Assembly (NCBI RefSeq): GCF_000425145.1
Contig: NZ_KE384312.1
Span: forward strand, 186,001 to 250,000
Origin: Pedobacter glucosidilyticus DSM 23534
GTDB taxonomy: Bacteria > Bacteroidota > Bacteroidia > Sphingobacteriales > Sphingobacteriaceae
DNA: 64,000 nucleotides
Direction of reading: 5' to 3'
Shown: positions 1-64,000 of the stretch, piece by piece
Layout: each line of letters opens with the position of its first letter
Numbering within the stretch: position 1 is the stretch's first letter
Notes under the pieces: generated by a model
What the model was told of the DNA's origin: nothing
Seen by the model: only the letters and a program-made list of their open reading frames with translations
The model's database searches: none
Made by a program: the position numbers and the translations under genes

Positions 1-1
1 C

Positions 2-361
2 GCTGGAGATTGGATCATACCATCCATACCTAAAAATAATAAGTATTATCAGGAACACGACTATTGGAAAGGTAGAGTATGGGGTCCATTAAACTTATTG
101 GTTTATTTAGGTCTGAGGAACTATAATACCACTTACAAAGCAGAATTGGTTGAGAAATCTGCAAAATTATTGGTAGACAATTATAAAGCAACAGGGGGCT
201 ATGTTTACGAAAATTATCATGCTATAGCAGGAGTAGGTAGAACCCCAGATGAAATCATCAATCAATCAGATAATTTTTACCATTGGGGCGCATTGCTAGG
301 TTTTATTTCTTTAATAGATGAAGGTTACATGGGTAAACCACTTCAAAAGATAAGTAAATAG
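2..361 (+). CDS. Partial (alpha/alpha)6-barrel glycoside hydrolase (GH63/trehalase-like), C-terminal end
   Basis: The gene enters from the left edge; the open frame runs from base 2 to the stop at 359-361, about 119 codons. An internal TTG at 98 is not a credible start because homologous-looking sequence continues upstream of it. The segment YWKGRVWGPLNLLVYLGL is typical of GH63, trehalase and mannosylglycerate-hydrolase-like six-hairpin glycosidases (W-G-P-x-N-x-L-V-Y-x-G-L). Near the end NFYHWGALLGFISL matches the closing helices of the same fold. The catalytic acid is outside the window, so the substrate cannot be named. It lies 48 bases before the SDR gene and is probably the first visible member of the carbohydrate cluster. 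Confidence 0.7.
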   Translation, partial: AGDWIIPSIPKNNKYYQEHDYWKGRVWGPLNLLVYLGLRNYNTTYKAELVEKSAKLLVDNYKATGGYVYENYHAIAGVGRTPDEIINQSDNFYHWGALLGFISLIDEGYMGKPLQKISK

Positions 362-409
362 CCTAAATAGATATTTTGTAGATAAATATTAGTGATTTGA
401 TTTTTTTTA

Positions 410-1201
410 ATGGATTTAAATTTAAAAGATAAGGTAGTTATAGTTTCGGGCGGAGCTAAAGGTATAGGCGAAGGAGTTGTAAGAGTTTTAGCAAATGAAG
501 GCGCAATACCAGTAATTATAGGTAGGAATATTGCAGATGCTAATAAAGTAGTAGAAAGTTTATCAAGCGCTGGTTATCAGGCTTTTGCTGTACAGGCAGA
601 GTTAAGCTCGCCAGAGGAGTGTAAAAAATCTATTGAAGCTGTAGTGGATAAATTTGGTAGAATTGATGGCTTAGTAAACAATGCAGGCGTTAATGATGGT
701 GTAAATTTAGAACACGGTAGTTATGAGAAATTTATGGCATCCTTACATAAAAATTTAGTGCATTATTATCTTCTAGCGCATGAGTGTTTACCTTATTTAA
801 AAGAATCTAGCGGTAATATTGTTAATATAGGCTCCAAAACAGCCGAAACAGGGCAAGGCGGAACATCAGCTTATGCTGCCGCTAACGGAGGTAGAAATGC
901 CTTAACCAGAGAATGGGCTGTAGAACTTTTAAAATACAATATCAGGGTAAATGCAGTTATCGTAGCAGAATGTTATACCCCCATGTATGAGAGCTGGATT
1001 AAATCTCTTGAAAACCCCGAAGAAAAACTAAAAGAAATAACCAATACCATCCCTCTAGAAAACAGAATGACAACAGCAGAGGAAATAGCAAATATGGTGG
1101 CTTTTTTATTATCTGAAGTATCAAGTCATACCACTGGGCAACTTATCCATGTAGACGGAGGCTATACACATTTGGATAGAGCATTGAATAAATTAAAGTA
1201 A
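410..1201 (+). CDS. Short-chain dehydrogenase/reductase, L-fucose-dehydrogenase-like
   Basis: A 263-residue cytoplasmic SDR. The nucleotide-binding glycine motif SGGAKGIGEG is at residues 13-22, NNAG at 90-93, the catalytic Ser at 142 (NIGSKTAE) and the catalytic Tyr at 155. The usual YxxxK reads Y-A-A-A-N here, so the catalytic lysine position (159) is asparagine. The C-terminal HVDGGYTHLDRA is a normal SDR ending. From memory, proteins ending a NGGRNALTREWAVELL helix are annotated in Bacteroidota as L-fucose dehydrogenase-like, which would oxidise a 6-deoxysugar or pentose with NAD(P). Its place next to rhamnosidase-like and sugar-acid genes fits that role. The exact substrate is inference. 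Confidence 0.75.
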   Translation: MDLNLKDKVVIVSGGAKGIGEGVVRVLANEGAIPVIIGRNIADANKVVESLSSAGYQAFAVQAELSSPEECKKSIEAVVDKFGRIDGLVNNAGVNDGVNLEHGSYEKFMASLHKNLVHYYLLAHECLPYLKESSGNIVNIGSKTAETGQGGTSAYAAANGGRNALTREWAVELLKYNIRVNAVIVAECYTPMYESWIKSLENPEEKLKEITNTIPLENRMTTAEEIANMVAFLLSEVSSHTTGQLIHVDGGYTHLDRALNKLK

Positions 1202-1246
1202 AACATTAGAGTTTCTAAAATTTATTTTCTTGCTAATTTATTGATT

Positions 1247-3073
1247 ATGAGTTTTTTATTTAAAGTTATGAGTTTAATGCGGATGTCTAAAACCTATCCA
1301 GTTAGGGTTTTAGTAATGATATTTTTAATATGGAGTTATGGTTCTGCAAGTAACGCTCAATATAAAGATGATGATGTTAGTTTGGCTGTTTTTTTAGAAC
1401 AAGACGATAAAGAACCATTACTAGTAGCTGAGATAAAAAAAGATAACAGCAATATATCAAAGGTTGTTGATGGTATAAGAGTGGCTATCTCCGTTACAGA
1501 AGCTAATAATCAAATTCGGGTAAATGTAATTGCTTCTGCTAAAGAAAAGAGGAATGCATTTATTACACTCAGATTAACAACTAACTCTGGAGAATTTTAT
1601 AGTTATTCTGGCATAGAAAATAAGGAGAGCTTATTTAGGCAAAGCCCTCATGACCCGATGAATCATGTTTTTCCTAATTTAAAAGCTCAGGCGGTTCCAA
1701 TGGTAGCCGTTAAAATAAAGGATACTTATACAACACTAATTAGTGATGCACCAGCTTTCTATGATAATTACACAACGCAATATATTAACCCTAATAAAAA
1801 TATAGCTTCAATTTCTTCTGGAGATAACGGTAAAGATTTTTCTAATCTTAAACCAGATGCTATTATAAAATCATATTATCCCGAATTAAATAAGCAAAAG
1901 TCACATCATTTTAATGCTATTATCTTTAAATCTAAAAACATAGATAACTTAAATGATTTGCGAGAGGAAGTTTTGAAAAATATTACTACGCATTGGGGGG
2001 ATAAAAGTGAAATTAATAGATTTTACGCCACTTCATTTGGCTCTAATTACATGCACTTGCGAAAAAATGAAAAGAATAATAGCGAGTACTGGATTGTTCC
2101 TGGAATTGAGTATAGTAATAAACAATACAGTAGAGATGCTTTCTGGCAATCCATGATTTTACCCCCAAAATTTGAAGCAGAATGTTATAAAAATGAAGCT
2201 GTTGATCAAACTCCAGGGGCAGAACGTCCGCTTTTTGCACTAATTTGGGCTTATCGCATAGCTAAAAACGGAGGAAAACCCAACTTACAAGCCGCTAAAA
2301 ATAGCCTTAAATACATTGAGGAGCATGTTCGTAATGGCAAATATTATGCTGCAAACGACCCAGTAAAGAAAAATTACCAATCTTGGTATGATTTAGTTGC
2401 TTTTGAGGATGATGATGTCATAGCTTATAATCAAGGGTTACTTGCTGTAGCTTTAATGTCTGCTCAAGAACTTGGATTAAAATCTCAGATACCCTTAGAA
2501 TTAGTTATATCTAATTATAAGAATATGTTCAATAAAAAAGGGTACTATCCATTAAGTGAGCAAAAAGATATCATTTGTTTAGATGCAACCATTGGAGATT
2601 TACTAAGTCAATTATTATTTGATAAAAAGCTTTTACCTGATGCTGATGTACAACAATCTTTTGCTACTGCAAAGAAACTTTTAAAGACTCCATTTGGATA
2701 CAAAATTACTGCAAAACCAAATGGAGCTTACGCTTCTTATGATGATTATACAGTTCCGAATTTTAAGGTAGATGTTAGTGAAGGCGGAGGAATAGGTAAT
2801 TACCAATGGGGAGGTTCGTGGTATTTATATGATATGTTATTTTTAATTAATGCTTATTTACATGATAGTCCAGGGGCTTTAGAAGAAGTTTTATGGAGAG
2901 GGAAATTGGATTTTGATTTAGGTGGTACTTATTTCGAATATAATAATACAGTAACAGGTAAATCCTATAAAGCTAATCAAGGATGGAATGCAGCTATATA
3001 TTCAATATGGAATTCATTAATAAATAAAGGGCTGGCAACTGATAAATTATTCGAAGTAATTAACTCAAACTAG
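1247..3073 (+). CDS. Secreted protein of unknown function, probable (alpha/alpha) helical-hairpin carbohydrate enzyme
   Basis: About 608 residues. The frame opens with a TTG at 1241, but ATG at 1247 (or 1277) is preferred because it gives a basic stretch, a hydrophobic run VRVLVMIFLIWSYG and a cleavage-like SNAQ. Residues about 50-260 look beta-rich. Residues about 310-600 carry repeating helical hairpins with aromatic/glycine turns (WYDLVAFEDDDV, GNYQWGGSWYLYDMLFLINAY, QGWNAAIYSIW) resembling six-hairpin glycosidases and lyases. No family signature could be assigned. It sits between the SDR and a CE1 esterase, 12 bases before the latter, so it is likely part of the same glycan-degrading transcript. 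Confidence 0.6.
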   Translation: MSFLFKVMSLMRMSKTYPVRVLVMIFLIWSYGSASNAQYKDDDVSLAVFLEQDDKEPLLVAEIKKDNSNISKVVDGIRVAISVTEANNQIRVNVIASAKEKRNAFITLRLTTNSGEFYSYSGIENKESLFRQSPHDPMNHVFPNLKAQAVPMVAVKIKDTYTTLISDAPAFYDNYTTQYINPNKNIASISSGDNGKDFSNLKPDAIIKSYYPELNKQKSHHFNAIIFKSKNIDNLNDLREEVLKNITTHWGDKSEINRFYATSFGSNYMHLRKNEKNNSEYWIVPGIEYSNKQYSRDAFWQSMILPPKFEAECYKNEAVDQTPGAERPLFALIWAYRIAKNGGKPNLQAAKNSLKYIEEHVRNGKYYAANDPVKKNYQSWYDLVAFEDDDVIAYNQGLLAVALMSAQELGLKSQIPLELVISNYKNMFNKKGYYPLSEQKDIICLDATIGDLLSQLLFDKKLLPDADVQQSFATAKKLLKTPFGYKITAKPNGAYASYDDYTVPNFKVDVSEGGGIGNYQWGGSWYLYDMLFLINAYLHDSPGALEEVLWRGKLDFDLGGTYFEYNNTVTGKSYKANQGWNAAIYSIWNSLINKGLATDKLFEVINSN

Positions 3074-3085
3074 ATATAAGTTAGG

Positions 3086-3976
3086 ATGATAAAACTCATG
3101 AAAAAATTGTTTTTTAGCCTTTTATTGGCTTTTTGTATTAGTCTTTTTTCTTATGCACAGCAAGGGACTGTCATCAAAAACTTATCCTTAAAAAGTAACA
3201 TCTTAAATAAAGAGATGAAATATGCTGTTTATTTACCAGCTAATTATGATAAAGAGGATAAAAAATATCCTGTTTTATATTTACTACATGGTTACGGTGA
3301 TAACGAAAATGCTTGGATTGATAAAGGTAAAATAGTGGATGCTTTAAACAGTCAAACATTAGCTAATCTTAATTTTCCGGTAGTTATCGTTATGCCCGAT
3401 GCTATGAAAACATATTACATGAACTTTCACGATGGTTCTGTAAAATATGAAGACTATTTTTTTAAAGAGTTTATTCCGTATATAGAAAATAACTATAGGA
3501 TAGAAAAGAAAAAAAATTCTAGAGCAATATCAGGTTTATCTATGGGTGGTTTTGGCTCTTTTTTATATGCTATCAAATATCCAGGATACTTTAAAGTAGC
3601 AGCACCTCTTAGTTCTGCAATAAGAACAGATGAAGAATTAGTGAGTATGAAAGATTCTCTTTATAACCGTTCTGCTTATGCTTCATTATTAGGAGCTAAC
3701 TTAAAAGGGAAAAAAAGGCTTAATAAAACTTGGTACCAAAACTCCATCATTAACCTAATAGAACGTGGCCAAATAGATAGTTTAAAAAGTGTGAAATGGT
3801 ATTTAGACTGTGGAGATGATGATTACTTGATAAATGGAAATATCATGACCCATTTGGCATTAAAGAAAAGAGAAATTCCACATGAGTTAAGAATAAAAGA
3901 TGGTGCTCATAATTGGGCCTATTGGCAAGCAGCATTTATAGATGTTTATCAGTTTATTTACCAAAATTTGAAGTAG
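3086..3976 (+). CDS. Secreted CE1-family esterase (esterase D / feruloyl-esterase-like)
   Basis: A 296-residue alpha/beta hydrolase with a signal peptide (KKLFFSLLLAFCISLFSYAQ). The oxyanion/HG segment VLYLLHGYGDNE is at about residues 63-74, the nucleophile elbow GLSMGG places Ser at 152, the acid is among D244-D246 (DCGDDDYL), and the His is at 275 (DGAHNWAYW). These form the expected Ser-Asp-His triad in the right order. CE1 enzymes remove acetyl or hydroxycinnamoyl groups from plant polysaccharides. A second in-frame ATG at 3098 is an equally good start. The next gene begins 3 bases after the stop, so the two are almost certainly cotranscribed. Confidence 0.85.
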   Translation: MIKLMKKLFFSLLLAFCISLFSYAQQGTVIKNLSLKSNILNKEMKYAVYLPANYDKEDKKYPVLYLLHGYGDNENAWIDKGKIVDALNSQTLANLNFPVVIVMPDAMKTYYMNFHDGSVKYEDYFFKEFIPYIENNYRIEKKKNSRAISGLSMGGFGSFLYAIKYPGYFKVAAPLSSAIRTDEELVSMKDSLYNRSAYASLLGANLKGKKRLNKTWYQNSIINLIERGQIDSLKSVKWYLDCGDDDYLINGNIMTHLALKKREIPHELRIKDGAHNWAYWQAAFIDVYQFIYQNLK

Positions 3977-3979
3977 TTT

Positions 3980-5632
3980 ATGCTTTCAACAAAATATTAC
4001 CTTTACTTATTTACGGCTTTGTTATTCCTATTTAAAACTGCAAAGTCTCAAGATTTATTTGCAAAACAAAAAGAAGCGTGGTTAAAAATTGCCGAGCAAT
4101 ACCAGCCAAAGCTTGAATATGAAGCTGTAGCACCTAAAAGTATAGTTAATATTGTAAAGGATGAAAATGCTTTTCAAGGGTACAAAGCTGTTAAGGTTAA
4201 TGGTTTAGATAGTTTAAACCACCAGTCTTTCAATAAATTAAGCCAGGTAATTGTTGATTTTGGCGCTCACTACACCGGTTACTGCGAAATAGATTTTAAA
4301 ATATTAAAAGGTACTGCTGATGCACCAACTAGGCTAAAATTTACTTTTGGCGAAGTGCCATCAGAAATTATGGCCGTGACAGAAAAATACACTGGCGTAC
4401 TAAGTAAAGGCTGGACACAAGAAGAAATCATCAATATAGAAAGTATACCTTACCAATTAAAATTACCAAGAAGAGTAGCTGGCAGATATTTAAAGATAGA
4501 GCTATTGGGCGCTTCGCCGTGGTTTGAATTTGCTATAGATAAAATAACCTTAAATACCACAACATCTGCCTCGGGTTGGGCAAATCAATTCAGGAAATTT
4601 GATGACCCCTTAATCACCAAAATAGATAGTGTAAGCGTACTTACTTTAAAAGAGTGTATGCAAACAGTTTTTGAAGATGGCCCTAAAAGAGATCAAAGAT
4701 TATGGATAGGCGATTTATACCTGCAAAGTTTGGCTAATAATTATTCTTTCAAAAGTCACGATTTAACCAAAAGAAGTTTGTATTTATTAGCCGCTTTAAG
4801 TGATTCATTAGGTTATTTACCTTCCAATGTATTTGAGAAACCTTATCCGCATGCACAAAAAGGTGCTCATATTATAGATTATAGCTTACTCTATATCGCA
4901 ACTTTAAAAGAGTATGTAAGCTTTTCTAAAGATTTAAATACCGGAAATGATTTATGGCCTTTAGCTTTACATCAGTTTAATTATTTGATGAAATTTGTAA
5001 ATCAAGAAGGTAAATTTAATTATGCAGAGGCCAATAAAAATGGAGGTTCTTTTTTTGATTGGCATCCAGATTTAGATAAAGAAACTGCCACACAAGCCAT
5101 CTTAATTTTTGCAGCAAAAGAACTTATTTCTTTGGCAAAAAGTTTAGATAAAGTAAAAGAGGTAGAAGCTATTCAAGCTAAAATATCACTTTTAGCCAAT
5201 TATTTAATTAGCCATAATTTTGACGAAAAGCAAAGGCTTTTTGTAAGTGGAGCGAAAAATCAGGTTTCTTATGCTTCGCAAATTTGGGTTGTTTTGGCTG
5301 ATATTTTACCTAAAAAAACAGCTAAAGAAATTCTGATAAATGTTAGCCGTTATAAAAATGCTGTAAAACCAGTTACTCCTTATCTGCACCATTATTATGT
5401 ACAAGCATTAATCAATACCAAGCAAAATGCGGCAGCAGCAGAGCTGTTAAAGCAACATTGGGGCAGTATGATACAAAAAGGAGCAGATACTTTTTGGGAA
5501 GTAAATGTGGTGGATAATGATTTTTCATCGCCCTATAATTTCTATCCTATAAATAGTTATTGCCACGCTTGGAGTTGTACACCTATGTATTTTATAAGAA
5601 AGTATCCAGAAATTTTTCAAAAGAGTAAATAG
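3980..5632 (+). CDS. GH78-like alpha-L-rhamnosidase family protein, secreted
   Basis: 550 residues with a signal peptide ending near AKSQ. Residues about 88-195 form a jelly-roll-like beta domain (VDFGAHYTGYCEIDF ... GRYLKIELLGA), followed by an (alpha/alpha)6 barrel at about 205-545. The GH78 signature region reads EDGPKRDQRLWIGD at 232-245. D233 and D245 match conserved acids, but the position usually holding the general-acid Glu is Asp238 (or Gln239, depending on alignment). The protein is shorter than multi-domain GH78 enzymes and lacks extra beta domains. Its neighbours suggest a rhamnose-containing, esterified glycan as substrate; activity on L-rhamnosides is inferred from family only. 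Confidence 0.75.
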   Translation: MLSTKYYLYLFTALLFLFKTAKSQDLFAKQKEAWLKIAEQYQPKLEYEAVAPKSIVNIVKDENAFQGYKAVKVNGLDSLNHQSFNKLSQVIVDFGAHYTGYCEIDFKILKGTADAPTRLKFTFGEVPSEIMAVTEKYTGVLSKGWTQEEIINIESIPYQLKLPRRVAGRYLKIELLGASPWFEFAIDKITLNTTTSASGWANQFRKFDDPLITKIDSVSVLTLKECMQTVFEDGPKRDQRLWIGDLYLQSLANNYSFKSHDLTKRSLYLLAALSDSLGYLPSNVFEKPYPHAQKGAHIIDYSLLYIATLKEYVSFSKDLNTGNDLWPLALHQFNYLMKFVNQEGKFNYAEANKNGGSFFDWHPDLDKETATQAILIFAAKELISLAKSLDKVKEVEAIQAKISLLANYLISHNFDEKQRLFVSGAKNQVSYASQIWVVLADILPKKTAKEILINVSRYKNAVKPVTPYLHHYYVQALINTKQNAAAAELLKQHWGSMIQKGADTFWEVNVVDNDFSSPYNFYPINSYCHAWSCTPMYFIRKYPEIFQKSK

Positions 5633-5740
5633 GCTGATTCCAGAAATTTTTATCATTTCTTGTACAAAAAGTTTAAAAAACTGCCAATTCTAATCATTTT
5701 TTAGTAAAGCTTACTTTTTAGATTTGAGCCATAAACCTTG

Positions 5741-6961
5741 ATGATGCTTTACAAACTTCGTTTAACTTTTGTACTTATTGCTATTGGTTTAAATATAGGA
5801 GTTCAAGCTCAAGACTTTATCCCAATACTTAAAAAAAGAGCCTATTTAAACAATAGTTATCAGAAACTTCTTAAAGTAACAGATACTTTAAAAATTGCCT
5901 TTATAGGTGGTAGTATAACAGAAACAAATAAAGGCTGGAGAGACCAAACCATGCAATGGTTTGCGAGTAAATATCCAAACGCTAAGTTTAAACAAATAAA
6001 TGCGGGTTTAAGTGGTACAGGCTCATCGCTAGGGGTTTACAGGATAGATGAACATGTATTAAACCACCAGCCCGATTTGGTATTTATAGAATTTGCTGTA
6101 AACGATTATAAAGCGTCAAAACATCATATTTTAGAAGCTTTTGAAGGCATGGTTCTGAAAATCAAGAAAGCTAATCCTAAAACAGATATTTGTTTTATTT
6201 ATACCTTCTCAGAGGCCATGTTAGAGAGCTATGAAAAAGGCTTTTATCCTAACTCCATTATCGCAATGGAAGAAATCGCAAGCCATTACAATATCTCATC
6301 AGTAAATTTTGCGCCAGATATTATCCAAAGGATAAAAAATAAAACATTGGCTGTGATTGGGCCAAAGCAGCATCCAGATAGTACTTACTTCTCCTCAGAT
6401 GGTGTTCATCCTTATGAAAATACAGGACATCTGTATTATACGCAAACCTTAACCAAGGCTTTAGATAAATTATTAAACAAAGGGAAGCGGTTTAACTCTA
6501 AAAAAGACATTTACTACTCTGCTCAATTGGAAAAAGCAAAAATGACTCATCTTGAAACGCAGATGTTTAATGGTATAAAGGCAGAAATTCCTCCGCCTAA
6601 ATTTTCATCCTTGATACAAAATATTTTCGCCTTAAACCAAGTAGAAGACCTTTTACAAATACAATTTAAAGGAGATAGAATTGGTTTTATGGATATTATT
6701 GGACCATCATCAGGAACATTAAAAATAAAAATTGATGATCAAGAACCCCAATATATCACCCGTTTTGATAGATTTTGCTCCTATGAAAGATTGCATTGGT
6801 TTATTATTGATGGCCTAGCGCCAGATATTCAGCATAGCATCAGCATAAGCTTAGCCCCAAACAGGATAGATAAAGCAAGAATTTTAGGTAAAGCCACAGA
6901 TACTGAAGATTACAAAAAAGAAACTTGGAGAGTTGGTAAAATTTTAATGGTAGATAAATAA
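5741..6961 (+). CDS. Secreted SGNH/GDSL hydrolase with C-terminal beta domain (probable carbohydrate esterase)
   Basis: 406 residues from the ATG at 5741 (the frame also contains a less likely TTG at 5738). The signal peptide ends near VQAQ. SGNH blocks are visible: block I FIGGSITET with Ser near residue 58, a Gly block in NAGLSGTGSS, Asn in FAVNDYK, and the D-x-x-H block in SDGVHP. Residues about 270-406 look like a separate beta-sandwich, possibly carbohydrate binding. Such enzymes usually deacetylate glycans. It is 108 bases after the GH78-like gene, with an AT-rich gap, and 9 bases before the FAH-family gene. Confidence 0.82.
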   Translation: MMLYKLRLTFVLIAIGLNIGVQAQDFIPILKKRAYLNNSYQKLLKVTDTLKIAFIGGSITETNKGWRDQTMQWFASKYPNAKFKQINAGLSGTGSSLGVYRIDEHVLNHQPDLVFIEFAVNDYKASKHHILEAFEGMVLKIKKANPKTDICFIYTFSEAMLESYEKGFYPNSIIAMEEIASHYNISSVNFAPDIIQRIKNKTLAVIGPKQHPDSTYFSSDGVHPYENTGHLYYTQTLTKALDKLLNKGKRFNSKKDIYYSAQLEKAKMTHLETQMFNGIKAEIPPPKFSSLIQNIFALNQVEDLLQIQFKGDRIGFMDIIGPSSGTLKIKIDDQEPQYITRFDRFCSYERLHWFIIDGLAPDIQHSISISLAPNRIDKARILGKATDTEDYKKETWRVGKILMVDK

Positions 6962-6970
6962 TTAGTAAAA

Positions 6971-7804
6971 ATGAAAATATACAAAATAACAGACGGTATC
7001 GTAATTGAAGATGAGAAAAACAATTACTATTTAACAAAAGAAGAAAATTTTGATCAGTTCATCAATCAGGAAAATTTATATAATTTTCTTGAGAACAAGA
7101 TTGCAGGTTTAACACCTTTGATAGACACAAATTTCCAATCTCAAATACAAGCGCCATTGGCATCGCAAGAAGTTTGGGCAGCAGGGGTAACCTATCTTAG
7201 AAGTAGAGATGCAAGAATGGAAGAATCTCAGGAAGCTGCAGGGGCAACATTTTATGATAAAGTTTATGATGCAGAAAGACCTGAGATATTTTTTAAAGCT
7301 ACAGCACAGAGGGTAGTAGGTACCAACCAAAAAGTAAGAATAAGAAAGGATTCTACCTGGAATGTACCAGAGCCTGAATTAACATTATTGGTTACATCAA
7401 GTGGTAAAATTGTGGGTTATACCATTGGTAATGATATGAGCTCTAGAAGTATAGAGGGCGAAAATCCGTTGTATTTACCGCAGGCAAAAGTTTATGAAAA
7501 ATGTGCTGCTTTAGGGCCATGTATTTATGTTCCTAAAGCTCCTATCTCGCCAGAAACAAAAATCAGTATCATCATTGATAGAGGTGGGAATACATTATAT
7601 CAAGATAGTGTTCAAATAAGTCAAATGAAAAGGAAACATACCGAGTTGGTTGAGTTTTTATTTAGAGAATGCGACTTCCCTTATGGATGTTTTTTAATGA
7701 CAGGTACATGTTTGGTGCCACCAAATGAATTTACTTTAGAAAGCGGAGATGAGATAAGTATCTACATAGAAAATATTGGAACACTTAAAAATAGCGTAGA
7801 ATAA
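6971..7804 (+). CDS. Fumarylacetoacetate-hydrolase-family dehydratase (2-keto-3-deoxypentonate dehydratase-like)
   Basis: 277 residues. The FAH-family core is clear: EVWAAGVTY at about 57, metal-ligand acids in NVPEPELTLL, and the GYTIGNDMSSRSIEGENP segment. The N-terminal half and the phrase FFKATAQRVVG resemble 2-keto-3-deoxy-D-arabinonate dehydratase (KdaD-type), which converts 2-keto-3-deoxypentonates to 2-oxoglutarate semialdehyde. Hydrolases of 2,4-diketo-3-deoxy sugar acids belong to the same superfamily and remain possible. The stop codon overlaps the start of the next gene, a ketoglutarate-semialdehyde dehydrogenase, by one base (TAATG). That coupling strongly favours the dehydratase assignment. 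Confidence 0.78.
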   Translation: MKIYKITDGIVIEDEKNNYYLTKEENFDQFINQENLYNFLENKIAGLTPLIDTNFQSQIQAPLASQEVWAAGVTYLRSRDARMEESQEAAGATFYDKVYDAERPEIFFKATAQRVVGTNQKVRIRKDSTWNVPEPELTLLVTSSGKIVGYTIGNDMSSRSIEGENPLYLPQAKVYEKCAALGPCIYVPKAPISPETKISIIIDRGGNTLYQDSVQISQMKRKHTELVEFLFRECDFPYGCFLMTGTCLVPPNEFTLESGDEISIYIENIGTLKNSVE

Positions 7805-9375
7805 TGGATATAACTGGAAAACATCTTATAAATGGCGAATTTGTAGCTAGAGGAAATACAAGTTTTAACGCCCATTTTGCCGACGGAGATAAAAACTTAA
7901 CGCATAGTTTTTACGAAGCTACCTTACAGGAAGTAAGCGATGCTTGCAACGCTGCACAAAAAGCTTTTGAAGCGTATAAGCTTAAAAGTGATACCAAAAG
8001 AGCAGAGTTTTTAGAAGAAATAGCCTTAGAAATAGCAGCATTAACCAAACCTTTGGTAGAAACTGCACAAAAAGAAACTGGTTTGCCAGAGGCAAGACTA
8101 AACGGAGAAATTGGGCGCACCACTTCGCAGTTAAATTTATTTGCCAAATTATTAAAAGATGGACATTGGGTTAATGCGATTATAGACGAAGCCCAGCCAG
8201 AGCGTTTACCTTTGCCAAAAGCAGATATCAGAATGTTACAAGTACCACTAGGGCCGGTTGCAGTTTTTGGAGCTAGTAATTTCCCTTTTGCATTTTCTGT
8301 AGCAGGCGGAGATACCGTTAGTGCTTTAGCTGCAGGTTGTCCTGTAGTGTTTAAAGCACATCCTGCGCATCCTGCAACTTGCGAGATAGTAGCACAAGCG
8401 ATAAAGAAAGCAATCATCAAGTGTCAAATGCCCCTTGGCGTATTTAATATGCTGCAAGGACAAACCCACGAAACGGGTGGTGCTTTAGTTCAAAATGATT
8501 TGATTACCGCCGTAGGTTTTACAGGTTCTTTCAAAGGTGGAAAAGCCCTTTATGATTTAGCAACCAGAAGAGCATGCCCTATACCCGTATATGCAGAAAT
8601 GGGGAGTGTTAATCCTGTATTTTTTCTTCCAGGAATTTTGAAAGAAAAGAAAGAAGAACTAGCTAAAGGCTTAGCAGCATCTGTAACCTTAGGGGTTGGG
8701 CAGTTTTGTACCAATCCGGGTTTGTTTGTAGTAGAGCAATCAGAACAAGCAGATGGTTTTATCAAACAAACAGCCTCAGATTTGTCAAGTATTACCTTAG
8801 GTCCCATGCTAACGCCAGCGATAAAAAAGGCCTTTATAGATGGTATTCACCACATCAAACAAGAAAATGGTGTAACCAGCCTTACACAGGATGCACAAAA
8901 TGCAGAAGTAAGACCACAGTTATTGCTTAGTCAGGTTGATACGGTTATCCGAAACGAGAAAATAATGGAAGAAGTTTTTGGCCCATCTACTGTAGCTGTT
9001 AGTGCAGCAAATGTTTCAGAGGTGATTAAATTTGCTAAATCATTAAAAGGACATTTAACGGCTACCGTATTTGGTACAGATGATGATTTAAAACAATATC
9101 AGGAGCTTATCCATATACTTCAACAAAAAGTAGGAAGACTAATTTTTAATAATTTCCCAACTGGGGTTGAAGTTACGCATGCCATGGTACATGGTGGTCC
9201 ATATCCTGCAACAACTGATGCTCGTTCTACATCAGTTGGTACAACAGCGATATATAGGTTTACAAGACCATTATGCTTCCAGAATTGTCCAGATGACTTG
9301 TTACCCGATGCCTTAAAAAGAGGAAATCCTTTAAATATTATCAGAACCGTAAACGGAGTATCATCTAAAAATTAA
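7804..9375 (+). CDS. 2,5-dioxovalerate (alpha-ketoglutarate semialdehyde) dehydrogenase, NADP-type ALDH
   Basis: 523 residues of aldehyde-dehydrogenase fold. Catalytic Cys302 lies in GQFCTNPG, the general base Glu265 in YAEMGSVNP, the oxyanion Asn159 in GASNFPF, and the nucleotide loop GFTGSFKGG at 238-246. Length and these motifs match the NADP-dependent KGSA dehydrogenase group, which makes 2-oxoglutarate from its semialdehyde at the end of oxidative pentose or glucarate pathways. It is translationally coupled (one-base overlap) to the FAH-family dehydratase, giving a two-step route from 2-keto-3-deoxypentonate to the TCA cycle. A sugar-acid dehydratase and a lactonase needed to complete the pathway are not in the window. 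Confidence 0.85.
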   Translation: MDITGKHLINGEFVARGNTSFNAHFADGDKNLTHSFYEATLQEVSDACNAAQKAFEAYKLKSDTKRAEFLEEIALEIAALTKPLVETAQKETGLPEARLNGEIGRTTSQLNLFAKLLKDGHWVNAIIDEAQPERLPLPKADIRMLQVPLGPVAVFGASNFPFAFSVAGGDTVSALAAGCPVVFKAHPAHPATCEIVAQAIKKAIIKCQMPLGVFNMLQGQTHETGGALVQNDLITAVGFTGSFKGGKALYDLATRRACPIPVYAEMGSVNPVFFLPGILKEKKEELAKGLAASVTLGVGQFCTNPGLFVVEQSEQADGFIKQTASDLSSITLGPMLTPAIKKAFIDGIHHIKQENGVTSLTQDAQNAEVRPQLLLSQVDTVIRNEKIMEEVFGPSTVAVSAANVSEVIKFAKSLKGHLTATVFGTDDDLKQYQELIHILQQKVGRLIFNNFPTGVEVTHAMVHGGPYPATTDARSTSVGTTAIYRFTRPLCFQNCPDDLLPDALKRGNPLNIIRTVNGVSSKN

Positions 9376-9394
9376 AGCTTAAATTCTTCATATC

Positions 9395-11554
9395 ATGATT
9401 AATAAATGTACCTGCTTCTTGGTTTTGATAAGCTTTTTTAATACTGCATCAGCACAAGAAAAAAATATAGAAAGAAAAATAGATAGCCTGATTTCTTTGA
9501 TGACACTTGAAGAAAAAGTAGGGATGATTCATGCTAATTCTTCTTTTACCTCTGGCGGAGTTCCGCGTTTAGGTATTCCAGAACTGATAACTTCTGATGG
9601 ACCACATGGAGTAAGGGTAGAACACGGTAGAGATTGGGATTATACCAATGATAACGTAGATGATGCCGGTACTTATTTACCAACCGGAATTGGACTTGCA
9701 GCCACTTGGAATACCAAATTAGGTTATGAATTTGGGAAAGTATTAGCTAATGAAGCCAAAGCAAGAGGAAAAGACGTGATTTTGGGACCCGGTGTCAATA
9801 TTATTAGAACACCTTTAAACGGAAGGAATTTTGAGTATTTAAGTGAAGATCCTTATTTAAATGCCCGTATGGCTGTTGGTTATATCAAAGGTGTACAAGA
9901 CCAAGGCATATCTGCCAGTGTAAAGCATTACATTGCCAACAACCAAGAAAAAGACAGAAATACCATAGATGTAAATATGAGCGATAGAGCTTTGCATGAA
10001 ATTTATTTACCGGGTTTTAAGGCTGCTGTTTTAGAAGGCGATGTAAATACGGTAATGGGTTCTTACAATAAATTTAGAGGGCAGTGGGCGGCTCAAAATC
10101 ACTATTTAATCAATCAGATTTTAAAAGGACAATGGGGCTTTAAAGGGGTATTGATAAGTGATTGGGGTGCTATACATAACACCATGGAAGCCTTATACAA
10201 TGGTACGGATATAGAGTTTGGCTCTGAGTTTACCTTACCTAAAGGGGCAGGTTATAATGATTTCTTCTTAGCAGATACCGTAATTAGTTTAGTTAAGGAT
10301 AAAAAAGTACCTGTAGCTATTATTGATGAAAAGGTAAGACGCATTTTAAGAATCATGTATAAAACCAATATGTTGGAGAATGCTAAACGTACACCAGGTG
10401 CATTTGCTACACCAGCACATTTTAAAAAAGCCCTAGAAATTGCAGAAGAGTCTATTGTGCTTTTAAAAAATGAGAATAACATTTTGCCTTTAAATGCAAA
10501 GAAAATTAAAACTATTGCAGTTATCGGACTTAATGCAAAACGTCCGCATGCTTTTGGTGGAGGTAGCTCTCATGTTAAAGCAAAATATGAGATTACTCCC
10601 TTACAAGGTATAGAGAGATATTTTGCTGGTAAAGCAAAAGTAGTTTATGCTGATGGTTATGAAATCAAAAGAGGTGCTGTAGCTAACCCTCAGTTAATTA
10701 ATGAAGCAGTTAAGTTAGCAACAAACGCAGACCAAGTAATTTTTGTAGGAGGCTGGCATCACGGTTATGATTATACCAAATGGGAAGAAAAAGCTTACGA
10801 TACCGAAGGGGAAGATAAACCCGATATGAAATTGCCATCCGGACAAGATGAACTGATTAAAGCACTATTAAAAGTAAAACCAAATACCATCAATATCATG
10901 ATGGGAGGCGGTCCTGTTGATATGTCTGCTTGGATTAAGGATGCCGCCGTAGTTGTACAAGCGTGGTACCCTGGTATGGAGGGTGGTACAGCTTTAGCTA
11001 ACATCATTTTTGGTAAAACAAATCCATCGGGTAAGCTTCCAGTAACTTTTCCAGTAAAGTTAGAAGACTCTCCGGCACATAAACTAGCTGCCTACCCAGG
11101 TACAAACGGTGTAACCTATTACAGCGAGGATATATTTGTTGGTTATAGATATTTTGATACCTATCAGGTAAAACCACAATTTGCTTTTGGCCATGGTTTG
11201 TCTTATACTCAATTTAAATATGATGATATAAAGGTATTGGTACAGCCAGATAGCACCATAAAAATTACTTTTAATTTAAAAAATACAGGTAAAAAAGCAG
11301 GTTATGAAACCGCTCAATTATATGTTGCAGCACTTAACCCAACCATAGCAAGACCTGTAAAAGAGCTAAAAGGCTTTGAAAAAGTATGGTTAAACCCTGG
11401 TGAAGCTAAACAGGTTTCTGTGTCTTGTAGTTTAGAGGCTTTTAAATATTTTGATGAAAAAAAATCAAATTGGACTTTAACAAAAGGAAATTATCAAATA
11501 TTAATAGGCGCTTCTAGTACAGATATTAAACTTAGCGGAGATCTGAAGTTTTAG
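9395..11554 (+). CDS. Secreted GH3 beta-glycosidase (beta-glucosidase-like)
   Basis: 719 residues with a signal peptide (FLVLISFFNTASAQ). The GH3 N-terminal barrel covers about 30-340: SDGPHGVR at 67-74, KHYIANNQE at 178-186 and the nucleophile Asp256 in LISDWGA. The GH3 C-terminal domain follows (about 360-590, GGGSSHVK at the nucleotide-like loop), then a fibronectin-III-like domain (about 630-715). This is the full three-domain architecture of bacterial periplasmic beta-glucosidases. The gene starts 19 bases after the ALDH gene and is followed by a second, unrelated-subgroup GH3 gene, consistent with stepwise trimming of imported oligosaccharides. Confidence 0.9.
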   Translation: MINKCTCFLVLISFFNTASAQEKNIERKIDSLISLMTLEEKVGMIHANSSFTSGGVPRLGIPELITSDGPHGVRVEHGRDWDYTNDNVDDAGTYLPTGIGLAATWNTKLGYEFGKVLANEAKARGKDVILGPGVNIIRTPLNGRNFEYLSEDPYLNARMAVGYIKGVQDQGISASVKHYIANNQEKDRNTIDVNMSDRALHEIYLPGFKAAVLEGDVNTVMGSYNKFRGQWAAQNHYLINQILKGQWGFKGVLISDWGAIHNTMEALYNGTDIEFGSEFTLPKGAGYNDFFLADTVISLVKDKKVPVAIIDEKVRRILRIMYKTNMLENAKRTPGAFATPAHFKKALEIAEESIVLLKNENNILPLNAKKIKTIAVIGLNAKRPHAFGGGSSHVKAKYEITPLQGIERYFAGKAKVVYADGYEIKRGAVANPQLINEAVKLATNADQVIFVGGWHHGYDYTKWEEKAYDTEGEDKPDMKLPSGQDELIKALLKVKPNTINIMMGGGPVDMSAWIKDAAVVVQAWYPGMEGGTALANIIFGKTNPSGKLPVTFPVKLEDSPAHKLAAYPGTNGVTYYSEDIFVGYRYFDTYQVKPQFAFGHGLSYTQFKYDDIKVLVQPDSTIKITFNLKNTGKKAGYETAQLYVAALNPTIARPVKELKGFEKVWLNPGEAKQVSVSCSLEAFKYFDEKKSNWTLTKGNYQILIGASSTDIKLSGDLKF

Positions 11555-11582
11555 GAAATATCATCAGCATATTAAATAAGGT

Positions 11583-13979
11583 ATGAATATTAAAGTGTTT
11601 TACATCAGTGTATTTTTTTGCTTGGGGCAGATAAATTTTTCTTTTTCGCAAAAGGCTAAAATTTATCATCAAGGATGGATAGATTTTAATAAAAATGGAA
11701 TTAAAGACATCTATGAAGACCCAAAGCAAGATATAGATAGCCGTATTAACGATTTGCTGTCGAAAATGACATTAGAAGAAAAAACAAACCAATGTGCAAC
11801 CTTATATGGCTATAAAAGGGTTTTAAAAGACGAACTTCCAACACCTGCATGGCAAAATGAAATCTGGAAAGATGGTATTGCCAATATAGATGAACATTTA
11901 AATGGTTTAAAGCCTACACAGTTTTCTTTTCCTTATACCAAACATATCGAGGCAAAAAATACCGTTCAACGCTGGTTTGTAGAGCAAACAAGATTGGGTA
12001 TCCCGGTTGATTTTACCAATGAAGGGATACACGGTTTAAACCATGATAAAGCCACGCCTCTACCTGCACCTATTGCTATTGGTAGCACTTGGAATAAAAC
12101 CCTCATTAAACAAGCAGGGCAAATAGTAGGTAAAGAAGGTAAAGCTTTAGGATATACCAATATCTATGCGCCTATACTTGATTTAGCCAGAGACCCAAGA
12201 TGGGGAAGAGTTGTGGAATGTTATGGAGAAGACCCTTTTTTAGTAGCCGAGTTAGGCAAGCAAATGGTTTTGGGAATACAAGCTCAAGGCCTTGCTTCAA
12301 CCCTAAAACATTATGCAGTTTATAGTATACCCAAGGGCGGAAGAGATGGAGACGCTAGAACAGACCCACATGTGGCACCAAGAGAATTACATCAAATCCA
12401 TCTTTATCCATTTAAAAGAGTTATTAAAGAAGCAAAGCCTTGGGGGGTAATGAGTAGTTATAACGATTGGGATGGTGTACCTGTAAGTGCCAGTACTTAT
12501 TTCCTTACAGATTTACTAAGAAAAGAATATGGTTTTAAAGGTTATGTAGTATCTGATAGTGAAGCTATAGAGTTTGTAAATACCAAACACAGGGTTGCCA
12601 ATGGCTATAAAGATGGTGTGAGACAAGTAGCCGAAGCAGGAATGAATGTAAGAACGCATTTTACACCGCCACAAGATTATATCTTGCCATTAAGAGAACT
12701 GGTAAAAGAGGGTAAACTTTCTTTAGCAACTTTAGATAGAAATGTAGCCGATGTATTAAGAGTTAAATTTAACTTAGGCTTGTTTGATAAGCCTTATGTA
12801 GAAGATACTAAGCAAGCAGCCAAAATTGTGAATGATTTGGCTGCTCAAAATTTTGCTGAGGATATAGCAAAGCAATCTTTAGTACTTTTAAAAAACGACA
12901 AAAACTTATTGCCCCTACAATTAAAAAATCTTAAAAATATTTTAGTTACTGGTCCTTTAGCGGTAGATAAAACAGTTTATATCAGTAGGTATGGGCCACA
13001 AAAATTAAATGTAACATCAGTTTTAGAGGGCATACAAAATTACGTTGGTCAACAAGCAAAGGTATCTTTTGCCAAAGGTTGCGAGGTTATAGATGAAAAC
13101 TGGCCCGAGAGTGAAATTATTCCTCAAAAGATTACCAAAGCAGAGCAAGCCGGTATAGATGAAGCAGTAAAACAAGCTCAAGCAGCAGATGTTGTTATTG
13201 CCGTTTTAGGTGAAGATGAAATTAGGGTAGGAGAAAGTAGGTCTAGAACTAGCTTAGGTTTACCCGGTAAACAATTACAATTATTACAAGCCTTACAAGA
13301 AACTGGTAAGCCTATAGTTTTGGTACTGATAAACGGAAGACCTCTAACCATTAATTGGGAGAATAAATATATCCCAGCAATTTTAGAAGCCTGGTTTCCT
13401 AATACCAGCGGGCCAAAAGCTATTGCAGAAACTCTTTTTGGAGATCACAATCCGGGCGGTAAACTTACGGTAACATTCCCTAAAAGTGTAGGACAAATAG
13501 AATTCAATTTTCCTTTCAAACCTGGCTCACATGCTGGGCAACCAAGTGAAGGCCCAAATGGTTTTGGAAGTACTGCCGTTGAAGGGGCGCTGTATCCATT
13601 TGGTTACGGCTTAAGTTATACCACTTTTGCATATAGCAATTTAAAAATTTCGCCAACAGAACAAAACAAAGCTGGTTTAATAAACATTTCTTTTGATGTT
13701 AAAAATACAGGTAAATATGATGGAGACGAGATTGTACAGCTGTATATCAAAGATGTGGTAAGCAGTGTTACTACTTATGATAGCCAGCTTAGAGGTTTTG
13801 AGCGGGTAAATTTAAAAATTGGTGAAACAAAAACCCTTAACTTTACCCTAAAGCCAGATGATTTGGCATTGTTAGACAAAAACATGAATTGGACAGTAGA
13901 GCCCGGTAAATTTGAGGTACGCATAGGTAGTAGCTCAGAGAATATTCAATTAAAAGGTAGTTTTAATATCAAAGAATAA
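11583..13979 (+). CDS. Secreted GH3 glycosidase (beta-xylosidase/beta-glucosidase subgroup)
   Basis: 798 residues with a signal peptide ending near FSFSQ. An early Ca-loop-like stretch DFNKNGIKD (residues 34-42) precedes the barrel. The GH3 N-domain shows NEGIHGLNH at 146-154, LKHYAVY at 241-247 and nucleophile Asp325 in VVSDSEA. A GH3 C-domain (about 420-640) and an FnIII-like domain (about 700-790) follow. It differs from the preceding GH3 protein by an extended N-terminus and an insert around residues 70-135, placing it in the longer subgroup often annotated as beta-glucosidase or exo-xylosidase. It is 28 bases after its neighbour and probably cotranscribed with it. Confidence 0.88.
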   Translation: MNIKVFYISVFFCLGQINFSFSQKAKIYHQGWIDFNKNGIKDIYEDPKQDIDSRINDLLSKMTLEEKTNQCATLYGYKRVLKDELPTPAWQNEIWKDGIANIDEHLNGLKPTQFSFPYTKHIEAKNTVQRWFVEQTRLGIPVDFTNEGIHGLNHDKATPLPAPIAIGSTWNKTLIKQAGQIVGKEGKALGYTNIYAPILDLARDPRWGRVVECYGEDPFLVAELGKQMVLGIQAQGLASTLKHYAVYSIPKGGRDGDARTDPHVAPRELHQIHLYPFKRVIKEAKPWGVMSSYNDWDGVPVSASTYFLTDLLRKEYGFKGYVVSDSEAIEFVNTKHRVANGYKDGVRQVAEAGMNVRTHFTPPQDYILPLRELVKEGKLSLATLDRNVADVLRVKFNLGLFDKPYVEDTKQAAKIVNDLAAQNFAEDIAKQSLVLLKNDKNLLPLQLKNLKNILVTGPLAVDKTVYISRYGPQKLNVTSVLEGIQNYVGQQAKVSFAKGCEVIDENWPESEIIPQKITKAEQAGIDEAVKQAQAADVVIAVLGEDEIRVGESRSRTSLGLPGKQLQLLQALQETGKPIVLVLINGRPLTINWENKYIPAILEAWFPNTSGPKAIAETLFGDHNPGGKLTVTFPKSVGQIEFNFPFKPGSHAGQPSEGPNGFGSTAVEGALYPFGYGLSYTTFAYSNLKISPTEQNKAGLINISFDVKNTGKYDGDEIVQLYIKDVVSSVTTYDSQLRGFERVNLKIGETKTLNFTLKPDDLALLDKNMNWTVEPGKFEVRIGSSSENIQLKGSFNIKE

Positions 13980-13995
13980 AACAAATAGGTGAAAA

Positions 13996-15390
13996 ATGAG
14001 GTGCAAAATATATTTAAGCGTTATTGTTCTTTGGTTTTTATTTACATATCACGCTGCTGCACAGCGTAAACAAAATCGGAAAGGTAATAATGAAATAGGC
14101 AATGTTTTTAAAAATGACATTACTGTACCCTCTAAATTTTACATGCTATCGGGTATTCAAAACGATTTATTTGTTGAGCCTATCATCAAAAGATGGAGAC
14201 CCTACGATGATGTGGTAAGGTTTTCTGGTACGGCCAATTACAGCAGAAGGCTACAAAGGGTAGCGAGTATCGTTAACCCTATAGATAGTACCAGTATTAT
14301 TTTTAATTTAATTAATACCCAAAATTTTGATACGCTAAAATCTATCAAAACAACCCTATCAGTTGCCCAGCCAGGGGTAGGTAATGATAGTGTCAAGGTT
14401 GCCATTATTGGTGATAGCTTTACCAATGGCGCTTTTTTTAAAGATGCCTTATTGATAAAAGGTTATGTACCTAAAATTAAATTGATAGGTTTAAGAGATG
14501 TTATAGGTTTTAAAGGGCAGTTTGATGAAGGGCGTGGCGGTTGGACATTGAAACGCTATTTTTCTCCATCTATGGATAGAATAGAACCCTATAACGGTTT
14601 TTGGCAACCGCATGGAAATTATAAATATTGGGGAGCAACACATTTTTGGCAGTTAGCAAATGCCATAAGCCAGCAACCAGATGCGAACTGGACTGTTGAA
14701 GAAACCTATTATGCCGGCAGGTATACTACCCAAGCTTTAAAATTTGATACTAAAACTGGCTTAAAAATAAATCCTCAAACCGATGATATCATGTTTGATA
14801 ACGAAACATGTTATTTCATAAAATTTAATGGAAAAAACTGGGAAAAAGTACGCTACGAGGATTTTGATTGGGCTTTTAATTATCCTAAATATTTAAAAAT
14901 GTGGAATTTAGAAACCCCGCAAATTCTAGCAGAGTTCTTAGGTTTAAATGATTTTAGAGATGTACCTCAGGTTAGTCAGATTGATTTTTCTGAGTGGAAT
15001 AATCAAATATTAGCTTTAAAAAAATCTTATCAGGAAGCAGCTCCTCAGGGTAAATTTGTGCTCATGATACCAGCCTCAACCTGTGGTTTATTAGATAATA
15101 CCGCTGGCGATTTTACCATCAAACAAAATGCAGCGATGTGGGAATTAAGAAAAAATATCATCAATAATTTTGATCATTGTGAAGAAGAAGGTATTTATAT
15201 AGTTGATGCCGGTATAGCCATAGATGGGGTAAACGGGTATGATTATACGCAAGATACTACCTATACTAAACCTTTTACATCTTACCAAGGGAAAAATTAT
15301 TTTGAGGTACAAACCAAAAACCCTCATCCTTATAGCAATTACGCTACCATGGGTTTATCTTTAGCGGCTTTTATACAAAGGTTTAGATAG
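13996..15390 (+). CDS. Secreted SGNH/GDSL-family hydrolase
   Basis: 464 residues with a signal peptide (SVIVLWFLFTYHAAAQ). After about 130 residues that look like a beta-rich N-domain, SGNH block I appears as VAIIGDSFTNGAFF with nucleophile Ser141. The Gly block is in DEGRGGWTLKRYF, the Asn block in FLGLNDFRD, and the catalytic His in NPHPYSNYATMG near the C-terminus. It is unlike the SGNH protein at 5741-6961 outside the catalytic blocks. A glycan deacetylase role fits the cluster. It is the last gene of the rightward run, ending before a 224-base gap with a converging gene on the other side. Confidence 0.78.
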   Translation: MRCKIYLSVIVLWFLFTYHAAAQRKQNRKGNNEIGNVFKNDITVPSKFYMLSGIQNDLFVEPIIKRWRPYDDVVRFSGTANYSRRLQRVASIVNPIDSTSIIFNLINTQNFDTLKSIKTTLSVAQPGVGNDSVKVAIIGDSFTNGAFFKDALLIKGYVPKIKLIGLRDVIGFKGQFDEGRGGWTLKRYFSPSMDRIEPYNGFWQPHGNYKYWGATHFWQLANAISQQPDANWTVEETYYAGRYTTQALKFDTKTGLKINPQTDDIMFDNETCYFIKFNGKNWEKVRYEDFDWAFNYPKYLKMWNLETPQILAEFLGLNDFRDVPQVSQIDFSEWNNQILALKKSYQEAAPQGKFVLMIPASTCGLLDNTAGDFTIKQNAAMWELRKNIINNFDHCEEEGIYIVDAGIAIDGVNGYDYTQDTTYTKPFTSYQGKNYFEVQTKNPHPYSNYATMGLSLAAFIQRFR

Positions 15391-15614
15391 TAAGGTTTTG
15401 TTCATCCCAAACAAAAATAACCCACATAAAATCTCTGTAAATAGCACTCTTTTTTAACAAGATATTTCTGTTTTCTTATACCTCAAAAGGAGCTATCTTA
15501 CGTAAATCACCATTTTGTATCCGTAAGCAGAGTCGAAGCCTTTTTCAACTCTGCTCAGGATAACAACTAAAGTCTGATCAATGCGACAAATAAGATTTTT
15601 GAGAATCTTCTATT
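15391..15614. repeat. Convergent intergenic region with a hairpin and a dispersed AGTCGAAGCC repeat
   Basis: This gap separates two convergent genes and holds no credible ORF. At 15527-15554 GCAGAG and CTCTGC form a six-base stem around GTCGAAGCCTTTTTCAA. The core AGTCGAAGCCTTT recurs inside the nested palindrome at 44751-44885, again between two opposing arms of the AGCGGAGT type. That marks it as a small interspersed element rather than a simple terminator. It may still act as a bidirectional terminator for the two flanking genes. Confidence 0.5.
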
Positions 15615-17648
15615 TTATTTACTCTTTTTCAATAAAATCATAGAGCTGAAAGGCTTTAAAATAATAGAGGCATCAACTTTTTCGCCGTTAGGGTAATAAT
15701 AAATAGCGGCGTCTAAAGTATAAGTTTTATCCTCTTTAGTATCGTTTACAATAATCTCTGCTTCGGCGTTTTTTGCCCAATCGGTTAATGCAGTAACAGC
15801 TTTGCTATTTTCTTCTTGTTGATAAAAATTACGCCATTGCTCAAAAGTAAGATGCAATTTAGCATGCTCTGGTATTTGCTTGGTTTCAAAATAAATAGGT
15901 GTACTCGACTTGGTGTTGATATAAGTATTATGATCAAATTTACCAACCTGAAAAACTGGGCCTATAAAATTTTTCAAACTAAGTGCTTTTTGCGAAGGCT
16001 TATTGCTGGCAATGACATTTCCAGTATTTACGCAATCAAAAATTTTCCCAAGATTTCCCCACTCTGCATAACCCAGTCCTTCTTGGCAATTAAATACATG
16101 GTTGCCAATAAAGCTATTTTTAAAAGAAGCATCGTTATTAACCATGCCAGATGCGCCTGTGCTAATAATCGTATTATTAATTACTGTAACATCATTAGAG
16201 TTATTATCTAAATAAATCCCAAAAGCTAAATTAGGATTATCAGGAGTAGCCTCACTATCTCCAATGCTGTAGCGTACAATGTTATTTCTAAAAATAGAAT
16301 GATGAGTAGCGCTAGGTTGGGCGCCATAACAATATAAATTTGCCCCGTCATTTAAAGTTAAACTGCAATAATCAATGATATTATATTCAACCAAATTATT
16401 GTAACCATCAACCCTGATACCATTATAACCACAGCTATCTACCTTATTATAACTTACCACATTATGGTGTGCAAAAGTATTATCTATAGTTTTTTTTCGC
16501 TCGGTATTATAAATAAGAATACCTGTTGCGCCGTTTACTCCAGTAAAGCCTTGAGCTCTAACCAGCCCAATACGCCTTACAATATTATCAGAAATACTGA
16601 GATTATTGGGTTCTAAGGCAGAAATACCTTTTCCAAGGATATCTGTAATGCTATTCCCTTTGATGTTGCAGTAAGAAGATGCGCTATCCAATAAAATGCC
16701 CGCTCCATGTATATTTTTAAATTGATTATCCAATACCTGAATATTTGATACATGCCAACCACTGCCAACACCTGCTTTTTCATATTGTTCAAATGCAATA
16801 TCTTTAACAATAATGTTTTTAATATGATGATTAATAAAAACACCATAATGTTGGGTTACTGCCTTAATATTTTTTGGCGATTTACCTGCTGGCAATTGCA
16901 CCATTAACTTGTTGTTTTTCCAGCTCCATTCAAAAGCGGTATCTATCATTTGTGGTAAGCCTTCTAAATAAAAGCCATAACCCGCCTTAAACTCATACAA
17001 AGAGGTTTGTCCGTTTTTGGTCCTTTCAAAAAAACTTTTATCAATAAAATACCTGTCTTGTGGGCCCTGTATCACTAATGATTTCTTGTATTTGGCAACA
17101 GTTCTGGTTTCATAAACCCAATCAATGGTGCGTACTCTTAAAATAGCATCGTTCCAATAGCCATCTGGTTCCTGAAGACTTAAAGCACTTAAAGAATCTT
17201 TGCCAAATCCCTTATCTATTTTTAAAAAACCTTTATTGGGATATCTGGCAGGTGTAAACCTAAAATTGTTTTCAAAAACATCATAAATCTTAGTATTGAT
17301 GTAAGCTTCATAAATATTGTTTCCTACGGCTTTCCAGTTATGGATGGCTGTAGAACCTGTAAAAATAGGTTTTTCGCCCTGGCCATAAGCCGTAATTACA
17401 ATAGGCTTATTTGTAGAGCCAGATTGCTTAATATCTAGCATCCCTGTAAAGGTATCGCCTCTTTTAAAGAACAAGGTATCGCCCGGTTGTAGTTTAAGAT
17501 TTTTTAATCGGTTTAAAGTTTTCCAGGCGGATGCAGGCGATTTCCCATTAGCTTTATCATTTCCAGATTCAGAAAAGTAAAAGTTTCTGGCATAAGTAAA
17601 GTTGTAAATAAAACATACAAAGAAAATTGCTAAGACTAATTTTTTCAT
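15615..17648 (-). CDS. Secreted right-handed parallel beta-helix protein (possible polysaccharide lyase or glycosidase)
   Basis: 677 residues from the ATG at 17648, which opens a clean signal peptide (MKKLVLAIFFVCFIYNFTYA). A longer frame to 17696 adds an unlikely leader. The mature protein starts with YFSESGNDKANGKSPASAWKT-type sequence, a common entry to pectin-lyase-like beta-helices, followed by an N-terminal beta domain to about 280. About ten to twelve Asn-rich coils follow (NIIVKDIAFEQ, IRRIGLV, NGIRVDGYNNLVEYN, NNTIISTGASG) to about 560, then a beta-sandwich tail. Catalytic residues cannot be assigned, so the polysaccharide target is unknown. It is monocistronic and divergent from the M20 gene. 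Confidence 0.75.
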   Translation of the reverse strand: MKKLVLAIFFVCFIYNFTYARNFYFSESGNDKANGKSPASAWKTLNRLKNLKLQPGDTLFFKRGDTFTGMLDIKQSGSTNKPIVITAYGQGEKPIFTGSTAIHNWKAVGNNIYEAYINTKIYDVFENNFRFTPARYPNKGFLKIDKGFGKDSLSALSLQEPDGYWNDAILRVRTIDWVYETRTVAKYKKSLVIQGPQDRYFIDKSFFERTKNGQTSLYEFKAGYGFYLEGLPQMIDTAFEWSWKNNKLMVQLPAGKSPKNIKAVTQHYGVFINHHIKNIIVKDIAFEQYEKAGVGSGWHVSNIQVLDNQFKNIHGAGILLDSASSYCNIKGNSITDILGKGISALEPNNLSISDNIVRRIGLVRAQGFTGVNGATGILIYNTERKKTIDNTFAHHNVVSYNKVDSCGYNGIRVDGYNNLVEYNIIDYCSLTLNDGANLYCYGAQPSATHHSIFRNNIVRYSIGDSEATPDNPNLAFGIYLDNNSNDVTVINNTIISTGASGMVNNDASFKNSFIGNHVFNCQEGLGYAEWGNLGKIFDCVNTGNVIASNKPSQKALSLKNFIGPVFQVGKFDHNTYINTKSSTPIYFETKQIPEHAKLHLTFEQWRNFYQQEENSKAVTALTDWAKNAEAEIIVNDTKEDKTYTLDAAIYYYPNGEKVDASIILKPFSSMILLKKSK

Positions 17649-17858
17649 CGTTAATGGATAAAAGAAGATATATTTAATAAAGGTTATACAAAACAAATTT
17701 AAAGCTATAGCTATGCAGTATATTCACTGAAATTGACATTTTCTTAAACTTTTCTACATGATACATGCTCATAAATAGTATATCTAGTTTAAACTTTAGA
17801 TAAAATAGTTTAAAATAAATTTATAGCTTTTGATTTCTTTTACTGTAAATATAAAGAG

Positions 17859-19286
17859 ATGAAATTAGCTAGTTTATTATTGTTTACGATTATAAGTCAA
17901 CTTGCTATAGCGCAATATAAGCAAGCCGAGCGTCTTAAAAATCAATCGAGTTTAGATATTGATAAAAATTTTTCTATTTACAAAGCCGATGCTTTACAAA
18001 TCTATCATCATGCTGAATTAGGCTATCAAGAATATAAAAGTAGCGCTTTATTAAAAGATAGGTTAAGAAGTAATGGTTTTGTTATTGACACAGTTTTACA
18101 AATGCCTACTGCTTTTGTAGCTAGCTATGGTAGTGGTAAACCCGTTATCGCAATTTTAGCTGAGTATGATGCTTTACCCGGTTTCTCACAGCAGGTAAGT
18201 ACGGTAAAGCAGCCCAATCCTAAGCAAAGCAACGGGCATGCCTGTGGGCATCATTTATTTGGTGTAGGTAGTGTGGCCGCGGGTATAGAAATTAAAAAAC
18301 TGATAGCCCAAGGTAAGTTAAAAGGTACTGTAAAAATTTATGGATGCCCAGCAGAAGAAGGGGGAAGCGGTAAAGTTTACTTAGTTAGAGATGGTTTTTT
18401 TAAAGATGTTGATGTAGCCTTGCATTGGCATCCATCTGCCAGAAACAGGGTTATTACTACCGATGCTTTAGCAAACATCTCTGCTAAGTTTAGATTTAAG
18501 GGCGTTTCTTCCCATGCGTCTGCATCTCCACAAAGAGGTAGGAGTGCTTTAGATGGCGTTGAAGCTATGAATTTTATGGTGAATATGATGCGTGAACATA
18601 TCCCTCAAGAAGCAAGAATACATTACATCATCACAGATGGTGGTAAAGCCCCTAACGTAGTTCCAGATTTTGCAGAGGTATATTATTATGTTAGGTATCC
18701 TGATAAAGAGCAAGCAAGAGAATTATTTAACCGTGTGGTATCTTGTGCAAAAGGTGCAGCCCTAGGTACTGAAACTTCTGTGGAACATGAAATTATTGGC
18801 GGTACGCATGATTTACTTCTGAATATCAGTTTGGCAAAGCTGATGTATAAAAATCTGGAAATGGTAGGAGGAATTAATTATACAACAACTGAATTTTCTT
18901 TTGCTCAAGAGCTATCAAAAACCTTAAATAGAGAATTAATTGTGCCTAATAAAGTAGAAACATTTTCTTTGTTAAAAGAAAGTACCAATGGCAGTACCGA
19001 TGTAGGAGATGTGAGTTATACCATACCCACTGTAGGTGTAAATACGGCAACATGGGTGCCTGGCGTTGCTGCACACAGTTGGCAGGCAGTGGCTTGCGGA
19101 GGTACTGATATTGCTATAAAAGGAACTGTAAATGCCATAAAAACAATGGTTTATACGGCTATAGATTTATATACGCAACCCAAGCATATAGAAGCTGCTA
19201 AGTTAGAATTTAATCATGCGCTTAAAAATTATCAATACAAACCCTTATTAGGTGATAGAGCGCCTGCATTAAATTATAGAGACTAA
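17859..19286 (+). CDS. Secreted M20D-family amidohydrolase (AbgB / IAA-amino-acid hydrolase-like)
   Basis: 475 residues with a signal peptide (LASLLLFTIISQLAIAQ). The metal-binding site is visible: NGHACGHHLFG with H127, C129, H131 and H132, and the acidic pair in CPAEEGGSGK. A dimerisation (lid) domain at about 205-320 contains SSHASASPQRGRSALDG. Family members hydrolyse N-acyl or N-aryl amino acids, or aminobenzoyl-glutamate in the AbgB type; the export signal points to a periplasmic substrate. It ends 3 bases from the stop of the convergent AraC gene and shares the divergent promoter region 17649-17858 with the beta-helix gene. Confidence 0.82.
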   Translation: MKLASLLLFTIISQLAIAQYKQAERLKNQSSLDIDKNFSIYKADALQIYHHAELGYQEYKSSALLKDRLRSNGFVIDTVLQMPTAFVASYGSGKPVIAILAEYDALPGFSQQVSTVKQPNPKQSNGHACGHHLFGVGSVAAGIEIKKLIAQGKLKGTVKIYGCPAEEGGSGKVYLVRDGFFKDVDVALHWHPSARNRVITTDALANISAKFRFKGVSSHASASPQRGRSALDGVEAMNFMVNMMREHIPQEARIHYIITDGGKAPNVVPDFAEVYYYVRYPDKEQARELFNRVVSCAKGAALGTETSVEHEIIGGTHDLLLNISLAKLMYKNLEMVGGINYTTTEFSFAQELSKTLNRELIVPNKVETFSLLKESTNGSTDVGDVSYTIPTVGVNTATWVPGVAAHSWQAVACGGTDIAIKGTVNAIKTMVYTAIDLYTQPKHIEAAKLEFNHALKNYQYKPLLGDRAPALNYRD

Positions 19287-19289
19287 TGT

Positions 19290-20156
19290 TTATTGCCCAA
19301 AATTCTTTTGATAATCAAAAGGTGTTTTACCTGTGATAGATTTAAAGCATTTATAAAAGTTTGTTAAGTTATTAAACCCACTCTCATAACAAACTTGTGT
19401 AACTGATAATTTATTTTCAATCAGGAGTTTACAGGCATAACCTACCCTTATCTCTTTCAGGAAATCAGAAAATCTTTTTCTTGTTTTGGTCTTGAAATAC
19501 CTGCAAAAGGAGTTAGGACTTACACTGGCAATATCAGAAATTTCTTCTAATGTTATTTTCCTTTTAAAATTAGATGAACAGTAAGCATAAATTTTACTGA
19601 TATTATCTTTATCCTGACTTTCCATTTGTAAATCAAAACCTACAGAGGAAAGTAACCTATTATTTTTACCTTCTGCAATGGTATGCAAAAGGGTTAACAA
19701 CAAAATAATTCTTAATTCGCCATTAGAGTTTACCAAATCTTTCATCAAAGAAACAACTTTAGGCTTTATTTCTTTTGAAATGATAATGCCTCGTTTAGCA
19801 TTTATCAAAAGCTCCTTAATTTTTTTATTCTCAGGTAAATTGATAAAACAGTCTGACCAAAAATTGGTTAAAAAATGCGCTACTAAGGCTTCTGCTTTTA
19901 AATCTGCGCTATTTTGGAAATAGCTATCATCACACCTCCAATAATGCGGTAAATTGCTGCCAATAAGTAAAATATCGCCCTTTTTAAATCTTTCTATACT
20001 GTCTCCAACAAATTGTGTACCGTTTCCCTCTTTGATATAAATCAATTCAACTTCCGGATGATAATGCCATTTGTCATAAAAATAAGGTACAATATCATGC
20101 CTGATACTAAAAGAATAATATTCGGAGGGATTTATTTTAAGTAAAGTAGGCTTCAT
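19290..20156 (-). CDS. AraC-family transcriptional regulator with cupin sensor domain
   Basis: 288 residues. The N-terminal cupin is seen at about 25-80 (WHYHPEVELIYIKEGNGTQF, then GDILLIGSNLPHYW), a typical sugar-sensing fold of this class. The C-terminal double helix-turn-helix lies at about 185-285, with SVSPNSFCRYFKT for the first recognition helix and QVCYESGFNNLTNFYKCFK ending in GKTPFDYQK for the AraC signature. It is convergent with the M20 gene, so it is likely an activator of neighbouring carbohydrate genes, though no binding site could be identified. Confidence 0.88.
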   Translation of the reverse strand: MKPTLLKINPSEYYSFSIRHDIVPYFYDKWHYHPEVELIYIKEGNGTQFVGDSIERFKKGDILLIGSNLPHYWRCDDSYFQNSADLKAEALVAHFLTNFWSDCFINLPENKKIKELLINAKRGIIISKEIKPKVVSLMKDLVNSNGELRIILLLTLLHTIAEGKNNRLLSSVGFDLQMESQDKDNISKIYAYCSSNFKRKITLEEISDIASVSPNSFCRYFKTKTRKRFSDFLKEIRVGYACKLLIENKLSVTQVCYESGFNNLTNFYKCFKSITGKTPFDYQKNFGQ

Positions 20157-20462
20157 CTAATACGTTTAAAAATTGGCTAAATTTATTGTAGAATACGACT
20201 AATATAATATTAATTGTAATAAATATTTACAAGATATTTGTTACATCTATTAAATATAATAAATCATACCATTAACGCACATCAACTTAGAAATACCAAA
20301 GTTTTGAAAGCAAACATACATAATTTTAATATCGCATTATTAAACCATATACTATTTATAAAGGACTGTATTTTATACTACTGATTTACAAAATCATATA
20401 AAGCTTTAACAAGGCAGTTAGGTTTCTTGCTTATTTTAGTGAGTATTAAAATAACTATAAAC
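20157..20462. other. AT-rich divergent intergenic region, no gene seen
   Basis: This 306-base stretch lies between the starts of the AraC gene (leftward) and the NTF2-like gene (rightward). It is very AT-rich and must contain both promoters. No clear inverted repeat, RNA gene or ORF was found. A TTG at 20427 is in frame with the downstream gene but only adds a 12-residue leader in front of its signal peptide. Confidence 0.5.
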
Positions 20463-20909
20463 ATGAAACTTACCTCATTACTAACTTTAACGATTACACT
20501 TTTATTTGGTCTTAACTTAGCTTTTGCACAAACTTCTTTAGTAAACACAAATAAGCAAATTGTCCTTAACTTTTATAATGGTTTGTTTGGAGATAAGGAT
20601 TCTACCGTTATTGATAAATATGTGGTTGAAGATTATATCCAACATAACCCTAACGTAGCAGATGGTAAAGAGGCTTTTAAGCAAGCGACCAGAAAATGGA
20701 ATATTTACCATACACCTAAAAAGAAAATTGATATTGTTAAAGTTATAGCTGATGAAAATTATGTTGTTTTACATATTAGAGAACCTTGGCAAGATAAGGT
20801 TTTCTCTTTGGTGGAAATTTTTAGATTAGAAAACGGCATGATTAAAGAACACTGGGATATCAGGCAACAAGTACCTGCAACAGCGAAAAATAACCATCCT
20901 ATGTTTTAA
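20463..20909 (+). CDS. Secreted NTF2-like / SnoaL-type protein
   Basis: 148 residues from the ATG at 20463, which starts a good signal peptide (TLLFGLNLAFAQ). The mature part has the order VLNFYNGLFGDKDSTVIDKY, EDYIQHNPNVADG and REPW...IFRLENGMIKEHWD. That is the SnoaL-like family (NTF2 fold) often annotated as a predicted SnoaL-like aldol-condensation protein. In many members a His and Asp in the pocket act on polyketide-like substrates; here the periplasmic location and function are unknown. It is followed within 12 bases by the orphan rdgB tail that marks the left edge of the accessory island. Confidence 0.75.
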   Translation: MKLTSLLTLTITLLFGLNLAFAQTSLVNTNKQIVLNFYNGLFGDKDSTVIDKYVVEDYIQHNPNVADGKEAFKQATRKWNIYHTPKKKIDIVKVIADENYVVLHIREPWQDKVFSLVEIFRLENGMIKEHWDIRQQVPATAKNNHPMF

Positions 20910-20920
20910 ATTTTTATTTC

Positions 20921-20966
20921 CAGAACTCATTTAAATAATTGATGAGCTTTTCTACAGCCAAACCAA
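20921..20966 (-). pseudogene. Orphan 3' end of an rdgB gene (left boundary of island)
   Basis: Read on the minus strand, this stretch encodes GLAVEKLINYLNEFWK followed by a stop. It matches the C-terminus of the intact rdgB gene at 24836-25408 (GLAVEKLIHYLNGL, stop). The two DNA segments are in the same orientation, and over 41 aligned bases (from about 20924 and 24840) I count 34 identical. Several differences are synonymous, as expected for real coding relics rather than chance. No start or upstream part of the gene is present: homology stops where the first hairpin repeat begins. It looks like the displaced original end of rdgB. Confidence 0.75.
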
Positions 20967-20971
20967 ATATA

Positions 20972-21075
20972 GCGCAATATAGCCTAAGCCTGTGTTATAG
21001 CTTCTTATGCTTTCCTTGTATTTTTTTCATTTCATTTGTGTTAAATTAAGGCACAAGAAGCTTTTACCCGCTTGC
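20972..21075. repeat. Hairpin repeat, copy 1 of five
   Basis: The element reads from GCGCAATATAGCCTAAGCC on the left to TTTTACCCGCTTGC on the right. Inner arms AGCTTCTTATGC (20999-21010) and GCACAAGAAGCT (21051-21062) form a 12-base stem with one mismatch, closing a loop of about 40 bases. Copy 2 at 22052-22156 matches it through arms, loop and right end. The right edge is sharp: sequence after base 21075 is the interior of a truncated protein gene, whereas after copy 2 it is unrelated. Confidence 0.75.
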
Positions 21076-21762
21076 AGCACCCCTAGAAGCCGCTTAATGA
21101 CTGAAATTTTAGAGAAGACCGGACTGGTAGAACGAAGCGGTCAAGGTGTAGATAAGATATTCTCCATCACCCTATCTGAAGGTAAAGCAGAACCTGATTA
21201 TAAGAATTCAGATATGTTTCAGGTTTCACTTACCCTACGGACTGAAATTATTGAAAAGGCATTTCATGTTTTCGTAAGTCAATATCAAAACAGCGAGAAA
21301 GAACCAAAATTTGGCGTTGAGCAAATCATTACGCTTTGTAAAATCCGTAATAGCATTTTTCAGAACCTTAAAGCTGAAATTGTAAGTCAGTTAGAAAAAT
21401 CAGGGTTGATTGAAAAAATATCAGGGCATACTAACAGATATACTTTATCTCAAGAATACCATGCACTGGTAAATGATGGTTTGAAAATTGGCAAAAGGTA
21501 TTTGATAAAAGAGATTGAAATTCTACTTCTGTCATTACAAGGAAACGCTTTGAAGATTGGTGATTTAGAAGGTTTATTAAAAGAATCCCTATCAAGAAAT
21601 CAGATAAACTATTTGAAGATGAAACTAATGGAAGATAATATACTGAAAGTAGAAGGTAAAATAAAAGGTGCTCGATATTCTATTACTGATAAATATGCTG
21701 ATTTAAGAGGTGATGTTTTACTAAGTGCAGTTATTGCAGAACTAAGAAGTAAATATGAATAA
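21076..21762 (+). pseudogene. 5'-truncated AlbA_2/Schlafen-type ATP-binding transcriptional regulator
   Basis: Coding resemblance starts exactly at the edge of hairpin repeat copy 1. STPRSRLMTEILEKTGLVERSGQGVDKIF is the C-terminal HATPase_c_4-like segment of the AlbA_2 (Schlafen-like) ATP-binding regulator family, where the usual form is PRNP-LxE-GLVERxGxGxDKIF. It is followed by about 170 residues of winged-helix-like sequence ending in LRSKYE. The AlbA_2 domain and the start of the gene are missing. An ORF can be drawn from 21007, but its first 23 codons are translated repeat. These regulators often travel with mobile or defence DNA. Here it is most likely a relic; an internal ATG at 21097 could give a short product. 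Confidence 0.7.
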
Positions 21763-22051
21763 GTAGCTAATTATCTATATGCTGTTAATGATTCTCTGTA
21801 TGCTAAAAATAAAATAGCTAAAGAAGATGCTGCTATTCTTTGTATTGCAGCTACTAGAGATAGTGCTAGTAATACGTAAATACTTAAAAATACTGATTAT
21901 CAGCTTTTTAAAAATAAACTTATCGGGGTTTCAATTCTCTGTATCGGGTTCCGGATTCTCTGTATTCATTCCGGCACTTGGAAATTCAATTCTCTGTATC
22001 GGGTATCCAGTTCTCTAAAAATTAAAAAGTAATGAACACCCACAAGATGGC
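21763..22051. other. Non-coding stretch with an ORF tail and ATTCTCTGTAT repeats
   Basis: Directly after the truncated regulator's stop, the same frame continues open for 38 codons (ending ...CIAATRDSASNT, stop near 21879), an unassigned tail. At about 21934-22015 there are three spaced copies of ATTCTCTGTAT, mostly followed by CGGG or CCGG and each about 20-33 bases apart, plus a degenerate fourth. Another copy sits at about 21791 inside the ORF tail. I recognise no RNA or binding-site family here. Confidence 0.45.
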
Positions 22052-22156
22052 TAGAATATAGCCTAAACCTCTGTAATAGCTTCTTGTGTTTTCTTTACAT
22101 TTATTTCCATTTCATTTGTATAATTATTAAGGCACAAGAAGCTTTTACCCGCTTGC
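22052..22156. repeat. Hairpin repeat, copy 2 of five
   Basis: The left part is AATATAGCCTAAACC. Inner arms AGCTTCTTGTGT (22078-22089) and GCACAAGAAGCT (22132-22143) pair over 12 bases with one T-G wobble. The right part TTTTACCCGCTTGC ends at 22156, the same edge as copy 1. It begins 49 bases downstream of the stop of the minus-strand lipoprotein gene 22205-22996, so in that gene's reading direction it is a 3' element. Confidence 0.75.
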
Positions 22157-22204
22157 TTTGGTTTTTATTGCGTTATTGGAGTAGAAATAGAAACTTCCAA
22201 TTCT

Positions 22205-22996
22205 TTATTTATTATTTATTAGCTTCAACTTCGTAATTTTAATATCATTGTCTTTTATTTTTATTAAAACATCATTTGTCTTTTTGGTATCTTCTTCTGA
22301 AAAAGCAAAATCAGTCACTCTAATACTGCCATCTAAATTAATATTGAACAGCCTAAACCAATTAAAGAAATAAGCTTCTTCCCAAAAAAACACAGTTATA
22401 ATCTTTACATCTTTTGTTTGTTTATTATAAAATAGCAGGTTGCCAACCTGTAAGAAAAATTGATCTGATTCGCCGTAATTTTTGGGCCTATTGATTGGAT
22501 AAGATAAATAGAAAACTTCATAGTTACCCATTTTCGGGAGTCGATAACTATAATGTGTAGACTTTTGCAATTCGTTTTCAGTTCTATTATTTAATGGTAT
22601 ATATTCATAATTTTTAATTTCGGGTAATTGATAATTTTTATGGATACGATTTAGTTTTAAAAAACAATCAATGATATCATTCATGGATTTCTGAAATTTT
22701 GTTTGAGCAGAATCATCAAATGGTGGAGTTATTTCCCATTCGATAGGAAAATTTGTCTTTTCAAACATTTCACATCCAAAGGGCAGTACTTTTACATCTT
22801 TATTATAAACTGAAATCAATGTATCAGGATTAGATATTTTGGCATCAACGCTCAATAAGTTTTTCTTAGTTGATTTTAAAGTATTCTCATTGGAATCTTC
22901 GACACTTTGAGTGCCTTTCATTGCTTGATTGTTCGGCGAAGTACAAGAAATTATTAATGTTAGTATTAATAATATGTAAGAAATGCTTTTAGTCAT
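22205..22996 (-). CDS. Lipoprotein of unknown function
   Basis: 263 residues. The N-terminus MTKSISYILLILTLIISC is a lipoprotein signal with acceptor Cys18. A Ser/Asn/Lys-rich linker (to about 55) leads to a mixed alpha/beta domain with many aromatic residues (FPIEWEITPPFDD, YEVFYLSYP, TVFFWEEAYFFNWFRLF). I do not recognise the family. It is the leftmost of three leftward lipoprotein genes in the island and is unlike the other two in sequence. It is flanked by hairpin repeats on both sides (copy 2 after its stop, copy A before its start), so it has the layout of a single-gene cassette. Confidence 0.7.
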   Translation of the reverse strand: MTKSISYILLILTLIISCTSPNNQAMKGTQSVEDSNENTLKSTKKNLLSVDAKISNPDTLISVYNKDVKVLPFGCEMFEKTNFPIEWEITPPFDDSAQTKFQKSMNDIIDCFLKLNRIHKNYQLPEIKNYEYIPLNNRTENELQKSTHYSYRLPKMGNYEVFYLSYPINRPKNYGESDQFFLQVGNLLFYNKQTKDVKIITVFFWEEAYFFNWFRLFNINLDGSIRVTDFAFSEEDTKKTNDVLIKIKDNDIKITKLKLINNK

Positions 22997-23318
22997 GACT
23001 ATTATTTATTTTAATCAAAAAGTTCGTATAATGAATATGCCCTTAATGCAAACTGGGTTTTCCCTTCTCTTGCAAGTATGCAGCCTTAGCCATGTGCGGC
23101 TATGTACTTGTGCATTGTAAAAAGAACTTTTCATAATCATCAATTTATTTTTTAATATTAATGCCTCCTCATTCAAAGGCATAAGTACTCTTCCCTCATT
23201 CCCCTGCTGCATACTTGTACCAAACTGGGTGTTGACAATGGGGAGATGAAGATATATGACATAGTTATTGCTATTTAATAATAATATTTTATGTATGTTG
23301 TGACTTCCAACATGGATA
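22997..23318. other. Inter-cassette region: hairpin copy A plus a plus-strand ORF tail
   Basis: No intact gene. It contains hairpin copy A (23071-23219), the direct repeat CAAACTGGGT just outside both of its ends (about 23050 and 23221), and a short plus-strand frame ending KLGVDNGEMKIYDIVIAI then stop near 23275. A very similar tail (NVDNGEINISDINL, stop) occupies the same place beside copy B, which shows that the repeat, the tail and the following lipoprotein gene were duplicated together. A 65-codon minus-strand frame at 23015-23212 is translated repeat. Confidence 0.5.
23071..23219. repeat. Hairpin repeat, copy A (longer form)
   Basis: Outer arms TGCAAGTATGCAGC (23071-23084) and GCTGCATACTTGTA (23206-23219) pair at 13 of 14 positions. 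Inner arms GTACTTGTGC (23104-23113) and GCATAAGTAC (23179-23188) pair over 10 bases with one G-T wobble. The left interior CAGCCTTAGCCATGTG and right interior AAAGGCATAAG align with AGCCTAAGCCTGTG and AAGGCACAAG of copies 1 and 2, so the long and short forms are one family. The inner stem differs from copies 1/2 (TTC/GAA replaced by GTA/TAC) while keeping pairing. Confidence 0.7.
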
Positions 23319-23765
23319 TTATTTATTTGGATATACTCTTATATTTGTATACCTATTTCCTAAGAAAAATGTCAATGTGTCGTATTCTAATACGTAATCT
23401 CCTGCTAAAGAATCTAAATTACCCAATTTCAATATATCGGCCTTTGATTTATACTCTTGTCTGGAAACGATAGTTAAAAATTTAATTTCTTTTGTATAGG
23501 GTATATAACAAATAGATAAGCTAATAGTAGAGTCTCCACGAAACTTCTCATAAATCCGATAAGAATGGCTTCCTCTTGTCTTGAGTACTCCTTTCTGATT
23601 CTTGAATGGATCATGGTCGGAATAATTATTACCTAAAATATAAGTAACTTCATCGATATTTTTACCTATCAATGAAGGTATGTCAAATACGACTTTAGGC
23701 TCTGGATAAAAACAACCTGCCAGGAATAAAAAAGAAGAAAGCATTATTAAAATTTTATTTTTCAT
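23319..23765 (-). CDS. Small lipoprotein, paralogue of the 24182-24649 product
   Basis: 148 residues from the ATG at 23765, which opens a lipoprotein signal (KNKILIMLSSFLFLAGC, acceptor Cys18). A longer frame to 23828 only translates hairpin repeat B. The mature N-terminus VVFDIPSLIGKNIDEVTYILG matches VVFDIPSLIGKDINEIVRIS in the neighbouring lipoprotein, and both end in a basic VYPx motif (IRVYPNK / VNVYPKY). Domain family unknown; the fold may resemble small periplasmic binding domains of roughly 130 residues. Regulation and function cannot be read from the sequence. A role as immunity lipoprotein is possible but unsupported. Confidence 0.72.
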   Translation of the reverse strand: MKNKILIMLSSFLFLAGCFYPEPKVVFDIPSLIGKNIDEVTYILGNNYSDHDPFKNQKGVLKTRGSHSYRIYEKFRGDSTISLSICYIPYTKEIKFLTIVSRQEYKSKADILKLGNLDSLAGDYVLEYDTLTFFLGNRYTNIRVYPNK

Positions 23766-24181
23766 ATAAAAATTATTTATATAATTTCGGAAACTCTTCT
23801 CGGGCGCAAAGTATGCAGCCTTAGCCATGTGCGGCTATGTACCTGTGCATTGTAAAAAGAACTTTTTATAATCATCAATTTATTTTTAATACCTCTTCAA
23901 AGGCACAAGTACGCTTCTCTTATTGCCCAGCTGCATACTTGCGCCAAACTGGGGGATACAGAAGAAGTACTTGAATACCGTTTAATTATTAAATTTTTGT
24001 AATAGACATTATTTAGCAAACCACTAATGCCAGACGATATAAAATTAAGCTCCTCCGGTACTTGGTTAGGAGAAACTAATGTTGATAATGGGGAAATAAA
24101 CATATCTGACATAAATCTATAGCTATTTTAATTTTTAATAAATGTCAATCATTCAAATAATATTCTAACAGAAAAAAATTG
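23766..24181. other. Inter-cassette region: hairpin copy B plus a plus-strand ORF tail
   Basis: Contains hairpin copy B (23803-23945) and then, on the plus strand, a frame ending KLSSSGTWLGETNVDNGEINISDINL-like sequence and a stop near 24110. The last part repeats the tail beside copy A. About 110 bases between the repeat and the shared tail (roughly 23957-24070) have no counterpart next to copy A. No intact gene is seen; a 71-codon minus-strand frame at 23897-24112 runs through the repeat and is not credible. Confidence 0.5.
23803..23945. repeat. Hairpin repeat, copy B (longer form)
   Basis: Outer arms GGCGCAAAGTATGCAGC (23803-23819) and GCTGCATACTTGCGCC (23930-23945) are complementary except for one extra A on the left arm. 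Inner arms GTACCTGTGC (23839-23848) and GCACAAGTAC (23903-23912) pair with one C-A mismatch. The interior CAGCCTTAGCCATGTGCGGCTATGTAC is shared with copy A, as is the loop sequence. It lies between two paralogous leftward lipoprotein genes. Confidence 0.7.
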
Positions 24182-24649
24182 TTAATATTTTGGGTATACA
24201 TTCACTGCCGTAAAATCATTAGTGTAACCGCCATTCACATCATTACCTTGGATATCATATTCGCTCCAGCCGTCGCTAAGAGTGATTCTGTATTTACTAG
24301 AATTTTTATCTAAATTTCCTATTAATAACAAATCTTCTATCTCTGCCATCGAAAAATTTAATTGTCTAAAGTTTTTTAAATCTGAGCAATAATTAAAAAG
24401 TTCAGCTTTCTTTGTTTTATCATTATATTCAATAAACAGAAACCAACCATTTTTTCTACAGGTGAAAATTTTATAACCTTCTTTATCGGAATCAGTCAAT
24501 CTTTTATTTTCTGCCGAAATTCTAACTATTTCATTAATATCTTTACCTATTAATGAAGGAATATCGAATACAACTTCACCAACTATCGGTTTCGGCTTAC
24601 AAGAAACCAAGAAAAATGAGCTCATGATTAAAAAATAGAATATCCTCAT
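24182..24649 (-). CDS. Small lipoprotein, paralogue of the 23319-23765 product
   Basis: 155 residues with a lipoprotein signal (MRIFYFLIMSSFFLVSC, acceptor Cys17). The mature start contains VVFDIPSLIGKDINE, which aligns with the neighbouring lipoprotein; the rest has diverged (IFTCRKNGWFLFIEYNDKTK, then YRITLSDGWSEYDI). The pair arose by duplication of a unit that includes the hairpin repeat and a plus-strand ORF tail. Family unknown. It is the cassette closest to rdgB, from which it is separated by 186 bases containing the truncated hairpin copy 3. Confidence 0.72.
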   Translation of the reverse strand: MRIFYFLIMSSFFLVSCKPKPIVGEVVFDIPSLIGKDINEIVRISAENKRLTDSDKEGYKIFTCRKNGWFLFIEYNDKTKKAELFNYCSDLKNFRQLNFSMAEIEDLLLIGNLDKNSSKYRITLSDGWSEYDIQGNDVNGGYTNDFTAVNVYPKY

Positions 24650-24766
24650 ATCAAAGTTTTCCAGAAATTTTACACTTAAAATTCACTTTCGAAATAAATG
24701 GCACATATCCTTTTCTGTGTTGCAGAACCCACTAAGCAGAAAATCCTTTATCGACCCCAAGGATAA

Positions 24767-24815
24767 CACAATATAACCTAAGCCCATATAATAGCTTCTT
24801 GTGCTTTCCTTGTAA
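24767..24815. repeat. Truncated hairpin repeat, copy 3 (left half only), at the right edge of the island
   Basis: CACAATATAACCTAAGCCC followed by ATAGCTTCTTGTGCTTTCCTTGTA matches the left half of copy 1 almost base for base, but the loop and the complementary arm GCACAAGAAGCT are absent. The sequence switches at about 24815 and reaches the rdgB stop codon 21 bases later. So this copy cannot fold like the others. Its position mirrors copy 1, which touches the orphan rdgB tail on the other side of the island. Confidence 0.65.
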
Positions 24816-24835
24816 TAAAAAACGAGGCTTTACCT

Positions 24836-25408
24836 TTATAAACCATTTAAGTAATGAATAAGCTTTTCTACAGCTAAACCCCTGTGGCTGATATTATTTT
24901 TACTCGCCATATCCATCTCTGCAAAAGTAATGGGGTAACCTTCGGGTTCAAAAATAGCATCATAGCCAAAACCGCCTGTACCGGCTCTTTCTGTGCGAAT
25001 ATTCCCATTTACAATACCTTCGAATAAAATTTCTTCTCCGTTTAATATCAAAGAGATAACGGTTCTAAAACAAGCCTTGCGATTGCCCTCGTTTTCAAGT
25101 TTCTCTAGCACTAAATCGATGTTTTTTTCAGTATCTCTACTTCCGCTGTACCGGGCAGAAAATACACCTGGTTCTTGGTTAAGGGCTTCAATTTCTAAGC
25201 CTGTATCATCAGCAAAGCAGTTTATTTGGTAATTATCAAAAACATAATGGCTTTTAATAGAGGCGTTTTCTTCTAAAGTTAACCCAGTTTCGGCAATATC
25301 CTCAAAGCAACCAATATCAGCCAAGCTTAAAACCTTAATCTGTTGGTTTATTTTTGATTGTACTTCTGCTACTTTGTGTGCATTATTTGTGGCAAATACC
25401 AATTGCAT
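24836..25408 (-). CDS. rdgB: dITP/XTP pyrophosphatase (RdgB/HAM1 family)
   Basis: 190 residues, full length for the family. Substrate and metal motifs are visible: FATNNAHKVAEV at residues 5-16 (TxxNxxK), FADDTGLEIEAL with the catalytic Asp pair, GVFSARYSG, GTGGFGYDAIFEP and SHRGLAVEKL near the end. The enzyme hydrolyses non-canonical purine triphosphates such as dITP and XTP to monophosphates, protecting DNA. The last 14 codons are repeated as an orphan fragment at 20921-20966, so the 3' end served as, or was copied at, an insertion boundary. The upstream gene 25421-26023 ends 12 bases before its start; the two are probably cotranscribed. Confidence 0.95.
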   Translation of the reverse strand: MQLVFATNNAHKVAEVQSKINQQIKVLSLADIGCFEDIAETGLTLEENASIKSHYVFDNYQINCFADDTGLEIEALNQEPGVFSARYSGSRDTEKNIDLVLEKLENEGNRKACFRTVISLILNGEEILFEGIVNGNIRTERAGTGGFGYDAIFEPEGYPITFAEMDMASKNNISHRGLAVEKLIHYLNGL

Positions 25409-25420
25409 AGCTTTTTAATA

Positions 25421-26023
25421 TTAGAAATTTTTCAATTCGTTCCAGTAGATAGTTTTCTTTTTTACATCGGTATCTAACAAAGGTAAAGCCCATGTGCCTA
25501 ATATTTTTACCCCCTCAAATTCTCCGGCTTTGTTTGCTATAATGCCTTGTATTTGTAGTGATTTTGGGTCTATTCCAAACGTTAAAATTTTGTTACAAGC
25601 AAAATATTCTTTTAAATCTTTAAAGGCTAAATCCGCATAACTATTGGTGTTTAAGATGGCAATATCATGTAAATCAAGTTTTTTAGCAGCCAAAATTTTT
25701 AAAAGAAAAGCTAAGTCTTTATCGTTTATAAACTGATGCGTTTTATCGTTTACAATAATGAGCAGATATTTATTGTTATCACCTAAATAATTAAAAACTG
25801 GTTTGCTTGCAACAGCTTGTGGTTTTGATGCTTCTGGCGTTTCTATTGGCTTATTTTGTAAAACGGGTATAACAATTTTACTTTCTACAGCTGTTTCAGG
25901 TTCTTCTTTTGGGGTTATAATAATTTCTGCATTTTGGATGTTTTCAACAGGTTCAATAACATATAAATCCTCATTCAAAAGAATACTTAATGCTAAAGGG
26001 TGGGCTGTATTTAAAGAATCCAT
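25421..26023 (-). CDS. Conserved-looking hypothetical protein; possible DNA polymerase III psi / uracil-glycosylase-like fold
   Basis: 200 residues. The first 75 are low-complexity, rich in Glu, Pro and Val (KEEPETAVESKIVIPV...). The C-terminal 120 have the order KYLLIIVND, INDKDLAFLLKILAAKKLDLHDIAILN, KILTFGIDPKSLQIQG, GVKILGTWALPLL, and a final KKKTIYWNELKNF. That pattern (a helix after ND, a hydrophobic strand ending in fGxDP, a later strand with L-x-x-L, and K...W-x-x-LK) resembles the DNA polymerase III psi subunit and its UDG-like superfamily. This is a fold guess from memory, not a recognised domain hit. It lies directly upstream of rdgB on the same strand. Confidence 0.5.
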   Translation of the reverse strand: MDSLNTAHPLALSILLNEDLYVIEPVENIQNAEIIITPKEEPETAVESKIVIPVLQNKPIETPEASKPQAVASKPVFNYLGDNNKYLLIIVNDKTHQFINDKDLAFLLKILAAKKLDLHDIAILNTNSYADLAFKDLKEYFACNKILTFGIDPKSLQIQGIIANKAGEFEGVKILGTWALPLLDTDVKKKTIYWNELKNF

Positions 26024-26108
26024 AAGGGCAAATTTAGGGTTAAATATTGTTAAAAATTTTAAAATGCTTCATGTTTTACATAAAAAGACTTTACATTCGT
26101 TTAAATTC

Positions 26109-26966
26109 ATGAATAACTATATACTTCGCATTTTTTGTTTGGCTATTTCAGTTGCTTTTGCCTCTTGTGGCAAGTTTACCAGCAATGAAGAGCAGCCCAT
26201 AGCAAGAGCCTATGATAAATATCTTTACGCTAAAGATATCGAAGGTATAGTCCCTCCAAATATCCATGGTAATGATAGCATAGCCATTGTAAGAGGCTTT
26301 ATAGACCAATGGCAGCATGATATGGTCTTACAACATCAAGCAGAGGAAAACATCCAAGTTGATGAAAAATATATCCAAGAGCAGCTTGAAAATTACCGTA
26401 AATCTCTCATCCGTTTCCAGTACGAGCAAGAATTAATTAACCAAAAGTTGGATACCACTGTTACCGAAGAAGAAATTGCGAAATATTATGAAGAGCATAA
26501 GAAGAACTTTCAATTAAAAAAACCGATATTAAAGGTCTCTTACATCAAACTTAGTGATAAGGCGCCTAAAATAGATATGGTGAAAAAGCTTTTTACCTCT
26601 AAAGATGTTAGAGACAGAGATTTACTTGAGAAATATTGTTTTAAGTACTCGCCAGCATTTTCTTTAATGGATACCAGCTGGCATTATATTGATGAACTGG
26701 AGAAAACACTACCCATATCAAAAATTGGATCGTATAATTACGAAACATTAAACCGTATTTTTCAGATTTCTGAAAATAATACATTATATCTCCTAATTTT
26801 GCGAGGCTCTAAATTTCGCGATAGCTTATCGCCTTTAGCGTTTGAAAAAGAGAATATTAAAAATTTAATACTAAATCAGCGTAAGCTGAAGTTAATAAGC
26901 CAAATGGAAAGAGAAGTTTTTCAGGAGGCTCAAAAAAATAACGAATTAGAAGTGTACAAGAAATGA
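26109..26966 (+). CDS. Periplasmic peptidyl-prolyl isomerase-like lipoprotein (SurA-N-like)
   Basis: 285 residues from the ATG at 26109, which opens a lipoprotein signal (ILRIFCLAISVAFASC). The frame is open further upstream but that part overlaps the divergent gene. A helical SurA-N/PpiC-like chaperone region spans about 30-150 (DKYLYAKDIEGIVPP, FIDQWQHDMVLQHQAEENIQVDEKY, TVTEEEIAKYYEEHKKNF); the rest is a degenerate parvulin-like domain. It overlaps the next gene, surA-like, by 4 bases (ATGA), a common Bacteroidota arrangement for outer-membrane protein chaperones. Confidence 0.75.
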   Translation: MNNYILRIFCLAISVAFASCGKFTSNEEQPIARAYDKYLYAKDIEGIVPPNIHGNDSIAIVRGFIDQWQHDMVLQHQAEENIQVDEKYIQEQLENYRKSLIRFQYEQELINQKLDTTVTEEEIAKYYEEHKKNFQLKKPILKVSYIKLSDKAPKIDMVKKLFTSKDVRDRDLLEKYCFKYSPAFSLMDTSWHYIDELEKTLPISKIGSYNYETLNRIFQISENNTLYLLILRGSKFRDSLSPLAFEKENIKNLILNQRKLKLISQMEREVFQEAQKNNELEVYKK

Positions 26967-28324
26967 AAAATTATTTAATAATAGCGCTACTTTTAGTAAG
27001 TAACAGCCTTCTGGCACAAAAGAAGGTAATAGACAAAGTAGTTGCCGTGGTGGGCGATAATGTGATTTTACAATCTGAGGTTGACCAACAATATGCGCAA
27101 TACTTAGTGCAAGGTACCAAGCCAGACCCTGGTATTAAATGCTATATTTTACAAAATATGTTGAGCCAGAAACTGCTATCGCAACAAGCCGTTATAGATT
27201 CTATTACGGTTAATGATGATGAAGTGGATGAAGAAATCGACAGAAGAATGCGTAGATCTATTGCTAACGCAGGTGGGCAAGATAGGTTAGAAGAATTCTT
27301 AGGGCGCTCTGTTTTACAGTATAAAGATGAAATCAGACCAGATATCAGAGAGCAATTGGTAGCTCAAAAAATGCAGGCTAAAATCACTGAAAAGGTAGAG
27401 GTAACGCCTTTAGATGTAAGAAGATTTTTTAACGACATTCCTAAAGACTCGCTTCCTACCTTTAATACCGAAGTAGAAGTAGGAGAATTGGTGGTTTATC
27501 CCGAGCTAACTAAAAAAGAGAAAGAATTTTATAGAGACAAAGCAGAAGCTTTACGTTTAAGAGTTAAAAGTGGCGATAACTTTGCAACCTTAGCGAGGTT
27601 ATATTCTCAAGATCCTGGCTCTGCAGCCGATGGTGGAGAGCTACCTTCTTTTGATAGACAAACCATGGCAAAAGAATTTACAGCCTGGGCTTTTAAACTC
27701 AAAGAGAAAGAAATGTCTCCTGTTTTTGAAACAGAATTTGGTTTCCACTTTTTAGAAGTTCTAGAAAGAAAAGGCGAGCAAGTAAGAGCAAGACATATTC
27801 TCATTATACCAGAAACAACTCCGGCTTCTTTAGACAGAGCCAAAGTAGAAATAGACTCTATTTACAAAAAAGTTATAGATAAAAAGATGGATTTTTCTAC
27901 AGCCGCATCTCTGTATTCTGATAATAACGATACCAAGTATAATGGTGGGATGATTTTAAATTACGAGAGTTCTAATAGAACTACATTTATTCCTACCGAT
28001 AAGTTAGACCCATCAGTATTTTTGGTTGTAGATACCATGAAAGTTGGATCTTATTCTAAGCCAGAAATTTTTACTGATGCCAGAGGTAAAAAAGGCTATC
28101 GTTTTTTATATTTAAGATCTAAAACCCCACCTCATAAAGCTAATTTAGAGCAAGATTTACCAAAACTTAAAGAAGCTGCTTACGAAACTAAAGTAAATAA
28201 GGTAGTAAGCGAGTGGTTTGAGAAAAGAAGAAAAGCAAGTTATATTAAAATAGATAAAGAATTTCAATCTTGTGATGTTTTGCAAGAATGGATAACCAAA
28301 CCAGTAACAGCTAATAATGAATAA
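26963..28324 (+). CDS. surA: SurA-type periplasmic chaperone with two parvulin PPIase domains
   Basis: 453 residues with a signal peptide (LIIALLLVSNSLLAQ). The SurA N-domain starts at DKVVAVVGDNVILQSEVDQQY (about 21-41). The first PpiC domain, about 172-272, contains SQDPGSAADGGELPSFDR and FETEFGFHFLEVLER. The second, about 277-390, contains RARHILI, SDNNDTKYNGGMI and YRFLYLRSKTPPHKANLEQD. SurA assists folding of outer-membrane proteins in the periplasm. It overlaps the upstream lipoprotein gene by 4 bases and the downstream MoxR gene by 8 bases, so the three form a tight operon. Confidence 0.88.
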   Translation: MKNYLIIALLLVSNSLLAQKKVIDKVVAVVGDNVILQSEVDQQYAQYLVQGTKPDPGIKCYILQNMLSQKLLSQQAVIDSITVNDDEVDEEIDRRMRRSIANAGGQDRLEEFLGRSVLQYKDEIRPDIREQLVAQKMQAKITEKVEVTPLDVRRFFNDIPKDSLPTFNTEVEVGELVVYPELTKKEKEFYRDKAEALRLRVKSGDNFATLARLYSQDPGSAADGGELPSFDRQTMAKEFTAWAFKLKEKEMSPVFETEFGFHFLEVLERKGEQVRARHILIIPETTPASLDRAKVEIDSIYKKVIDKKMDFSTAASLYSDNNDTKYNGGMILNYESSNRTTFIPTDKLDPSVFLVVDTMKVGSYSKPEIFTDARGKKGYRFLYLRSKTPPHKANLEQDLPKLKEAAYETKVNKVVSEWFEKRRKASYIKIDKEFQSCDVLQEWITKPVTANNE

Positions 28325-29282
28325 ATATCAGTCAGAAGTAGAGGCTATTGATGCATTATGTTTATCCTACAAAGAAATCAGGAAAGAGATTTCTAAGGTG
28401 ATAGTAGGGCAAGACAAAGTTGTTGAAGCAGTATTAATATCTGTTTTTAGCAATGGCCATTGCTTATTGGTTGGTGTACCAGGTTTAGCTAAAACTTTAT
28501 TGGTACAAACCGTCTCCAGGGTACTAGATTTATCTTTTAACCGAATACAATTTACACCAGATTTAATGCCTTCTGATATCATTGGAAGCGAAATTTTGGG
28601 CGAAGAAAGAGTTTTTAAATTCATTAAGGGACCTGTGTTTGCCAATATTATTTTGGCCGATGAGATTAACAGAACGCCACCTAAAACGCAGGCTGCTTTA
28701 TTAGAAGCTATGCAAGAGAAAGCTGTTACTGCCGCTGGTGTTACACATGCTTTACCAAAACCTTTCTTTGTGTTGGCAACTCAAAACCCTATAGAACAAG
28801 AGGGTACATATCCTTTACCAGAGGCCCAACTAGATAGGTTTATGTTTAATGTAAGTTTAGATTATCCTTCTTTTGAGGATGAAATAGCTATCGTAAAAAA
28901 TACAACAGGTACCAAAGTTCAGGATTTGAGAAAAATTATCAATGCCGAGCAGATTACCTATTTCCAACAATTGGTAAGAAATATTCCGGTAACAGACCAC
29001 GTGGTAGAATATGCCGTGGCGATGGTAGCCAAAACCAGACCACAAGGAACCATGGCTACCGATGCCATAAAGAAATATGTAACTTGGGGCGCAGGCCCTA
29101 GAGCTTCTCAGTTTTTAGTGGTAGGTGCTAAATGCCATGCAGCTATCCATGGTAAGTATTCTCCAGATATTGAAGATGTACAAGCCGTAGCAACCGCAAT
29201 TTTAAGACATCGTATGGTAAAAAATTACAAAGCCGAAGCAGAAGGTATAAGTATAGAAGATATTATAGAAGGCCTGTTTTAA
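28317..29282 (+). CDS. MoxR-family AAA+ ATPase
   Basis: 321 residues. Walker A is GVPGLAKTLL (53-62), Walker B IILADEINR (111-119), sensor 1 ATQNPIEQEGTYPLPEAQLDRF; the lid domain continues to the C-terminus. MoxR ATPases remodel or insert cofactors into partner proteins, often with a VWA-domain protein. No such partner is in the window: the following gene is on the other strand. The start overlaps the surA-like stop region by 8 bases, linking it to envelope protein folding, although a functional tie is inference. Confidence 0.92.
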   Translation: MNKYQSEVEAIDALCLSYKEIRKEISKVIVGQDKVVEAVLISVFSNGHCLLVGVPGLAKTLLVQTVSRVLDLSFNRIQFTPDLMPSDIIGSEILGEERVFKFIKGPVFANIILADEINRTPPKTQAALLEAMQEKAVTAAGVTHALPKPFFVLATQNPIEQEGTYPLPEAQLDRFMFNVSLDYPSFEDEIAIVKNTTGTKVQDLRKIINAEQITYFQQLVRNIPVTDHVVEYAVAMVAKTRPQGTMATDAIKKYVTWGAGPRASQFLVVGAKCHAAIHGKYSPDIEDVQAVATAILRHRMVKNYKAEAEGISIEDIIEGLF

Positions 29283-29290
29283 CCAGCGTA

Positions 29291-30130
29291 TTATTTAGTG
29301 TAAACATCTAAAATAATATTCCATTTCATATCATCATCCAGCTTCCAAACCCTTACATAATGGTATTTTTCCTGGTTAATACTGGCATCGCCATAGGTGA
29401 AGGCTAAATCGCCACTTATTGCTCTTTCAGCGGTAATTGGGTTAGAGATAATGTTTAACTCCTTTTTATCAATAAAATCTAAAGCTTTTAACTTGCCAAT
29501 TACGGGTAAATATTCCGGGAAATACAATCTTACCTCAGGGTCATAAAATTCTTTAAAATTTTTACTTCCTGATAGCTTAAGTGCTTTCCCTAGAAGAATA
29601 TCGGTATTAAAGACAATATCCTCACGCATCTGAATTTTTTGAGGGCCTAATAATTTGGGATATTTATAGTTAGAGGGGTCATAATATTCATACTTTAAAA
29701 CCGTAGGAGGTTTAGCATGGGTAATGCCTACATCTAACCATAACTTCCATTTGCTGTGGTCGTTTTTCCAGATAGAGAGGTAATGGCCATAAGTGGTATC
29801 TTGAGCAGAAACTAACTCATAAGGCCCTGTGGTAAAGGCTAAATCACCTTCTTTAGATATTCTGGCATATTCTGGTTTCCAACTTATTTGATATGCTGAT
29901 TCGCTATTTTCAGCATAATACTTTCTCATATCAACAGGGCCAGGTCTAAAAACAATACCCTTAGCATCAGCAAATTTGAGAAAGCCTTTTTGTATGCCTT
30001 GTTTTTTTACCAGAAGATTAAAAAAATCCTCAGTATTGATTAAAGATTGTATTGTACCATCTGCTTTTTGTGCTAAAGCAGGGATACTAAAGCATAAAAC
30101 AAGAATAAAATAAATTATTTTTCTAATCAT
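29291..30130 (-). CDS. Secreted protein with two DUF4440/NTF2-like domains
   Basis: 279 residues with a signal peptide (KIIYFILVLCFSIPALAQ). Two similar halves are visible: residues about 30-150 (GDLAFTTGPYEL, HYLSIWKNDHSKWKLWLDVG) and about 170-279 (GDLAFTYGDASI, HYVRVWKLDDDMKWNIILDV). The repeated pattern GDLAFTxG...WK...W is typical of DUF4440, an NTF2-fold domain of uncertain function. It is the last gene of the leftward mutL-to-here series, 13 bases after cysS, and converges on the MoxR gene with an 8-base gap. Confidence 0.75.
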   Translation of the reverse strand: MIRKIIYFILVLCFSIPALAQKADGTIQSLINTEDFFNLLVKKQGIQKGFLKFADAKGIVFRPGPVDMRKYYAENSESAYQISWKPEYARISKEGDLAFTTGPYELVSAQDTTYGHYLSIWKNDHSKWKLWLDVGITHAKPPTVLKYEYYDPSNYKYPKLLGPQKIQMREDIVFNTDILLGKALKLSGSKNFKEFYDPEVRLYFPEYLPVIGKLKALDFIDKKELNIISNPITAERAISGDLAFTYGDASINQEKYHYVRVWKLDDDMKWNIILDVYTK

Positions 30131-30143
30131 TATTGCTGAAACG

Positions 30144-31601
30144 CTAAATTTTAGACCATGTTGTACCTTCTTTACTATCCTTTAACTGGTAACCAATCTC
30201 CTGTAAACCTATTCTTATCTTGTCAGAAGTTACATAGTCTTTGTTTTCTTTGGCTTCTTTACGGATATTAATCAGGAAACTAATCAAAGGCTCTATATCA
30301 TGCGCTTGATTTTCGTCTTGTAAACCTAAAATATCAAAAACATAAGTTTGGATAAGATTTTTTAAAGCAGTTAAATCATCAGCAGAGATAGCTGTTTTTC
30401 CATCGTAAATAGAATTGATTATCCTAACAGCATCAAAAAGTTCGGCAATAAGAATGGGCGAGTTAAAATCATCATTCATAGCCTTAGCAAACTTTTCTTC
30501 TAAAGCCTTAACATCAACTTCAGACTGGCTAGATGTTTTAACTTTATCTAATAGGGCTAATGCAGCCATTAACCTTTTAAAGCCTTTCTCGCTGGCGTCT
30601 AGTGCCTCGTTAGAAAAGTCTAAAGTGCTTCTGTAATGTGCTTGCAACATGAAAAACTTAACCACCATTGGGCTATACCCTTTTTGCAGTAGGGTATGTT
30701 GACCAGAGAAAAGTTCATGTGGTAAAAAGCTATTTCCTAAAGATTTAGACATTTTTTGCCCGTTAACCGTAAGCATATTGGTATGTATCCAATAATTAGC
30801 CGGATGCTTGCCGCAAGAAGCCACATTTTGGGCAATTTCATTGGTGTGATGCGTGGGTGCTAAATCCATACCACCACCATGTATGTCAAATTGCTCTCCC
30901 AAGTATTTATTACTCATGGCAGAGCATTCTAAATGCCAACCCGGGAAACCCATTCCCCACGGAGAAGGCCACTGCATCAAGTGCTCTGGCTTAGCTTTTA
31001 TCCAAAGGGCAAAATCAAGTTTACCTTTTTTCTCATCCTGGCCGCCTAAATCTCTGGTATTGTTTAATAAGTCTTCTAGTTTACGATTGTTTAAAACACC
31101 GTAATCTTGCTTTTGGTTATATTTTTCGACATCAAAATATACCGAGCCATTAACCTCATAAGCAAAACCTTTTTCTAAAATGGTTTTCACCATTTCTATC
31201 TGCTCAATAATATGACCGGTAGCTGTTGGCTCTATGCTAGGTGGCGAAACATTAAATACGGCCATCATGTTATGGAAACCATTGGTGTATTGTTGTACAA
31301 TTTCCATAGGTTCTAAAGATGCCAGTTTTGCTTTTTTAGAGATTTTATCTTCCCCACTATCGCCATCGCCTTCTAAGTGGCCAGCATCCGTAATATTCCT
31401 AACATATCTTACCGTGTACCCTAAATGCTTGAGGTATCTATAAATCAAATCAAAAGAAATAAAAGTACGGCAGTTGCCTAAATGTACATCGCTGTAAACG
31501 GTTGGTCCGCAAACATACATGCCTACATAAGGTGGGTTTAAAGCCTTAAATTCTTCTTTCTTTCTGGATAGGGTATTATAAATAGTAAGATTGTTGTGCA
31601 T
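30144..31601 (-). CDS. cysS: Cysteinyl-tRNA synthetase
   Basis: 485 residues, the standard length. The class I signature HIGH appears as HLGN at 40-43 ([11 protein letters not shown]), the Zn-binding Cys is in YVCGPTVYS, the site WHLECSAMS lies mid-protein, and KMSKS is in [11 protein letters not shown] at about 276-286. The DALR-like C-domain follows. It charges tRNA-Cys. It sits 33 bases after the upstream EEP gene and 13 before the DUF4440-like gene on the same strand. Confidence 0.97.
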
Positions 31602-31634
31602 GGCGCAAAATACGAATTTTGATGATGGTTTAAA

Positions 31635-32753
31635 TTAATCTGCTAAAGTTACATGCGAAGTAACAGGATAATGGTCTGAAAACTCTTTTTTGATGATTTT
31701 ATAAGTTTTAAAATCAAATTCTTGTGAAGCCAAGATATAATCTATCTGAAAATTAGGGAAATCTCCGTTATAGGTAATTCCTAGCCCACTACCTTTTTCT
31801 TCAAAGCTATTTTTCATATTCTTTTTTAAGCTTTGTAAAGTATAGGAAACCGGTGTATCATTAAAATCACCCATGATGATGTATGGTGTCTTACAAGAAT
31901 CAATATAAATTTGTAAATTTTTAACTTGATTACTTCTTTCTATAAAAGCATTCTTTAGTCTTTTGATGATTCTTTTACCTGTATTTAAATCTCTTTTGGT
32001 ATCGAGTTCTTTTTTTAGATTATTGAAATCATTATAATCCTCTGGCTGAAAGGATATGGATGCTAAATGAACAACAAATACCCTAAATACTTGATTGTTT
32101 TTCTTTACATCTATCCAAACTCCTTGGTTTCCACCATTTTCATCCATCAAATGGATGTCTCCTTTATTTAAAATCGGTAGTTTACTAAATACAGCAATAC
32201 CAGAAGATTCATAATCATTACCCGATGTAGTATTATACTGATAATATGGAGTGTTAAGAATAGTTAATACAGAATCTTTAATATTATACTTGCCCTTTTT
32301 TCGGGTAAAAAATTCTTGGAAGCCAATAATATCTGGTTGCTCTTGTCTTAAAATATTTAATATCCCGTTTCGTGTAAAAGTATCTAACGCTAAACCAAAC
32401 CTTTTAAAATAATGAACATTATAAGTCATCAGCTTTATTGAAGCACTATCATTTAAGAAAGTAGTTTCTTTTTTTCCTCTTAAACCAATGCTTGAATTAA
32501 AGGCATCATAACCTATTAAAATCGTAGATAAGGAAAGAAGTGCATACCACTTTTTTCTCATCATCCAATACATCATAAAAACAATATTGATAAGTAAGAT
32601 GATGGGATAAGATAACCCAAAAAAGGGAATATACCAGTAAGTTATAGGATTAGTGTATTTTGCCAGATAGCTTAAAAATAAGCCAACAACTGCTAGTATA
32701 TTAAAAAAGAGAATAACCTTACTAACAAGACTTATTTTTTTATTTTTCCTCAT
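31635..32753 (-). CDS. Membrane-anchored endonuclease/exonuclease/phosphatase-family protein
   Basis: 372 residues. Three N-terminal hydrophobic segments (about 12-32, 40-62, 68-85) anchor it in the membrane. The EEP domain starts at LMTYNVHYF and shows IGFQEFF (catalytic Glu), VHLASISF, MGDFNDTP and the terminal SDHYPV motif: the full set of metal and catalytic positions. Substrate (nucleic acid, phospholipid or phosphoester) cannot be told. Its start lies inside the end of the upstream rhomboid gene (14-base overlap), implying cotranscription. Confidence 0.87.
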   Translation of the reverse strand: MRKNKKISLVSKVILFFNILAVVGLFLSYLAKYTNPITYWYIPFFGLSYPIILLINIVFMMYWMMRKKWYALLSLSTILIGYDAFNSSIGLRGKKETTFLNDSASIKLMTYNVHYFKRFGLALDTFTRNGILNILRQEQPDIIGFQEFFTRKKGKYNIKDSVLTILNTPYYQYNTTSGNDYESSGIAVFSKLPILNKGDIHLMDENGGNQGVWIDVKKNNQVFRVFVVHLASISFQPEDYNDFNNLKKELDTKRDLNTGKRIIKRLKNAFIERSNQVKNLQIYIDSCKTPYIIMGDFNDTPVSYTLQSLKKNMKNSFEEKGSGLGITYNGDFPNFQIDYILASQEFDFKTYKIIKKEFSDHYPVTSHVTLAD

Positions 32754-33612
32754 TGCTTTTGCTGGCTCTAAATAAAATTTCTTTCTCTCTTTTGGTTAGC
32801 TTTTCATAACCCGATTGCGATATTTTATCTAAAATTTCATCGATAGTTTTTTGGTCTGGATGGAAAGTTTCTTGATACGGTTTGCCATAATTTGTTGAAA
32901 CTACTTTTAACTTCTTACGAGGTTTAAACAACTTCATAAAAGGCTTACTCCAATCATTACCATTTTGTAAAGATTTGATATAGAAGAAACCAAAAATAGC
33001 ACCTCCTAAATGCGCTACATGCCCTCCAGCATTAGCTCCAGCCAAACTGATGATATCTAAAACAATGTAAATTAAAGCAATCCATTTGAGTTTTACAGGC
33101 CCAAAAAGCAGTAAAGAAATAGTATAATCTGGTAATAAAGTTGCTGTAGCTACAATAATAGCAGTAACAGCAGCAGATGCCCCTACAGCAGTTGCAAACA
33201 TCACTTGGTCAGAAAAAGCAGGAAGAAAATTATAACTGATGATGAATAAAAAGGCTCCTGCCAAGCCTCCGGCTAAATACACAAAAGTTAACTTTTTAGC
33301 GTTTAAAAACTCTTCAAAAATTCTTCCCATCCAAAACAGCCAAAGCATATTAAAAAGAATATGAAACACCCCATGATGTAAAAACATATAGGTAAAGGGT
33401 GTCCAAAATTTAAATAAGAGCTCTTTGGTATAAGTGGGTACAGCTAAATAATCAATAATGGTTTGATACACCGTAGTTTGTCTGGTAAACAACCATTGTA
33501 CAACCCTGATCAGGTTAAAAGCAACAAATACAATCACATTTATCCCAATAAAAAGATTTACCCTACTGCCCGAGTTAAAAATTTTATACCGTAATTCTTG
33601 GATGGTATTCAT
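32740..33612 (-). CDS. Rhomboid-family intramembrane serine protease
   Basis: 290 residues with about six membrane segments. The catalytic Ser146 is in VGASAAV on TM4, and the catalytic His follows in GGHVAHLGGAIFGF on TM6. HGVFHILFNMLWL in TM2 is the rhomboid H-x3-N-like signature. The cytoplasmic C-terminal tail (about 225-290) ends with DEILDKISQSGYEKLTKREKE, a short helical motif seen in Bacteroidota rhomboids (DUF6576-like). It is one of two tandem rhomboid genes with different tails, 33 bases apart. Confidence 0.9.
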   Translation of the reverse strand: MNTIQELRYKIFNSGSRVNLFIGINVIVFVAFNLIRVVQWLFTRQTTVYQTIIDYLAVPTYTKELLFKFWTPFTYMFLHHGVFHILFNMLWLFWMGRIFEEFLNAKKLTFVYLAGGLAGAFLFIISYNFLPAFSDQVMFATAVGASAAVTAIIVATATLLPDYTISLLLFGPVKLKWIALIYIVLDIISLAGANAGGHVAHLGGAIFGFFYIKSLQNGNDWSKPFMKLFKPRKKLKVVSTNYGKPYQETFHPDQKTIDEILDKISQSGYEKLTKREKEILFRASKSNEEK

Positions 33613-33645
33613 AGTGCTAATTTAATTAATCCAATTGATTGATGT

Positions 33646-34476
33646 TTAATAATAAAAATCGCCGGGCCTTCTCACTCGCCACAGTTTTATCAAAATAAAA
33701 CCGATAAGCATGCCTCCCAAATGGGCAAAGTGTGCTACATTATCGCCCGGGTTGTTGGCTATACCGCTATAAAGTTCAAACAAACCATAAAAAAATACGA
33801 AGTATTTAGCCTTTAACGGGAAAAAGAAATACAAGTATATAAGCGCATTAGGAAATAACATCCCAAAAGCTAATAATAAACCAAAAACAGCACCAGAAGC
33901 ACCAACTGTAGGGATATTAGTTTTAATAGCTGTAAGTTGTCTCACCAGCTCAACCGAGTTGTTTTTTGCGTTTAAACTTGTTGGGTCTGCCTGCCAAAAG
34001 TTATATAAACTGTTAAAATCACGCTGATAATTTTCTGGAACTGCATTCTCAATAAACTGTCCAAAACGTCCAAGGGTTGGGTTGGCTAAATAATCTCTTG
34101 AGTTTTCTATAAAAGATGAAAGTTCTATATACTGCACTCCGGTATGTAAAAGAGCAGCACCTAGCCCAGTTAAAATATAGTATTGTAAGAATTTTTTAGA
34201 GCCAAAGAAATTTTCTAGTACAGCGCCAAACATCCATAAAGCCAGCATATTAGAAAAAATATGCATAAAATCTCCATGCATAAATAAATGCGTTATAAAT
34301 TGCCATATCCTAAAATTTGGCGACTCGTAATAGTACAGCGCAAAATGCTGATACATATCAAAGCCTAAGCTATTTTGAAAAACATTTGTTGCTAAAAAAA
34401 CAATACCATTGATAATCAGTAAGTTTTTTACAACCGGTGGAAATATAGTGTTGCCTAATGGCCTAAATTCTCTCAT
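33646..34476 (-). CDS. Rhomboid-family intramembrane serine protease (second paralogue)
   Basis: 276 residues, polytopic. Catalytic Ser in VGASGAVFGLLLAFG, His in NVAHFAHLGGMLIGF, and HGDFMHIFSNMLALWMFG for the TM2 motif. Relative to its neighbour it has an insertion of about 60 polar residues between TM3 and TM4 (around residues 120-180), which would form a periplasmic loop. Substrates unknown. The start is 4 bases from the stop of mutL upstream, so both rhomboids appear to be transcribed with mutL. Confidence 0.9.
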   Translation of the reverse strand: MREFRPLGNTIFPPVVKNLLIINGIVFLATNVFQNSLGFDMYQHFALYYYESPNFRIWQFITHLFMHGDFMHIFSNMLALWMFGAVLENFFGSKKFLQYYILTGLGAALLHTGVQYIELSSFIENSRDYLANPTLGRFGQFIENAVPENYQRDFNSLYNFWQADPTSLNAKNNSVELVRQLTAIKTNIPTVGASGAVFGLLLAFGMLFPNALIYLYFFFPLKAKYFVFFYGLFELYSGIANNPGDNVAHFAHLGGMLIGFILIKLWRVRRPGDFYY

Positions 34477-34480
34477 ACTA

Positions 34481-36352
34481 CTAGCCTTTGTTAAAGCGTT
34501 CTGCTAATTCTTCTAAGCTTATTTTTACTATAATTTGTTTGCCATTAATGGCGATGCCCGGCATCTGGCAAGCAAACAGTTGGTCTATTAAATCTACCAT
34601 CTCCTCCTCGCTTAATTTAACACCACTTTTGATGGCTGCATTTTTAGCAAGTGTTCTCGCCAAATTATCCCTCTTATCAAGCTTTAAAACGGTATGATTG
34701 TTTTTAAAACCTTCAATTAATTCTTCCATCATGGTAGCCAAATTGTTGTTTTCCGGAATATCTGCCGGTACACCTTCTATAACCAAGGTATTTTTGCCAA
34801 ATTCTCTGATCTGGAAACCTAAAGCCTGAAAAGCAGGAAGCAATTCGGTTACCAAAGCGTAATCTGTGGTGTTTAAAGTGATGGTTTGCGGAAACAAACT
34901 TTGTTGGCTTAAACCTTTATGGTTTTCTAACTGCGCCAAAAAACGCTCATATAAAATACGCTCATGTGCTGCCTGTTGGTCAATCAGCATAAAGCCAGAT
35001 TTTATAGAAGAAATGATATATTTATGATGTAGCTGAAAAACCTGTCTGTTTAAAGCTGCTGTTTCTGTAACACCATTTACGGCCGATGAAATAGTATTTG
35101 ATGATGAATCTAAATCAAAAAAAGTTTGAACAGACTTTTGTTCTTTGTTTATCTCATATAATGTATCCCAATTTTGTGGGATAGCTTTTTTTTCTCCTAA
35201 ATCTCTTAAAAAAGGTATTTCTCTATCTTTTTTCTTTTCATCCGCAAAAGGGTTAAAATCCGGATTAAACTGTATGGCTGGCGGTGTTATATCTTCCCAT
35301 GGCTTCTGAGATATCATTCTTTCAAAACCAGTTTCCTGATTAAAATCTAAAGTAGGTGTAATATTATACCGACCTAACGAGCGCTTTACAGCAGAGCGGA
35401 TGATGGCATAAATAGCTTTTTCATCCTGATATTTAATTTCTGTCTTAGTAGGATGAACATTGATGTCGATTTTAGAAGGGTCTATCTCAATAAATAAAAC
35501 ATATAGCGGGAAACAGTCATCGGGCAATAAATCCTCGTAAGCGGTCATCACTGCATGGTTTAAATACGGATCCTTAATGAAACGTTTGTTTACAAAAAAG
35601 AACTGATCGCCACGTGTTTTCTTAGCAAAAGACGGTTTACCAATAAAACCTTTTACTTCAATAATGCTGGTTTCCTCGTCCAAAGGGACAAGCCTTTCGT
35701 TATAATTATTCCCTAAAAGATGGATAATGCGTTGCTTAAGTTGTGTTTGCGGCAAATGGTAAACCTCTTGCCCATCATGGTGAAGGGTAAAATGTATTTC
35801 TGGATGTGCTAGTGCTACCCGCTGAAATTCATCAATAATATGACGTATCTCTACGGGGTTGCTTTTTAAAAAGTTTCTCCTTGCAGGGATATTGTAAAAC
35901 AGATTTTTAACCGATATAGATGTACCAGCAGTTGCAGCACAGGGTTCCTGACTTAAAACTTCCGAGCCTTCAATCACCAGTTTGGTTCCTAATTCGTCTT
36001 CATGCCTTCTGCTCCTTAGCTCCACTTGGGCAATAGCAGCAATAGAAGCCATAGCTTCGCCTCTAAAGCCCATGGTTTTAATCGCAAATAAATCCTCAGC
36101 TTTCCTAATTTTTGATGTAGCATGCCGCTCAAAACACATTCTTGCGTCTGTTGCACTCATGCCGCAGCCATTATCAATAATCTGGATAAGGGTTTTGCCA
36201 GCATCTTTAACAATCAGTTGTATTTTATCGGCACCGGCATCTATCGCATTTTCTATGAGTTCTTTTACAGCAGAAGCAGGTCTTTGTACTACCTCGCCAG
36301 CGGCAATCTGGTTAGCAACCGAATCTGGTAAAAGTTGTATTATATCTGGCAT
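34481..36352 (-). CDS. mutL: DNA mismatch repair protein MutL
   Basis: 623 residues. The GHKL ATPase motifs are complete: ELIENAIDAGAD (motif I), IIDNGCGM (II), HATSKI...TMGFRGEA (III), and GTSISVKNLFYNIPAR. The N-terminal transducer domain runs to about 330. The C-terminal dimerisation domain (about 430-620) contains DQQAAHERILYERF and ends CQMPGIAINGKQI. MutL couples MutS mismatch recognition to strand incision or excision; an endonuclease motif of the DQHAxxERxxxE type is present here as DQQAAHERILYE. It heads a leftward gene series ending with the DUF4440-like gene. Confidence 0.96.
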   Translation of the reverse strand: MPDIIQLLPDSVANQIAAGEVVQRPASAVKELIENAIDAGADKIQLIVKDAGKTLIQIIDNGCGMSATDARMCFERHATSKIRKAEDLFAIKTMGFRGEAMASIAAIAQVELRSRRHEDELGTKLVIEGSEVLSQEPCAATAGTSISVKNLFYNIPARRNFLKSNPVEIRHIIDEFQRVALAHPEIHFTLHHDGQEVYHLPQTQLKQRIIHLLGNNYNERLVPLDEETSIIEVKGFIGKPSFAKKTRGDQFFFVNKRFIKDPYLNHAVMTAYEDLLPDDCFPLYVLFIEIDPSKIDINVHPTKTEIKYQDEKAIYAIIRSAVKRSLGRYNITPTLDFNQETGFERMISQKPWEDITPPAIQFNPDFNPFADEKKKDREIPFLRDLGEKKAIPQNWDTLYEINKEQKSVQTFFDLDSSSNTISSAVNGVTETAALNRQVFQLHHKYIISSIKSGFMLIDQQAAHERILYERFLAQLENHKGLSQQSLFPQTITLNTTDYALVTELLPAFQALGFQIREFGKNTLVIEGVPADIPENNNLATMMEELIEGFKNNHTVLKLDKRDNLARTLAKNAAIKSGVKLSEEEMVDLIDQLFACQMPGIAINGKQIIVKISLEELAERFNKG

Positions 36353-36509
36353 ATCTAAGATGTCGCTAATTTATTAAAATTTTAAGGCTTTAATCAGTAA
36401 TATCCCTTTTTTTAAATTTAAATGAGATAAGTGCCTATTTAATATTTATTTTAACAATTATTTTAAAATAGAGTATCCAACAAAATAAAAAGCTGGTCGT
36501 TTAAACAGT

Positions 36510-38306
36510 ATGAAACATTTTTTAAGTTTAGTAGCCTTAGTATTTTTTTTAGCCATTCAGGCTTGCGGTCAAGCCCGCCAAAATCAAAATTTTAGCTTAG
36601 AACAAATACAAGAAGCCCATAAAAGTTTGGTACTTTTAAATAATCAGCAGCAAATTATTCCTTTAAAATCTTTACAAAATTTAAAAATAGCCAGTGTAAC
36701 TTTTGATTTTCAAGAAGCCACACTTCTAGATAGCATATTAGGTAAATACCATAGTATCCACACAGAAAATGGAAATGCTTTTTTTAATGATTTAAATGGA
36801 TTAGAAGATGATTTAAAATTTTATAATCTCATTATCCTTACTTTAACAAATAAAATTTTAAATCAGCCTCAAATAATAAGTTTTGTTAAAGATTTGGCAA
36901 CCAAAAAAAGTGTCGTAATAAATTTTATGGGCGATGGGGAATTACTTACAAAACTTGAAGGTTTTAAACAACCCATCTTATGGAGTAGCCAAGCCAATAC
37001 GGCAAGTGCTTTTATATCTGCACAAGCTATATTTGGCGGTACAGCTATCTCAGGGAAACTGAAACAAACTTATAGCAATCAATTTAAAATAAATGATGGT
37101 TTTGAGACACAAGCTATAAGATTAGGTTTTGCACTGCCAGAAGAGTTGGGTTTAAAAACTAAAGATTTTGAAAATATAGATGCCATTGCCCAAGAGGCCA
37201 TACAAAAAAAGGCTGCTCCTGGTGCGGTAGTGTTAGTAGCTAAAAATGGTAAAATTGTTTACAATAAAGCTTATGGTAAACACACCTATACCTCAGCAAC
37301 TTTAATGAATGTTGATGATATTTTCGATTTAGCATCTATCACTAAAATTGCAGCCACTACTATAGCAGCCATGAAATTGCAAGAGGAAGGTAAGCTTAAC
37401 CTTGATGCTTCTTTAGCTGCCTACATTGCTAGAACAAGAAACACCAATAAAGCCAATATTAAGGTTAAGGATGTGATGCTACATCAAGCAGGTTTTGTGC
37501 CTTTTATTCCTTTTTACAAAGATTTAGAAAAGGATGCTTTTAGTAGGGTAGCGGATGACCGTTACACGGTTAAAGTAGCAGATAGTTTTTATATCAATAC
37601 CAATTATTACCGTGATGTGATGTGGAAACAAATGCTCGCTAGCCCACTTACCACTCCTGGGAAATATGTGTACAGTGATTTAAGTATGTATTTTATGAAA
37701 GAAATTATAGAAGGTATCACACAAAAGCCTATCCCAAATTACATCACCCAAAATTTTTACAATAAACTAGGATTAGAAACGATGGTTTTTAACCCTAGAG
37801 ATAAGTTTAAAAAAGGACAAATTGTACCCACAGAAGTAGATAATTATTTTAGAAAAACATTGCTTTGGGGCTATGTACACGATCAAGGTGCCGCCATGGC
37901 AGGCGGTGTAGCAGGGCATGCCGGTTTGTTTTCTAACGCCACTGATTTAGCAGTTTTGATGCAGATGCTCCTTAACAAAGGCAGTTACGGTGGAGAGCAG
38001 TTTTTAAAACCAGAAACGGTTATGCTTTTTACCCAACAGCAATCACCAGTAAGCAGAAGAGGTTTAGGTTTTGATAGAAAAGATCCAGATTTGTCAAAAA
38101 AATATCCATCAGCCTTAGCCTCAGATGAAACTTTTGGACATACTGGTTATACCGGCACATGTGTATGGGTTGATCCTGCTAATCAACTCATTTACATATT
38201 TTTATCAAACCGGGTTCATCCACAAGTAAATAATAAGTTGCTTGATTTAAATATCCGTTCACGTATTCACGATGAAATTTACAAAGCAATTTCTAAAACT
38301 AAATAA
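36510..38306 (+). CDS. Lipoprotein serine hydrolase: GH3 C-terminal-like domain fused to a class C beta-lactamase-like domain
   Basis: 598 residues with a lipoprotein signal (LVFFLAIQACG, acceptor Cys19). Residues about 30-205 resemble the C-terminal domain of GH3 beta-N-acetylglucosaminidases (SLVLLNNQQQIIPLKSL is the typical entry; IFGGTAISGKL the typical end). Residues about 222-590 form a serine beta-lactamase/DD-peptidase domain with SITK (Ser276, Lys279), Y-S-D in the YxN position, and HTGYTGT as the KTG-like motif. Bacteroidota commonly have about 1000-residue GH3+beta-lactamase fusions; here the GH3 catalytic barrel is missing from the front. A cell-wall recycling or esterase role is likely but unproven. 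Confidence 0.8.
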   Translation: MKHFLSLVALVFFLAIQACGQARQNQNFSLEQIQEAHKSLVLLNNQQQIIPLKSLQNLKIASVTFDFQEATLLDSILGKYHSIHTENGNAFFNDLNGLEDDLKFYNLIILTLTNKILNQPQIISFVKDLATKKSVVINFMGDGELLTKLEGFKQPILWSSQANTASAFISAQAIFGGTAISGKLKQTYSNQFKINDGFETQAIRLGFALPEELGLKTKDFENIDAIAQEAIQKKAAPGAVVLVAKNGKIVYNKAYGKHTYTSATLMNVDDIFDLASITKIAATTIAAMKLQEEGKLNLDASLAAYIARTRNTNKANIKVKDVMLHQAGFVPFIPFYKDLEKDAFSRVADDRYTVKVADSFYINTNYYRDVMWKQMLASPLTTPGKYVYSDLSMYFMKEIIEGITQKPIPNYITQNFYNKLGLETMVFNPRDKFKKGQIVPTEVDNYFRKTLLWGYVHDQGAAMAGGVAGHAGLFSNATDLAVLMQMLLNKGSYGGEQFLKPETVMLFTQQQSPVSRRGLGFDRKDPDLSKKYPSALASDETFGHTGYTGTCVWVDPANQLIYIFLSNRVHPQVNNKLLDLNIRSRIHDEIYKAISKTK

Positions 38307-38366
38307 AACATTCTGAACCAAAACACCTTTTAATACGTAGATGATTACATTAAATATCAAATAACT

Positions 38367-38837
38367 ATGATCAAAAGAATAGCTTTTATAGCAGGTGCAA
38401 GTGTTTTAATAGCCGCCTGCTCACCAAAAACAACCAATCCAGATATTTTAAAACTAGAAAAACAAGAACAAGTTTTAAGCTTAACATCAAAGGTTAATAG
38501 TTTAAAATTAGACCTGGAAAAAGAATTGGTGAAAGTTCAGGAATTAACCAAGCAAGTGGAAGATGCTAATGATAAGGCATCTAAATCTTCAAAAGAAGCA
38601 AAATCAGTTTCAGACAATTTAAGTGATAAGCCAGGTAATGCTAAGCTATCATCCAAAGCAGATAGAGCTGCAAGAGCTTCGGCAAAAGATGCAAAAGCGG
38701 CTCGTAAATTAAATGATGCGCTAAGCAAGTCAAATAAAAAGGTAGAATCACTTCAAAAAGAAATAGATAAAACCCAACAACAGCTTAATACCTTAGACCA
38801 AAAAGTGGATTTTGTGCCAACGCAAGAAGTTAAGTAA
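38367..38837 (+). CDS. Coiled-coil lipoprotein of unknown function
   Basis: 156 residues. Lipoprotein signal with acceptor Cys18 (AGASVLIAAC). The mature protein is almost entirely alpha-helical coiled coil, rich in Lys, Ala, Ser and Glu (VNSLKLDLEKELVKVQELTKQVEDAN, ADRAARASAKDAKAARK), interrupted by a short Gly/Pro break near residue 90. Similar small Lpp-like helical lipoproteins tether or space the outer membrane; that role is only analogy. It has its own strong terminator just downstream and lies 60 bases after the beta-lactamase-like gene. Confidence 0.75.
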   Translation: MIKRIAFIAGASVLIAACSPKTTNPDILKLEKQEQVLSLTSKVNSLKLDLEKELVKVQELTKQVEDANDKASKSSKEAKSVSDNLSDKPGNAKLSSKADRAARASAKDAKAARKLNDALSKSNKKVESLQKEIDKTQQQLNTLDQKVDFVPTQEVK

Positions 38838-38846
38838 TCCCATATC

Positions 38847-38874
38847 AAATAAGCGCTTTTTTAGGCGCTTATTT
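38847..38874 (+). terminator. Rho-independent terminator after the coiled-coil lipoprotein gene
   Basis: AAATAAGCGC and GCGCTTATTT form a perfect ten-base stem around the 8-base loop TTTTTTAG. A T-rich tract (ATTTCTTTTA) follows on the plus strand. It lies 10 bases after the stop codon and isolates the gene from bshA. Confidence 0.9.
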
Positions 38875-38977
38875 CTTTTAGCAACAAGCTACAATAATTG
38901 TTACAAAAGCTTAACATAACTATCCTGATTAAATACTTAATTTGCTTAAAATAACTGGTAGGTTCTAATATAAAAAA

Positions 38978-40117
38978 ATGAGAATAGGAATAGTTTGCTA
39001 TCCAACTTTTGGAGGAAGCGGAGTTGTAGCTACAGAATTAGGTAAAGCACTTGCTGATCATGGTCATCAGGTTCATTTCATAACCTACAGCCAGCCTGCC
39101 CGTTTAGATTTCTTTTCAGAAAACTTATTCTATCACGAAGTTTCAGTATCAAACTATCCTTTGTTTGATTATGCACCTTATGAGCTTGCGCTCTCTAGCA
39201 AAATGGTAGATGTTGTAAGGTTTGAAAAATTAGATATCCTTCATGTACATTATGCCATTCCACATGCTTCTGCCGCTTTTATGGCCAAGCAAATTTTGGC
39301 TACTTATGGTATACATATACCTATTGTAACCACCCTACACGGTACAGATATTACTTTGGTTGGTAAAGATTTAACCTACAAACCAGTAGTTACTTTTTCT
39401 ATCAACCAATCAGATGGGGTCACAGCAGTTTCAGAAGATTTGAAAAAAGCTACCTACGATCATTTTGATATTCAAAAAGAAATACGGGTTATCCCAAATT
39501 TTATAGATTTACAAAGGTTTAGCCTAAAGCCTAAAGACCACTTTAAAAAAGCTATTGCGCCATTCGGAGAGCGTATTCTGGTACATACTTCAAATTTCAG
39601 AAAAGTTAAACGTACGCAAGATGTCATCCAGATTTTCAAACAAATCTTAAGCAAAGTTCCTGCTAAATTATTGATGGTTGGCGATGGTCCAGAACGTGTA
39701 AATTGTGAAGCATTATGTCGCGAGTTGCAAGTTTGTGAACATGTAAGATTTTTAGGCAAACAAGATGCAGTAGAAGAGATTTTATCTGTATCAGATTTAT
39801 TTTTGATGCCTTCAGAATCAGAAAGCTTCGGTTTAGCAGCTTTAGAAGCTATGGCTTGTAAAGTCCCTGTAATATCTTCAAATACCGGAGGCTTACCAGA
39901 GCTTAATGTAAATGGTGTTACAGGCTTTTTAAACAATGTAGGTGATGTTGACGGAATGGCAGCTCATGCAGTTTATATTTTACAAGACGCCCAAATCCTT
40001 CAAACTTTTAAAGAAAATGCCATTAAAAGAGCAAAAGAATTTGATTTAAGTTTGATTTTACCCATTTATGAAAATTACTACGAAGAAGTTATTGAGAAAA
40101 GTAAAGTAGTGCTTTAA
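38978..40117 (+). CDS. bshA: N-acetyl-alpha-D-glucosaminyl L-malate synthase (bacillithiol pathway)
   Basis: 379 residues of GT4 glycosyltransferase. The start MRIGIVCYPTFGGSGVVATELG is the hallmark of BshA. The UDP-GlcNAc site is seen in MVGDGPERVNCEAL and the EX7E segment PSESESFGLAALEAMACKVPV, with SNTGGLPEL following. BshA joins GlcNAc to L-malate as the first step of bacillithiol synthesis. The deacetylase BshB and ligase BshC are not in the window. The gene is monocistronic, with a terminator upstream and a long non-coding gap downstream. Confidence 0.93.
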   Translation: MRIGIVCYPTFGGSGVVATELGKALADHGHQVHFITYSQPARLDFFSENLFYHEVSVSNYPLFDYAPYELALSSKMVDVVRFEKLDILHVHYAIPHASAAFMAKQILATYGIHIPIVTTLHGTDITLVGKDLTYKPVVTFSINQSDGVTAVSEDLKKATYDHFDIQKEIRVIPNFIDLQRFSLKPKDHFKKAIAPFGERILVHTSNFRKVKRTQDVIQIFKQILSKVPAKLLMVGDGPERVNCEALCRELQVCEHVRFLGKQDAVEEILSVSDLFLMPSESESFGLAALEAMACKVPVISSNTGGLPELNVNGVTGFLNNVGDVDGMAAHAVYILQDAQILQTFKENAIKRAKEFDLSLILPIYENYYEEVIEKSKVVL

Positions 40118-40908
40118 ATTTTTTAAGTATTTATGAGGCCCTCTACGTAACAGAAGGAAGGGTAAATATTTACAAAATGGAATATTTATGAAAGCTTTGA
40201 AGAAATTCTAATATCCTGCTAGGTAAAAAATATTTAGGCAACTCTGTGCAATTGCGCCCTCAGCGGCTAAAACATTAACAAAATCCGTGTGATCAACCTA
40301 TTCAATCCAAGAGATGAAACCAAATCATAATTCCCCGAAGTTCAGCATACGTTTCACTACCATAACCGAACAACACTATCTAACAAACTAACTATCTAAC
40401 AAACTAACAAACTAACCACCTAACAAACTAACCACCTAACCAACTAACCATCTAACACATACATCACACATAGATCACACATAGCAATCCGAAGGAACAC
40501 CGAAGGAAGAAAACACCAAAAACCAAGTTTTTTACCATTTTTCACCTATTTGAGCAGCAAGAGCTTTGGAACCAATAAGACCTGATAGGTTCTATTTTGT
40601 TCTAAACCGGTTGCATAAGGTTCTATTTTGTTCTTCTAAGCCACAAGTGTTTGGAAGTAAATAATCGGCATATTAAGCTGCAAATGCAAAATTACAATAC
40701 TAACATAAATTGAAATCATCCGATACAAAAAGTTAGAACCATAAAAGAATTATACTAAGTAACTTTATGACTATCCAGAGTGGTAAAACCATAACGATTG
40801 AGCATAATTACAACAGCATAGTAAAACACAAAAATAAAAAGCTTTCTTATTTGCAACATTATTGCATTTGTATATATTTGCAACATTGTTTCACTTATAA
40901 AAATAATT
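40118..40908. repeat. 791-base non-coding gap with CTAAC-type tandem repeats
   Basis: No credible gene. At about 40377-40455 there is a degenerate tandem array built from AACTAAC and ACCACCTAAC units (for example CTAACAAACTAACCAC twice). A CACACATAGATCACACATAG repeat follows at about 40463. The 17-mer AGGTTCTATTTTGTTCT occurs twice, at 40587-40603 and 40618-40634. The last 60 bases hold the promoter and operator boxes of the downstream AztD-like gene. The A/C-rich array looks like a slippage-prone microsatellite rather than a regulatory motif. Confidence 0.6.
40850..40893 (+). promoter_or_regulatory. Promoter of the AztD-like gene overlapped by two Zur/Fur-type boxes
   Basis: A Bacteroidota promoter is present: TTTG at 40850-40853 and TATATTTG at 40873-40880, 19 bases apart, matching the TTTG-N19-TAnnTTTG consensus. 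The -33 element overlaps TGCAACATTATTGCA (40852-40866), a perfect TGCAA/TTGCA palindrome with a 5-base spacer. The -7 element overlaps a near-copy, TGCAACATTGTTTCA (40879-40893). Their 27-base spacing puts repressor sites on both core elements. The zinc-binding product makes Zur the likeliest regulator. Confidence 0.6.
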
Positions 40909-42111
40909 ATGTCAACAAAAATTAGATTTTACCTTATTATTTTATTCATTTCTGTGTTTGCAGCTTGTAAAAAGGATAACGATACCATGCAGACAGAACA
41001 AGTAGAAGAAAATAGGTTTGTAAGATTACTAGTAGCGGATGCCGAAGACAAGACCATTACTTTCATCAACCCAAAAGATGGAGCACAATCATCATTTCAG
41101 GCACAATTTGCTGCTAACAATATTTATCCAACCAATAGCAAACGCTTTGCTGGGGTAGTAAATACAGCCAACAACCATGTAAGTTTTTTTGACTCTGGTG
41201 TAGAGGCTCACGGAGACCACGCACACTTAAAAGGCACACCCAAGTGGGCTTTAACCACTGCCTTGGCAGCCAAACCAACGCATTTTTACTCTTTAGGTAA
41301 CGAGATAGCAGTTTTTAATGATGGTGATGCATCTTTAAGTATAGTTACAGAAGATAAATTACATACTCAGGCACAAACCAACCATGTAGTAGTAGACCAA
41401 GCACACCATGGTGCTGTAGTTGTTTTTGCTAACGGAACCTATGCGGTAACACAAAAAGACAATAGTATTTCAGGAGCTTTACCAGAGCGAGTAAAAATTG
41501 TTAATGCTACAGGACAAGTAATTCATACTTCTACAGTTGCTACCAAAGGTATACATGGTGATGCGGGAGACGGTAATACAGCCATTTTTGGCACCGTTGG
41601 CGGGATGTTAATTGTTAAAAGCGATGGAACTCAGAGTCTTGTAAACTGGCCATCTGAAATAGGCGAAGCCAATTGGCTTTCTACTATTTATTATGGTAAA
41701 GGATCACAAAAATTTCTGGGGTTCAAATCCAAATTTGGAGCTTTTGTATTAAACCCTGTTAATAACAGTTTTACCAAAGTAGTAACGGCAAATAATATAA
41801 GAAGCGCCGTATTTGATGCAGAGGGTAAAGACATATTGGTTTTATTAGAAGATGGTACCGTACAATTATATAGTGGTTCTTCTTTGATAAAATTACAGGA
41901 AATAAAGTTAAACGTTTCTTTTGGTACCGGAGCTTTAGTGCCTAATGTTACTGCTACGAAGCATTTTGTATATGTAACCAACCCAAACGGTGGAGAAATT
42001 ATACAACTAGAACGTGGTAATTTTGCTAAACAAAGCAAAATAGCAGTTGCTGGTAAGCCAGCTAAAATCATCATGCTGGGAGCTGATTTTGATGACGAAG
42101 GGAATCACTAA
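40909..42111 (+). CDS. AztD-like zinc-binding beta-propeller lipoprotein (zinc metallochaperone family)
   Basis: 400 residues with a lipoprotein signal (LIILFISVFAAC, acceptor Cys20). The mature protein is a predicted seven-blade beta-propeller of about 340 residues. Histidine-rich loops match AztD, the periplasmic zinc chaperone: DSGVEAHGDHAHLKG near residue 100, VVVDQAHHGAVVVF near 165, and KGIHGDAGDGNTA near 210. In Proteobacteria AztD passes zinc to the AztC solute-binding protein; no AztABC transporter is seen here, and the lipid anchor is a difference. The promoter carries two Zur-like palindromes, supporting induction under zinc starvation. It is convergent with the pseudouridine synthase gene. 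Confidence 0.75.
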   Translation: MSTKIRFYLIILFISVFAACKKDNDTMQTEQVEENRFVRLLVADAEDKTITFINPKDGAQSSFQAQFAANNIYPTNSKRFAGVVNTANNHVSFFDSGVEAHGDHAHLKGTPKWALTTALAAKPTHFYSLGNEIAVFNDGDASLSIVTEDKLHTQAQTNHVVVDQAHHGAVVVFANGTYAVTQKDNSISGALPERVKIVNATGQVIHTSTVATKGIHGDAGDGNTAIFGTVGGMLIVKSDGTQSLVNWPSEIGEANWLSTIYYGKGSQKFLGFKSKFGAFVLNPVNNSFTKVVTANNIRSAVFDAEGKDILVLLEDGTVQLYSGSSLIKLQEIKLNVSFGTGALVPNVTATKHFVYVTNPNGGEIIQLERGNFAKQSKIAVAGKPAKIIMLGADFDDEGNH

Positions 42112-42136
42112 AAATTTGAAATAAGTGTGTTAATAA

Positions 42137-42173
42137 AAAGGGCAGCTCAATAATTAAAATGGCTGCCCTTTAT
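42137..42173. terminator. Bidirectional terminator between convergent genes
   Basis: AAAGGGCAGC and GCTGCCCTTT form a ten-base stem with a loop of about 15 bases, flanked by A-rich sequence on the left and T-rich on the right. It lies between the stops of the AztD-like gene (42111) and the pseudouridine synthase gene (42176), so it can serve both strands. Confidence 0.88.
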
Positions 42174-42175
42174 AT

Positions 42176-43696
42176 TTATTTAATAAGGTGTTTTAAGTTG
42201 ATAATTTCTTGTTCTGATAAATATCTCCATTTACCCCTTGGTAAATCTTTTTTGCTTAAACCTGCATAAATAACACGGTCTAGTTTTACTACCTCATAAC
42301 CAAGACTCTCAAAAATTCTTCTAACAATTCTGTTTTTACCACTATGTATTTGTATGCCAATTTCATTTCTGGCTCCGCCCGTAACATAGCTTACAGCATC
42401 AGGTTTGATAAAGCCATCTTCCAGCTCCAGTCCAAAAGCAATTTTATTGAAATCGCCTTGGGTTAAGTTCCTTTCTAACTCTACATTGTAAATCTTAACA
42501 ATATTATTTCTTGGATGAGATAGTTTTTCAGCTAAATCACCATCATTGGTCATTAATAGCAAACCTGTAGTATTTCTATCTAATCGTCCAACCGGATAAA
42601 TACGCTCTTTACTGGCCTTATCAACCAATTCCATTACGGTTTTGCGCTCCTGTGGGTCGTCTGTTGTGGTAATAAAGTCTTTTGGCTTATTCAATAAAAC
42701 GTAAACCATCTTTTCACGTTTTAATAACTCTCCATTATAACGGATTTGATCTACTGCCGGATTTACCTTAGCGCCAAGTTCTGATACCACAACACCATTA
42801 ACACTCACCACACCTGCTGCAATCAGTTCATCTGCCTTTCTTCTAGAGCAAATTCCAGAATTAGCGATATAACGATTAAGCCTGATAGTATCATCCTCTT
42901 TTTTGGTATTTCCCTTTGTTTGTCTGGATCTTAATCTTACTTGCTCGTCTTTTACCTCAGAAAATTCTCCTTGAGGTTCTCTTTTTCTAAACTGACGTGG
43001 TTCTTGATCATTCAGACGCTCTCTTCTCTCTCCACCAAAACCGCCTTCTTTTTTATCTCCAAAAGGTTTTCTATCTCCGTAAGGTTTTCTCTCTCCACCA
43101 AAACCACCTTCTTTTTTATCTCCAAAAGGTTTTCTATCTCCGTAAGATTTTCTCTCACCACCAAAACCGCCTTCTTTTTTATCTCCAAAAGGTTTTCTAT
43201 CTCCATAAGATTTTCTCTCACCACCAAAACCGCCTTCTTTTTTATCTCCAAAAGGTTTTCTATCTCCGTAAGATTTTCTCTCACCACCAAAACCGCCTTC
43301 TTTTTTATCTCCAAAAGGTTTTCTATCTCCGTAAGGTTTTCTCTCTCCACCAAAACCACCTTCTTTTTTATCTCCAAAAGGTTTTCTGTCTCCGTAAGGT
43401 TTTCTCTCACTGCCAAAACCACCTTCTTTTTTATCTCCAAAAGGCTTTCTGTCTCCATAAGATTTTCTCTCACTGCCAAAACCACCTTCTTTTTTATCTC
43501 CAAAAGGCTTTCTGTCTCCGTAAGATTTTCTTTCTCTGCCAGAGCTCTCTCTGCTATCGCTGTAAGGTTTGGATTTTCTGTCTGATGAGTTTTCGCCTGA
43601 TGATGGCCTTCTATTTGATGATGAAGATCTGGAAGGTTTGTTGCTGTCTCTTCCGGACTTGTCGTCGCGACTGTTCCTGTTTTTATTGAATGACAT
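42176..43696 (-). CDS. RsuA/RluB-family rRNA pseudouridine synthase with a repetitive N-terminal extension
   Basis: 506 residues. The C-terminal half is a normal enzyme: an S4 RNA-binding domain (RLNRYIANSGICSRRKADEL, about 270-325) and the pseudouridine synthase domain with the catalytic Asp in VGRLDRNTTGLL, ending LPRGKWRYL. The N-terminal 240 residues are disordered and charged (Arg, Gly, Lys, Ser). They include eight consecutive 21-residue units of the form ERKSYGDRKPFGDKKEGGFGG, varying at S/P and S/G. Similar Arg/Gly-rich tails occur on Bacteroidota RluB and probably aid RNA binding. The extension is encoded by a 63-bp tandem repeat at about 43030-43540. Confidence 0.9.
   Translation of the reverse strand: MSFNKNRNSRDDKSGRDSNKPSRSSSSNRRPSSGENSSDRKSKPYSDSRESSGRERKSYGDRKPFGDKKEGGFGSERKSYGDRKPFGDKKEGGFGSERKPYGDRKPFGDKKEGGFGGERKPYGDRKPFGDKKEGGFGGERKSYGDRKPFGDKKEGGFGGERKSYGDRKPFGDKKEGGFGGERKSYGDRKPFGDKKEGGFGGERKPYGDRKPFGDKKEGGFGGERRERLNDQEPRQFRKREPQGEFSEVKDEQVRLRSRQTKGNTKKEDDTIRLNRYIANSGICSRRKADELIAAGVVSVNGVVVSELGAKVNPAVDQIRYNGELLKREKMVYVLLNKPKDFITTTDDPQERKTVMELVDKASKERIYPVGRLDRNTTGLLLMTNDGDLAEKLSHPRNNIVKIYNVELERNLTQGDFNKIAFGLELEDGFIKPDAVSYVTGGARNEIGIQIHSGKNRIVRRIFESLGYEVVKLDRVIYAGLSKKDLPRGKWRYLSEQEIINLKHLIK
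43030..43540 (-). repeat. 63-bp coding tandem repeat, eight units
   Basis: Within the pseudouridine synthase gene, units of 63 bases (CTCCACCAAAACCGCC, then CTTCTTTTTTATCTCC, then AAAAGGTTTTCTATCTCCGT on the plus strand) recur eight times with few substitutions, all in frame. Unit number should be prone to slippage. The low complexity also opens long false frames on the opposite strand and in other frames. Confidence 0.9.
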
Positions 43697-43843
43697 GTTA
43701 TCGTTTTAATCCTCTGCTGAGGGGCTACAAATGTACAAAAAATATGCAATTTTTTATGCCGAAAAACACCTGTATTGTAGGTCACAAATAACGCTGTTTT
43801 AGCATGTATTGATAAGGGTTAAAAAGCGTTGTTTTTGTAAGTG

Positions 43844-43875
43844 TTTGATAATGTGATTTATATGTTGTATATTTG
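43844..43875 (+). promoter_or_regulatory. Promoter of the lytic transglycosylase gene
   Basis: TTTG at 43844-43847 and TATATTTG at 43868-43875 are separated by 20 bases, matching the Bacteroidota -33/-7 consensus. The start codon at 43915 is 39 bases downstream. Confidence 0.65.
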
Positions 43876-43914
43876 CAGCCTTTTAAAGGTTGAGTGGTAA
43901 TTAAAACAAGATTT

Positions 43915-44676
43915 ATGAAGCGTAAAAGCATAATAACTTGTAGCTTGATGTTGGTAGTTTGCTTAGTTGCAAAAATGTTTGGTTACAGCTATTCCACCGG
44001 GTTTGATAAGATAAATAATCCGTTAAATATTGAGACTATAGAAGAAAAAATAGCAAAAGAAGAGTCTCAAGAATTATTAAGTTTTGCTGATGAAATGATC
44101 CCTTTGGGTGACGAAAAGATTAATTATAAAATGAGGAGGGCTTTAAAGGCAAACTCATTTCGTCAATTGCAAACTTTGAAATTACACCAAAGAGCAGAAA
44201 AGTGGTTCCCGGTGATAGAGCCTGTACTTAAAAAATATGGTATTCCTGAAGATTTTAAGTATGTCCCCTTGGTAGAAACTGGGATGGCTCATGGAAAGGT
44301 TTCTCCTAAAGGTGCAGCAGGTTTATGGCAGTTTATGCCTCATACAGCCAGAAGTTACGGTTTAAAAGTAAACAGTCAGGTTGATGAGCGTACCAATGTA
44401 TATCTTTCTACCGTAGCAGCAGCTAAATACTTGAGAGATTTATATAAAGTATTTAATAGCTGGACTTTGGTTGCAGCAGCTTATAACGTTGGCGAAGGAA
44501 GTTTACAAAGACAAATTAACAGACAGGGAGAGGATAACTACTTCAGGTTGAAACTAAACCGCGAAACAGGTAGATATGTATATAGCCTTATTTCTATGAA
44601 AGAGGTTATCGAAAAGCCTGAAAAGTATGGTTATAAAATCAATAACCCTCGCAAACTGATGGCTTATCAACCTTAG
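43915..44676 (+). CDS. Lytic murein transglycosylase (SLT/MltD-like)
   Basis: 253 residues from the ATG at 43915, which gives MKRKSIITCSLMLVVCLVAKMFG as a signal or anchor. The GTG at 43894 only adds seven residues. The goose-lysozyme-like SLT domain runs about 95-235: the catalytic Glu in VPLVETGMAHGKVSPKGAAG (about residue 121), WQFMPHTARSYGL, and AAAYNVGEGSLQRQI. It cleaves peptidoglycan glycan strands to 1,6-anhydro ends. The sequence near its 3' end (SMKEVIEKPEKYGYKI) is partly repeated at 48926-48985, on the far side of the dabAB genes. Confidence 0.92.
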   Translation: MKRKSIITCSLMLVVCLVAKMFGYSYSTGFDKINNPLNIETIEEKIAKEESQELLSFADEMIPLGDEKINYKMRRALKANSFRQLQTLKLHQRAEKWFPVIEPVLKKYGIPEDFKYVPLVETGMAHGKVSPKGAAGLWQFMPHTARSYGLKVNSQVDERTNVYLSTVAAAKYLRDLYKVFNSWTLVAAAYNVGEGSLQRQINRQGEDNYFRLKLNRETGRYVYSLISMKEVIEKPEKYGYKINNPRKLMAYQP

Positions 44677-44750
44677 ATGAAGAGTGGTAAAAGGTTTCAA
44701 ATCCTTATTTATCTGGTAGATAAAAAATTAGTGGTTTGGGATGGTATTTT

Positions 44751-44885
44751 AAGAGAAGAGGCTGTCTCAAATCACCACTTTATGTCAGGCTGAGCGGAGT
44801 CGAAGCCTTTATTGAGTATATCAGAGAACATTTAGACTCCGCTCAATGTGACAAATATGATTTCTGAGACAGCCTCTTCTCTTTT
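44751..44885. repeat. Nested palindromic interspersed element (MITE/REP-like)
   Basis: Outer arms AAGAGAAGAGGCTGTCTCAAA (44751-44771) and TGAGACAGCCTCTTCTCTTT (about 44864-44883) are nearly perfect inverted repeats. Nested inside, GTCAGGCTGAGCGGAGT (about 44784-44800) pairs with ACTCCGCTCAATGTGAC (about 44836-44852). The centre holds CGAAGCCTTTATTGAG, which also occurs in the smaller hairpin at 15527-15554. The GAGGCTGTCTCAAA and AGCGGAGTCGAAG words are, from memory, frequent intergenic elements in Bacteroidota. No transposase is present. It lies between convergent genes. Confidence 0.75.
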
Positions 44886-44932
44886 AATATGATATCATCA
44901 TATTAGATGAAAGTGCTCTATTAGCCTATTAC

Positions 44933-47263
44933 TCAAGCTATGAGCTCTGCTACTCGGTTTTTTTCTGAAATCCAGTTTTTGTTATAAAGTTTAATATCAT
45001 TGTCTTTAAGCGGATCCATTACCATCAGATAAATCCATTCATGGTCAAGTAAAGTTTTGATGTGCTCATTTCTTTCAATAATATCAATAATCCAGGCTGT
45101 TGGCGCTTGTATAACCACAGATAATCTCAGCGGCTGATGATAATTTTTTTGGTCAGATGCCTTCACCGATTGAAGTGGGATACCTATTTTTAAATCTCCA
45201 CCATTTCCTTGCACTACTCCAAATTTCCCAATAACGTTTTGCGTGATTTTAGAACCGCCTCCAAATTGGTCATTATTTACCGTAGAAAAATAATAATGAT
45301 TATTTATCCATTGCCCAACCACCATTGGACCTTGCATAATACTTTCTAAAGCTTTTCCCTCACTATCCGTCTCCCAGTTGTATGAATGTAGGAAACATCT
45401 GCCTCCTAAATGGAGGTTTTTTGTTAGATTTCTTGGTCCTACAATAAATGCTGCGTTTCTCGCCAAACCCCACTCTGGTCTGGTTTCAGACCAATTGTTA
45501 GATTTTTTTAATGCTAGTTTTACGACATCTTTATCAGTACCTAGTCTTTCTTTAGCAGCACTTAGTTGTACTTGCTTTAAATCGCTTTTTAGTTTCTGAA
45601 TAAGTTGTTGATGACTTTCAGGTGCTTGGCTATCAAATAGCGTAATTTCATCTGTTGCCGTATTATGCTCTGCACCCATAAAAAAGGTATCATCCGGAAT
45701 TTCAATTCTGTAAACTTCTTTCAAGTAAATTCTTACTGCATTTTGATTTGCTATCTTAGCCAGCATTCTTGCATTATGTCTTCCAGGGCTGGCAGCACAA
45801 GCACCACAATCTAAACTGGATGCAAAAGGATTATTAGCAGATTGACTGCCATGTCCGGTAAAAATTACAAGCGGAGCAAATTCTTTCCAGCCCAATAAAT
45901 CAAAGGCTGATTTTACTATAGCTGCTTTCTCACTTATAGGTATTCCTGGTTCTATATATTCATAAGCATGTATACTTGTTTCACAAATATGTTCATGATT
46001 TGGTTTAAGCTGTTTTTTTATCCTGTTTAGATATGCCGGAAAAATTGTTCTAGCAGTTAAGGATAAGCCATATAATAAGCCTGATATTTCTACAAAGCCA
46101 AAAGCAGAGGGCAACATGTTTTTTAATCTCTTTAAAAAGTAGTTGCTAAATTTTGTCTCTTCTGCTTGTTTTAAATAAGTAGACAATTTTAACTCTTTAC
46201 CTTTTTGAGCTATTTCTGTAACTTGATAAGCCGAATTTACAATAGGAGGGCAAGATTTTCTTATTAAGCCATTTTCTGGATTTTTATAATCCATAGCTAT
46301 TCCAAAAAAGCCTGCGTAACCAAAAGTTTCATAGTTTCCTTTAGCTTCCAAGTGTCTTCTCATCAATTCAGATCTGGTATCTATACAGAAAACAAATTGT
46401 GCATCGGGTAACTTTTTAGTTTCTACCGAACCTAAGTTTAAGCTCGGTTTTAAAGTTTTAGAAAGCTGCTGTTGCCAACTTTGTTCCCATGCTCTTAGCC
46501 AAATGTATTTAAGCTCTAAATCGGTATTTTGTTGTTGTTTGGTGCTTGCTAAGGGTAATAACTCCACATCTATGCTTTTGGTAATCCATAACCTAACAGC
46601 TAAGTAATCTGCTAAACTAATAGGATATTTTTGCTGCCAGACAGTATTTCCTTGTACCCTATGTTTGATAAAACCAGTCCAGCCTGGTAAAGCAGCAATA
46701 TGATATTTGAAAATTTCTAATTGGTCTTTTTCATCATAGTCTTTTAAAACTAGCTCTATTGTAGATGTTGCATCTATAGGAATATCTTTCCTTGTATGGT
46801 TAAGCTCCTTATCGTATTTCGCAAGTTTTCTCCAAGCAGTAAAAAAACCATCTGATTTGTATGGCATTTCCCATTCTGCAAAACCTTCATCTAGGAAAGC
46901 TGCCAACCATTTGCACATCTTGCTATCTATATCATGATTTGTATTTTTGCCTTTCTCGTGAGATTGTTCTGCCATTTGTTGCAAATAAAACTCGGGCTGC
47001 TTATTAAAATCTTTTTCAGACAGAAGGGCAGTCAATATGGTTTGATTAATCTCTCCATTTTTCCAGGCATCTTCAAAAACTGATGCTTCGGGTAAGGCAT
47101 ATCCTCCCCAGTATTTTGTAGCCTGCTGAATAGCACTTAAAAAGTTTGATTTTTCAAATCCTGATAAAGGGTTAGAAGTAACAAAAGAGTAAAGTGGCCA
47201 AGTTTTACCAATTACTTCAGAAGCTTTGTTGATATTGGAGTGGAGTTGAGGGTTCATCTTCAT
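44933..47263 (-). CDS. dabA: DabA, catalytic subunit of the DAB inorganic-carbon uptake system (DUF2309/UPF0753)
   Basis: 776 residues. The beta-carbonic-anhydrase-like zinc site is intact: C293 and D295 in FCIDTRSE, H471 in FTGHGSQ and C486 in LDCGACAA. The C-x-D and H-x14-C spacings match the Halothiobacillus DabA ligands. ASPGRHNARM follows, as in the family. DabA forms a cytoplasmic-face complex with the membrane protein DabB and traps CO2 as bicarbonate using the ion gradient. Its start overlaps the dabB stop by 4 bases. In a heterotroph it would supply bicarbonate for carboxylases at low CO2. Confidence 0.92.
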   Translation of the reverse strand: MKMNPQLHSNINKASEVIGKTWPLYSFVTSNPLSGFEKSNFLSAIQQATKYWGGYALPEASVFEDAWKNGEINQTILTALLSEKDFNKQPEFYLQQMAEQSHEKGKNTNHDIDSKMCKWLAAFLDEGFAEWEMPYKSDGFFTAWRKLAKYDKELNHTRKDIPIDATSTIELVLKDYDEKDQLEIFKYHIAALPGWTGFIKHRVQGNTVWQQKYPISLADYLAVRLWITKSIDVELLPLASTKQQQNTDLELKYIWLRAWEQSWQQQLSKTLKPSLNLGSVETKKLPDAQFVFCIDTRSELMRRHLEAKGNYETFGYAGFFGIAMDYKNPENGLIRKSCPPIVNSAYQVTEIAQKGKELKLSTYLKQAEETKFSNYFLKRLKNMLPSAFGFVEISGLLYGLSLTARTIFPAYLNRIKKQLKPNHEHICETSIHAYEYIEPGIPISEKAAIVKSAFDLLGWKEFAPLVIFTGHGSQSANNPFASSLDCGACAASPGRHNARMLAKIANQNAVRIYLKEVYRIEIPDDTFFMGAEHNTATDEITLFDSQAPESHQQLIQKLKSDLKQVQLSAAKERLGTDKDVVKLALKKSNNWSETRPEWGLARNAAFIVGPRNLTKNLHLGGRCFLHSYNWETDSEGKALESIMQGPMVVGQWINNHYYFSTVNNDQFGGGSKITQNVIGKFGVVQGNGGDLKIGIPLQSVKASDQKNYHQPLRLSVVIQAPTAWIIDIIERNEHIKTLLDHEWIYLMVMDPLKDNDIKLYNKNWISEKNRVAELIA

Positions 47264-48729
47264 AAATGGTTCTTATACATTAACACTGTATTTTTAGCTG
47301 GTTGAGAGTCGTTCAGAAGCTTTACATACAACCAAGGTATTTTTTGATAAAGCCCCAATTTCATGATGAAAAATCCTATCAGAAAGATGATACCTACAAA
47401 AATTTGTACTCCTGATAAGGGTAGGGCAACATCAGTCATAGGAGTATCTGCCATACATAAGCTAACCGCTTTGTAAACAAGTGCGTATAAACCTATTCCT
47501 ATAAAGAATAATACGGGCGGTACAATAGCTTTTTGCATGGGCGAGAGACTTTTTTGCTTTACGATATTATAAGTAATCTGTCCTACTGTAATGGCAACAA
47601 TAAGTGTTAAAAAAATACTACTGTTTATGGCTATTCCTTTTCCTGTTAATTGCATAAATAAAAATGCGCCCAACAATCCGTAAATAAGTACTACTAAAGC
47701 TTGAAAGGGTGTAATTTTAATTTTTTCTGCGTTTTCAGGTGCCTGATAACCGATGTTTTCTCCTGCTGAAAGGAATAGATATGCTTTATAAAATCCATGT
47801 AAAATCAGGTGTACCACAGCAGCGTTAAAAAAACCTAAGCCACATTGCATAATCATGAAACCCATTTGTGCAATGGTAGAGCAGCCTAATTTTTGTTTTG
47901 CATTCACTTGTATCAATTTAGCAAACTGAGCGATGATGGCCGTAACACCACCCACAATAAAAAGTATATTTAAAGTATTTGATGCAAAAAGTGTGGTAGC
48001 AAATAAGGATAGTAATATGCCAGACCCATTTACAAAACCGGCATGCATAAGTGCTGATGCAGGTGTTGGCGCTGTCATGGCAGATAATAACCAACGATGA
48101 AAAGGATAAATAGCAGATTGAATGATAGCTGCAATGATGATTAAAACGGCAGCTATCAAAACCATGTGTTGAGGTATAAGATGAACCTTAGCGTTAATTT
48201 CTGTAAGGGTATGACTACTGGATTGAAATGCTAATAAAAGCACACCTGCACTCAAGAATATACTTCCTGCTAGAAAATATTTTTGAGCAAATTTTGAAGC
48301 TTCTTTAGCTTCTCCCCATGAAGCATTTACACCTATTAATTTTGACATAAAGACACCCATAGAGAACCATGATGCTAATAATAAAGCAATATGGTTTGAG
48401 GCAATAAAAAGCATCACAGAGATTGTAAAACCAAAACATAAAATCATGAAGCGGTTTTTATACTTAAAACCTTTGAGATAGTTACTGGCATAGCTACTTA
48501 AAATAGCACTAAAAAAGGTTACAGTGGTCCAAATCACCAAAGTGAAACCATTTATACGAATAAGGTTTTGATAGTCCCATTTTGGCATATTAGGAAATTG
48601 ATACGCCAAATAGCTTAAATTTCCTAAAAATGAAAACCAAAATAATAAGCTGATAATGATTGGTAAATTGAATACTGATGTTTGATGAGGTTGAATGTGA
48701 GGTTGTTTGAGGTGTTTATCCAAGATCAT
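47260..48729 (-). CDS. dabB: DabB, NuoL/MrpA-like proton-conducting membrane subunit of the DAB system
   Basis: 489 residues with about 13-14 membrane segments. The proton_antipo_M core is visible, including LLSAMTAPTPASALMHAGFVNGSG (the NuoL-type TPxSALxHA motif), Lys/His residues in the membrane path, and LILHGFYKAYLFLSAGE. DabB couples ion movement to CO2 hydration by DabA, which follows with a 4-base overlap. It is the first gene of the pair. The region upstream contains a relic of the lytic transglycosylase 3' end, so the pair may be a transferred module. Confidence 0.9.
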   Translation of the reverse strand: MILDKHLKQPHIQPHQTSVFNLPIIISLLFWFSFLGNLSYLAYQFPNMPKWDYQNLIRINGFTLVIWTTVTFFSAILSSYASNYLKGFKYKNRFMILCFGFTISVMLFIASNHIALLLASWFSMGVFMSKLIGVNASWGEAKEASKFAQKYFLAGSIFLSAGVLLLAFQSSSHTLTEINAKVHLIPQHMVLIAAVLIIIAAIIQSAIYPFHRWLLSAMTAPTPASALMHAGFVNGSGILLSLFATTLFASNTLNILFIVGGVTAIIAQFAKLIQVNAKQKLGCSTIAQMGFMIMQCGLGFFNAAVVHLILHGFYKAYLFLSAGENIGYQAPENAEKIKITPFQALVVLIYGLLGAFLFMQLTGKGIAINSSIFLTLIVAITVGQITYNIVKQKSLSPMQKAIVPPVLFFIGIGLYALVYKAVSLCMADTPMTDVALPLSGVQIFVGIIFLIGFFIMKLGLYQKIPWLYVKLLNDSQPAKNTVLMYKNHL

Positions 48730-48925
48730 TTTTTTAGAGATATTGATTTTAGCGTTAAAGAAGTATCAGTGCTTCTAATACGCTTGCAAATTTTAGGATT
48801 TAGATTCATAAATTTTTATTTATAATTTATATGAGAATCATTAATAGTTTTTATGATAATATGATGAAATTCAGAAAACATCAAACAGGTTTGGATGGCT
48901 GTTTATAGGGGAGTAATAGTCTTGC

Positions 48926-48996
48926 TTTTTATGAAAGAGGTTATAAGAAAGCCAGAGATATATGATTATCGAACTGTAGCCAAAGGAAGTTTATTA
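48926..48996 (+). pseudogene. Relic of a lytic transglycosylase gene 3' end
   Basis: The frame reads FMKEVIRKPEIYDYRT, then VAKGSLLV and a stop. It resembles SMKEVIEKPEKYGYKI near the C-terminus of the intact transglycosylase gene at 43915-44676: 10 of 15 residues are identical from the Met, and I count about 33 of 45 bases identical. Both copies are on the plus strand, one on each side of dabAB. Nothing else of the gene remains upstream of this fragment, and the last residues differ. Confidence 0.6.
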
Positions 48997-49067
48997 GTTT
49001 AAGAGTTTTATCCATTAAAATGACAATGAAATAGAAGGGTTGGGAGCTACGGTCCAGCCTTTTTTGT

Positions 49068-49075
49068 TATTTTTG
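49068..49075 (+). promoter_or_regulatory. Putative -7 promoter element of uvrA
   Basis: TATTTTTG fits the Bacteroidota TAnnTTTG -7 consensus and lies 73 bases before the uvrA start. A matching TTG is found further upstream (49040-49042), but the spacing of about 25 bases is longer than usual. Confidence 0.4.
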
Positions 49076-49148
49076 CAGCCGAGAAAATCCTCACAAACAA
49101 CAAACAAAAGCATAAATAAAATCTTTATTTAAAGCAGAAAGCTTTTTT

Positions 49149-52007
49149 ATGAGTAAGAAACCTATTGACCTTGGCGAACAAACAGAAGTAGAAGTTTATG
49201 GTGCCAGGGTTCATAATTTAAAGAATATAGATATTTCATTTCCGCGTAACCAACTGGTTGTTATTACTGGTTTAAGTGGTTCGGGAAAATCTTCTTTAGC
49301 ATTTGATACCATTTATGCCGAAGGGCAAAGGCGTTATATGGAGACTTTCTCTGCCTATTCTCGTCAGTTTATGGGAGGGATGGAGCGTCCTGATGTGGAT
49401 AAAATATCAGGCTTAAGTCCCGTTATCGCTATAGAGCAAAAAACTACTTCTAAAAACCCTCGGTCTACGGTAGGTACTATTACAGAGATTTATGATTTTA
49501 TGCGTCTCTTGTTTGCTCGTGTTGGCGATGCATACTCCTACAATACTGGAGAGAAAATGGTTAAAATGTCTGAAGATCAAATCTTAAATCAGATTTTAAC
49601 CCAATTTGATGGCAAGCCTATTAACATTCTAGCACCTGTTGTTAAAGGTAGAAAAGGACATTACCGCGAATTATTTGAGCAGATAAGAAAGCAAGGTTTT
49701 CTAAAAGTGAGGGTAGATGGGGAGATTATGGATGTAACACCTAAAATGCAGGTAGATCGTTATAAAATCCACGATATAGAAACTGTTGTTGATAGGTTAA
49801 TTGTTTCTCAAGATGATAAAAAGCGTCTATATGCTTCTATACAGCAAGCACTAAAAATAGCCAAAGGCATCATCAAAATAGCAGACAAAGAGAATAACGT
49901 ATATCATTTCTCTAAATATTTAATGTGCCCAAGCACAGGTATTTCTTATGACGAACCACAGCCTAATACATTTTCCTTTAATTCTCCTTATGGGGCTTGT
50001 CCGGAGTGTGACGGTTTAGGTTATGTTTTTGATATTGATGAAGAATCGGTTATACCTAATAAGAAATTAAGCATTCTTAATGGTGCTTTAGCTCCTTTGG
50101 GAGAGTACCGCGAAACTTGGATATTCCAAGTGATTAAAGCTTTAGGTAAAAAATACGGTTTCTCTTTATCGCAGCCTATAGAAAAATTAAGTGATGAGGC
50201 TATTCGTATTCTACTACACGGAACTGACGAGTTGGTTACCGTACCTGTAGAGTACAACAAATGGAATGTTGAGAATTACCAGATAGAGTTTGATGGTATC
50301 ATCAAAATGCTGGAAGAACAAAACGAGAAAAAGGGAGATGCTGCAACAGATTTAGAAGGTTATCGTATTCTTAAAACCTGTCCTGAGTGTGATGGCGCTC
50401 GCTTAAAGAAAGAATCACTCCATTTTAAGGTTGATGAAAAGAATATCTTCGAGTTAGCCTCTATGGATATCAAAAACCTAAAGCAATGGTTTGATGGTAT
50501 TGAGGAAAGACTTTCAGATAGGCAAAATGTAATCGCCAAAGAAATTTTGAAAGAAATAAGAGCCAGAATAGGTTTCTTATTAGATGTAGGCTTGGAATAT
50601 CTTACCCTGGATAGAACTGCTCGTACACTTTCTGGTGGTGAAGCGCAACGTATTAGACTGGCAACGCAAATAGGTTCTCAGCTTATGAATGTGATGTACA
50701 TTTTAGACGAACCTTCTATCGGGCTACACCAAAGAGATAACGACCGTTTGATAAAAGCTCTAAAAGATCTTAGAGACTTAAGCAATACCGTTTTGGTGGT
50801 AGAGCATGATAAGGATATGATTTTAGAAGCTGATTATGTGATTGATATGGGCCCATCTGCCGGGGTACATGGTGGTGAGGTTGTAGCACAAGGCACTCCT
50901 CAAGAGCTTTTAAAAACGCATACACTTACAGCTTCTTACCTCAACGGAGAAAAAGGTATCCATATCCCAACAGAAAGAAGAGCCGGAAACGGACATGTTT
51001 TATCGCTTAAAAAAGCATCAGGTAATAATCTAAAAAATGTAAGTGTTGATTTTCCTTTAGGGAAGTTGATATGTGTTACGGGTGTTTCTGGAAGCGGGAA
51101 ATCTACCCTGATAGGCGAAACGCTTTATCCTATTTTAAATAAACATTTCTTTAGGGCTAAAAAACACCCAATGCCCTATAAGGAAATTAAAGGTCTGGAG
51201 CATATAGACAAAGTGATAGAAATTGACCAAACCCCTATTGGGCGTACACCACGCTCAAATCCATCAACTTATACAGGTGTTTTTTCTGATATCAGAAATC
51301 TGTTTGTGGCTTTACCAGAGGCTCAAATTAGGGGTTATAAGCCTGGGCGTTTCTCTTTTAATGTTAAAGGTGGCAGGTGTGAGGCTTGCCAAGGGGGCGG
51401 TATGAAGGTTATCGAAATGAATTTCTTGCCTGATGTGCAAGTACCTTGTGAGGAATGTGGAGGAAAACGCTATAACCGCGAAACTTTAGAAGTACGCTAT
51501 CGTGGTAAATCTATTTCTGATGTGCTGGATATGAGTATTGAAGATGCTGTGGATTTTTTTGAAAATATCCCATCCATATACAGAAAAATAAAAACCTTGA
51601 AAGATGTTGGCTTAGGTTATATCACCTTAGGGCAGTCTTCTACCACACTTTCTGGTGGCGAGGCGCAAAGGGTGAAATTAGCTACTGAGCTTTCAAAAAA
51701 AGATACAGGTAACACTTTTTATATTTTAGATGAGCCTACAACCGGACTACATTTTGAAGATATTAATGTTTTACTAGGCGTTCTACAACTTTTGGTTGAT
51801 AAGGGAAATACTGTTTTAGTGATAGAGCATAATTTAGATGTGGTAAAAGTTGCAGATTATGTTGTTGATTTAGGTCCAGAAGGCGGCTCGGGTGGAGGAA
51901 ATATCGTTTTTGCAGGCACACCAGAAGGATTAGCAAAATGTAAAGATAGCTTTACAGGGAAGTTTTTAAAAAAGGAAATGGTTAGTAACACGTTTAAGGT
52001 ATCGTAA
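49149..52007 (+). CDS. uvrA: Excinuclease ABC subunit A
   Basis: 952 residues, the usual length. Two ABC ATPase modules are present: Walker A GLSGSGKSSLAFD (about 38-50) and GVSGSGKSTLIGE (about 643-655), each with its signature (RTLSGGEAQRIRLA, TTLSGGEAQRVKLA) and Walker B (YILDEPSIGLH, YILDEPTTGLH). Zinc-finger cysteines appear in CPECDGLGYVF, CPECDGARLK and CEACQGGGMK...CEECGGKRY. UvrA scans DNA for bulky damage with UvrB in nucleotide excision repair. It begins 419 bases from dabB on the opposite strand. Confidence 0.97.
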   Translation: MSKKPIDLGEQTEVEVYGARVHNLKNIDISFPRNQLVVITGLSGSGKSSLAFDTIYAEGQRRYMETFSAYSRQFMGGMERPDVDKISGLSPVIAIEQKTTSKNPRSTVGTITEIYDFMRLLFARVGDAYSYNTGEKMVKMSEDQILNQILTQFDGKPINILAPVVKGRKGHYRELFEQIRKQGFLKVRVDGEIMDVTPKMQVDRYKIHDIETVVDRLIVSQDDKKRLYASIQQALKIAKGIIKIADKENNVYHFSKYLMCPSTGISYDEPQPNTFSFNSPYGACPECDGLGYVFDIDEESVIPNKKLSILNGALAPLGEYRETWIFQVIKALGKKYGFSLSQPIEKLSDEAIRILLHGTDELVTVPVEYNKWNVENYQIEFDGIIKMLEEQNEKKGDAATDLEGYRILKTCPECDGARLKKESLHFKVDEKNIFELASMDIKNLKQWFDGIEERLSDRQNVIAKEILKEIRARIGFLLDVGLEYLTLDRTARTLSGGEAQRIRLATQIGSQLMNVMYILDEPSIGLHQRDNDRLIKALKDLRDLSNTVLVVEHDKDMILEADYVIDMGPSAGVHGGEVVAQGTPQELLKTHTLTASYLNGEKGIHIPTERRAGNGHVLSLKKASGNNLKNVSVDFPLGKLICVTGVSGSGKSTLIGETLYPILNKHFFRAKKHPMPYKEIKGLEHIDKVIEIDQTPIGRTPRSNPSTYTGVFSDIRNLFVALPEAQIRGYKPGRFSFNVKGGRCEACQGGGMKVIEMNFLPDVQVPCEECGGKRYNRETLEVRYRGKSISDVLDMSIEDAVDFFENIPSIYRKIKTLKDVGLGYITLGQSSTTLSGGEAQRVKLATELSKKDTGNTFYILDEPTTGLHFEDINVLLGVLQLLVDKGNTVLVIEHNLDVVKVADYVVDLGPEGGSGGGNIVFAGTPEGLAKCKDSFTGKFLKKEMVSNTFKVS

Positions 52008-52046
52008 ATTTTAGTAATCTTTAATAGGATATAAACTGTATGTTGT

Positions 52047-52247
52047 ATGGAGGAAAAGGAAAAAGATATTGATAGAAAAACAACAGTGGATTTTGAAAAA
52101 GCTGAGTTAGATTTACTCAGGAACGCGTTAAAAAAGTCTTATACTGAAAGATTCTTCGTCATGACCTCTTTGATGAAGCTAGATAGGATGTTTAGAAATG
52201 CTAAGATTACTCATCAAGCCTATTTCAAAGCCGATAAAGTTTCCTAA
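52047..52247 (+). CDS. Small basic/acidic helical protein of unknown function
   Basis: 66 residues, no signal peptide. An N-terminal charged stretch (MEEKEKDIDRKTTVDFEK) is followed by an amphipathic helix and SYTERFFVMTSLMKLDRMFRNAKITHQ. From memory, short Bacteroidota proteins with a YxERFxxMTxLMK...AKITH ending occur beside nucleotidyltransferase-like partners, but no partner is present here. It starts 39 bases after uvrA and may be cotranscribed. It is probably a real gene given codon usage and a clean start, but the function is unknown. Confidence 0.55.
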   Translation: MEEKEKDIDRKTTVDFEKAELDLLRNALKKSYTERFFVMTSLMKLDRMFRNAKITHQAYFKADKVS

Positions 52248-52385
52248 AACCACATAGTTTGAGTAGACAAATGTTTGTAAACTATCTCCCTAAAATTATA
52301 TTACAAACATTTATAAAGAGATAGCGTTTTAAGAATAAAATCTTTAACTTGTTTTAAAGATTTTTACATTCACAACTATTCGCTC

Positions 52386-53873
52386 ATGCTGAAACTGTTA
52401 AATGCTGTTCAAATAAGAGAGGCAGATAAATATACCATAGAAAACGAGCCTATCAGCTCATTAGACTTAATGGAAAGAGCTGCTCAAGCTTTTCTAAAAG
52501 TTTTTACAGAGCGCTTTACCGATAAGAAAATCAATCTCGCTGTGTTTTGTGGAAAAGGTAATAATGGTGGCGACGGTTTAGCCATAGCCAGGATGTTACT
52601 GAATGAAAATTATACTTCTGTACAGGTTTGGATAGCAGATTTTACTGATAAATCGAGTCCAGATTTTAAATATAATTTAGAGAGTTTACAACAGTTAGAT
52701 GCTCAAATTTTTTATTTAACACAGGCTGCCGAATTAGAAATACAAGCTACTGATGTAGTTATTGATGCTTTGTTTGGGATTGGATTAAATGGTCCTTTAA
52801 CAGATGAATATGCTAAATTGGTAAAAAAAATCAATCAATTTCCTGGATTTAAAGTAAGTGTTGATATTCCATCTGGTTTACCTGCAGAAGGACAAGTACT
52901 TGGCGATGCTATTTTTAAATCAGATTGGGTTATTACCTTTCAAAGACCTAAACTTAACTTTTTATTGCCACCATCAAGTCCGTATGTTAAAGAATGGAAG
53001 GTGGTAAATATTGGCTTGGATGAAAATTTTATCGAAAGTACTTCATCTCCTTATTATTGGTTTTGGAAAAAAGACGTTCAGAAATTTATCAAACCCAGAC
53101 AAGCTTTTGAACATAAAGGGTTGTTAGGCAGCGCACTTATTATAGCTGGTGAAGATGAAACTATGGGTGCAGCCTTATTATGTGCCGAAGCTTGCCATAA
53201 AGCAGGTACTGGTTTAACCACAGCTTTAATACCTAAAAGCGGTTTAGCCGCTTTAAATGCTCGAGTACCAGAGGTTATGTATTGGAATAGAAACAAACTC
53301 GCAGAGTTAAACTGGGAGAAATATAATGTTATAGGTATTGGGCCAGGTTTAGGCACTTCAGCAGAAGCAGAGGAGCTCTTAGTTCAAACGCTTACTCATT
53401 TTAAAAAACCTATTGTATTAGATGCTGATGCTTTAAATATCGTAGCTAATAGGCCAGAATTATGGAAAAATATACCTATAAACTCTGTTATTACGCCACA
53501 CATGAAAGAATTTGACAGGTTGTTTAAAATACACCAAAATTGGTGGGATAGAATTGTAACGGCTTTTGAAGAAGCTGTAAACAAAAAAATATTTATCGTG
53601 TTAAAAAATAGGTATACGATGATATTTAGTCCGCAAGGGATGTGCTATTTTAACTCATCAGGTTCGCCTGCAATGGCAAGTGGGGGTATGGGTGATGTTT
53701 TAACAGGGATGATAAGTAGTATGATAGCACAAGGCTACTCGGTAGATAAAGCTGTATTGTTAGCTGTTTTTACTCATGGTTATGCTGGCGAACAGTTAGC
53801 TCAAAATATGTATGTAGTACCAGCAACCAGTTTAATTAAGAAAATACCAACTGTTTTAAGAGAATTGATGTAA
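52386..53873 (+). CDS. nnr: Bifunctional NAD(P)HX epimerase / ADP- or ATP-dependent dehydratase
   Basis: 495 residues. The N-terminal YjeF epimerase domain (about 1-215) carries FCGKGNNGGDGLAIAR and VDIPSGLPAEG. The C-terminal ribokinase-like dehydratase domain (about 225-495) carries GSALIIAGEDETMGAALL, GIGPGLGTS, DADALNI, TPHMKEFDRL and the nucleotide site SGSPAMASGGMGDVLTG. Together the two domains repair hydrated NADH and NADPH. The gene is followed 7 bases later by the pyridoxamine-phosphate-oxidase-like gene. Confidence 0.95.
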   Translation: MLKLLNAVQIREADKYTIENEPISSLDLMERAAQAFLKVFTERFTDKKINLAVFCGKGNNGGDGLAIARMLLNENYTSVQVWIADFTDKSSPDFKYNLESLQQLDAQIFYLTQAAELEIQATDVVIDALFGIGLNGPLTDEYAKLVKKINQFPGFKVSVDIPSGLPAEGQVLGDAIFKSDWVITFQRPKLNFLLPPSSPYVKEWKVVNIGLDENFIESTSSPYYWFWKKDVQKFIKPRQAFEHKGLLGSALIIAGEDETMGAALLCAEACHKAGTGLTTALIPKSGLAALNARVPEVMYWNRNKLAELNWEKYNVIGIGPGLGTSAEAEELLVQTLTHFKKPIVLDADALNIVANRPELWKNIPINSVITPHMKEFDRLFKIHQNWWDRIVTAFEEAVNKKIFIVLKNRYTMIFSPQGMCYFNSSGSPAMASGGMGDVLTGMISSMIAQGYSVDKAVLLAVFTHGYAGEQLAQNMYVVPATSLIKKIPTVLRELM

Positions 53874-53880
53874 TCTAAAT

Positions 53881-54507
53881 ATGTTTGATCAAGCCGATAC
53901 AGATTTATTTTTAAAAATCGAGTTAAACCAAATTATTCCAGATATATTAAAACGATTAGATGATGCTACCAGATCTTCTAAAACCGCTTTCCATGAAGGA
54001 TATATTGCTACCATCAATGAAAATTCACCTGAAATAAGAACGGTTGTTTTACGAAGAGTTCTTTTGGATGAGGAAGCCTTGATTTTTCATACAGATATGC
54101 GCTCGCCTAAGGTGCACCAAATCAGACAAAATCCTTACCTAAGTTGGCTATTTTATGATGCTGCTTTAAGAATTCAGGTTAGATTTAAAGCTATAGCAGA
54201 AATTCACCATCAAAATGAACTCACACAGAAGCAGTGGGAGGCCTCAAGATTAGAAAGTAGGAAATGCTATTTAGTGGAGCCTGCTCCTTCTACGCAAATT
54301 CAAAAGGTTTGGGAAGGTATTCCCGATATCGCACATCAAGATTTAACAGAACAACTGGTAAGCAATGGTTATGATAATTTTGCTGTTATTAAAACAAGAC
54401 TTATTACTTGCGATTGGCTCTTTTTAAATAGGAAAGGTCATAAAAGAGCTGTTTTTAGTAAAAATATAGTAGGAAATACTTGGGAAGGTAAATGGGTGCA
54501 ACCTTAA
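53881..54507 (+). CDS. FMN-binding pyridoxamine-5'-phosphate-oxidase-family protein (Alr4036-like)
   Basis: 208 residues. The split-barrel flavin fold shows RTVVLRRVLLDEEALIFHTDMRSPKVHQI (about 51-80), matching the PNPOx FMN-binding strand, then NPYLSWLFYDAALRIQVRFKA. The C-terminus ends in LFLNRKGHKRAVF, unlike the substrate-binding tail of true PdxH. So a general pyridoxamine-phosphate-oxidase-like family assignment (Alr4036-type) is safer than pdxH. It follows nnr by 7 bases and overlaps by 4 bases the end of the convergent anti-sigma gene. Confidence 0.75.
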   Translation: MFDQADTDLFLKIELNQIIPDILKRLDDATRSSKTAFHEGYIATINENSPEIRTVVLRRVLLDEEALIFHTDMRSPKVHQIRQNPYLSWLFYDAALRIQVRFKAIAEIHHQNELTQKQWEASRLESRKCYLVEPAPSTQIQKVWEGIPDIAHQDLTEQLVSNGYDNFAVIKTRLITCDWLFLNRKGHKRAVFSKNIVGNTWEGKWVQP

Positions 54508-55373
54508 ATAGCGCCCATTACCATCATTTTTTCTAAGGTTGGATTTACACTACCACCTTTAGGTTCTAAAGTAACTGCAAAAGCTTGGGCTTTATCTATC
54601 GCTTTCATTTTCTTCATGACAGCTTCTGAATTAACTCCATCAAAAACACCTAAATCAACAGGTTTGCCATCTACCAATGCCCATAATTGATATTGATGAT
54701 TTTCATCATGAGCAGGCATCGACATATTTTTCATGTCTATCATAACCTTTTGTTCTTTTGGATTAAAGGCTACCAACATTTTGGATTCTGGAGAATTTGC
54801 AGTACCCTTCAATTCTACCATTTTATAATCAGGATTGGTATAAACACTTAATATCTCATTAGTGCTTTCTACCTTTTTATCCAGATAATTTACTTGGTTG
54901 GCATAATCCTGATTACTGCTTTGTAATACAGCTAATTGCTCTTTAGATTCTTGTAAATTATTATAAAGAACAAATAGAGCAGCTACACTCATGATAAGGA
55001 GTGTAAAACAAGCAGCAAAAGAATACTTATAAAAGTTAAGTTTAGAACTGTTTAAAGGAATAACTTTAGCATTGTTATGACTAGAAAAAGTTTGCTGCTT
55101 AGTGTCTAAGTTAACACTAGAAATAGAAGTATTGGTATCTTCTTCGTTAAAAGTTAGTTTACTTAAAAAATTGTCTCTTAAACCTTCAGAAGGCTCAATA
55201 GCATAAGAATCTGCCAACTTTCCTAACGTTTTCTCTATTTCGGCAAGCTCAGCTTTAACCTCTGGATAAAGCTGAGCCATCTCCTCAACCTTAAGTTTTT
55301 CCTCAGGTGAAAGATCTCCTAGAACATAAAGTTCTAGAATGCCAGATTCCATGTATGTTTTAATATCTTCCAA
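54504..55373 (-). CDS. Anti-sigma factor (RskA family)
   Basis: 289 residues. The N-terminal sigma-binding domain (about 1-65) has ESGILELYVLGDLSPEEKLKVEEMA, the Bacteroidota RskA start. One membrane helix lies at about 112-137 (SFAACFTLLIMSVAALFVLY), followed by a coiled segment. The C-terminal periplasmic RskA domain (about 185-289) has MLVAFNPKEQKVMIDMKNM, YQLWALVDGKPVDLG and FAVTLEPKGGSVNPT. It sequesters the sigma factor encoded immediately upstream; the two genes abut (stop 55374, start 55373). Confidence 0.9.
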   Translation of the reverse strand: MEDIKTYMESGILELYVLGDLSPEEKLKVEEMAQLYPEVKAELAEIEKTLGKLADSYAIEPSEGLRDNFLSKLTFNEEDTNTSISSVNLDTKQQTFSSHNNAKVIPLNSSKLNFYKYSFAACFTLLIMSVAALFVLYNNLQESKEQLAVLQSSNQDYANQVNYLDKKVESTNEILSVYTNPDYKMVELKGTANSPESKMLVAFNPKEQKVMIDMKNMSMPAHDENHQYQLWALVDGKPVDLGVFDGVNSEAVMKKMKAIDKAQAFAVTLEPKGGSVNPTLEKMMVMGAI

Positions 55374-55925
55374 TTATTTAAAATATTTTCTAAGTTCCAT
55401 AATACCCATTCTAAGTCGGGTTTTAACGGTACCCAAAGGAATTTCTAATTCATCTGAAACTTCTACGTGAGTATATCCCTGGAAGTAAACTAATTCAACA
55501 ATCTTTTTTTGTTCGGGCTTAAGTTTCTCTACCAAATCTTTTACACCTAATAGCTCGGGCTTATATGTCGTATTCCTTTGCTCGTCTATAACATTTACGT
55601 GGTTTTCAATATCTTGGTTTTTAGAATGATTTCTAAAATCTTTAGATCTTAGTTTATCAATAGCCAAATTCCTAGCAACATTTACCATCCACGTAAATAA
55701 TCGACCTTTGGTGGCATCGTATTGGTGAATAGAATTCCAGATTTTTACCAAAGTTTCCTGTAAAACATCTTCTGCAATTTCTCTATCAGCAACTATTTTA
55801 AATATAACACCAAGCAAAGAGGCGGAGTACATATCGTACAAAGCTTCTGCACCTATTGCCTTGTGTTGCTGTAGGGCTTCTATCAGTGCTGGTTCTTCCA
55901 GCGTTATTTTTTTAGTCTTAATCAA
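55374..55925 (-). CDS. ECF RNA polymerase sigma factor (SigK/RpoE-like)
   Basis: 183 residues. Sigma region 2 covers about 30-100 (AEDVLQETLVKIWNSIHQYDATKGRLFTWM, RNLAIDKLRS) and region 4 about 125-180 (LKPEQKKIVELVYFQGYTHVEVSDELEIPLGTVKTRLRMG). It is paired with an RskA anti-sigma factor directly downstream, an arrangement typical of the group that responds to redox or envelope stress. It begins 24 bases after lipA on the same strand, so basal expression may come from the lipA promoter. Confidence 0.93.
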   Translation of the reverse strand: MIKTKKITLEEPALIEALQQHKAIGAEALYDMYSASLLGVIFKIVADREIAEDVLQETLVKIWNSIHQYDATKGRLFTWMVNVARNLAIDKLRSKDFRNHSKNQDIENHVNVIDEQRNTTYKPELLGVKDLVEKLKPEQKKIVELVYFQGYTHVEVSDELEIPLGTVKTRLRMGIMELRKYFK

Positions 55926-55949
55926 TTTACCTAAGGTAGCGATGAATTT

Positions 55950-56828
55950 TTACAAATCAAACAAGTGTTTTTCTGCATGGTAAGATGATCTTACCAATGG
56001 TCCACTTTCAACATATTTAAAACCCATCTCCATACCAATTTGTTTGTATTTTAGGAATTGATCTGGATGAATCCAATCTACAACCGGATGATGATTTTTA
56101 GTAGGCTGTAAATATTGCCCTATAGTAACTACATGTACACCATGAGCTTTTAAATCACTCAATGTCTCAATTACATCTTCCTCTTTCTCGCCTAAACCAA
56201 GCATAATACCCGATTTAGTTCTTAAACCGAAATCAGAAATACGTTTTAAGCACTCCATACTACGGTCATACTTAGCTTGTATTCTTACTTCTTTAGTTAG
56301 CCTTCTTACAGTTTCTATGTTATGAGAAATAATTTCTGGCTTTTCTTCACAAACTCTGTAAAGGTTATCCCAAACACCTTTAAAATCTGGAATTAAGGTT
56401 TCCATGGTTGTTTGCGGACTTTCTCTTCTGATAGCCTTAATGGTTTCGGCCCAAATGATAGAACCTCCATCTTTTAAATCATCTCTATCAACAGAAGTGA
56501 TAACAGCATGCTTTACGTTCATCAACTTGATAGAGTTGGCTACGCGGTTTGGCTCATCCGTATCCACAGCTAAAGGTCTACCAGTTGCAACCGCACAAAA
56601 TGAGCATGAACGGGTACAAATATTACCTAAAATCATAAAAGTAGCAGTACCAGCACCCCAACACTCGCCCATATTAGGGCAATTGCCACTTTCGCAAATG
56701 GTGTGTAGTTTATGCTCGTCTACCAAGCCTCTCACATGAGCATACTCTTTTCCAACAGGAAGCTTCACTCTTAACCAATCTGGTTTTCGTTGTACTTGGT
56801 TTGCAGGTATTACCGGTAACTCTATCAT
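55950..56828 (-). CDS. lipA: Lipoyl synthase
   Basis: 292 residues. Both iron-sulfur cluster motifs are visible: the auxiliary cluster Cys set in [13 protein letters not shown], and the radical-SAM CxxxCxxC in [28 protein letters not shown] and IMLGLGE follow in order, and SSYHAE occurs near the C-terminus with the conserved Ser ligand. LipA inserts two sulfurs into octanoyl groups on lipoyl domains. LipB is not in the window. Confidence 0.96.
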
Positions 56829-56990
56829 GGTTACAAAAATACATATAGTTTAATTAAAAGTTGTGTTGTTGTTCTGTAATTTATTTAAACAAATGGTGCT
56901 TTTGTTGTAAAATAATCAAAGTAAAAAGTAGTATTATTGTTTTTAAAGAGTCCAATTGCTCTTATGTTTAAACGATATTGAATTTTAGAT

Positions 56991-57398
56991 ATGGCAACTT
57001 CAAAAATTATTTATAATGGTTCATTAAGAACTACATCAACACATGTACAATCAGGCAAAGAAATTATTACAGATGCACCTATAGATAATAAAGGTAAAGG
57101 AGAGGCTTTTTCTCCAACAGATTTACTGGCTACTTCTTTTGGTAATTGTATGATGACGATTATGGGAATAGCAGCAAGTACACATGGTATTGATTTAACA
57201 GGCTTGAGCGCCGAGGTTACCAAAGTAATGGCAGCCGAGCCTAGAAGGGTTTCAGAAATTCATGTGAATTTCGATTTCCCTTTAAAAAATCAATACTCAG
57301 ATAAAGATAAAAAGATATTAGAACATGCAGCTTTAACTTGCCCAGTGCATTATAGCCTACATCCTGATATTAAAAGAGAAGTAAAATTTAATTGGTAG
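56991..57398 (+). CDS. OsmC-family peroxiredoxin-like protein
   Basis: 135 residues, typical for OsmC/YhfA proteins. The two catalytic cysteines are present: Cys53-region in LLATSFGNCMMTIMG and the second in AALTCPVHYSLH. FSPTDLLATSFGNC is the family signature. These thiol peroxidases reduce organic hydroperoxides. The gene is monocistronic, divergent from lipA. Confidence 0.9.
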   Translation: MATSKIIYNGSLRTTSTHVQSGKEIITDAPIDNKGKGEAFSPTDLLATSFGNCMMTIMGIAASTHGIDLTGLSAEVTKVMAAEPRRVSEIHVNFDFPLKNQYSDKDKKILEHAALTCPVHYSLHPDIKREVKFNW

Positions 57399-57717
57399 GT
57401 GGTTGGTTAGGATTAAGTTCACTAGGTATGAGTTCATTAGTTGCCTAGGTTATTGCAATGAGGAACGAAGAAGCAATCTATTTTAATATTGATTGATTTT
57501 TGAATGCGTGAAGGATTTTTTAATTTTTCCTTTTAAATTTTTAATTCGCAAAAGTTATTTGTTTGTTAAGTTATCTTTCTATTTTTCTAGGTTATTAGGC
57601 CTAAATATCGGTTAAGTCCGATATTTAGGCATCTTTTTACTTTCTACTCTATACTTTTCTTATATTATACATCTTTTTACTTTCTACTCTATACTTTCTA
57701 CTTTCCACTCTCCCATT
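57399..57717. repeat. Intergenic region with a dispersed palindrome, a terminator and a 28-bp direct repeat
   Basis: ATTGCAATGAGGAACGAAGAAGCAAT at 57452-57477 is framed by ATTGC/GCAAT; the GAGGAACGAAG word is, from memory, a common Bacteroidota interspersed repeat. The terminator at 57599-57630 follows. After it, a 28-base pyrimidine-rich sequence beginning CATCTTTTTACTTTCTACTC occurs exactly twice, at 57630-57657 and 57670-57697, with a further degenerate CTTTCTACTTTCCACTC tail. No ORF of interest is present. Confidence 0.65.
57599..57630. terminator. Strong bidirectional terminator hairpin
   Basis: GCCTAAATATCGG and CCGATATTTAGGC form a perfect 13-base stem around TTAAGT, followed on the plus strand by ATCTTTTTAC. 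It is about 200 bases after the OsmC gene and about 90 before the end of the convergent sulfatase gene. Confidence 0.85.
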
Positions 57718-59340
57718 TTATTTCTCAATTCTGTTTTCCCATCTTTGCAACATATCAGGTCCCCATTCTAAAACACCTGCTCTTTGTTCCCACTTTTGAT
57801 GTTCTTGCATAAGCAGTGTAGCTACTTTTGGATGTTCTAAACGCACATCTGTAAGTTCAGTTGGGTCTTTCTTGAGGTTAAAGAGCTGCCACTCTTTGGT
57901 ATTTTGCTTTACCAATTTCCAGTTTTTATACCTTACAGCTTTATTTCCTTCATGTTCCCAAAAGATATATCTTTCATACTTATCTTTCTTTTGAAATAAA
58001 ACAGGTATTAAAGATGTTCCCTCTAATGCTAAAATCTGATTGTTTTTATAAGTTTTTGGATATTGGGCATTTGCCAGCTCAACTAGGGTAGGCATAATAT
58101 CCATAATATGGCCATTGTATGGAGATAAAGTATTGGCTTTGATCGTTTTTGGATGATAAGCTATAAAAGGACTGGTTATACCGCCTTCTTCAAGATACGA
58201 TTTATATAACCTAAAAGGAGTGTTTGATAAGTTTGCCCAAGGTTTTTCATAAGATTGCCAGCTTAAACTATCTCCAGCAGCATATTTACTAGTGTTAATT
58301 TTAAAAATCCGATCTAACAAAACCCTATCTTCTGCACAAGCACCATTATCTGATAAGAAAAAGATATAAGTATTTTCAAGCTGGTTTTCTTGTTTTAAAG
58401 TCTTTATAATTTCTCCAATTCCTTTATCCATCCTATCTATCATGGCAGCATAAACAGCCATCCTATGTGCCCAATCTTTTTTTTCTGTTTCATTTACACT
58501 TTCCCATGCAGGTATATCAGCATCTCTTTCTGGAAGCTTCGTTTTAGACGAAATAATACGCTGCTTTATCATCTTATGGTACCTTGCTAGGCGTAAAGTA
58601 TCCCAGCCTTTTAAATAGGTAGTTTCGTATTTTTTAATGTCTTCTTGCAAAGCATGTAAAGGCCAATGCGGTGCTGCATGAGCAACATATAAGAAGAATG
58701 GTTTACGAGTCTTGGTATTTTCTTTAATAAAATTGCTTGCATATTGGTTTATAGCATCTGTAAGATAATAATTTTCTCCACCTGGGTAAATACGTTGGCT
58801 ATCAATAGCAAAGGTAGACTCGTACCAACTTCCATAAGCTTTGGTACCAAAATAATTGCTTACACCATTGATTAATGAAAACGAACGATTAAAACCACGG
58901 TCTACAGGCCACTGTCCTCTAGCATTCCCGATATGCCATTTCCCGCTCATATAAGTATTATAGCCCGCATCTTTTAAAACTTCAGCTATGGTAACAGATT
59001 GATGGTTTAAATAGCCTTGATAAGCAGGTATTTTTAAATCAATATCCATTTGTCCTATACCTGCTTGGTGTGGATACAATCCGGTCATTAATGAGGCTCT
59101 GGAAGGGCAGCACCGGGCATTATTGTAGAACTTATTAAATTTCATTCCATTTTTGGCCAGCCAATCTAAATGAGGAGTTTGTATTTCTGAGCCATAAGCT
59201 CCTAAATCACTAAAACCCATATCATCAGCCATGATTACTATGATATTAGGTTTTTGGGCTAAAATTTTAGATGTTAAGGCTACATTCAAAAAGAAAATCA
59301 AGCCCAATTTGAGCTTGATTTTAAACTTCATTATATTCAT
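57718..59340 (-). CDS. Secreted type I sulfatase (arylsulfatase family)
   Basis: 540 residues with a signal peptide ending near SKILAQ. Metal-site acids are in IVIMADDMGFSDLG. The formylglycine motif is C-C-P-S-R in ARCCPSRASLMTGLYPHQAG, so the residue to be converted is Cys. GKWHIG and FFLSDNGA (metal Asp-Asn) follow in the expected order. The C-terminus contains the usual YKNWKLV and ELTDV. It likely removes sulfate from glycans or aryl esters in the periplasm. No sulfatase-maturing enzyme is in the window. It is followed upstream by the T9SS relic of the protease gene. Confidence 0.93.
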   Translation of the reverse strand: MNIMKFKIKLKLGLIFFLNVALTSKILAQKPNIIVIMADDMGFSDLGAYGSEIQTPHLDWLAKNGMKFNKFYNNARCCPSRASLMTGLYPHQAGIGQMDIDLKIPAYQGYLNHQSVTIAEVLKDAGYNTYMSGKWHIGNARGQWPVDRGFNRSFSLINGVSNYFGTKAYGSWYESTFAIDSQRIYPGGENYYLTDAINQYASNFIKENTKTRKPFFLYVAHAAPHWPLHALQEDIKKYETTYLKGWDTLRLARYHKMIKQRIISSKTKLPERDADIPAWESVNETEKKDWAHRMAVYAAMIDRMDKGIGEIIKTLKQENQLENTYIFFLSDNGACAEDRVLLDRIFKINTSKYAAGDSLSWQSYEKPWANLSNTPFRLYKSYLEEGGITSPFIAYHPKTIKANTLSPYNGHIMDIMPTLVELANAQYPKTYKNNQILALEGTSLIPVLFQKKDKYERYIFWEHEGNKAVRYKNWKLVKQNTKEWQLFNLKKDPTELTDVRLEHPKVATLLMQEHQKWEQRAGVLEWGPDMLQRWENRIEK

Positions 59341-59341
59341 A

Positions 59342-59491
59342 TTAAGGATTTATAATTATTTTTTGCTGATGTATTTGAATACCATCTTTGCTAATGGTTA
59401 AAACGTAAGTACCAGCTGCCAATGATGACACGTTAATATAATCGCTATTTCTGATCTTAGTTTTTAAGACGGTTTGTCTATCTATTAGATT
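59342..59491 (-). pseudogene. Orphan half of a T9SS C-terminal sorting domain, in frame after the protease stop
   Basis: Translating on through the stop codon of the subtilase gene in the same frame gives NLIDRQTVLKTKIRNSDY, then INVSSLAAGTYVLTISKDG, and a final IHQQKIIINP before a second stop at 59342-59344. The pattern (I/D)-x-SSLAAGTYVLxIxxDG-x4-KxIIxP is the second half of a type A T9SS sorting domain. The intact protease already ends in its own domain (FIPDGTYFLHIFAEKDVIKKQVLI). The orphan half has no start and lies between the protease and sulfatase genes. Confidence 0.75.
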
Positions 59492-62341
59492 TTAATGCCT
59501 TATTAATACTTGCTTTTTAATAACATCCTTTTCGGCAAAAATATGTAAGAAATAAGTTCCATCAGGAATAAATTTTGTATTAAAGCTTATTTTTCCATCA
59601 ACTAAATTTCCAGATCTCAGAATTTCTCCTTTATCATTCATTAATTTAACTGGAAAAGATTTGGGAAGGAGTTTTCCTTTTACTTTAAGTTTTTCAACGA
59701 TTGCTTTACTCTCAGGTAATAAATTAGACTCTGCCTTGTAATCGCTTGTACTTACAGTAAGTTCTTCACCAGCAGGATTAGGCGAGATGATAAAACTACT
59801 TCTGTTATAAGGTATGTAAAAATTATGCTCTAAAGTTACATTTCCACAAGAAGTATATGCAATAGCAGTAATAGTATGGTTACCATAATAGTTATATTGG
59901 AAATAATCATAGGGGTATGTACCATAATAAGCATTTAGGTAAGCTCCAGTACAAAAAGCTAATGGCTGCATAGGAATACCATCTATATACCATTCACAAG
60001 ATAAAGTACCAGGATACCTATGAATGTTAACTTGAAAATTATAACCTGATAAACTACCATAATGTGATACTACTAAAGTTGAATCATTCCAGGGAGGTAA
60101 GCCAACCATAAGATCTTTAGTTATGGTGCGGGTAAAACAGCCTAGGTTTACGGTAGCTTGTAGTTTAATAGCCCCTTCACTTATAGCGCTAATATCTGCA
60201 TAAGTATTATTGTTACTTGTAATAGTTGCATTACCCGCTGGATAACCCTCATATACTGGAGAATTATTAACCGGTAATACATTCCAAGTAACTGTGGCTC
60301 CTGCTGGTACGCCAGATATAGTATACCTTTGTGTATTACATACTACTTCTGATCCGTCTATGGTAATTGGAGTAAAATTTTTAGTTGTAGTTATTGTTTG
60401 ACCACAGGTTGTAGTAATGGTTGCTGTAAGTACACCTGAACCATTATATAAAGAAGTGGTTGAAACCGGGTTAGCAGTATTAGAACCAGAAATACCAATA
60501 CTACCAAATGCAGACCAAGTTACAGTATAACCACTAGGCAGGTTTGGAATACTATAGGTTTCATTTGGGCAGGATTGCACCGGACCGGTAATTGTAAAAT
60601 TGTTTACCTGGCCTAAAACCGTATAAGCAAATGTAACATTGGCAGGCGTAGTTGGATAATAGCCTATTCTTTGCCCAATAGTGTTAAAAACTTCGTAAAC
60701 ATAGGTTCTTAAAGTTGCGGTGGTACCGGTTACAGAACCGGGAATTACCTCACAAAAACCCTCACCAAAATTAGGATTAGAAAAGCCGTTATAGCCAACA
60801 GAACCGACACCTCTGCCCCAAGCAGCAACTATATTACAAAAGGAGTAAGGAAGGTTGACAGATTTAATTACTTCATATCTTTTAACAATATAATTATTAG
60901 GCGCAAGGCCTGGTGTTGCATAAAACGCTTTAGACATAAAACCTGTGGTACTGGCAACCGTACCACCTGTAGCTGTAAAATGGTTTATTGAATTAGGTAA
61001 TTGTAATAAACTTAAAGCCTGACCTGCGTTTACACGGCCATAGCCATAAGTGGTAGTGAAATTTTGATTATTCATCCCTGCTACTTTATCAGCACTCAAT
61101 TTAATAATATTTTCAATATCATCATTTGCAAGATTGGCGTTATAACCTTTTAATAAAGAAGCTATACCTGCAACCTGTGGCGCAGCTTGAGAAGTACCAG
61201 CATGAAATCCGTATGAATTATTTAATTTAGAGGACCAAATATCTCTATTATCAGTTCCAGAGTTTGTTATTCCTCCTGGTGCAGCAACATCTATATGGTT
61301 ACCAGTATTTGAAAACGGAGAATGCTGGTCATTATTTTGTGTAGCACCTACGGCTATCACATTATTAATTCCGGCTGGATATTGTATAACACCTCCATTA
61401 TTGTTACCCATAGCAACTACTGAGGTATGATTCATTTTATAAGCATAGGCAAATGCCATGGCTAATGTTGTGCTGTAAATTGGCCCGCCCCAGCTATGGT
61501 TAGCTATTTGCGCACCACTATTTACCGCATCGGTTATTTTTTGCGCTACATTGGCATCGCCAATATATCCAAAGGGTTCAAAAATTCTTTTTGAAAGTAA
61601 TCTGGCATTCCAATCTACTCCTCTTCCAACTTTACCATTATTGGCATTACCCGCAGCTATTCCGGCAACATGTGTACCATGATAACCGTTAGGTGTACCT
61701 GCTAAATGAGCATCACCAGTTGCCTTTCCTACCATTTCATCATGTGATAATTCCAAGCCCGAATCAAAAATAGCAATGGTTACAGCTGTACTACCTGTAA
61801 AGATATTCCAGGCTTGCTGAGCTTTAATGTCTGCCCCTATGGTTCCTCCATTTCTTCCATCATTATTTAAATGCCATTGTACGCCACTAAGATAATCAGG
61901 GTCTGAATGTAGTTTGGGCTCCGAATTTTTTTCTGCAAAAAGTACAGATGGATTTTTCTTTAAAATCTCTATGGCTGCGTTAGCCTCTTCCTCACTTTTA
62001 AAGGTCAAGGTAAATACACGGTCGAATGGCGGAGTCTTTACTTTTATGCCGTCTTCTCGGGTTTTAACACTGTCTGCCTTGTTCCATTTGGGGAACGCTT
62101 TACCTATAGCTACAGGTTTAACATCATCTAGTGCAGATTTGAGCGATTTTGAAAGAATTTTTGCTTCATGATGACTGATTTTATCTGTTTTATCATCAGA
62201 AATTTCTAATGAATCTGGTACTATAAAAACCAATAATTCGTGTTTAAGGTTTCGCTGTTGAGCATTCCCGGATTTAACAGTACAGATACTAAAAAAACTT
62301 ATCAGCACAATAAGTTTTAAAAATGGTAATAATGTTTTCAT
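59492..62341 (-). CDS. T9SS-secreted subtilisin-like serine protease (S8)
   Basis: 949 residues from the ATG at 62341, which opens a signal peptide (FLKLIVLISFFSICTVKSGNAQ); a longer frame to 62407 is unlikely. A propeptide (about 30-145) precedes the S8 domain with Asp in IAIFDSGLELSHDE, His in NGYHGTHVAGIAAGN and Ser in GTSQAAPQVAGIASLL. Then follow Ig/PKD-like beta domains rich in Thr, Asn and Gly (about 440-840) and a C-terminal T9SS sorting domain (FIISPNPAGEELTVS ... VLIRH). The product should be exported by the type IX system and act at the cell surface. Its stop is followed by a second, relic half sorting domain. Confidence 0.9.
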   Translation of the reverse strand: MKTLLPFLKLIVLISFFSICTVKSGNAQQRNLKHELLVFIVPDSLEISDDKTDKISHHEAKILSKSLKSALDDVKPVAIGKAFPKWNKADSVKTREDGIKVKTPPFDRVFTLTFKSEEEANAAIEILKKNPSVLFAEKNSEPKLHSDPDYLSGVQWHLNNDGRNGGTIGADIKAQQAWNIFTGSTAVTIAIFDSGLELSHDEMVGKATGDAHLAGTPNGYHGTHVAGIAAGNANNGKVGRGVDWNARLLSKRIFEPFGYIGDANVAQKITDAVNSGAQIANHSWGGPIYSTTLAMAFAYAYKMNHTSVVAMGNNNGGVIQYPAGINNVIAVGATQNNDQHSPFSNTGNHIDVAAPGGITNSGTDNRDIWSSKLNNSYGFHAGTSQAAPQVAGIASLLKGYNANLANDDIENIIKLSADKVAGMNNQNFTTTYGYGRVNAGQALSLLQLPNSINHFTATGGTVASTTGFMSKAFYATPGLAPNNYIVKRYEVIKSVNLPYSFCNIVAAWGRGVGSVGYNGFSNPNFGEGFCEVIPGSVTGTTATLRTYVYEVFNTIGQRIGYYPTTPANVTFAYTVLGQVNNFTITGPVQSCPNETYSIPNLPSGYTVTWSAFGSIGISGSNTANPVSTTSLYNGSGVLTATITTTCGQTITTTKNFTPITIDGSEVVCNTQRYTISGVPAGATVTWNVLPVNNSPVYEGYPAGNATITSNNNTYADISAISEGAIKLQATVNLGCFTRTITKDLMVGLPPWNDSTLVVSHYGSLSGYNFQVNIHRYPGTLSCEWYIDGIPMQPLAFCTGAYLNAYYGTYPYDYFQYNYYGNHTITAIAYTSCGNVTLEHNFYIPYNRSSFIISPNPAGEELTVSTSDYKAESNLLPESKAIVEKLKVKGKLLPKSFPVKLMNDKGEILRSGNLVDGKISFNTKFIPDGTYFLHIFAEKDVIKKQVLIRH

Positions 62342-62351
62342 ATTATATAAT

Positions 62352-63293
62352 TTAAGGGTTAAAATTTTCTGCAAAACTAAGTTGTTGCTTATTGCTGCCA
62401 TCAGCATTCATCAGCCATAACCTGCCATTTACTGCTCTGGAATCTGTAAAGACTATTTTACTTCCATCCGGGCTCCAGTCACTGGTATAGCCCCCTGTTT
62501 GGGTCAGTTGCTTTTGGTTGCTTCCATCTGCGTTCATTAGCCATATTTGGGGTACGCCACCCATAGGCTGGGAGGTAAAGCCTATTTTATCATTACTAGA
62601 ATATTTAAAATAATTGTTGGTTAAATTCTTTCCTGTTAAAGCAATTAAGCCTCTTTTTTTATTTGAAGCCAAATTAAAAACCCATAAGGAGTCTCCAAGT
62701 ACATTTCCATTAGTTTCAACTATTGTTGTTTGATATATTATTTCCATAGTATGCGGGTTCCAAGTAGGAAAATTCCCGTAATTCATCAAAAAGGAAGTGC
62801 TGTTAGTAGAAGCTGAGACAATCCATAATCCGCATGGAGTAGCATTACAAATAGATTGTCCATAAGCTATCCATTTCCCATCCGGGCTCCAAGCCGGAAA
62901 AAAATTACGGCCTTCATTAGTTATTCTGGTAAGGCTATCGCCATTCAGCTTTTTCTTCCATATTTGTGCACCTTGCGAAAAAGCTATCCATTGCCCATCC
63001 GGAGACCAGGTTGGTGTTTCGGCACCTACTCCAGAATGCCACAAACGGTTTTCTTTGCCGTCTGGTGTAATAAGCCAAATGCCATTTTTAGCAACTTCTT
63101 TATCTATGTGGTAATAAGCAATGTATTTTCCGTCTGGGCTCCATGCGGGCTGGTAGTCGACAATATTGAAATCTATGGTTCCACAACCCCCCACGCAAGG
63201 TTCCTGCCCTTTGTTGTCTTTAGCATTCTTTTTGCAGCTTGTAGTTAAAAAAACTATAATTATCAATAGGATTAATGGGTTGATATTTTTCAT
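62352..63293 (-). CDS. TolB-like WD40/PD40 beta-propeller lipoprotein
   Basis: 313 residues with a lipoprotein signal (LILLIIIVFLTTSC). Six or so PD40 blades carry the (P/S)xWSPDGxxIAF motif: QPAWSPDGKYIAY, TPTWSPDGQWIAF, FPAWSPDGKWIAY, FPTWNPHTMEIIY, TSDWSPDGSKIVF, with LTQTGG and GRLWLMNADGS between them. It is likely a periplasmic or surface scaffold; no enzymatic function is evident. It starts 3 bases from the next paralogue's stop and ends just before the protease gene. Its ends are nearly identical to the paralogue at 63297-64000, while the middle differs. Confidence 0.82.
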   Translation of the reverse strand: MKNINPLILLIIIVFLTTSCKKNAKDNKGQEPCVGGCGTIDFNIVDYQPAWSPDGKYIAYYHIDKEVAKNGIWLITPDGKENRLWHSGVGAETPTWSPDGQWIAFSQGAQIWKKKLNGDSLTRITNEGRNFFPAWSPDGKWIAYGQSICNATPCGLWIVSASTNSTSFLMNYGNFPTWNPHTMEIIYQTTIVETNGNVLGDSLWVFNLASNKKRGLIALTGKNLTNNYFKYSSNDKIGFTSQPMGGVPQIWLMNADGSNQKQLTQTGGYTSDWSPDGSKIVFTDSRAVNGRLWLMNADGSNKQQLSFAENFNP

Positions 63294-63296
63294 AAA

Positions 63297-64000
63297 TCAT
63301 AGATTAAATTTATTTTCAAAACTAAGTTGTTGCTTATCGCTTCCATCAGCATTCATAAGCCATAACCTGCCGTTTACTGCTCTTGAGTCTGTAAAAACTA
63401 TTTTACTTCCATCAGGGCTCCAGTCACTGGTATAGCCACCGGTTTGGGTCAGTTGCTTGAGATTACTACCATCATCATTCATAATCCAGATTTGAGGTAC
63501 GTCTCCATTAACCTGTGAGGTGAGTGCGATATAATTTTTTGTAGAATATTTAAGGCTATAGACCGTTGTAAATTTATCTTTTGTGTTTGTCGTTGTAAGC
63601 TGTACTTTAGAGAAATCTTTTAGATTGTATTTATAAATGTTATAAAATAATCCAATATATATAAAGGAATAACTATTTATCCATGATGGTATTCTTCCTG
63701 ATACTATTAGTTTCTTTTCTAAAAAGTTAGTTAATAAGATGCCACATGAGTTTGCTGGTGCAGGAAAAGCAGAATTTCCGCAATCGGTATTATCATACGC
63801 TATCCATTTCCCATCCGGGCTCCAAGCCGGAAAAAAATTACGGCCTTCATTAGTTATTCTCGTAAGGCTATCGCCATTCAGCTTTTTCTTCCATATTTGT
63901 GCACCTTGCGAGAAAGCTATCCATTGCCCATCCGGAGACCAGGTTGGTGTTTCGGCACCTACTCCAGAATGCCACAAACGGTTTTCTTTGCCGTCTGGCG
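63297..64000 (-). CDS. TolB-like beta-propeller lipoprotein, second copy (5' end outside window)
   Basis: The gene continues past the right edge; the frame is open to base 64000 (PDGKENRLWHSGVGAETP at the edge), so the apparent Met at residue WHSG is not the start. The blades match the neighbouring protein almost exactly for about 65 residues at the visible N-terminal side (from PDGKENRLWHSG to FPAWSPDGKWIAY) and again for about 60 at the C-terminus (QIWIMNDDGSN... to the end). The central 85 residues are unrelated in detail (CGNSAFPAPANSCGILLTNFLEKK). This is a tandem duplicate with a diverged or replaced middle. Confidence 0.8.
   Translation of the reverse strand, partial: PDGKENRLWHSGVGAETPTWSPDGQWIAFSQGAQIWKKKLNGDSLTRITNEGRNFFPAWSPDGKWIAYDNTDCGNSAFPAPANSCGILLTNFLEKKLIVSGRIPSWINSYSFIYIGLFYNIYKYNLKDFSKVQLTTTNTKDKFTTVYSLKYSTKNYIALTSQVNGDVPQIWIMNDDGSNLKQLTQTGGYTSDWSPDGSKIVFTDSRAVNGRLWLMNADGSDKQQLSFENKFNL

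Follow-up and report, generated by a model that had tools for sequence, protein, structure and literature searches.

In this work we asked what five related hairpin repeats, lying between single-gene units on one contig of the Pedobacter glucosidilyticus DSM 23534 genome, represent: folded recombination sites of a gene-cassette array served by an unknown enzyme, as the original prediction proposed by analogy with integron attC, or members of a mobile family with a parent gene of its own. The window, i.e., the whole stretch of DNA analysed, comprises 64,000 nt (C3:186001-250000) of a 4.02-Mb draft genome in 62 contigs.

Repeat copies in the window

All five predicted repeats were confirmed in the window as one family, represented by four longer copies and one half copy, all on the same strand and each sitting directly 3′ of a gene (Table 1). 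The copies turned out to be longer than first described, and some arm sequences had to be corrected: c2 reads AGCCTAAACC, c3 reads AACCTAAGCC, A reads AAGGCATAAG, and the left inner arm of c1 is CTTCTTATGC. DNA comparison gave 97% between A and B over a 79-nt block and 86% over a 58-nt block; over 58 nt, c2 and c3 match c1 at 69 and 83%, respectively. The right end of c1 is lost, and a gene fragment stands in its place. One element follows directly each of the three leftward lipoprotein-like genes, as had been proposed, and the HAM1 gene likewise; c1 lies instead behind a rightward SnoaL-like gene.

Table 1. Repeat elements and neighboring genes in the window.
Feature	Position	Strand	Description
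Second copy of HAM1 3′ end	20913-20964	-	77% over 52 nt
Element c1	20964-21075	+ as aligned to the model; RAYT sense is the opposite strand	Left half complete, right half truncated
Element c2	22042-22184	+	Full, outer ends degenerate; 3′ of leftward gene 22205-22996
263-aa lipoprotein-like gene	22205-22996	-	No family match at cut-off
Element A	about 23064-23234	+	Full; right-half hairpin about 23178-23221
~148-aa lipoprotein-like gene	23319-23765	-	ORF extends to 23828 in the list, 23765 being the likelier start; distantly paralogous to the 24182-24649 gene
Element B	23801-23958	+	Full; left-half hairpin about 23803-23848, right-half hairpin about 23902-23945
155-aa lipoprotein-like gene	24182-24649	-	76% identity over 136 aa to the same-locus gene in G010
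Element c3	24757-24815	+	Left half only; 3′ of HAM1
HAM1-like NTP pyrophosphatase gene	24836-25408	-	Right border of the array

Element anatomy and fold

A full element of approximately 140-230 bp consists of a left half, a short A/T-rich spacer that varies in length, and a right half. The left half is built of the outer arm GGCGCAAG and the inner arm CTTGTGCC, the right half of the inner arm GGCACAAG and the outer arm CTTGCGCC. Of 49 left ends, 37 carry CCC (12% expected by chance), and of 72 right ends, 55 carry GGG (17% expected). Single halves also occur on their own, such as c3, which is a left half.

Folded as single-stranded DNA, c2 (z -3.8) and B (z -3.7) were both better than all 200 dinucleotide shuffles, while the fold of a full relative on contig C4 was unremarkable (z -1.4, with 17 of 200 shuffles equally good). 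In the fold of copy B by itself, the outer arms are paired. The original prediction had described a compensatory change, TTC/GAA to GTA/TAC, that keeps the pairing across one long hairpin. The change itself was confirmed. Between the inner arms, however, the pair is formed by only 8 of the 18 full copies, because the commonest form mixes both arm types. Two separate end hairpins accommodate the change better than a long one. Within the halves, the positions 23/52 pair in 17 of 18 copies and 226/257 in all 12 that have letters there, each with two pair types. Under the two-hairpin model, 14 cells were changed on both sides vs. 6.1 in shuffles and the score was 0.171 vs. 0.121 (0 of 500 shuffles in both cases); by the number of covarying pairs (4 vs. 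4.2) and of further pair types (13 vs. 13.4) this model was no better than shuffles. For the core of a single hairpin the values were 8 vs. 6.7 cells (147/500) and a score of 0.121 vs. 0.120 (259/500). When the single hairpin was drawn more widely, 16 cells showed a change on both sides vs. 11.1 in shuffles (33/500), and its count of paired cells was higher than in 499 of the 500 shuffles. As the copies are kin, few independent changes lie behind all of these covariation figures, and covariation within each end is partly demonstrated. We describe the element as two ends, each forming a hairpin, that may also pair with each other. The emphasis placed earlier on the fold and on single-strand DNA processing proved to point to the right field.

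Distribution among genomes

Copies were detected by DNA search on several contigs of the own genome, and a search of 41 genomes, the own one included, gave matches in seven, all in the genus Pedobacter. A covariance model built from the 18 full copies found matches in 11 of 18 searched Pedobacter genomes. Among the matches listed there were 22 in the own genome, 30 in G010, 14 in G013, and 10 in G012; these figures are incomplete and do not equal copy numbers, as some copies were read on both strands and scoring covered 150 first-look candidates per genome. With nhmmer (E up to 0.01), 55 loci including the window yielded 93 non-overlapping elements in 49 of them; the six loci in which no element was found comprised four chosen for a RAYT gene (see below) and two chosen for HAM1. 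A search for empty sites with the flanks of eight elements in five genomes returned no clean empty site, most flanks being repetitive or one-sided.

A RAYT gene lies between the same two ends

REP-associated tyrosine transposases (RAYTs) are Y1 HUH enzymes. A search for Y1 genes in six genomes revealed in G007 a RAYT of 186 aa located between two elements, a right half on the 5′ side of the gene and a left half on its 3′ side. This protein has 44 homologues in the genus, 30 of which were obtained with their loci. An element was present within 1.5 kb in seven of the 30 (L181, L182, L183, L184, L186, L203, and L208, the RAYTs of L203 and L208 being broken or partial), and none was found with this model in the other 23. 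In at least three loci the gene is flanked on both sides by element sequence: in L181 and L203 by a right half upstream and a left half downstream, and in L186 by most of an element upstream and a left half downstream. Among 18 other Y1 loci unmatched to the G007 RAYT, an element occurred in one, about 1.2 kb off. Viewed from the side of the elements, 9 of 49 element loci carry a RAYT or a piece of one no more than 70 bp from the element (L230 among them was chosen for its RAYT), whereas any RAYT match was seen in 2 of 33 control loci. Of five element-flanked RAYTs tested, four scored over the cut-off of the NCBIfam model NF047646 (REP-associated tyrosine transposase); with the IS200 model NF033573 the element-flanked RAYTs reached 22-36 bits and did not pass its cut-off of 55.

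The own draft genome contains no intact RAYT of the element-linked clade, and its nearest homologue (contig C15) shows 33% identity and has no element. On contig C48, an element runs into the start MSRKYKF, the same as in the RAYT protein P0001, and the DNA matches the element-plus-RAYT start of G002 over 122 nt at 74%. The RHS array of G013 closes with an element, and the initial 29 codons of a RAYT (76% identical) lie behind it at a distance of no more than 29 bp. The three Y1 genes of the own genome were considered as parents and rejected, as none has the element family alongside; each seems, by eye, to carry small palindromes of its own.

We consider it highly probable that the repeats are REP/REPIN-like non-autonomous mobile elements of a parent RAYT transposon, probably of the Bacteroidota group 5 (subclass 2.6 TnpA-REP). 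The window copies would correspond to the two ends of the parent minus the gene, the RAYT gene occupying in the parent the place of the spacer. By analogy with E. coli TnpA-REP and IS200/IS605, we infer that each end, in single-stranded form, would be bound by the RAYT, cleaved close to the foot and rejoined, so that copies would spread in trans, and that the RAYT may be active at present. The impression of one element per gene would have built up through successive arrivals of elements at the 3′ ends of genes within a plastic locus, to which duplication and recombination of accessory genes would add. As patterns contrary to a cassette array, the original prediction had named copies scattered genome-wide and copies explained by a single RAYT/REP family; both largely describe what we found, with copies on many contigs and the family tied to one RAYT clade.

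Orientation and position relative to genes

For orientation, neighbors were scored with a rough gene set (ORFs of at least 100 aa), in which 91 of the 93 elements have a neighbor on both sides. Read in the RAYT sense, 62 elements lie between two co-directional genes, 6 between two opposed ones, 18 between convergent and 5 between divergent genes. The upstream gene is co-directional for 80 of the 91, and the median distance from the gene end is about 122 bp. When each locus in tandem context (coded by hand) was given one vote, the orientation count was 31 of 36, and 24 of 29 after loci judged orthologous were merged. The window elements in the RAYT sense run in the same direction as the leftward genes. 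REPs elsewhere are also mostly downstream of genes, as stated in PMC3733652, so the placement behind genes is not new; it is the orientation bias that is notable.

An alternative reading is that the element is kept mainly as a 3′ regulatory or terminator structure on RNA, its mobility being history. The co-directional upstream genes and the ratio of 62 to 6 speak for such a role. However, many copies are half or degenerate, no common function was seen among the neighbors, and Rfam at gathering scores gave no match in window positions 17000-29000; we therefore regard a mainly RNA-based role as improbable, although the two are not exclusive, and a 3′ role on RNA is compatible with the REPIN-like explanation.

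Replication was also considered as a cause of the orientation. In G013, the better-scoring reading was on the - strand for every copy among the matches listed. From sampled GC skew, the origin of this genome lies near 3.1-3.2 Mb and its terminus near 1.1 Mb. On this basis, the direction of the replication fork is followed at four of five loci and the fifth is near the origin; these are too few to tell the fork apart from gene direction. Locus L115 runs against its genes, yet with the fork.

Comparison with known mobile families

Subclass 2.6 TnpA-REP, equivalent to RAYT group 5, is described in PMC6006769 as mostly Bacteroidetes, with genes flanked by unusual secondary structures that have copies elsewhere in the genome, a median HuH-to-Y distance of 82, the motifs NH[LIV]H, WQ and YIH[QN]NP, and flanking structures without a GT[AG]G tag. 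The family analysed here resembles it in protein length (about 184-186 aa), in a HuH-to-Y gap of 84 (P0001, with HIH at 60 and YIHNNP at 144), and in flanking structures with genomic copies. Compared with that published description, it differs in that the motifs were recovered in part only. By eye, NHVH is present in three of four RAYTs (P0001 has SHIH), WR replaces WQ in all four, and YIHNNP occurs in two, the others reading YLHNNP and YLHENP. In the left half, 11 of the 18 full copies contain GTAG, which lies within the hairpin and away from the foot; 1 of the 18 has GTAG or CTAC in its right half.

Like REPINs (PMC3116915), the elements have two inverted end units with a variable spacer, are tied to a RAYT, leave singles as remnants, and are dispersed in intergenic space, as judged with our rough ORF gene set. 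Unlike REPINs, they are longer (140-230 bp), each end forms a hairpin of its own, copies are far fewer, and the RAYT lies between the ends. A RAYT-like gene between inverted repeats of a dispersed family is also a feature of TIRtrons/TIRYTs, for which the common motif is GGGGWSAS (PMC3733652). The elements are best filed as REPIN-like and tied to a group 5 RAYT. An ordinary MITE, mobilized by a double-strand (DDE) transposase acting on terminal inverted repeats, could share the inverted outer ends with C/G-runs and the size, but it is a very unlikely reading given that several genomes have a RAYT enclosed by these ends.

RAYTs of group 5 and the odd hairpins that accompany them were noted before, though hardly described in the text available. 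The present analysis adds a family of this kind, together with the parent gene, the two-ended anatomy and the consistent orientation behind genes.

Gene arrays around the elements

In several species, elements separate small-gene units in uniformly oriented clusters, and the gene content between elements partly differs between species. RHS arrays in G013 and G010 (L102, L211) contain RHS-core pieces which, with a variable tip and small genes downstream, terminate in an element; in G012, a Gp49/HTH toxin-antitoxin-like pair stands between two elements. Examples picked by reading, and uncounted, show synteny breaking at element ends: c3 vs. G010 (at the C-run of c3), L103 10165 vs. the own genome, L103 11180 vs. 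G013, and L221 5359 and L113 6619, each vs. G010. After masking of the elements, 13 of 49 6-kb windows centred on an element were bracketed by direct repeats of 50 bp or more, as were 4 of 99 control windows (Fisher p 1.3e-4; the controls come from one genome and the element loci are non-independent). In L221, a 126-bp gene end is doubled around an element and its cargo, while G010 has a single copy and no cargo. A 781-bp gene segment (66%) has an element on either side in G012 (L104) and one next to it, in the same relative orientation, in G014 (L118); the two loci share no further homologous gene. It is a single candidate for a moving gene-plus-element unit.

These data allow a further proposal, which we put forward as a speculative and rather unlikely addition. 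RAYT ends may act as joints of a slow cassette system, in which same-orientation elements around accessory genes would make up composite single-strand transposons, or would supply precise points of breakage and homology. The RAYT would then move or stack genes for toxins, immunity proteins, antitoxins and lipoproteins at the 3′ ends of other genes, frequently accompanied by a duplicated piece of that end, an integron-like outcome produced by a HUH transposase. If true, this would provide an enzyme for the lining up of orphan toxin-immunity modules. A study of V. cholerae (PMC5361080) describes immunity-gene arrays in Vibrio and, in the portion available, reports no evidence for an integrase. 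In the literature on RHS orphans with REP sequences (PMC10210955, as far as its available text extends) and on Pedobacter with REP/RAYT, we found nothing on this point.

Integron attC sites are folded single strands that delimit small-gene arrays in the same orientation, with a core site R′/R′′ of RYYYAAC/GTTRRRY, and the elements are like them in fold and arrangement; no such core was seen among the conserved positions of the element alignment. An array of cassettes, each a gene plus its element, that a site-specific tyrosine recombinase inserts and excises at the folded site would fit the uniformly oriented clusters with one element per small gene or module, the synteny breaks at element ends and the segment shared by L104 and L118, but it is hardly credible when the same ends enclose RAYT genes, single copies are scattered, covariation fits the separate halves better than a long hairpin, and no PF00589 match lies within 10 kb of any listed copy on the same contig in four draft genomes. 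These genomes (own, G010, G012, and G013) hold 18 PF00589 matches, the nearest about 18 kb from a half copy on C6 of the own genome; as the genomes are drafts, links across contig ends would escape such a search. The original view of the array stands for its small-gene units separated by elements, its uniform orientation and its partly variable content; the consistently linked recombinase is not borne out, the integron-like array with it, and a false lead to a new integron is removed.

At the HAM1 locus, c1 and c3 are common to the own genome and G010, the HAM1 3′ end is doubled in both, and the intervening genes are partly different; in G012 and G013 the locus is without the element and other genes are present. 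For the 155-aa lipoprotein, an AlphaFold2 model made from 4 sequences had a pLDDT of 78, and its best PDB match, which was not used to assign function, was 4h0a (E 3e-3).

Surroundings of the array

In the window, the 3′ end of the HAM1-like NTP pyrophosphatase gene is present in two copies (77% over 52 nt in a sequence comparison), which enclose the whole array of repeat elements and small genes between them. The same doubling is found in the metagenome-assembled P. glucosidilyticus UBA7667. Judged from sequence, the arrangement resembles cargo inserted into the 3′ end of HAM1. Within the array, the open frame starting in element c1 looks like a 5′-truncated ATPase gene fused to this element. 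A TTCTCTGTATCGGG-like motif also occurs several times over within 230 bp.

Coordinates of the features described
Feature	Location	Remark
HAM1 3′ end, first copy	window 20913-20964	
HAM1 3′ end, second copy	window 24829-24880	
Open frame, C-terminal part of AlbA/RecG-like ATPase (PF13749)	window 21007-21762	start within c1
TTCTCTGTATCGGG-like motif repeats	window 21786-22017	
Tandem two-gene unit	L219:4523-7230	own contig C7
~430-bp stretch	L111:6381-6833	after left half
~430-bp stretch	L116:5851-6320	after left half
~430-bp stretch	L119:6471-6897	after left half

Elements at other loci

On another contig of the window's own genome, a two-gene unit lies in tandem copies, each preceded by one element; its genes encode 188 aa, weakly matching DUF6252, and about 100 aa. 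Two relatives carry RHS toxin arrays (L102, L211), in which most modules end with an element behind them. At three loci a left half is followed by the same ~430-bp stretch, which belongs to another dispersed repeat. Small palindromes were seen near each own-genome Y1 (HUH-transposase class) gene (L039, L040, L041); by eye, these differ from the focal family.
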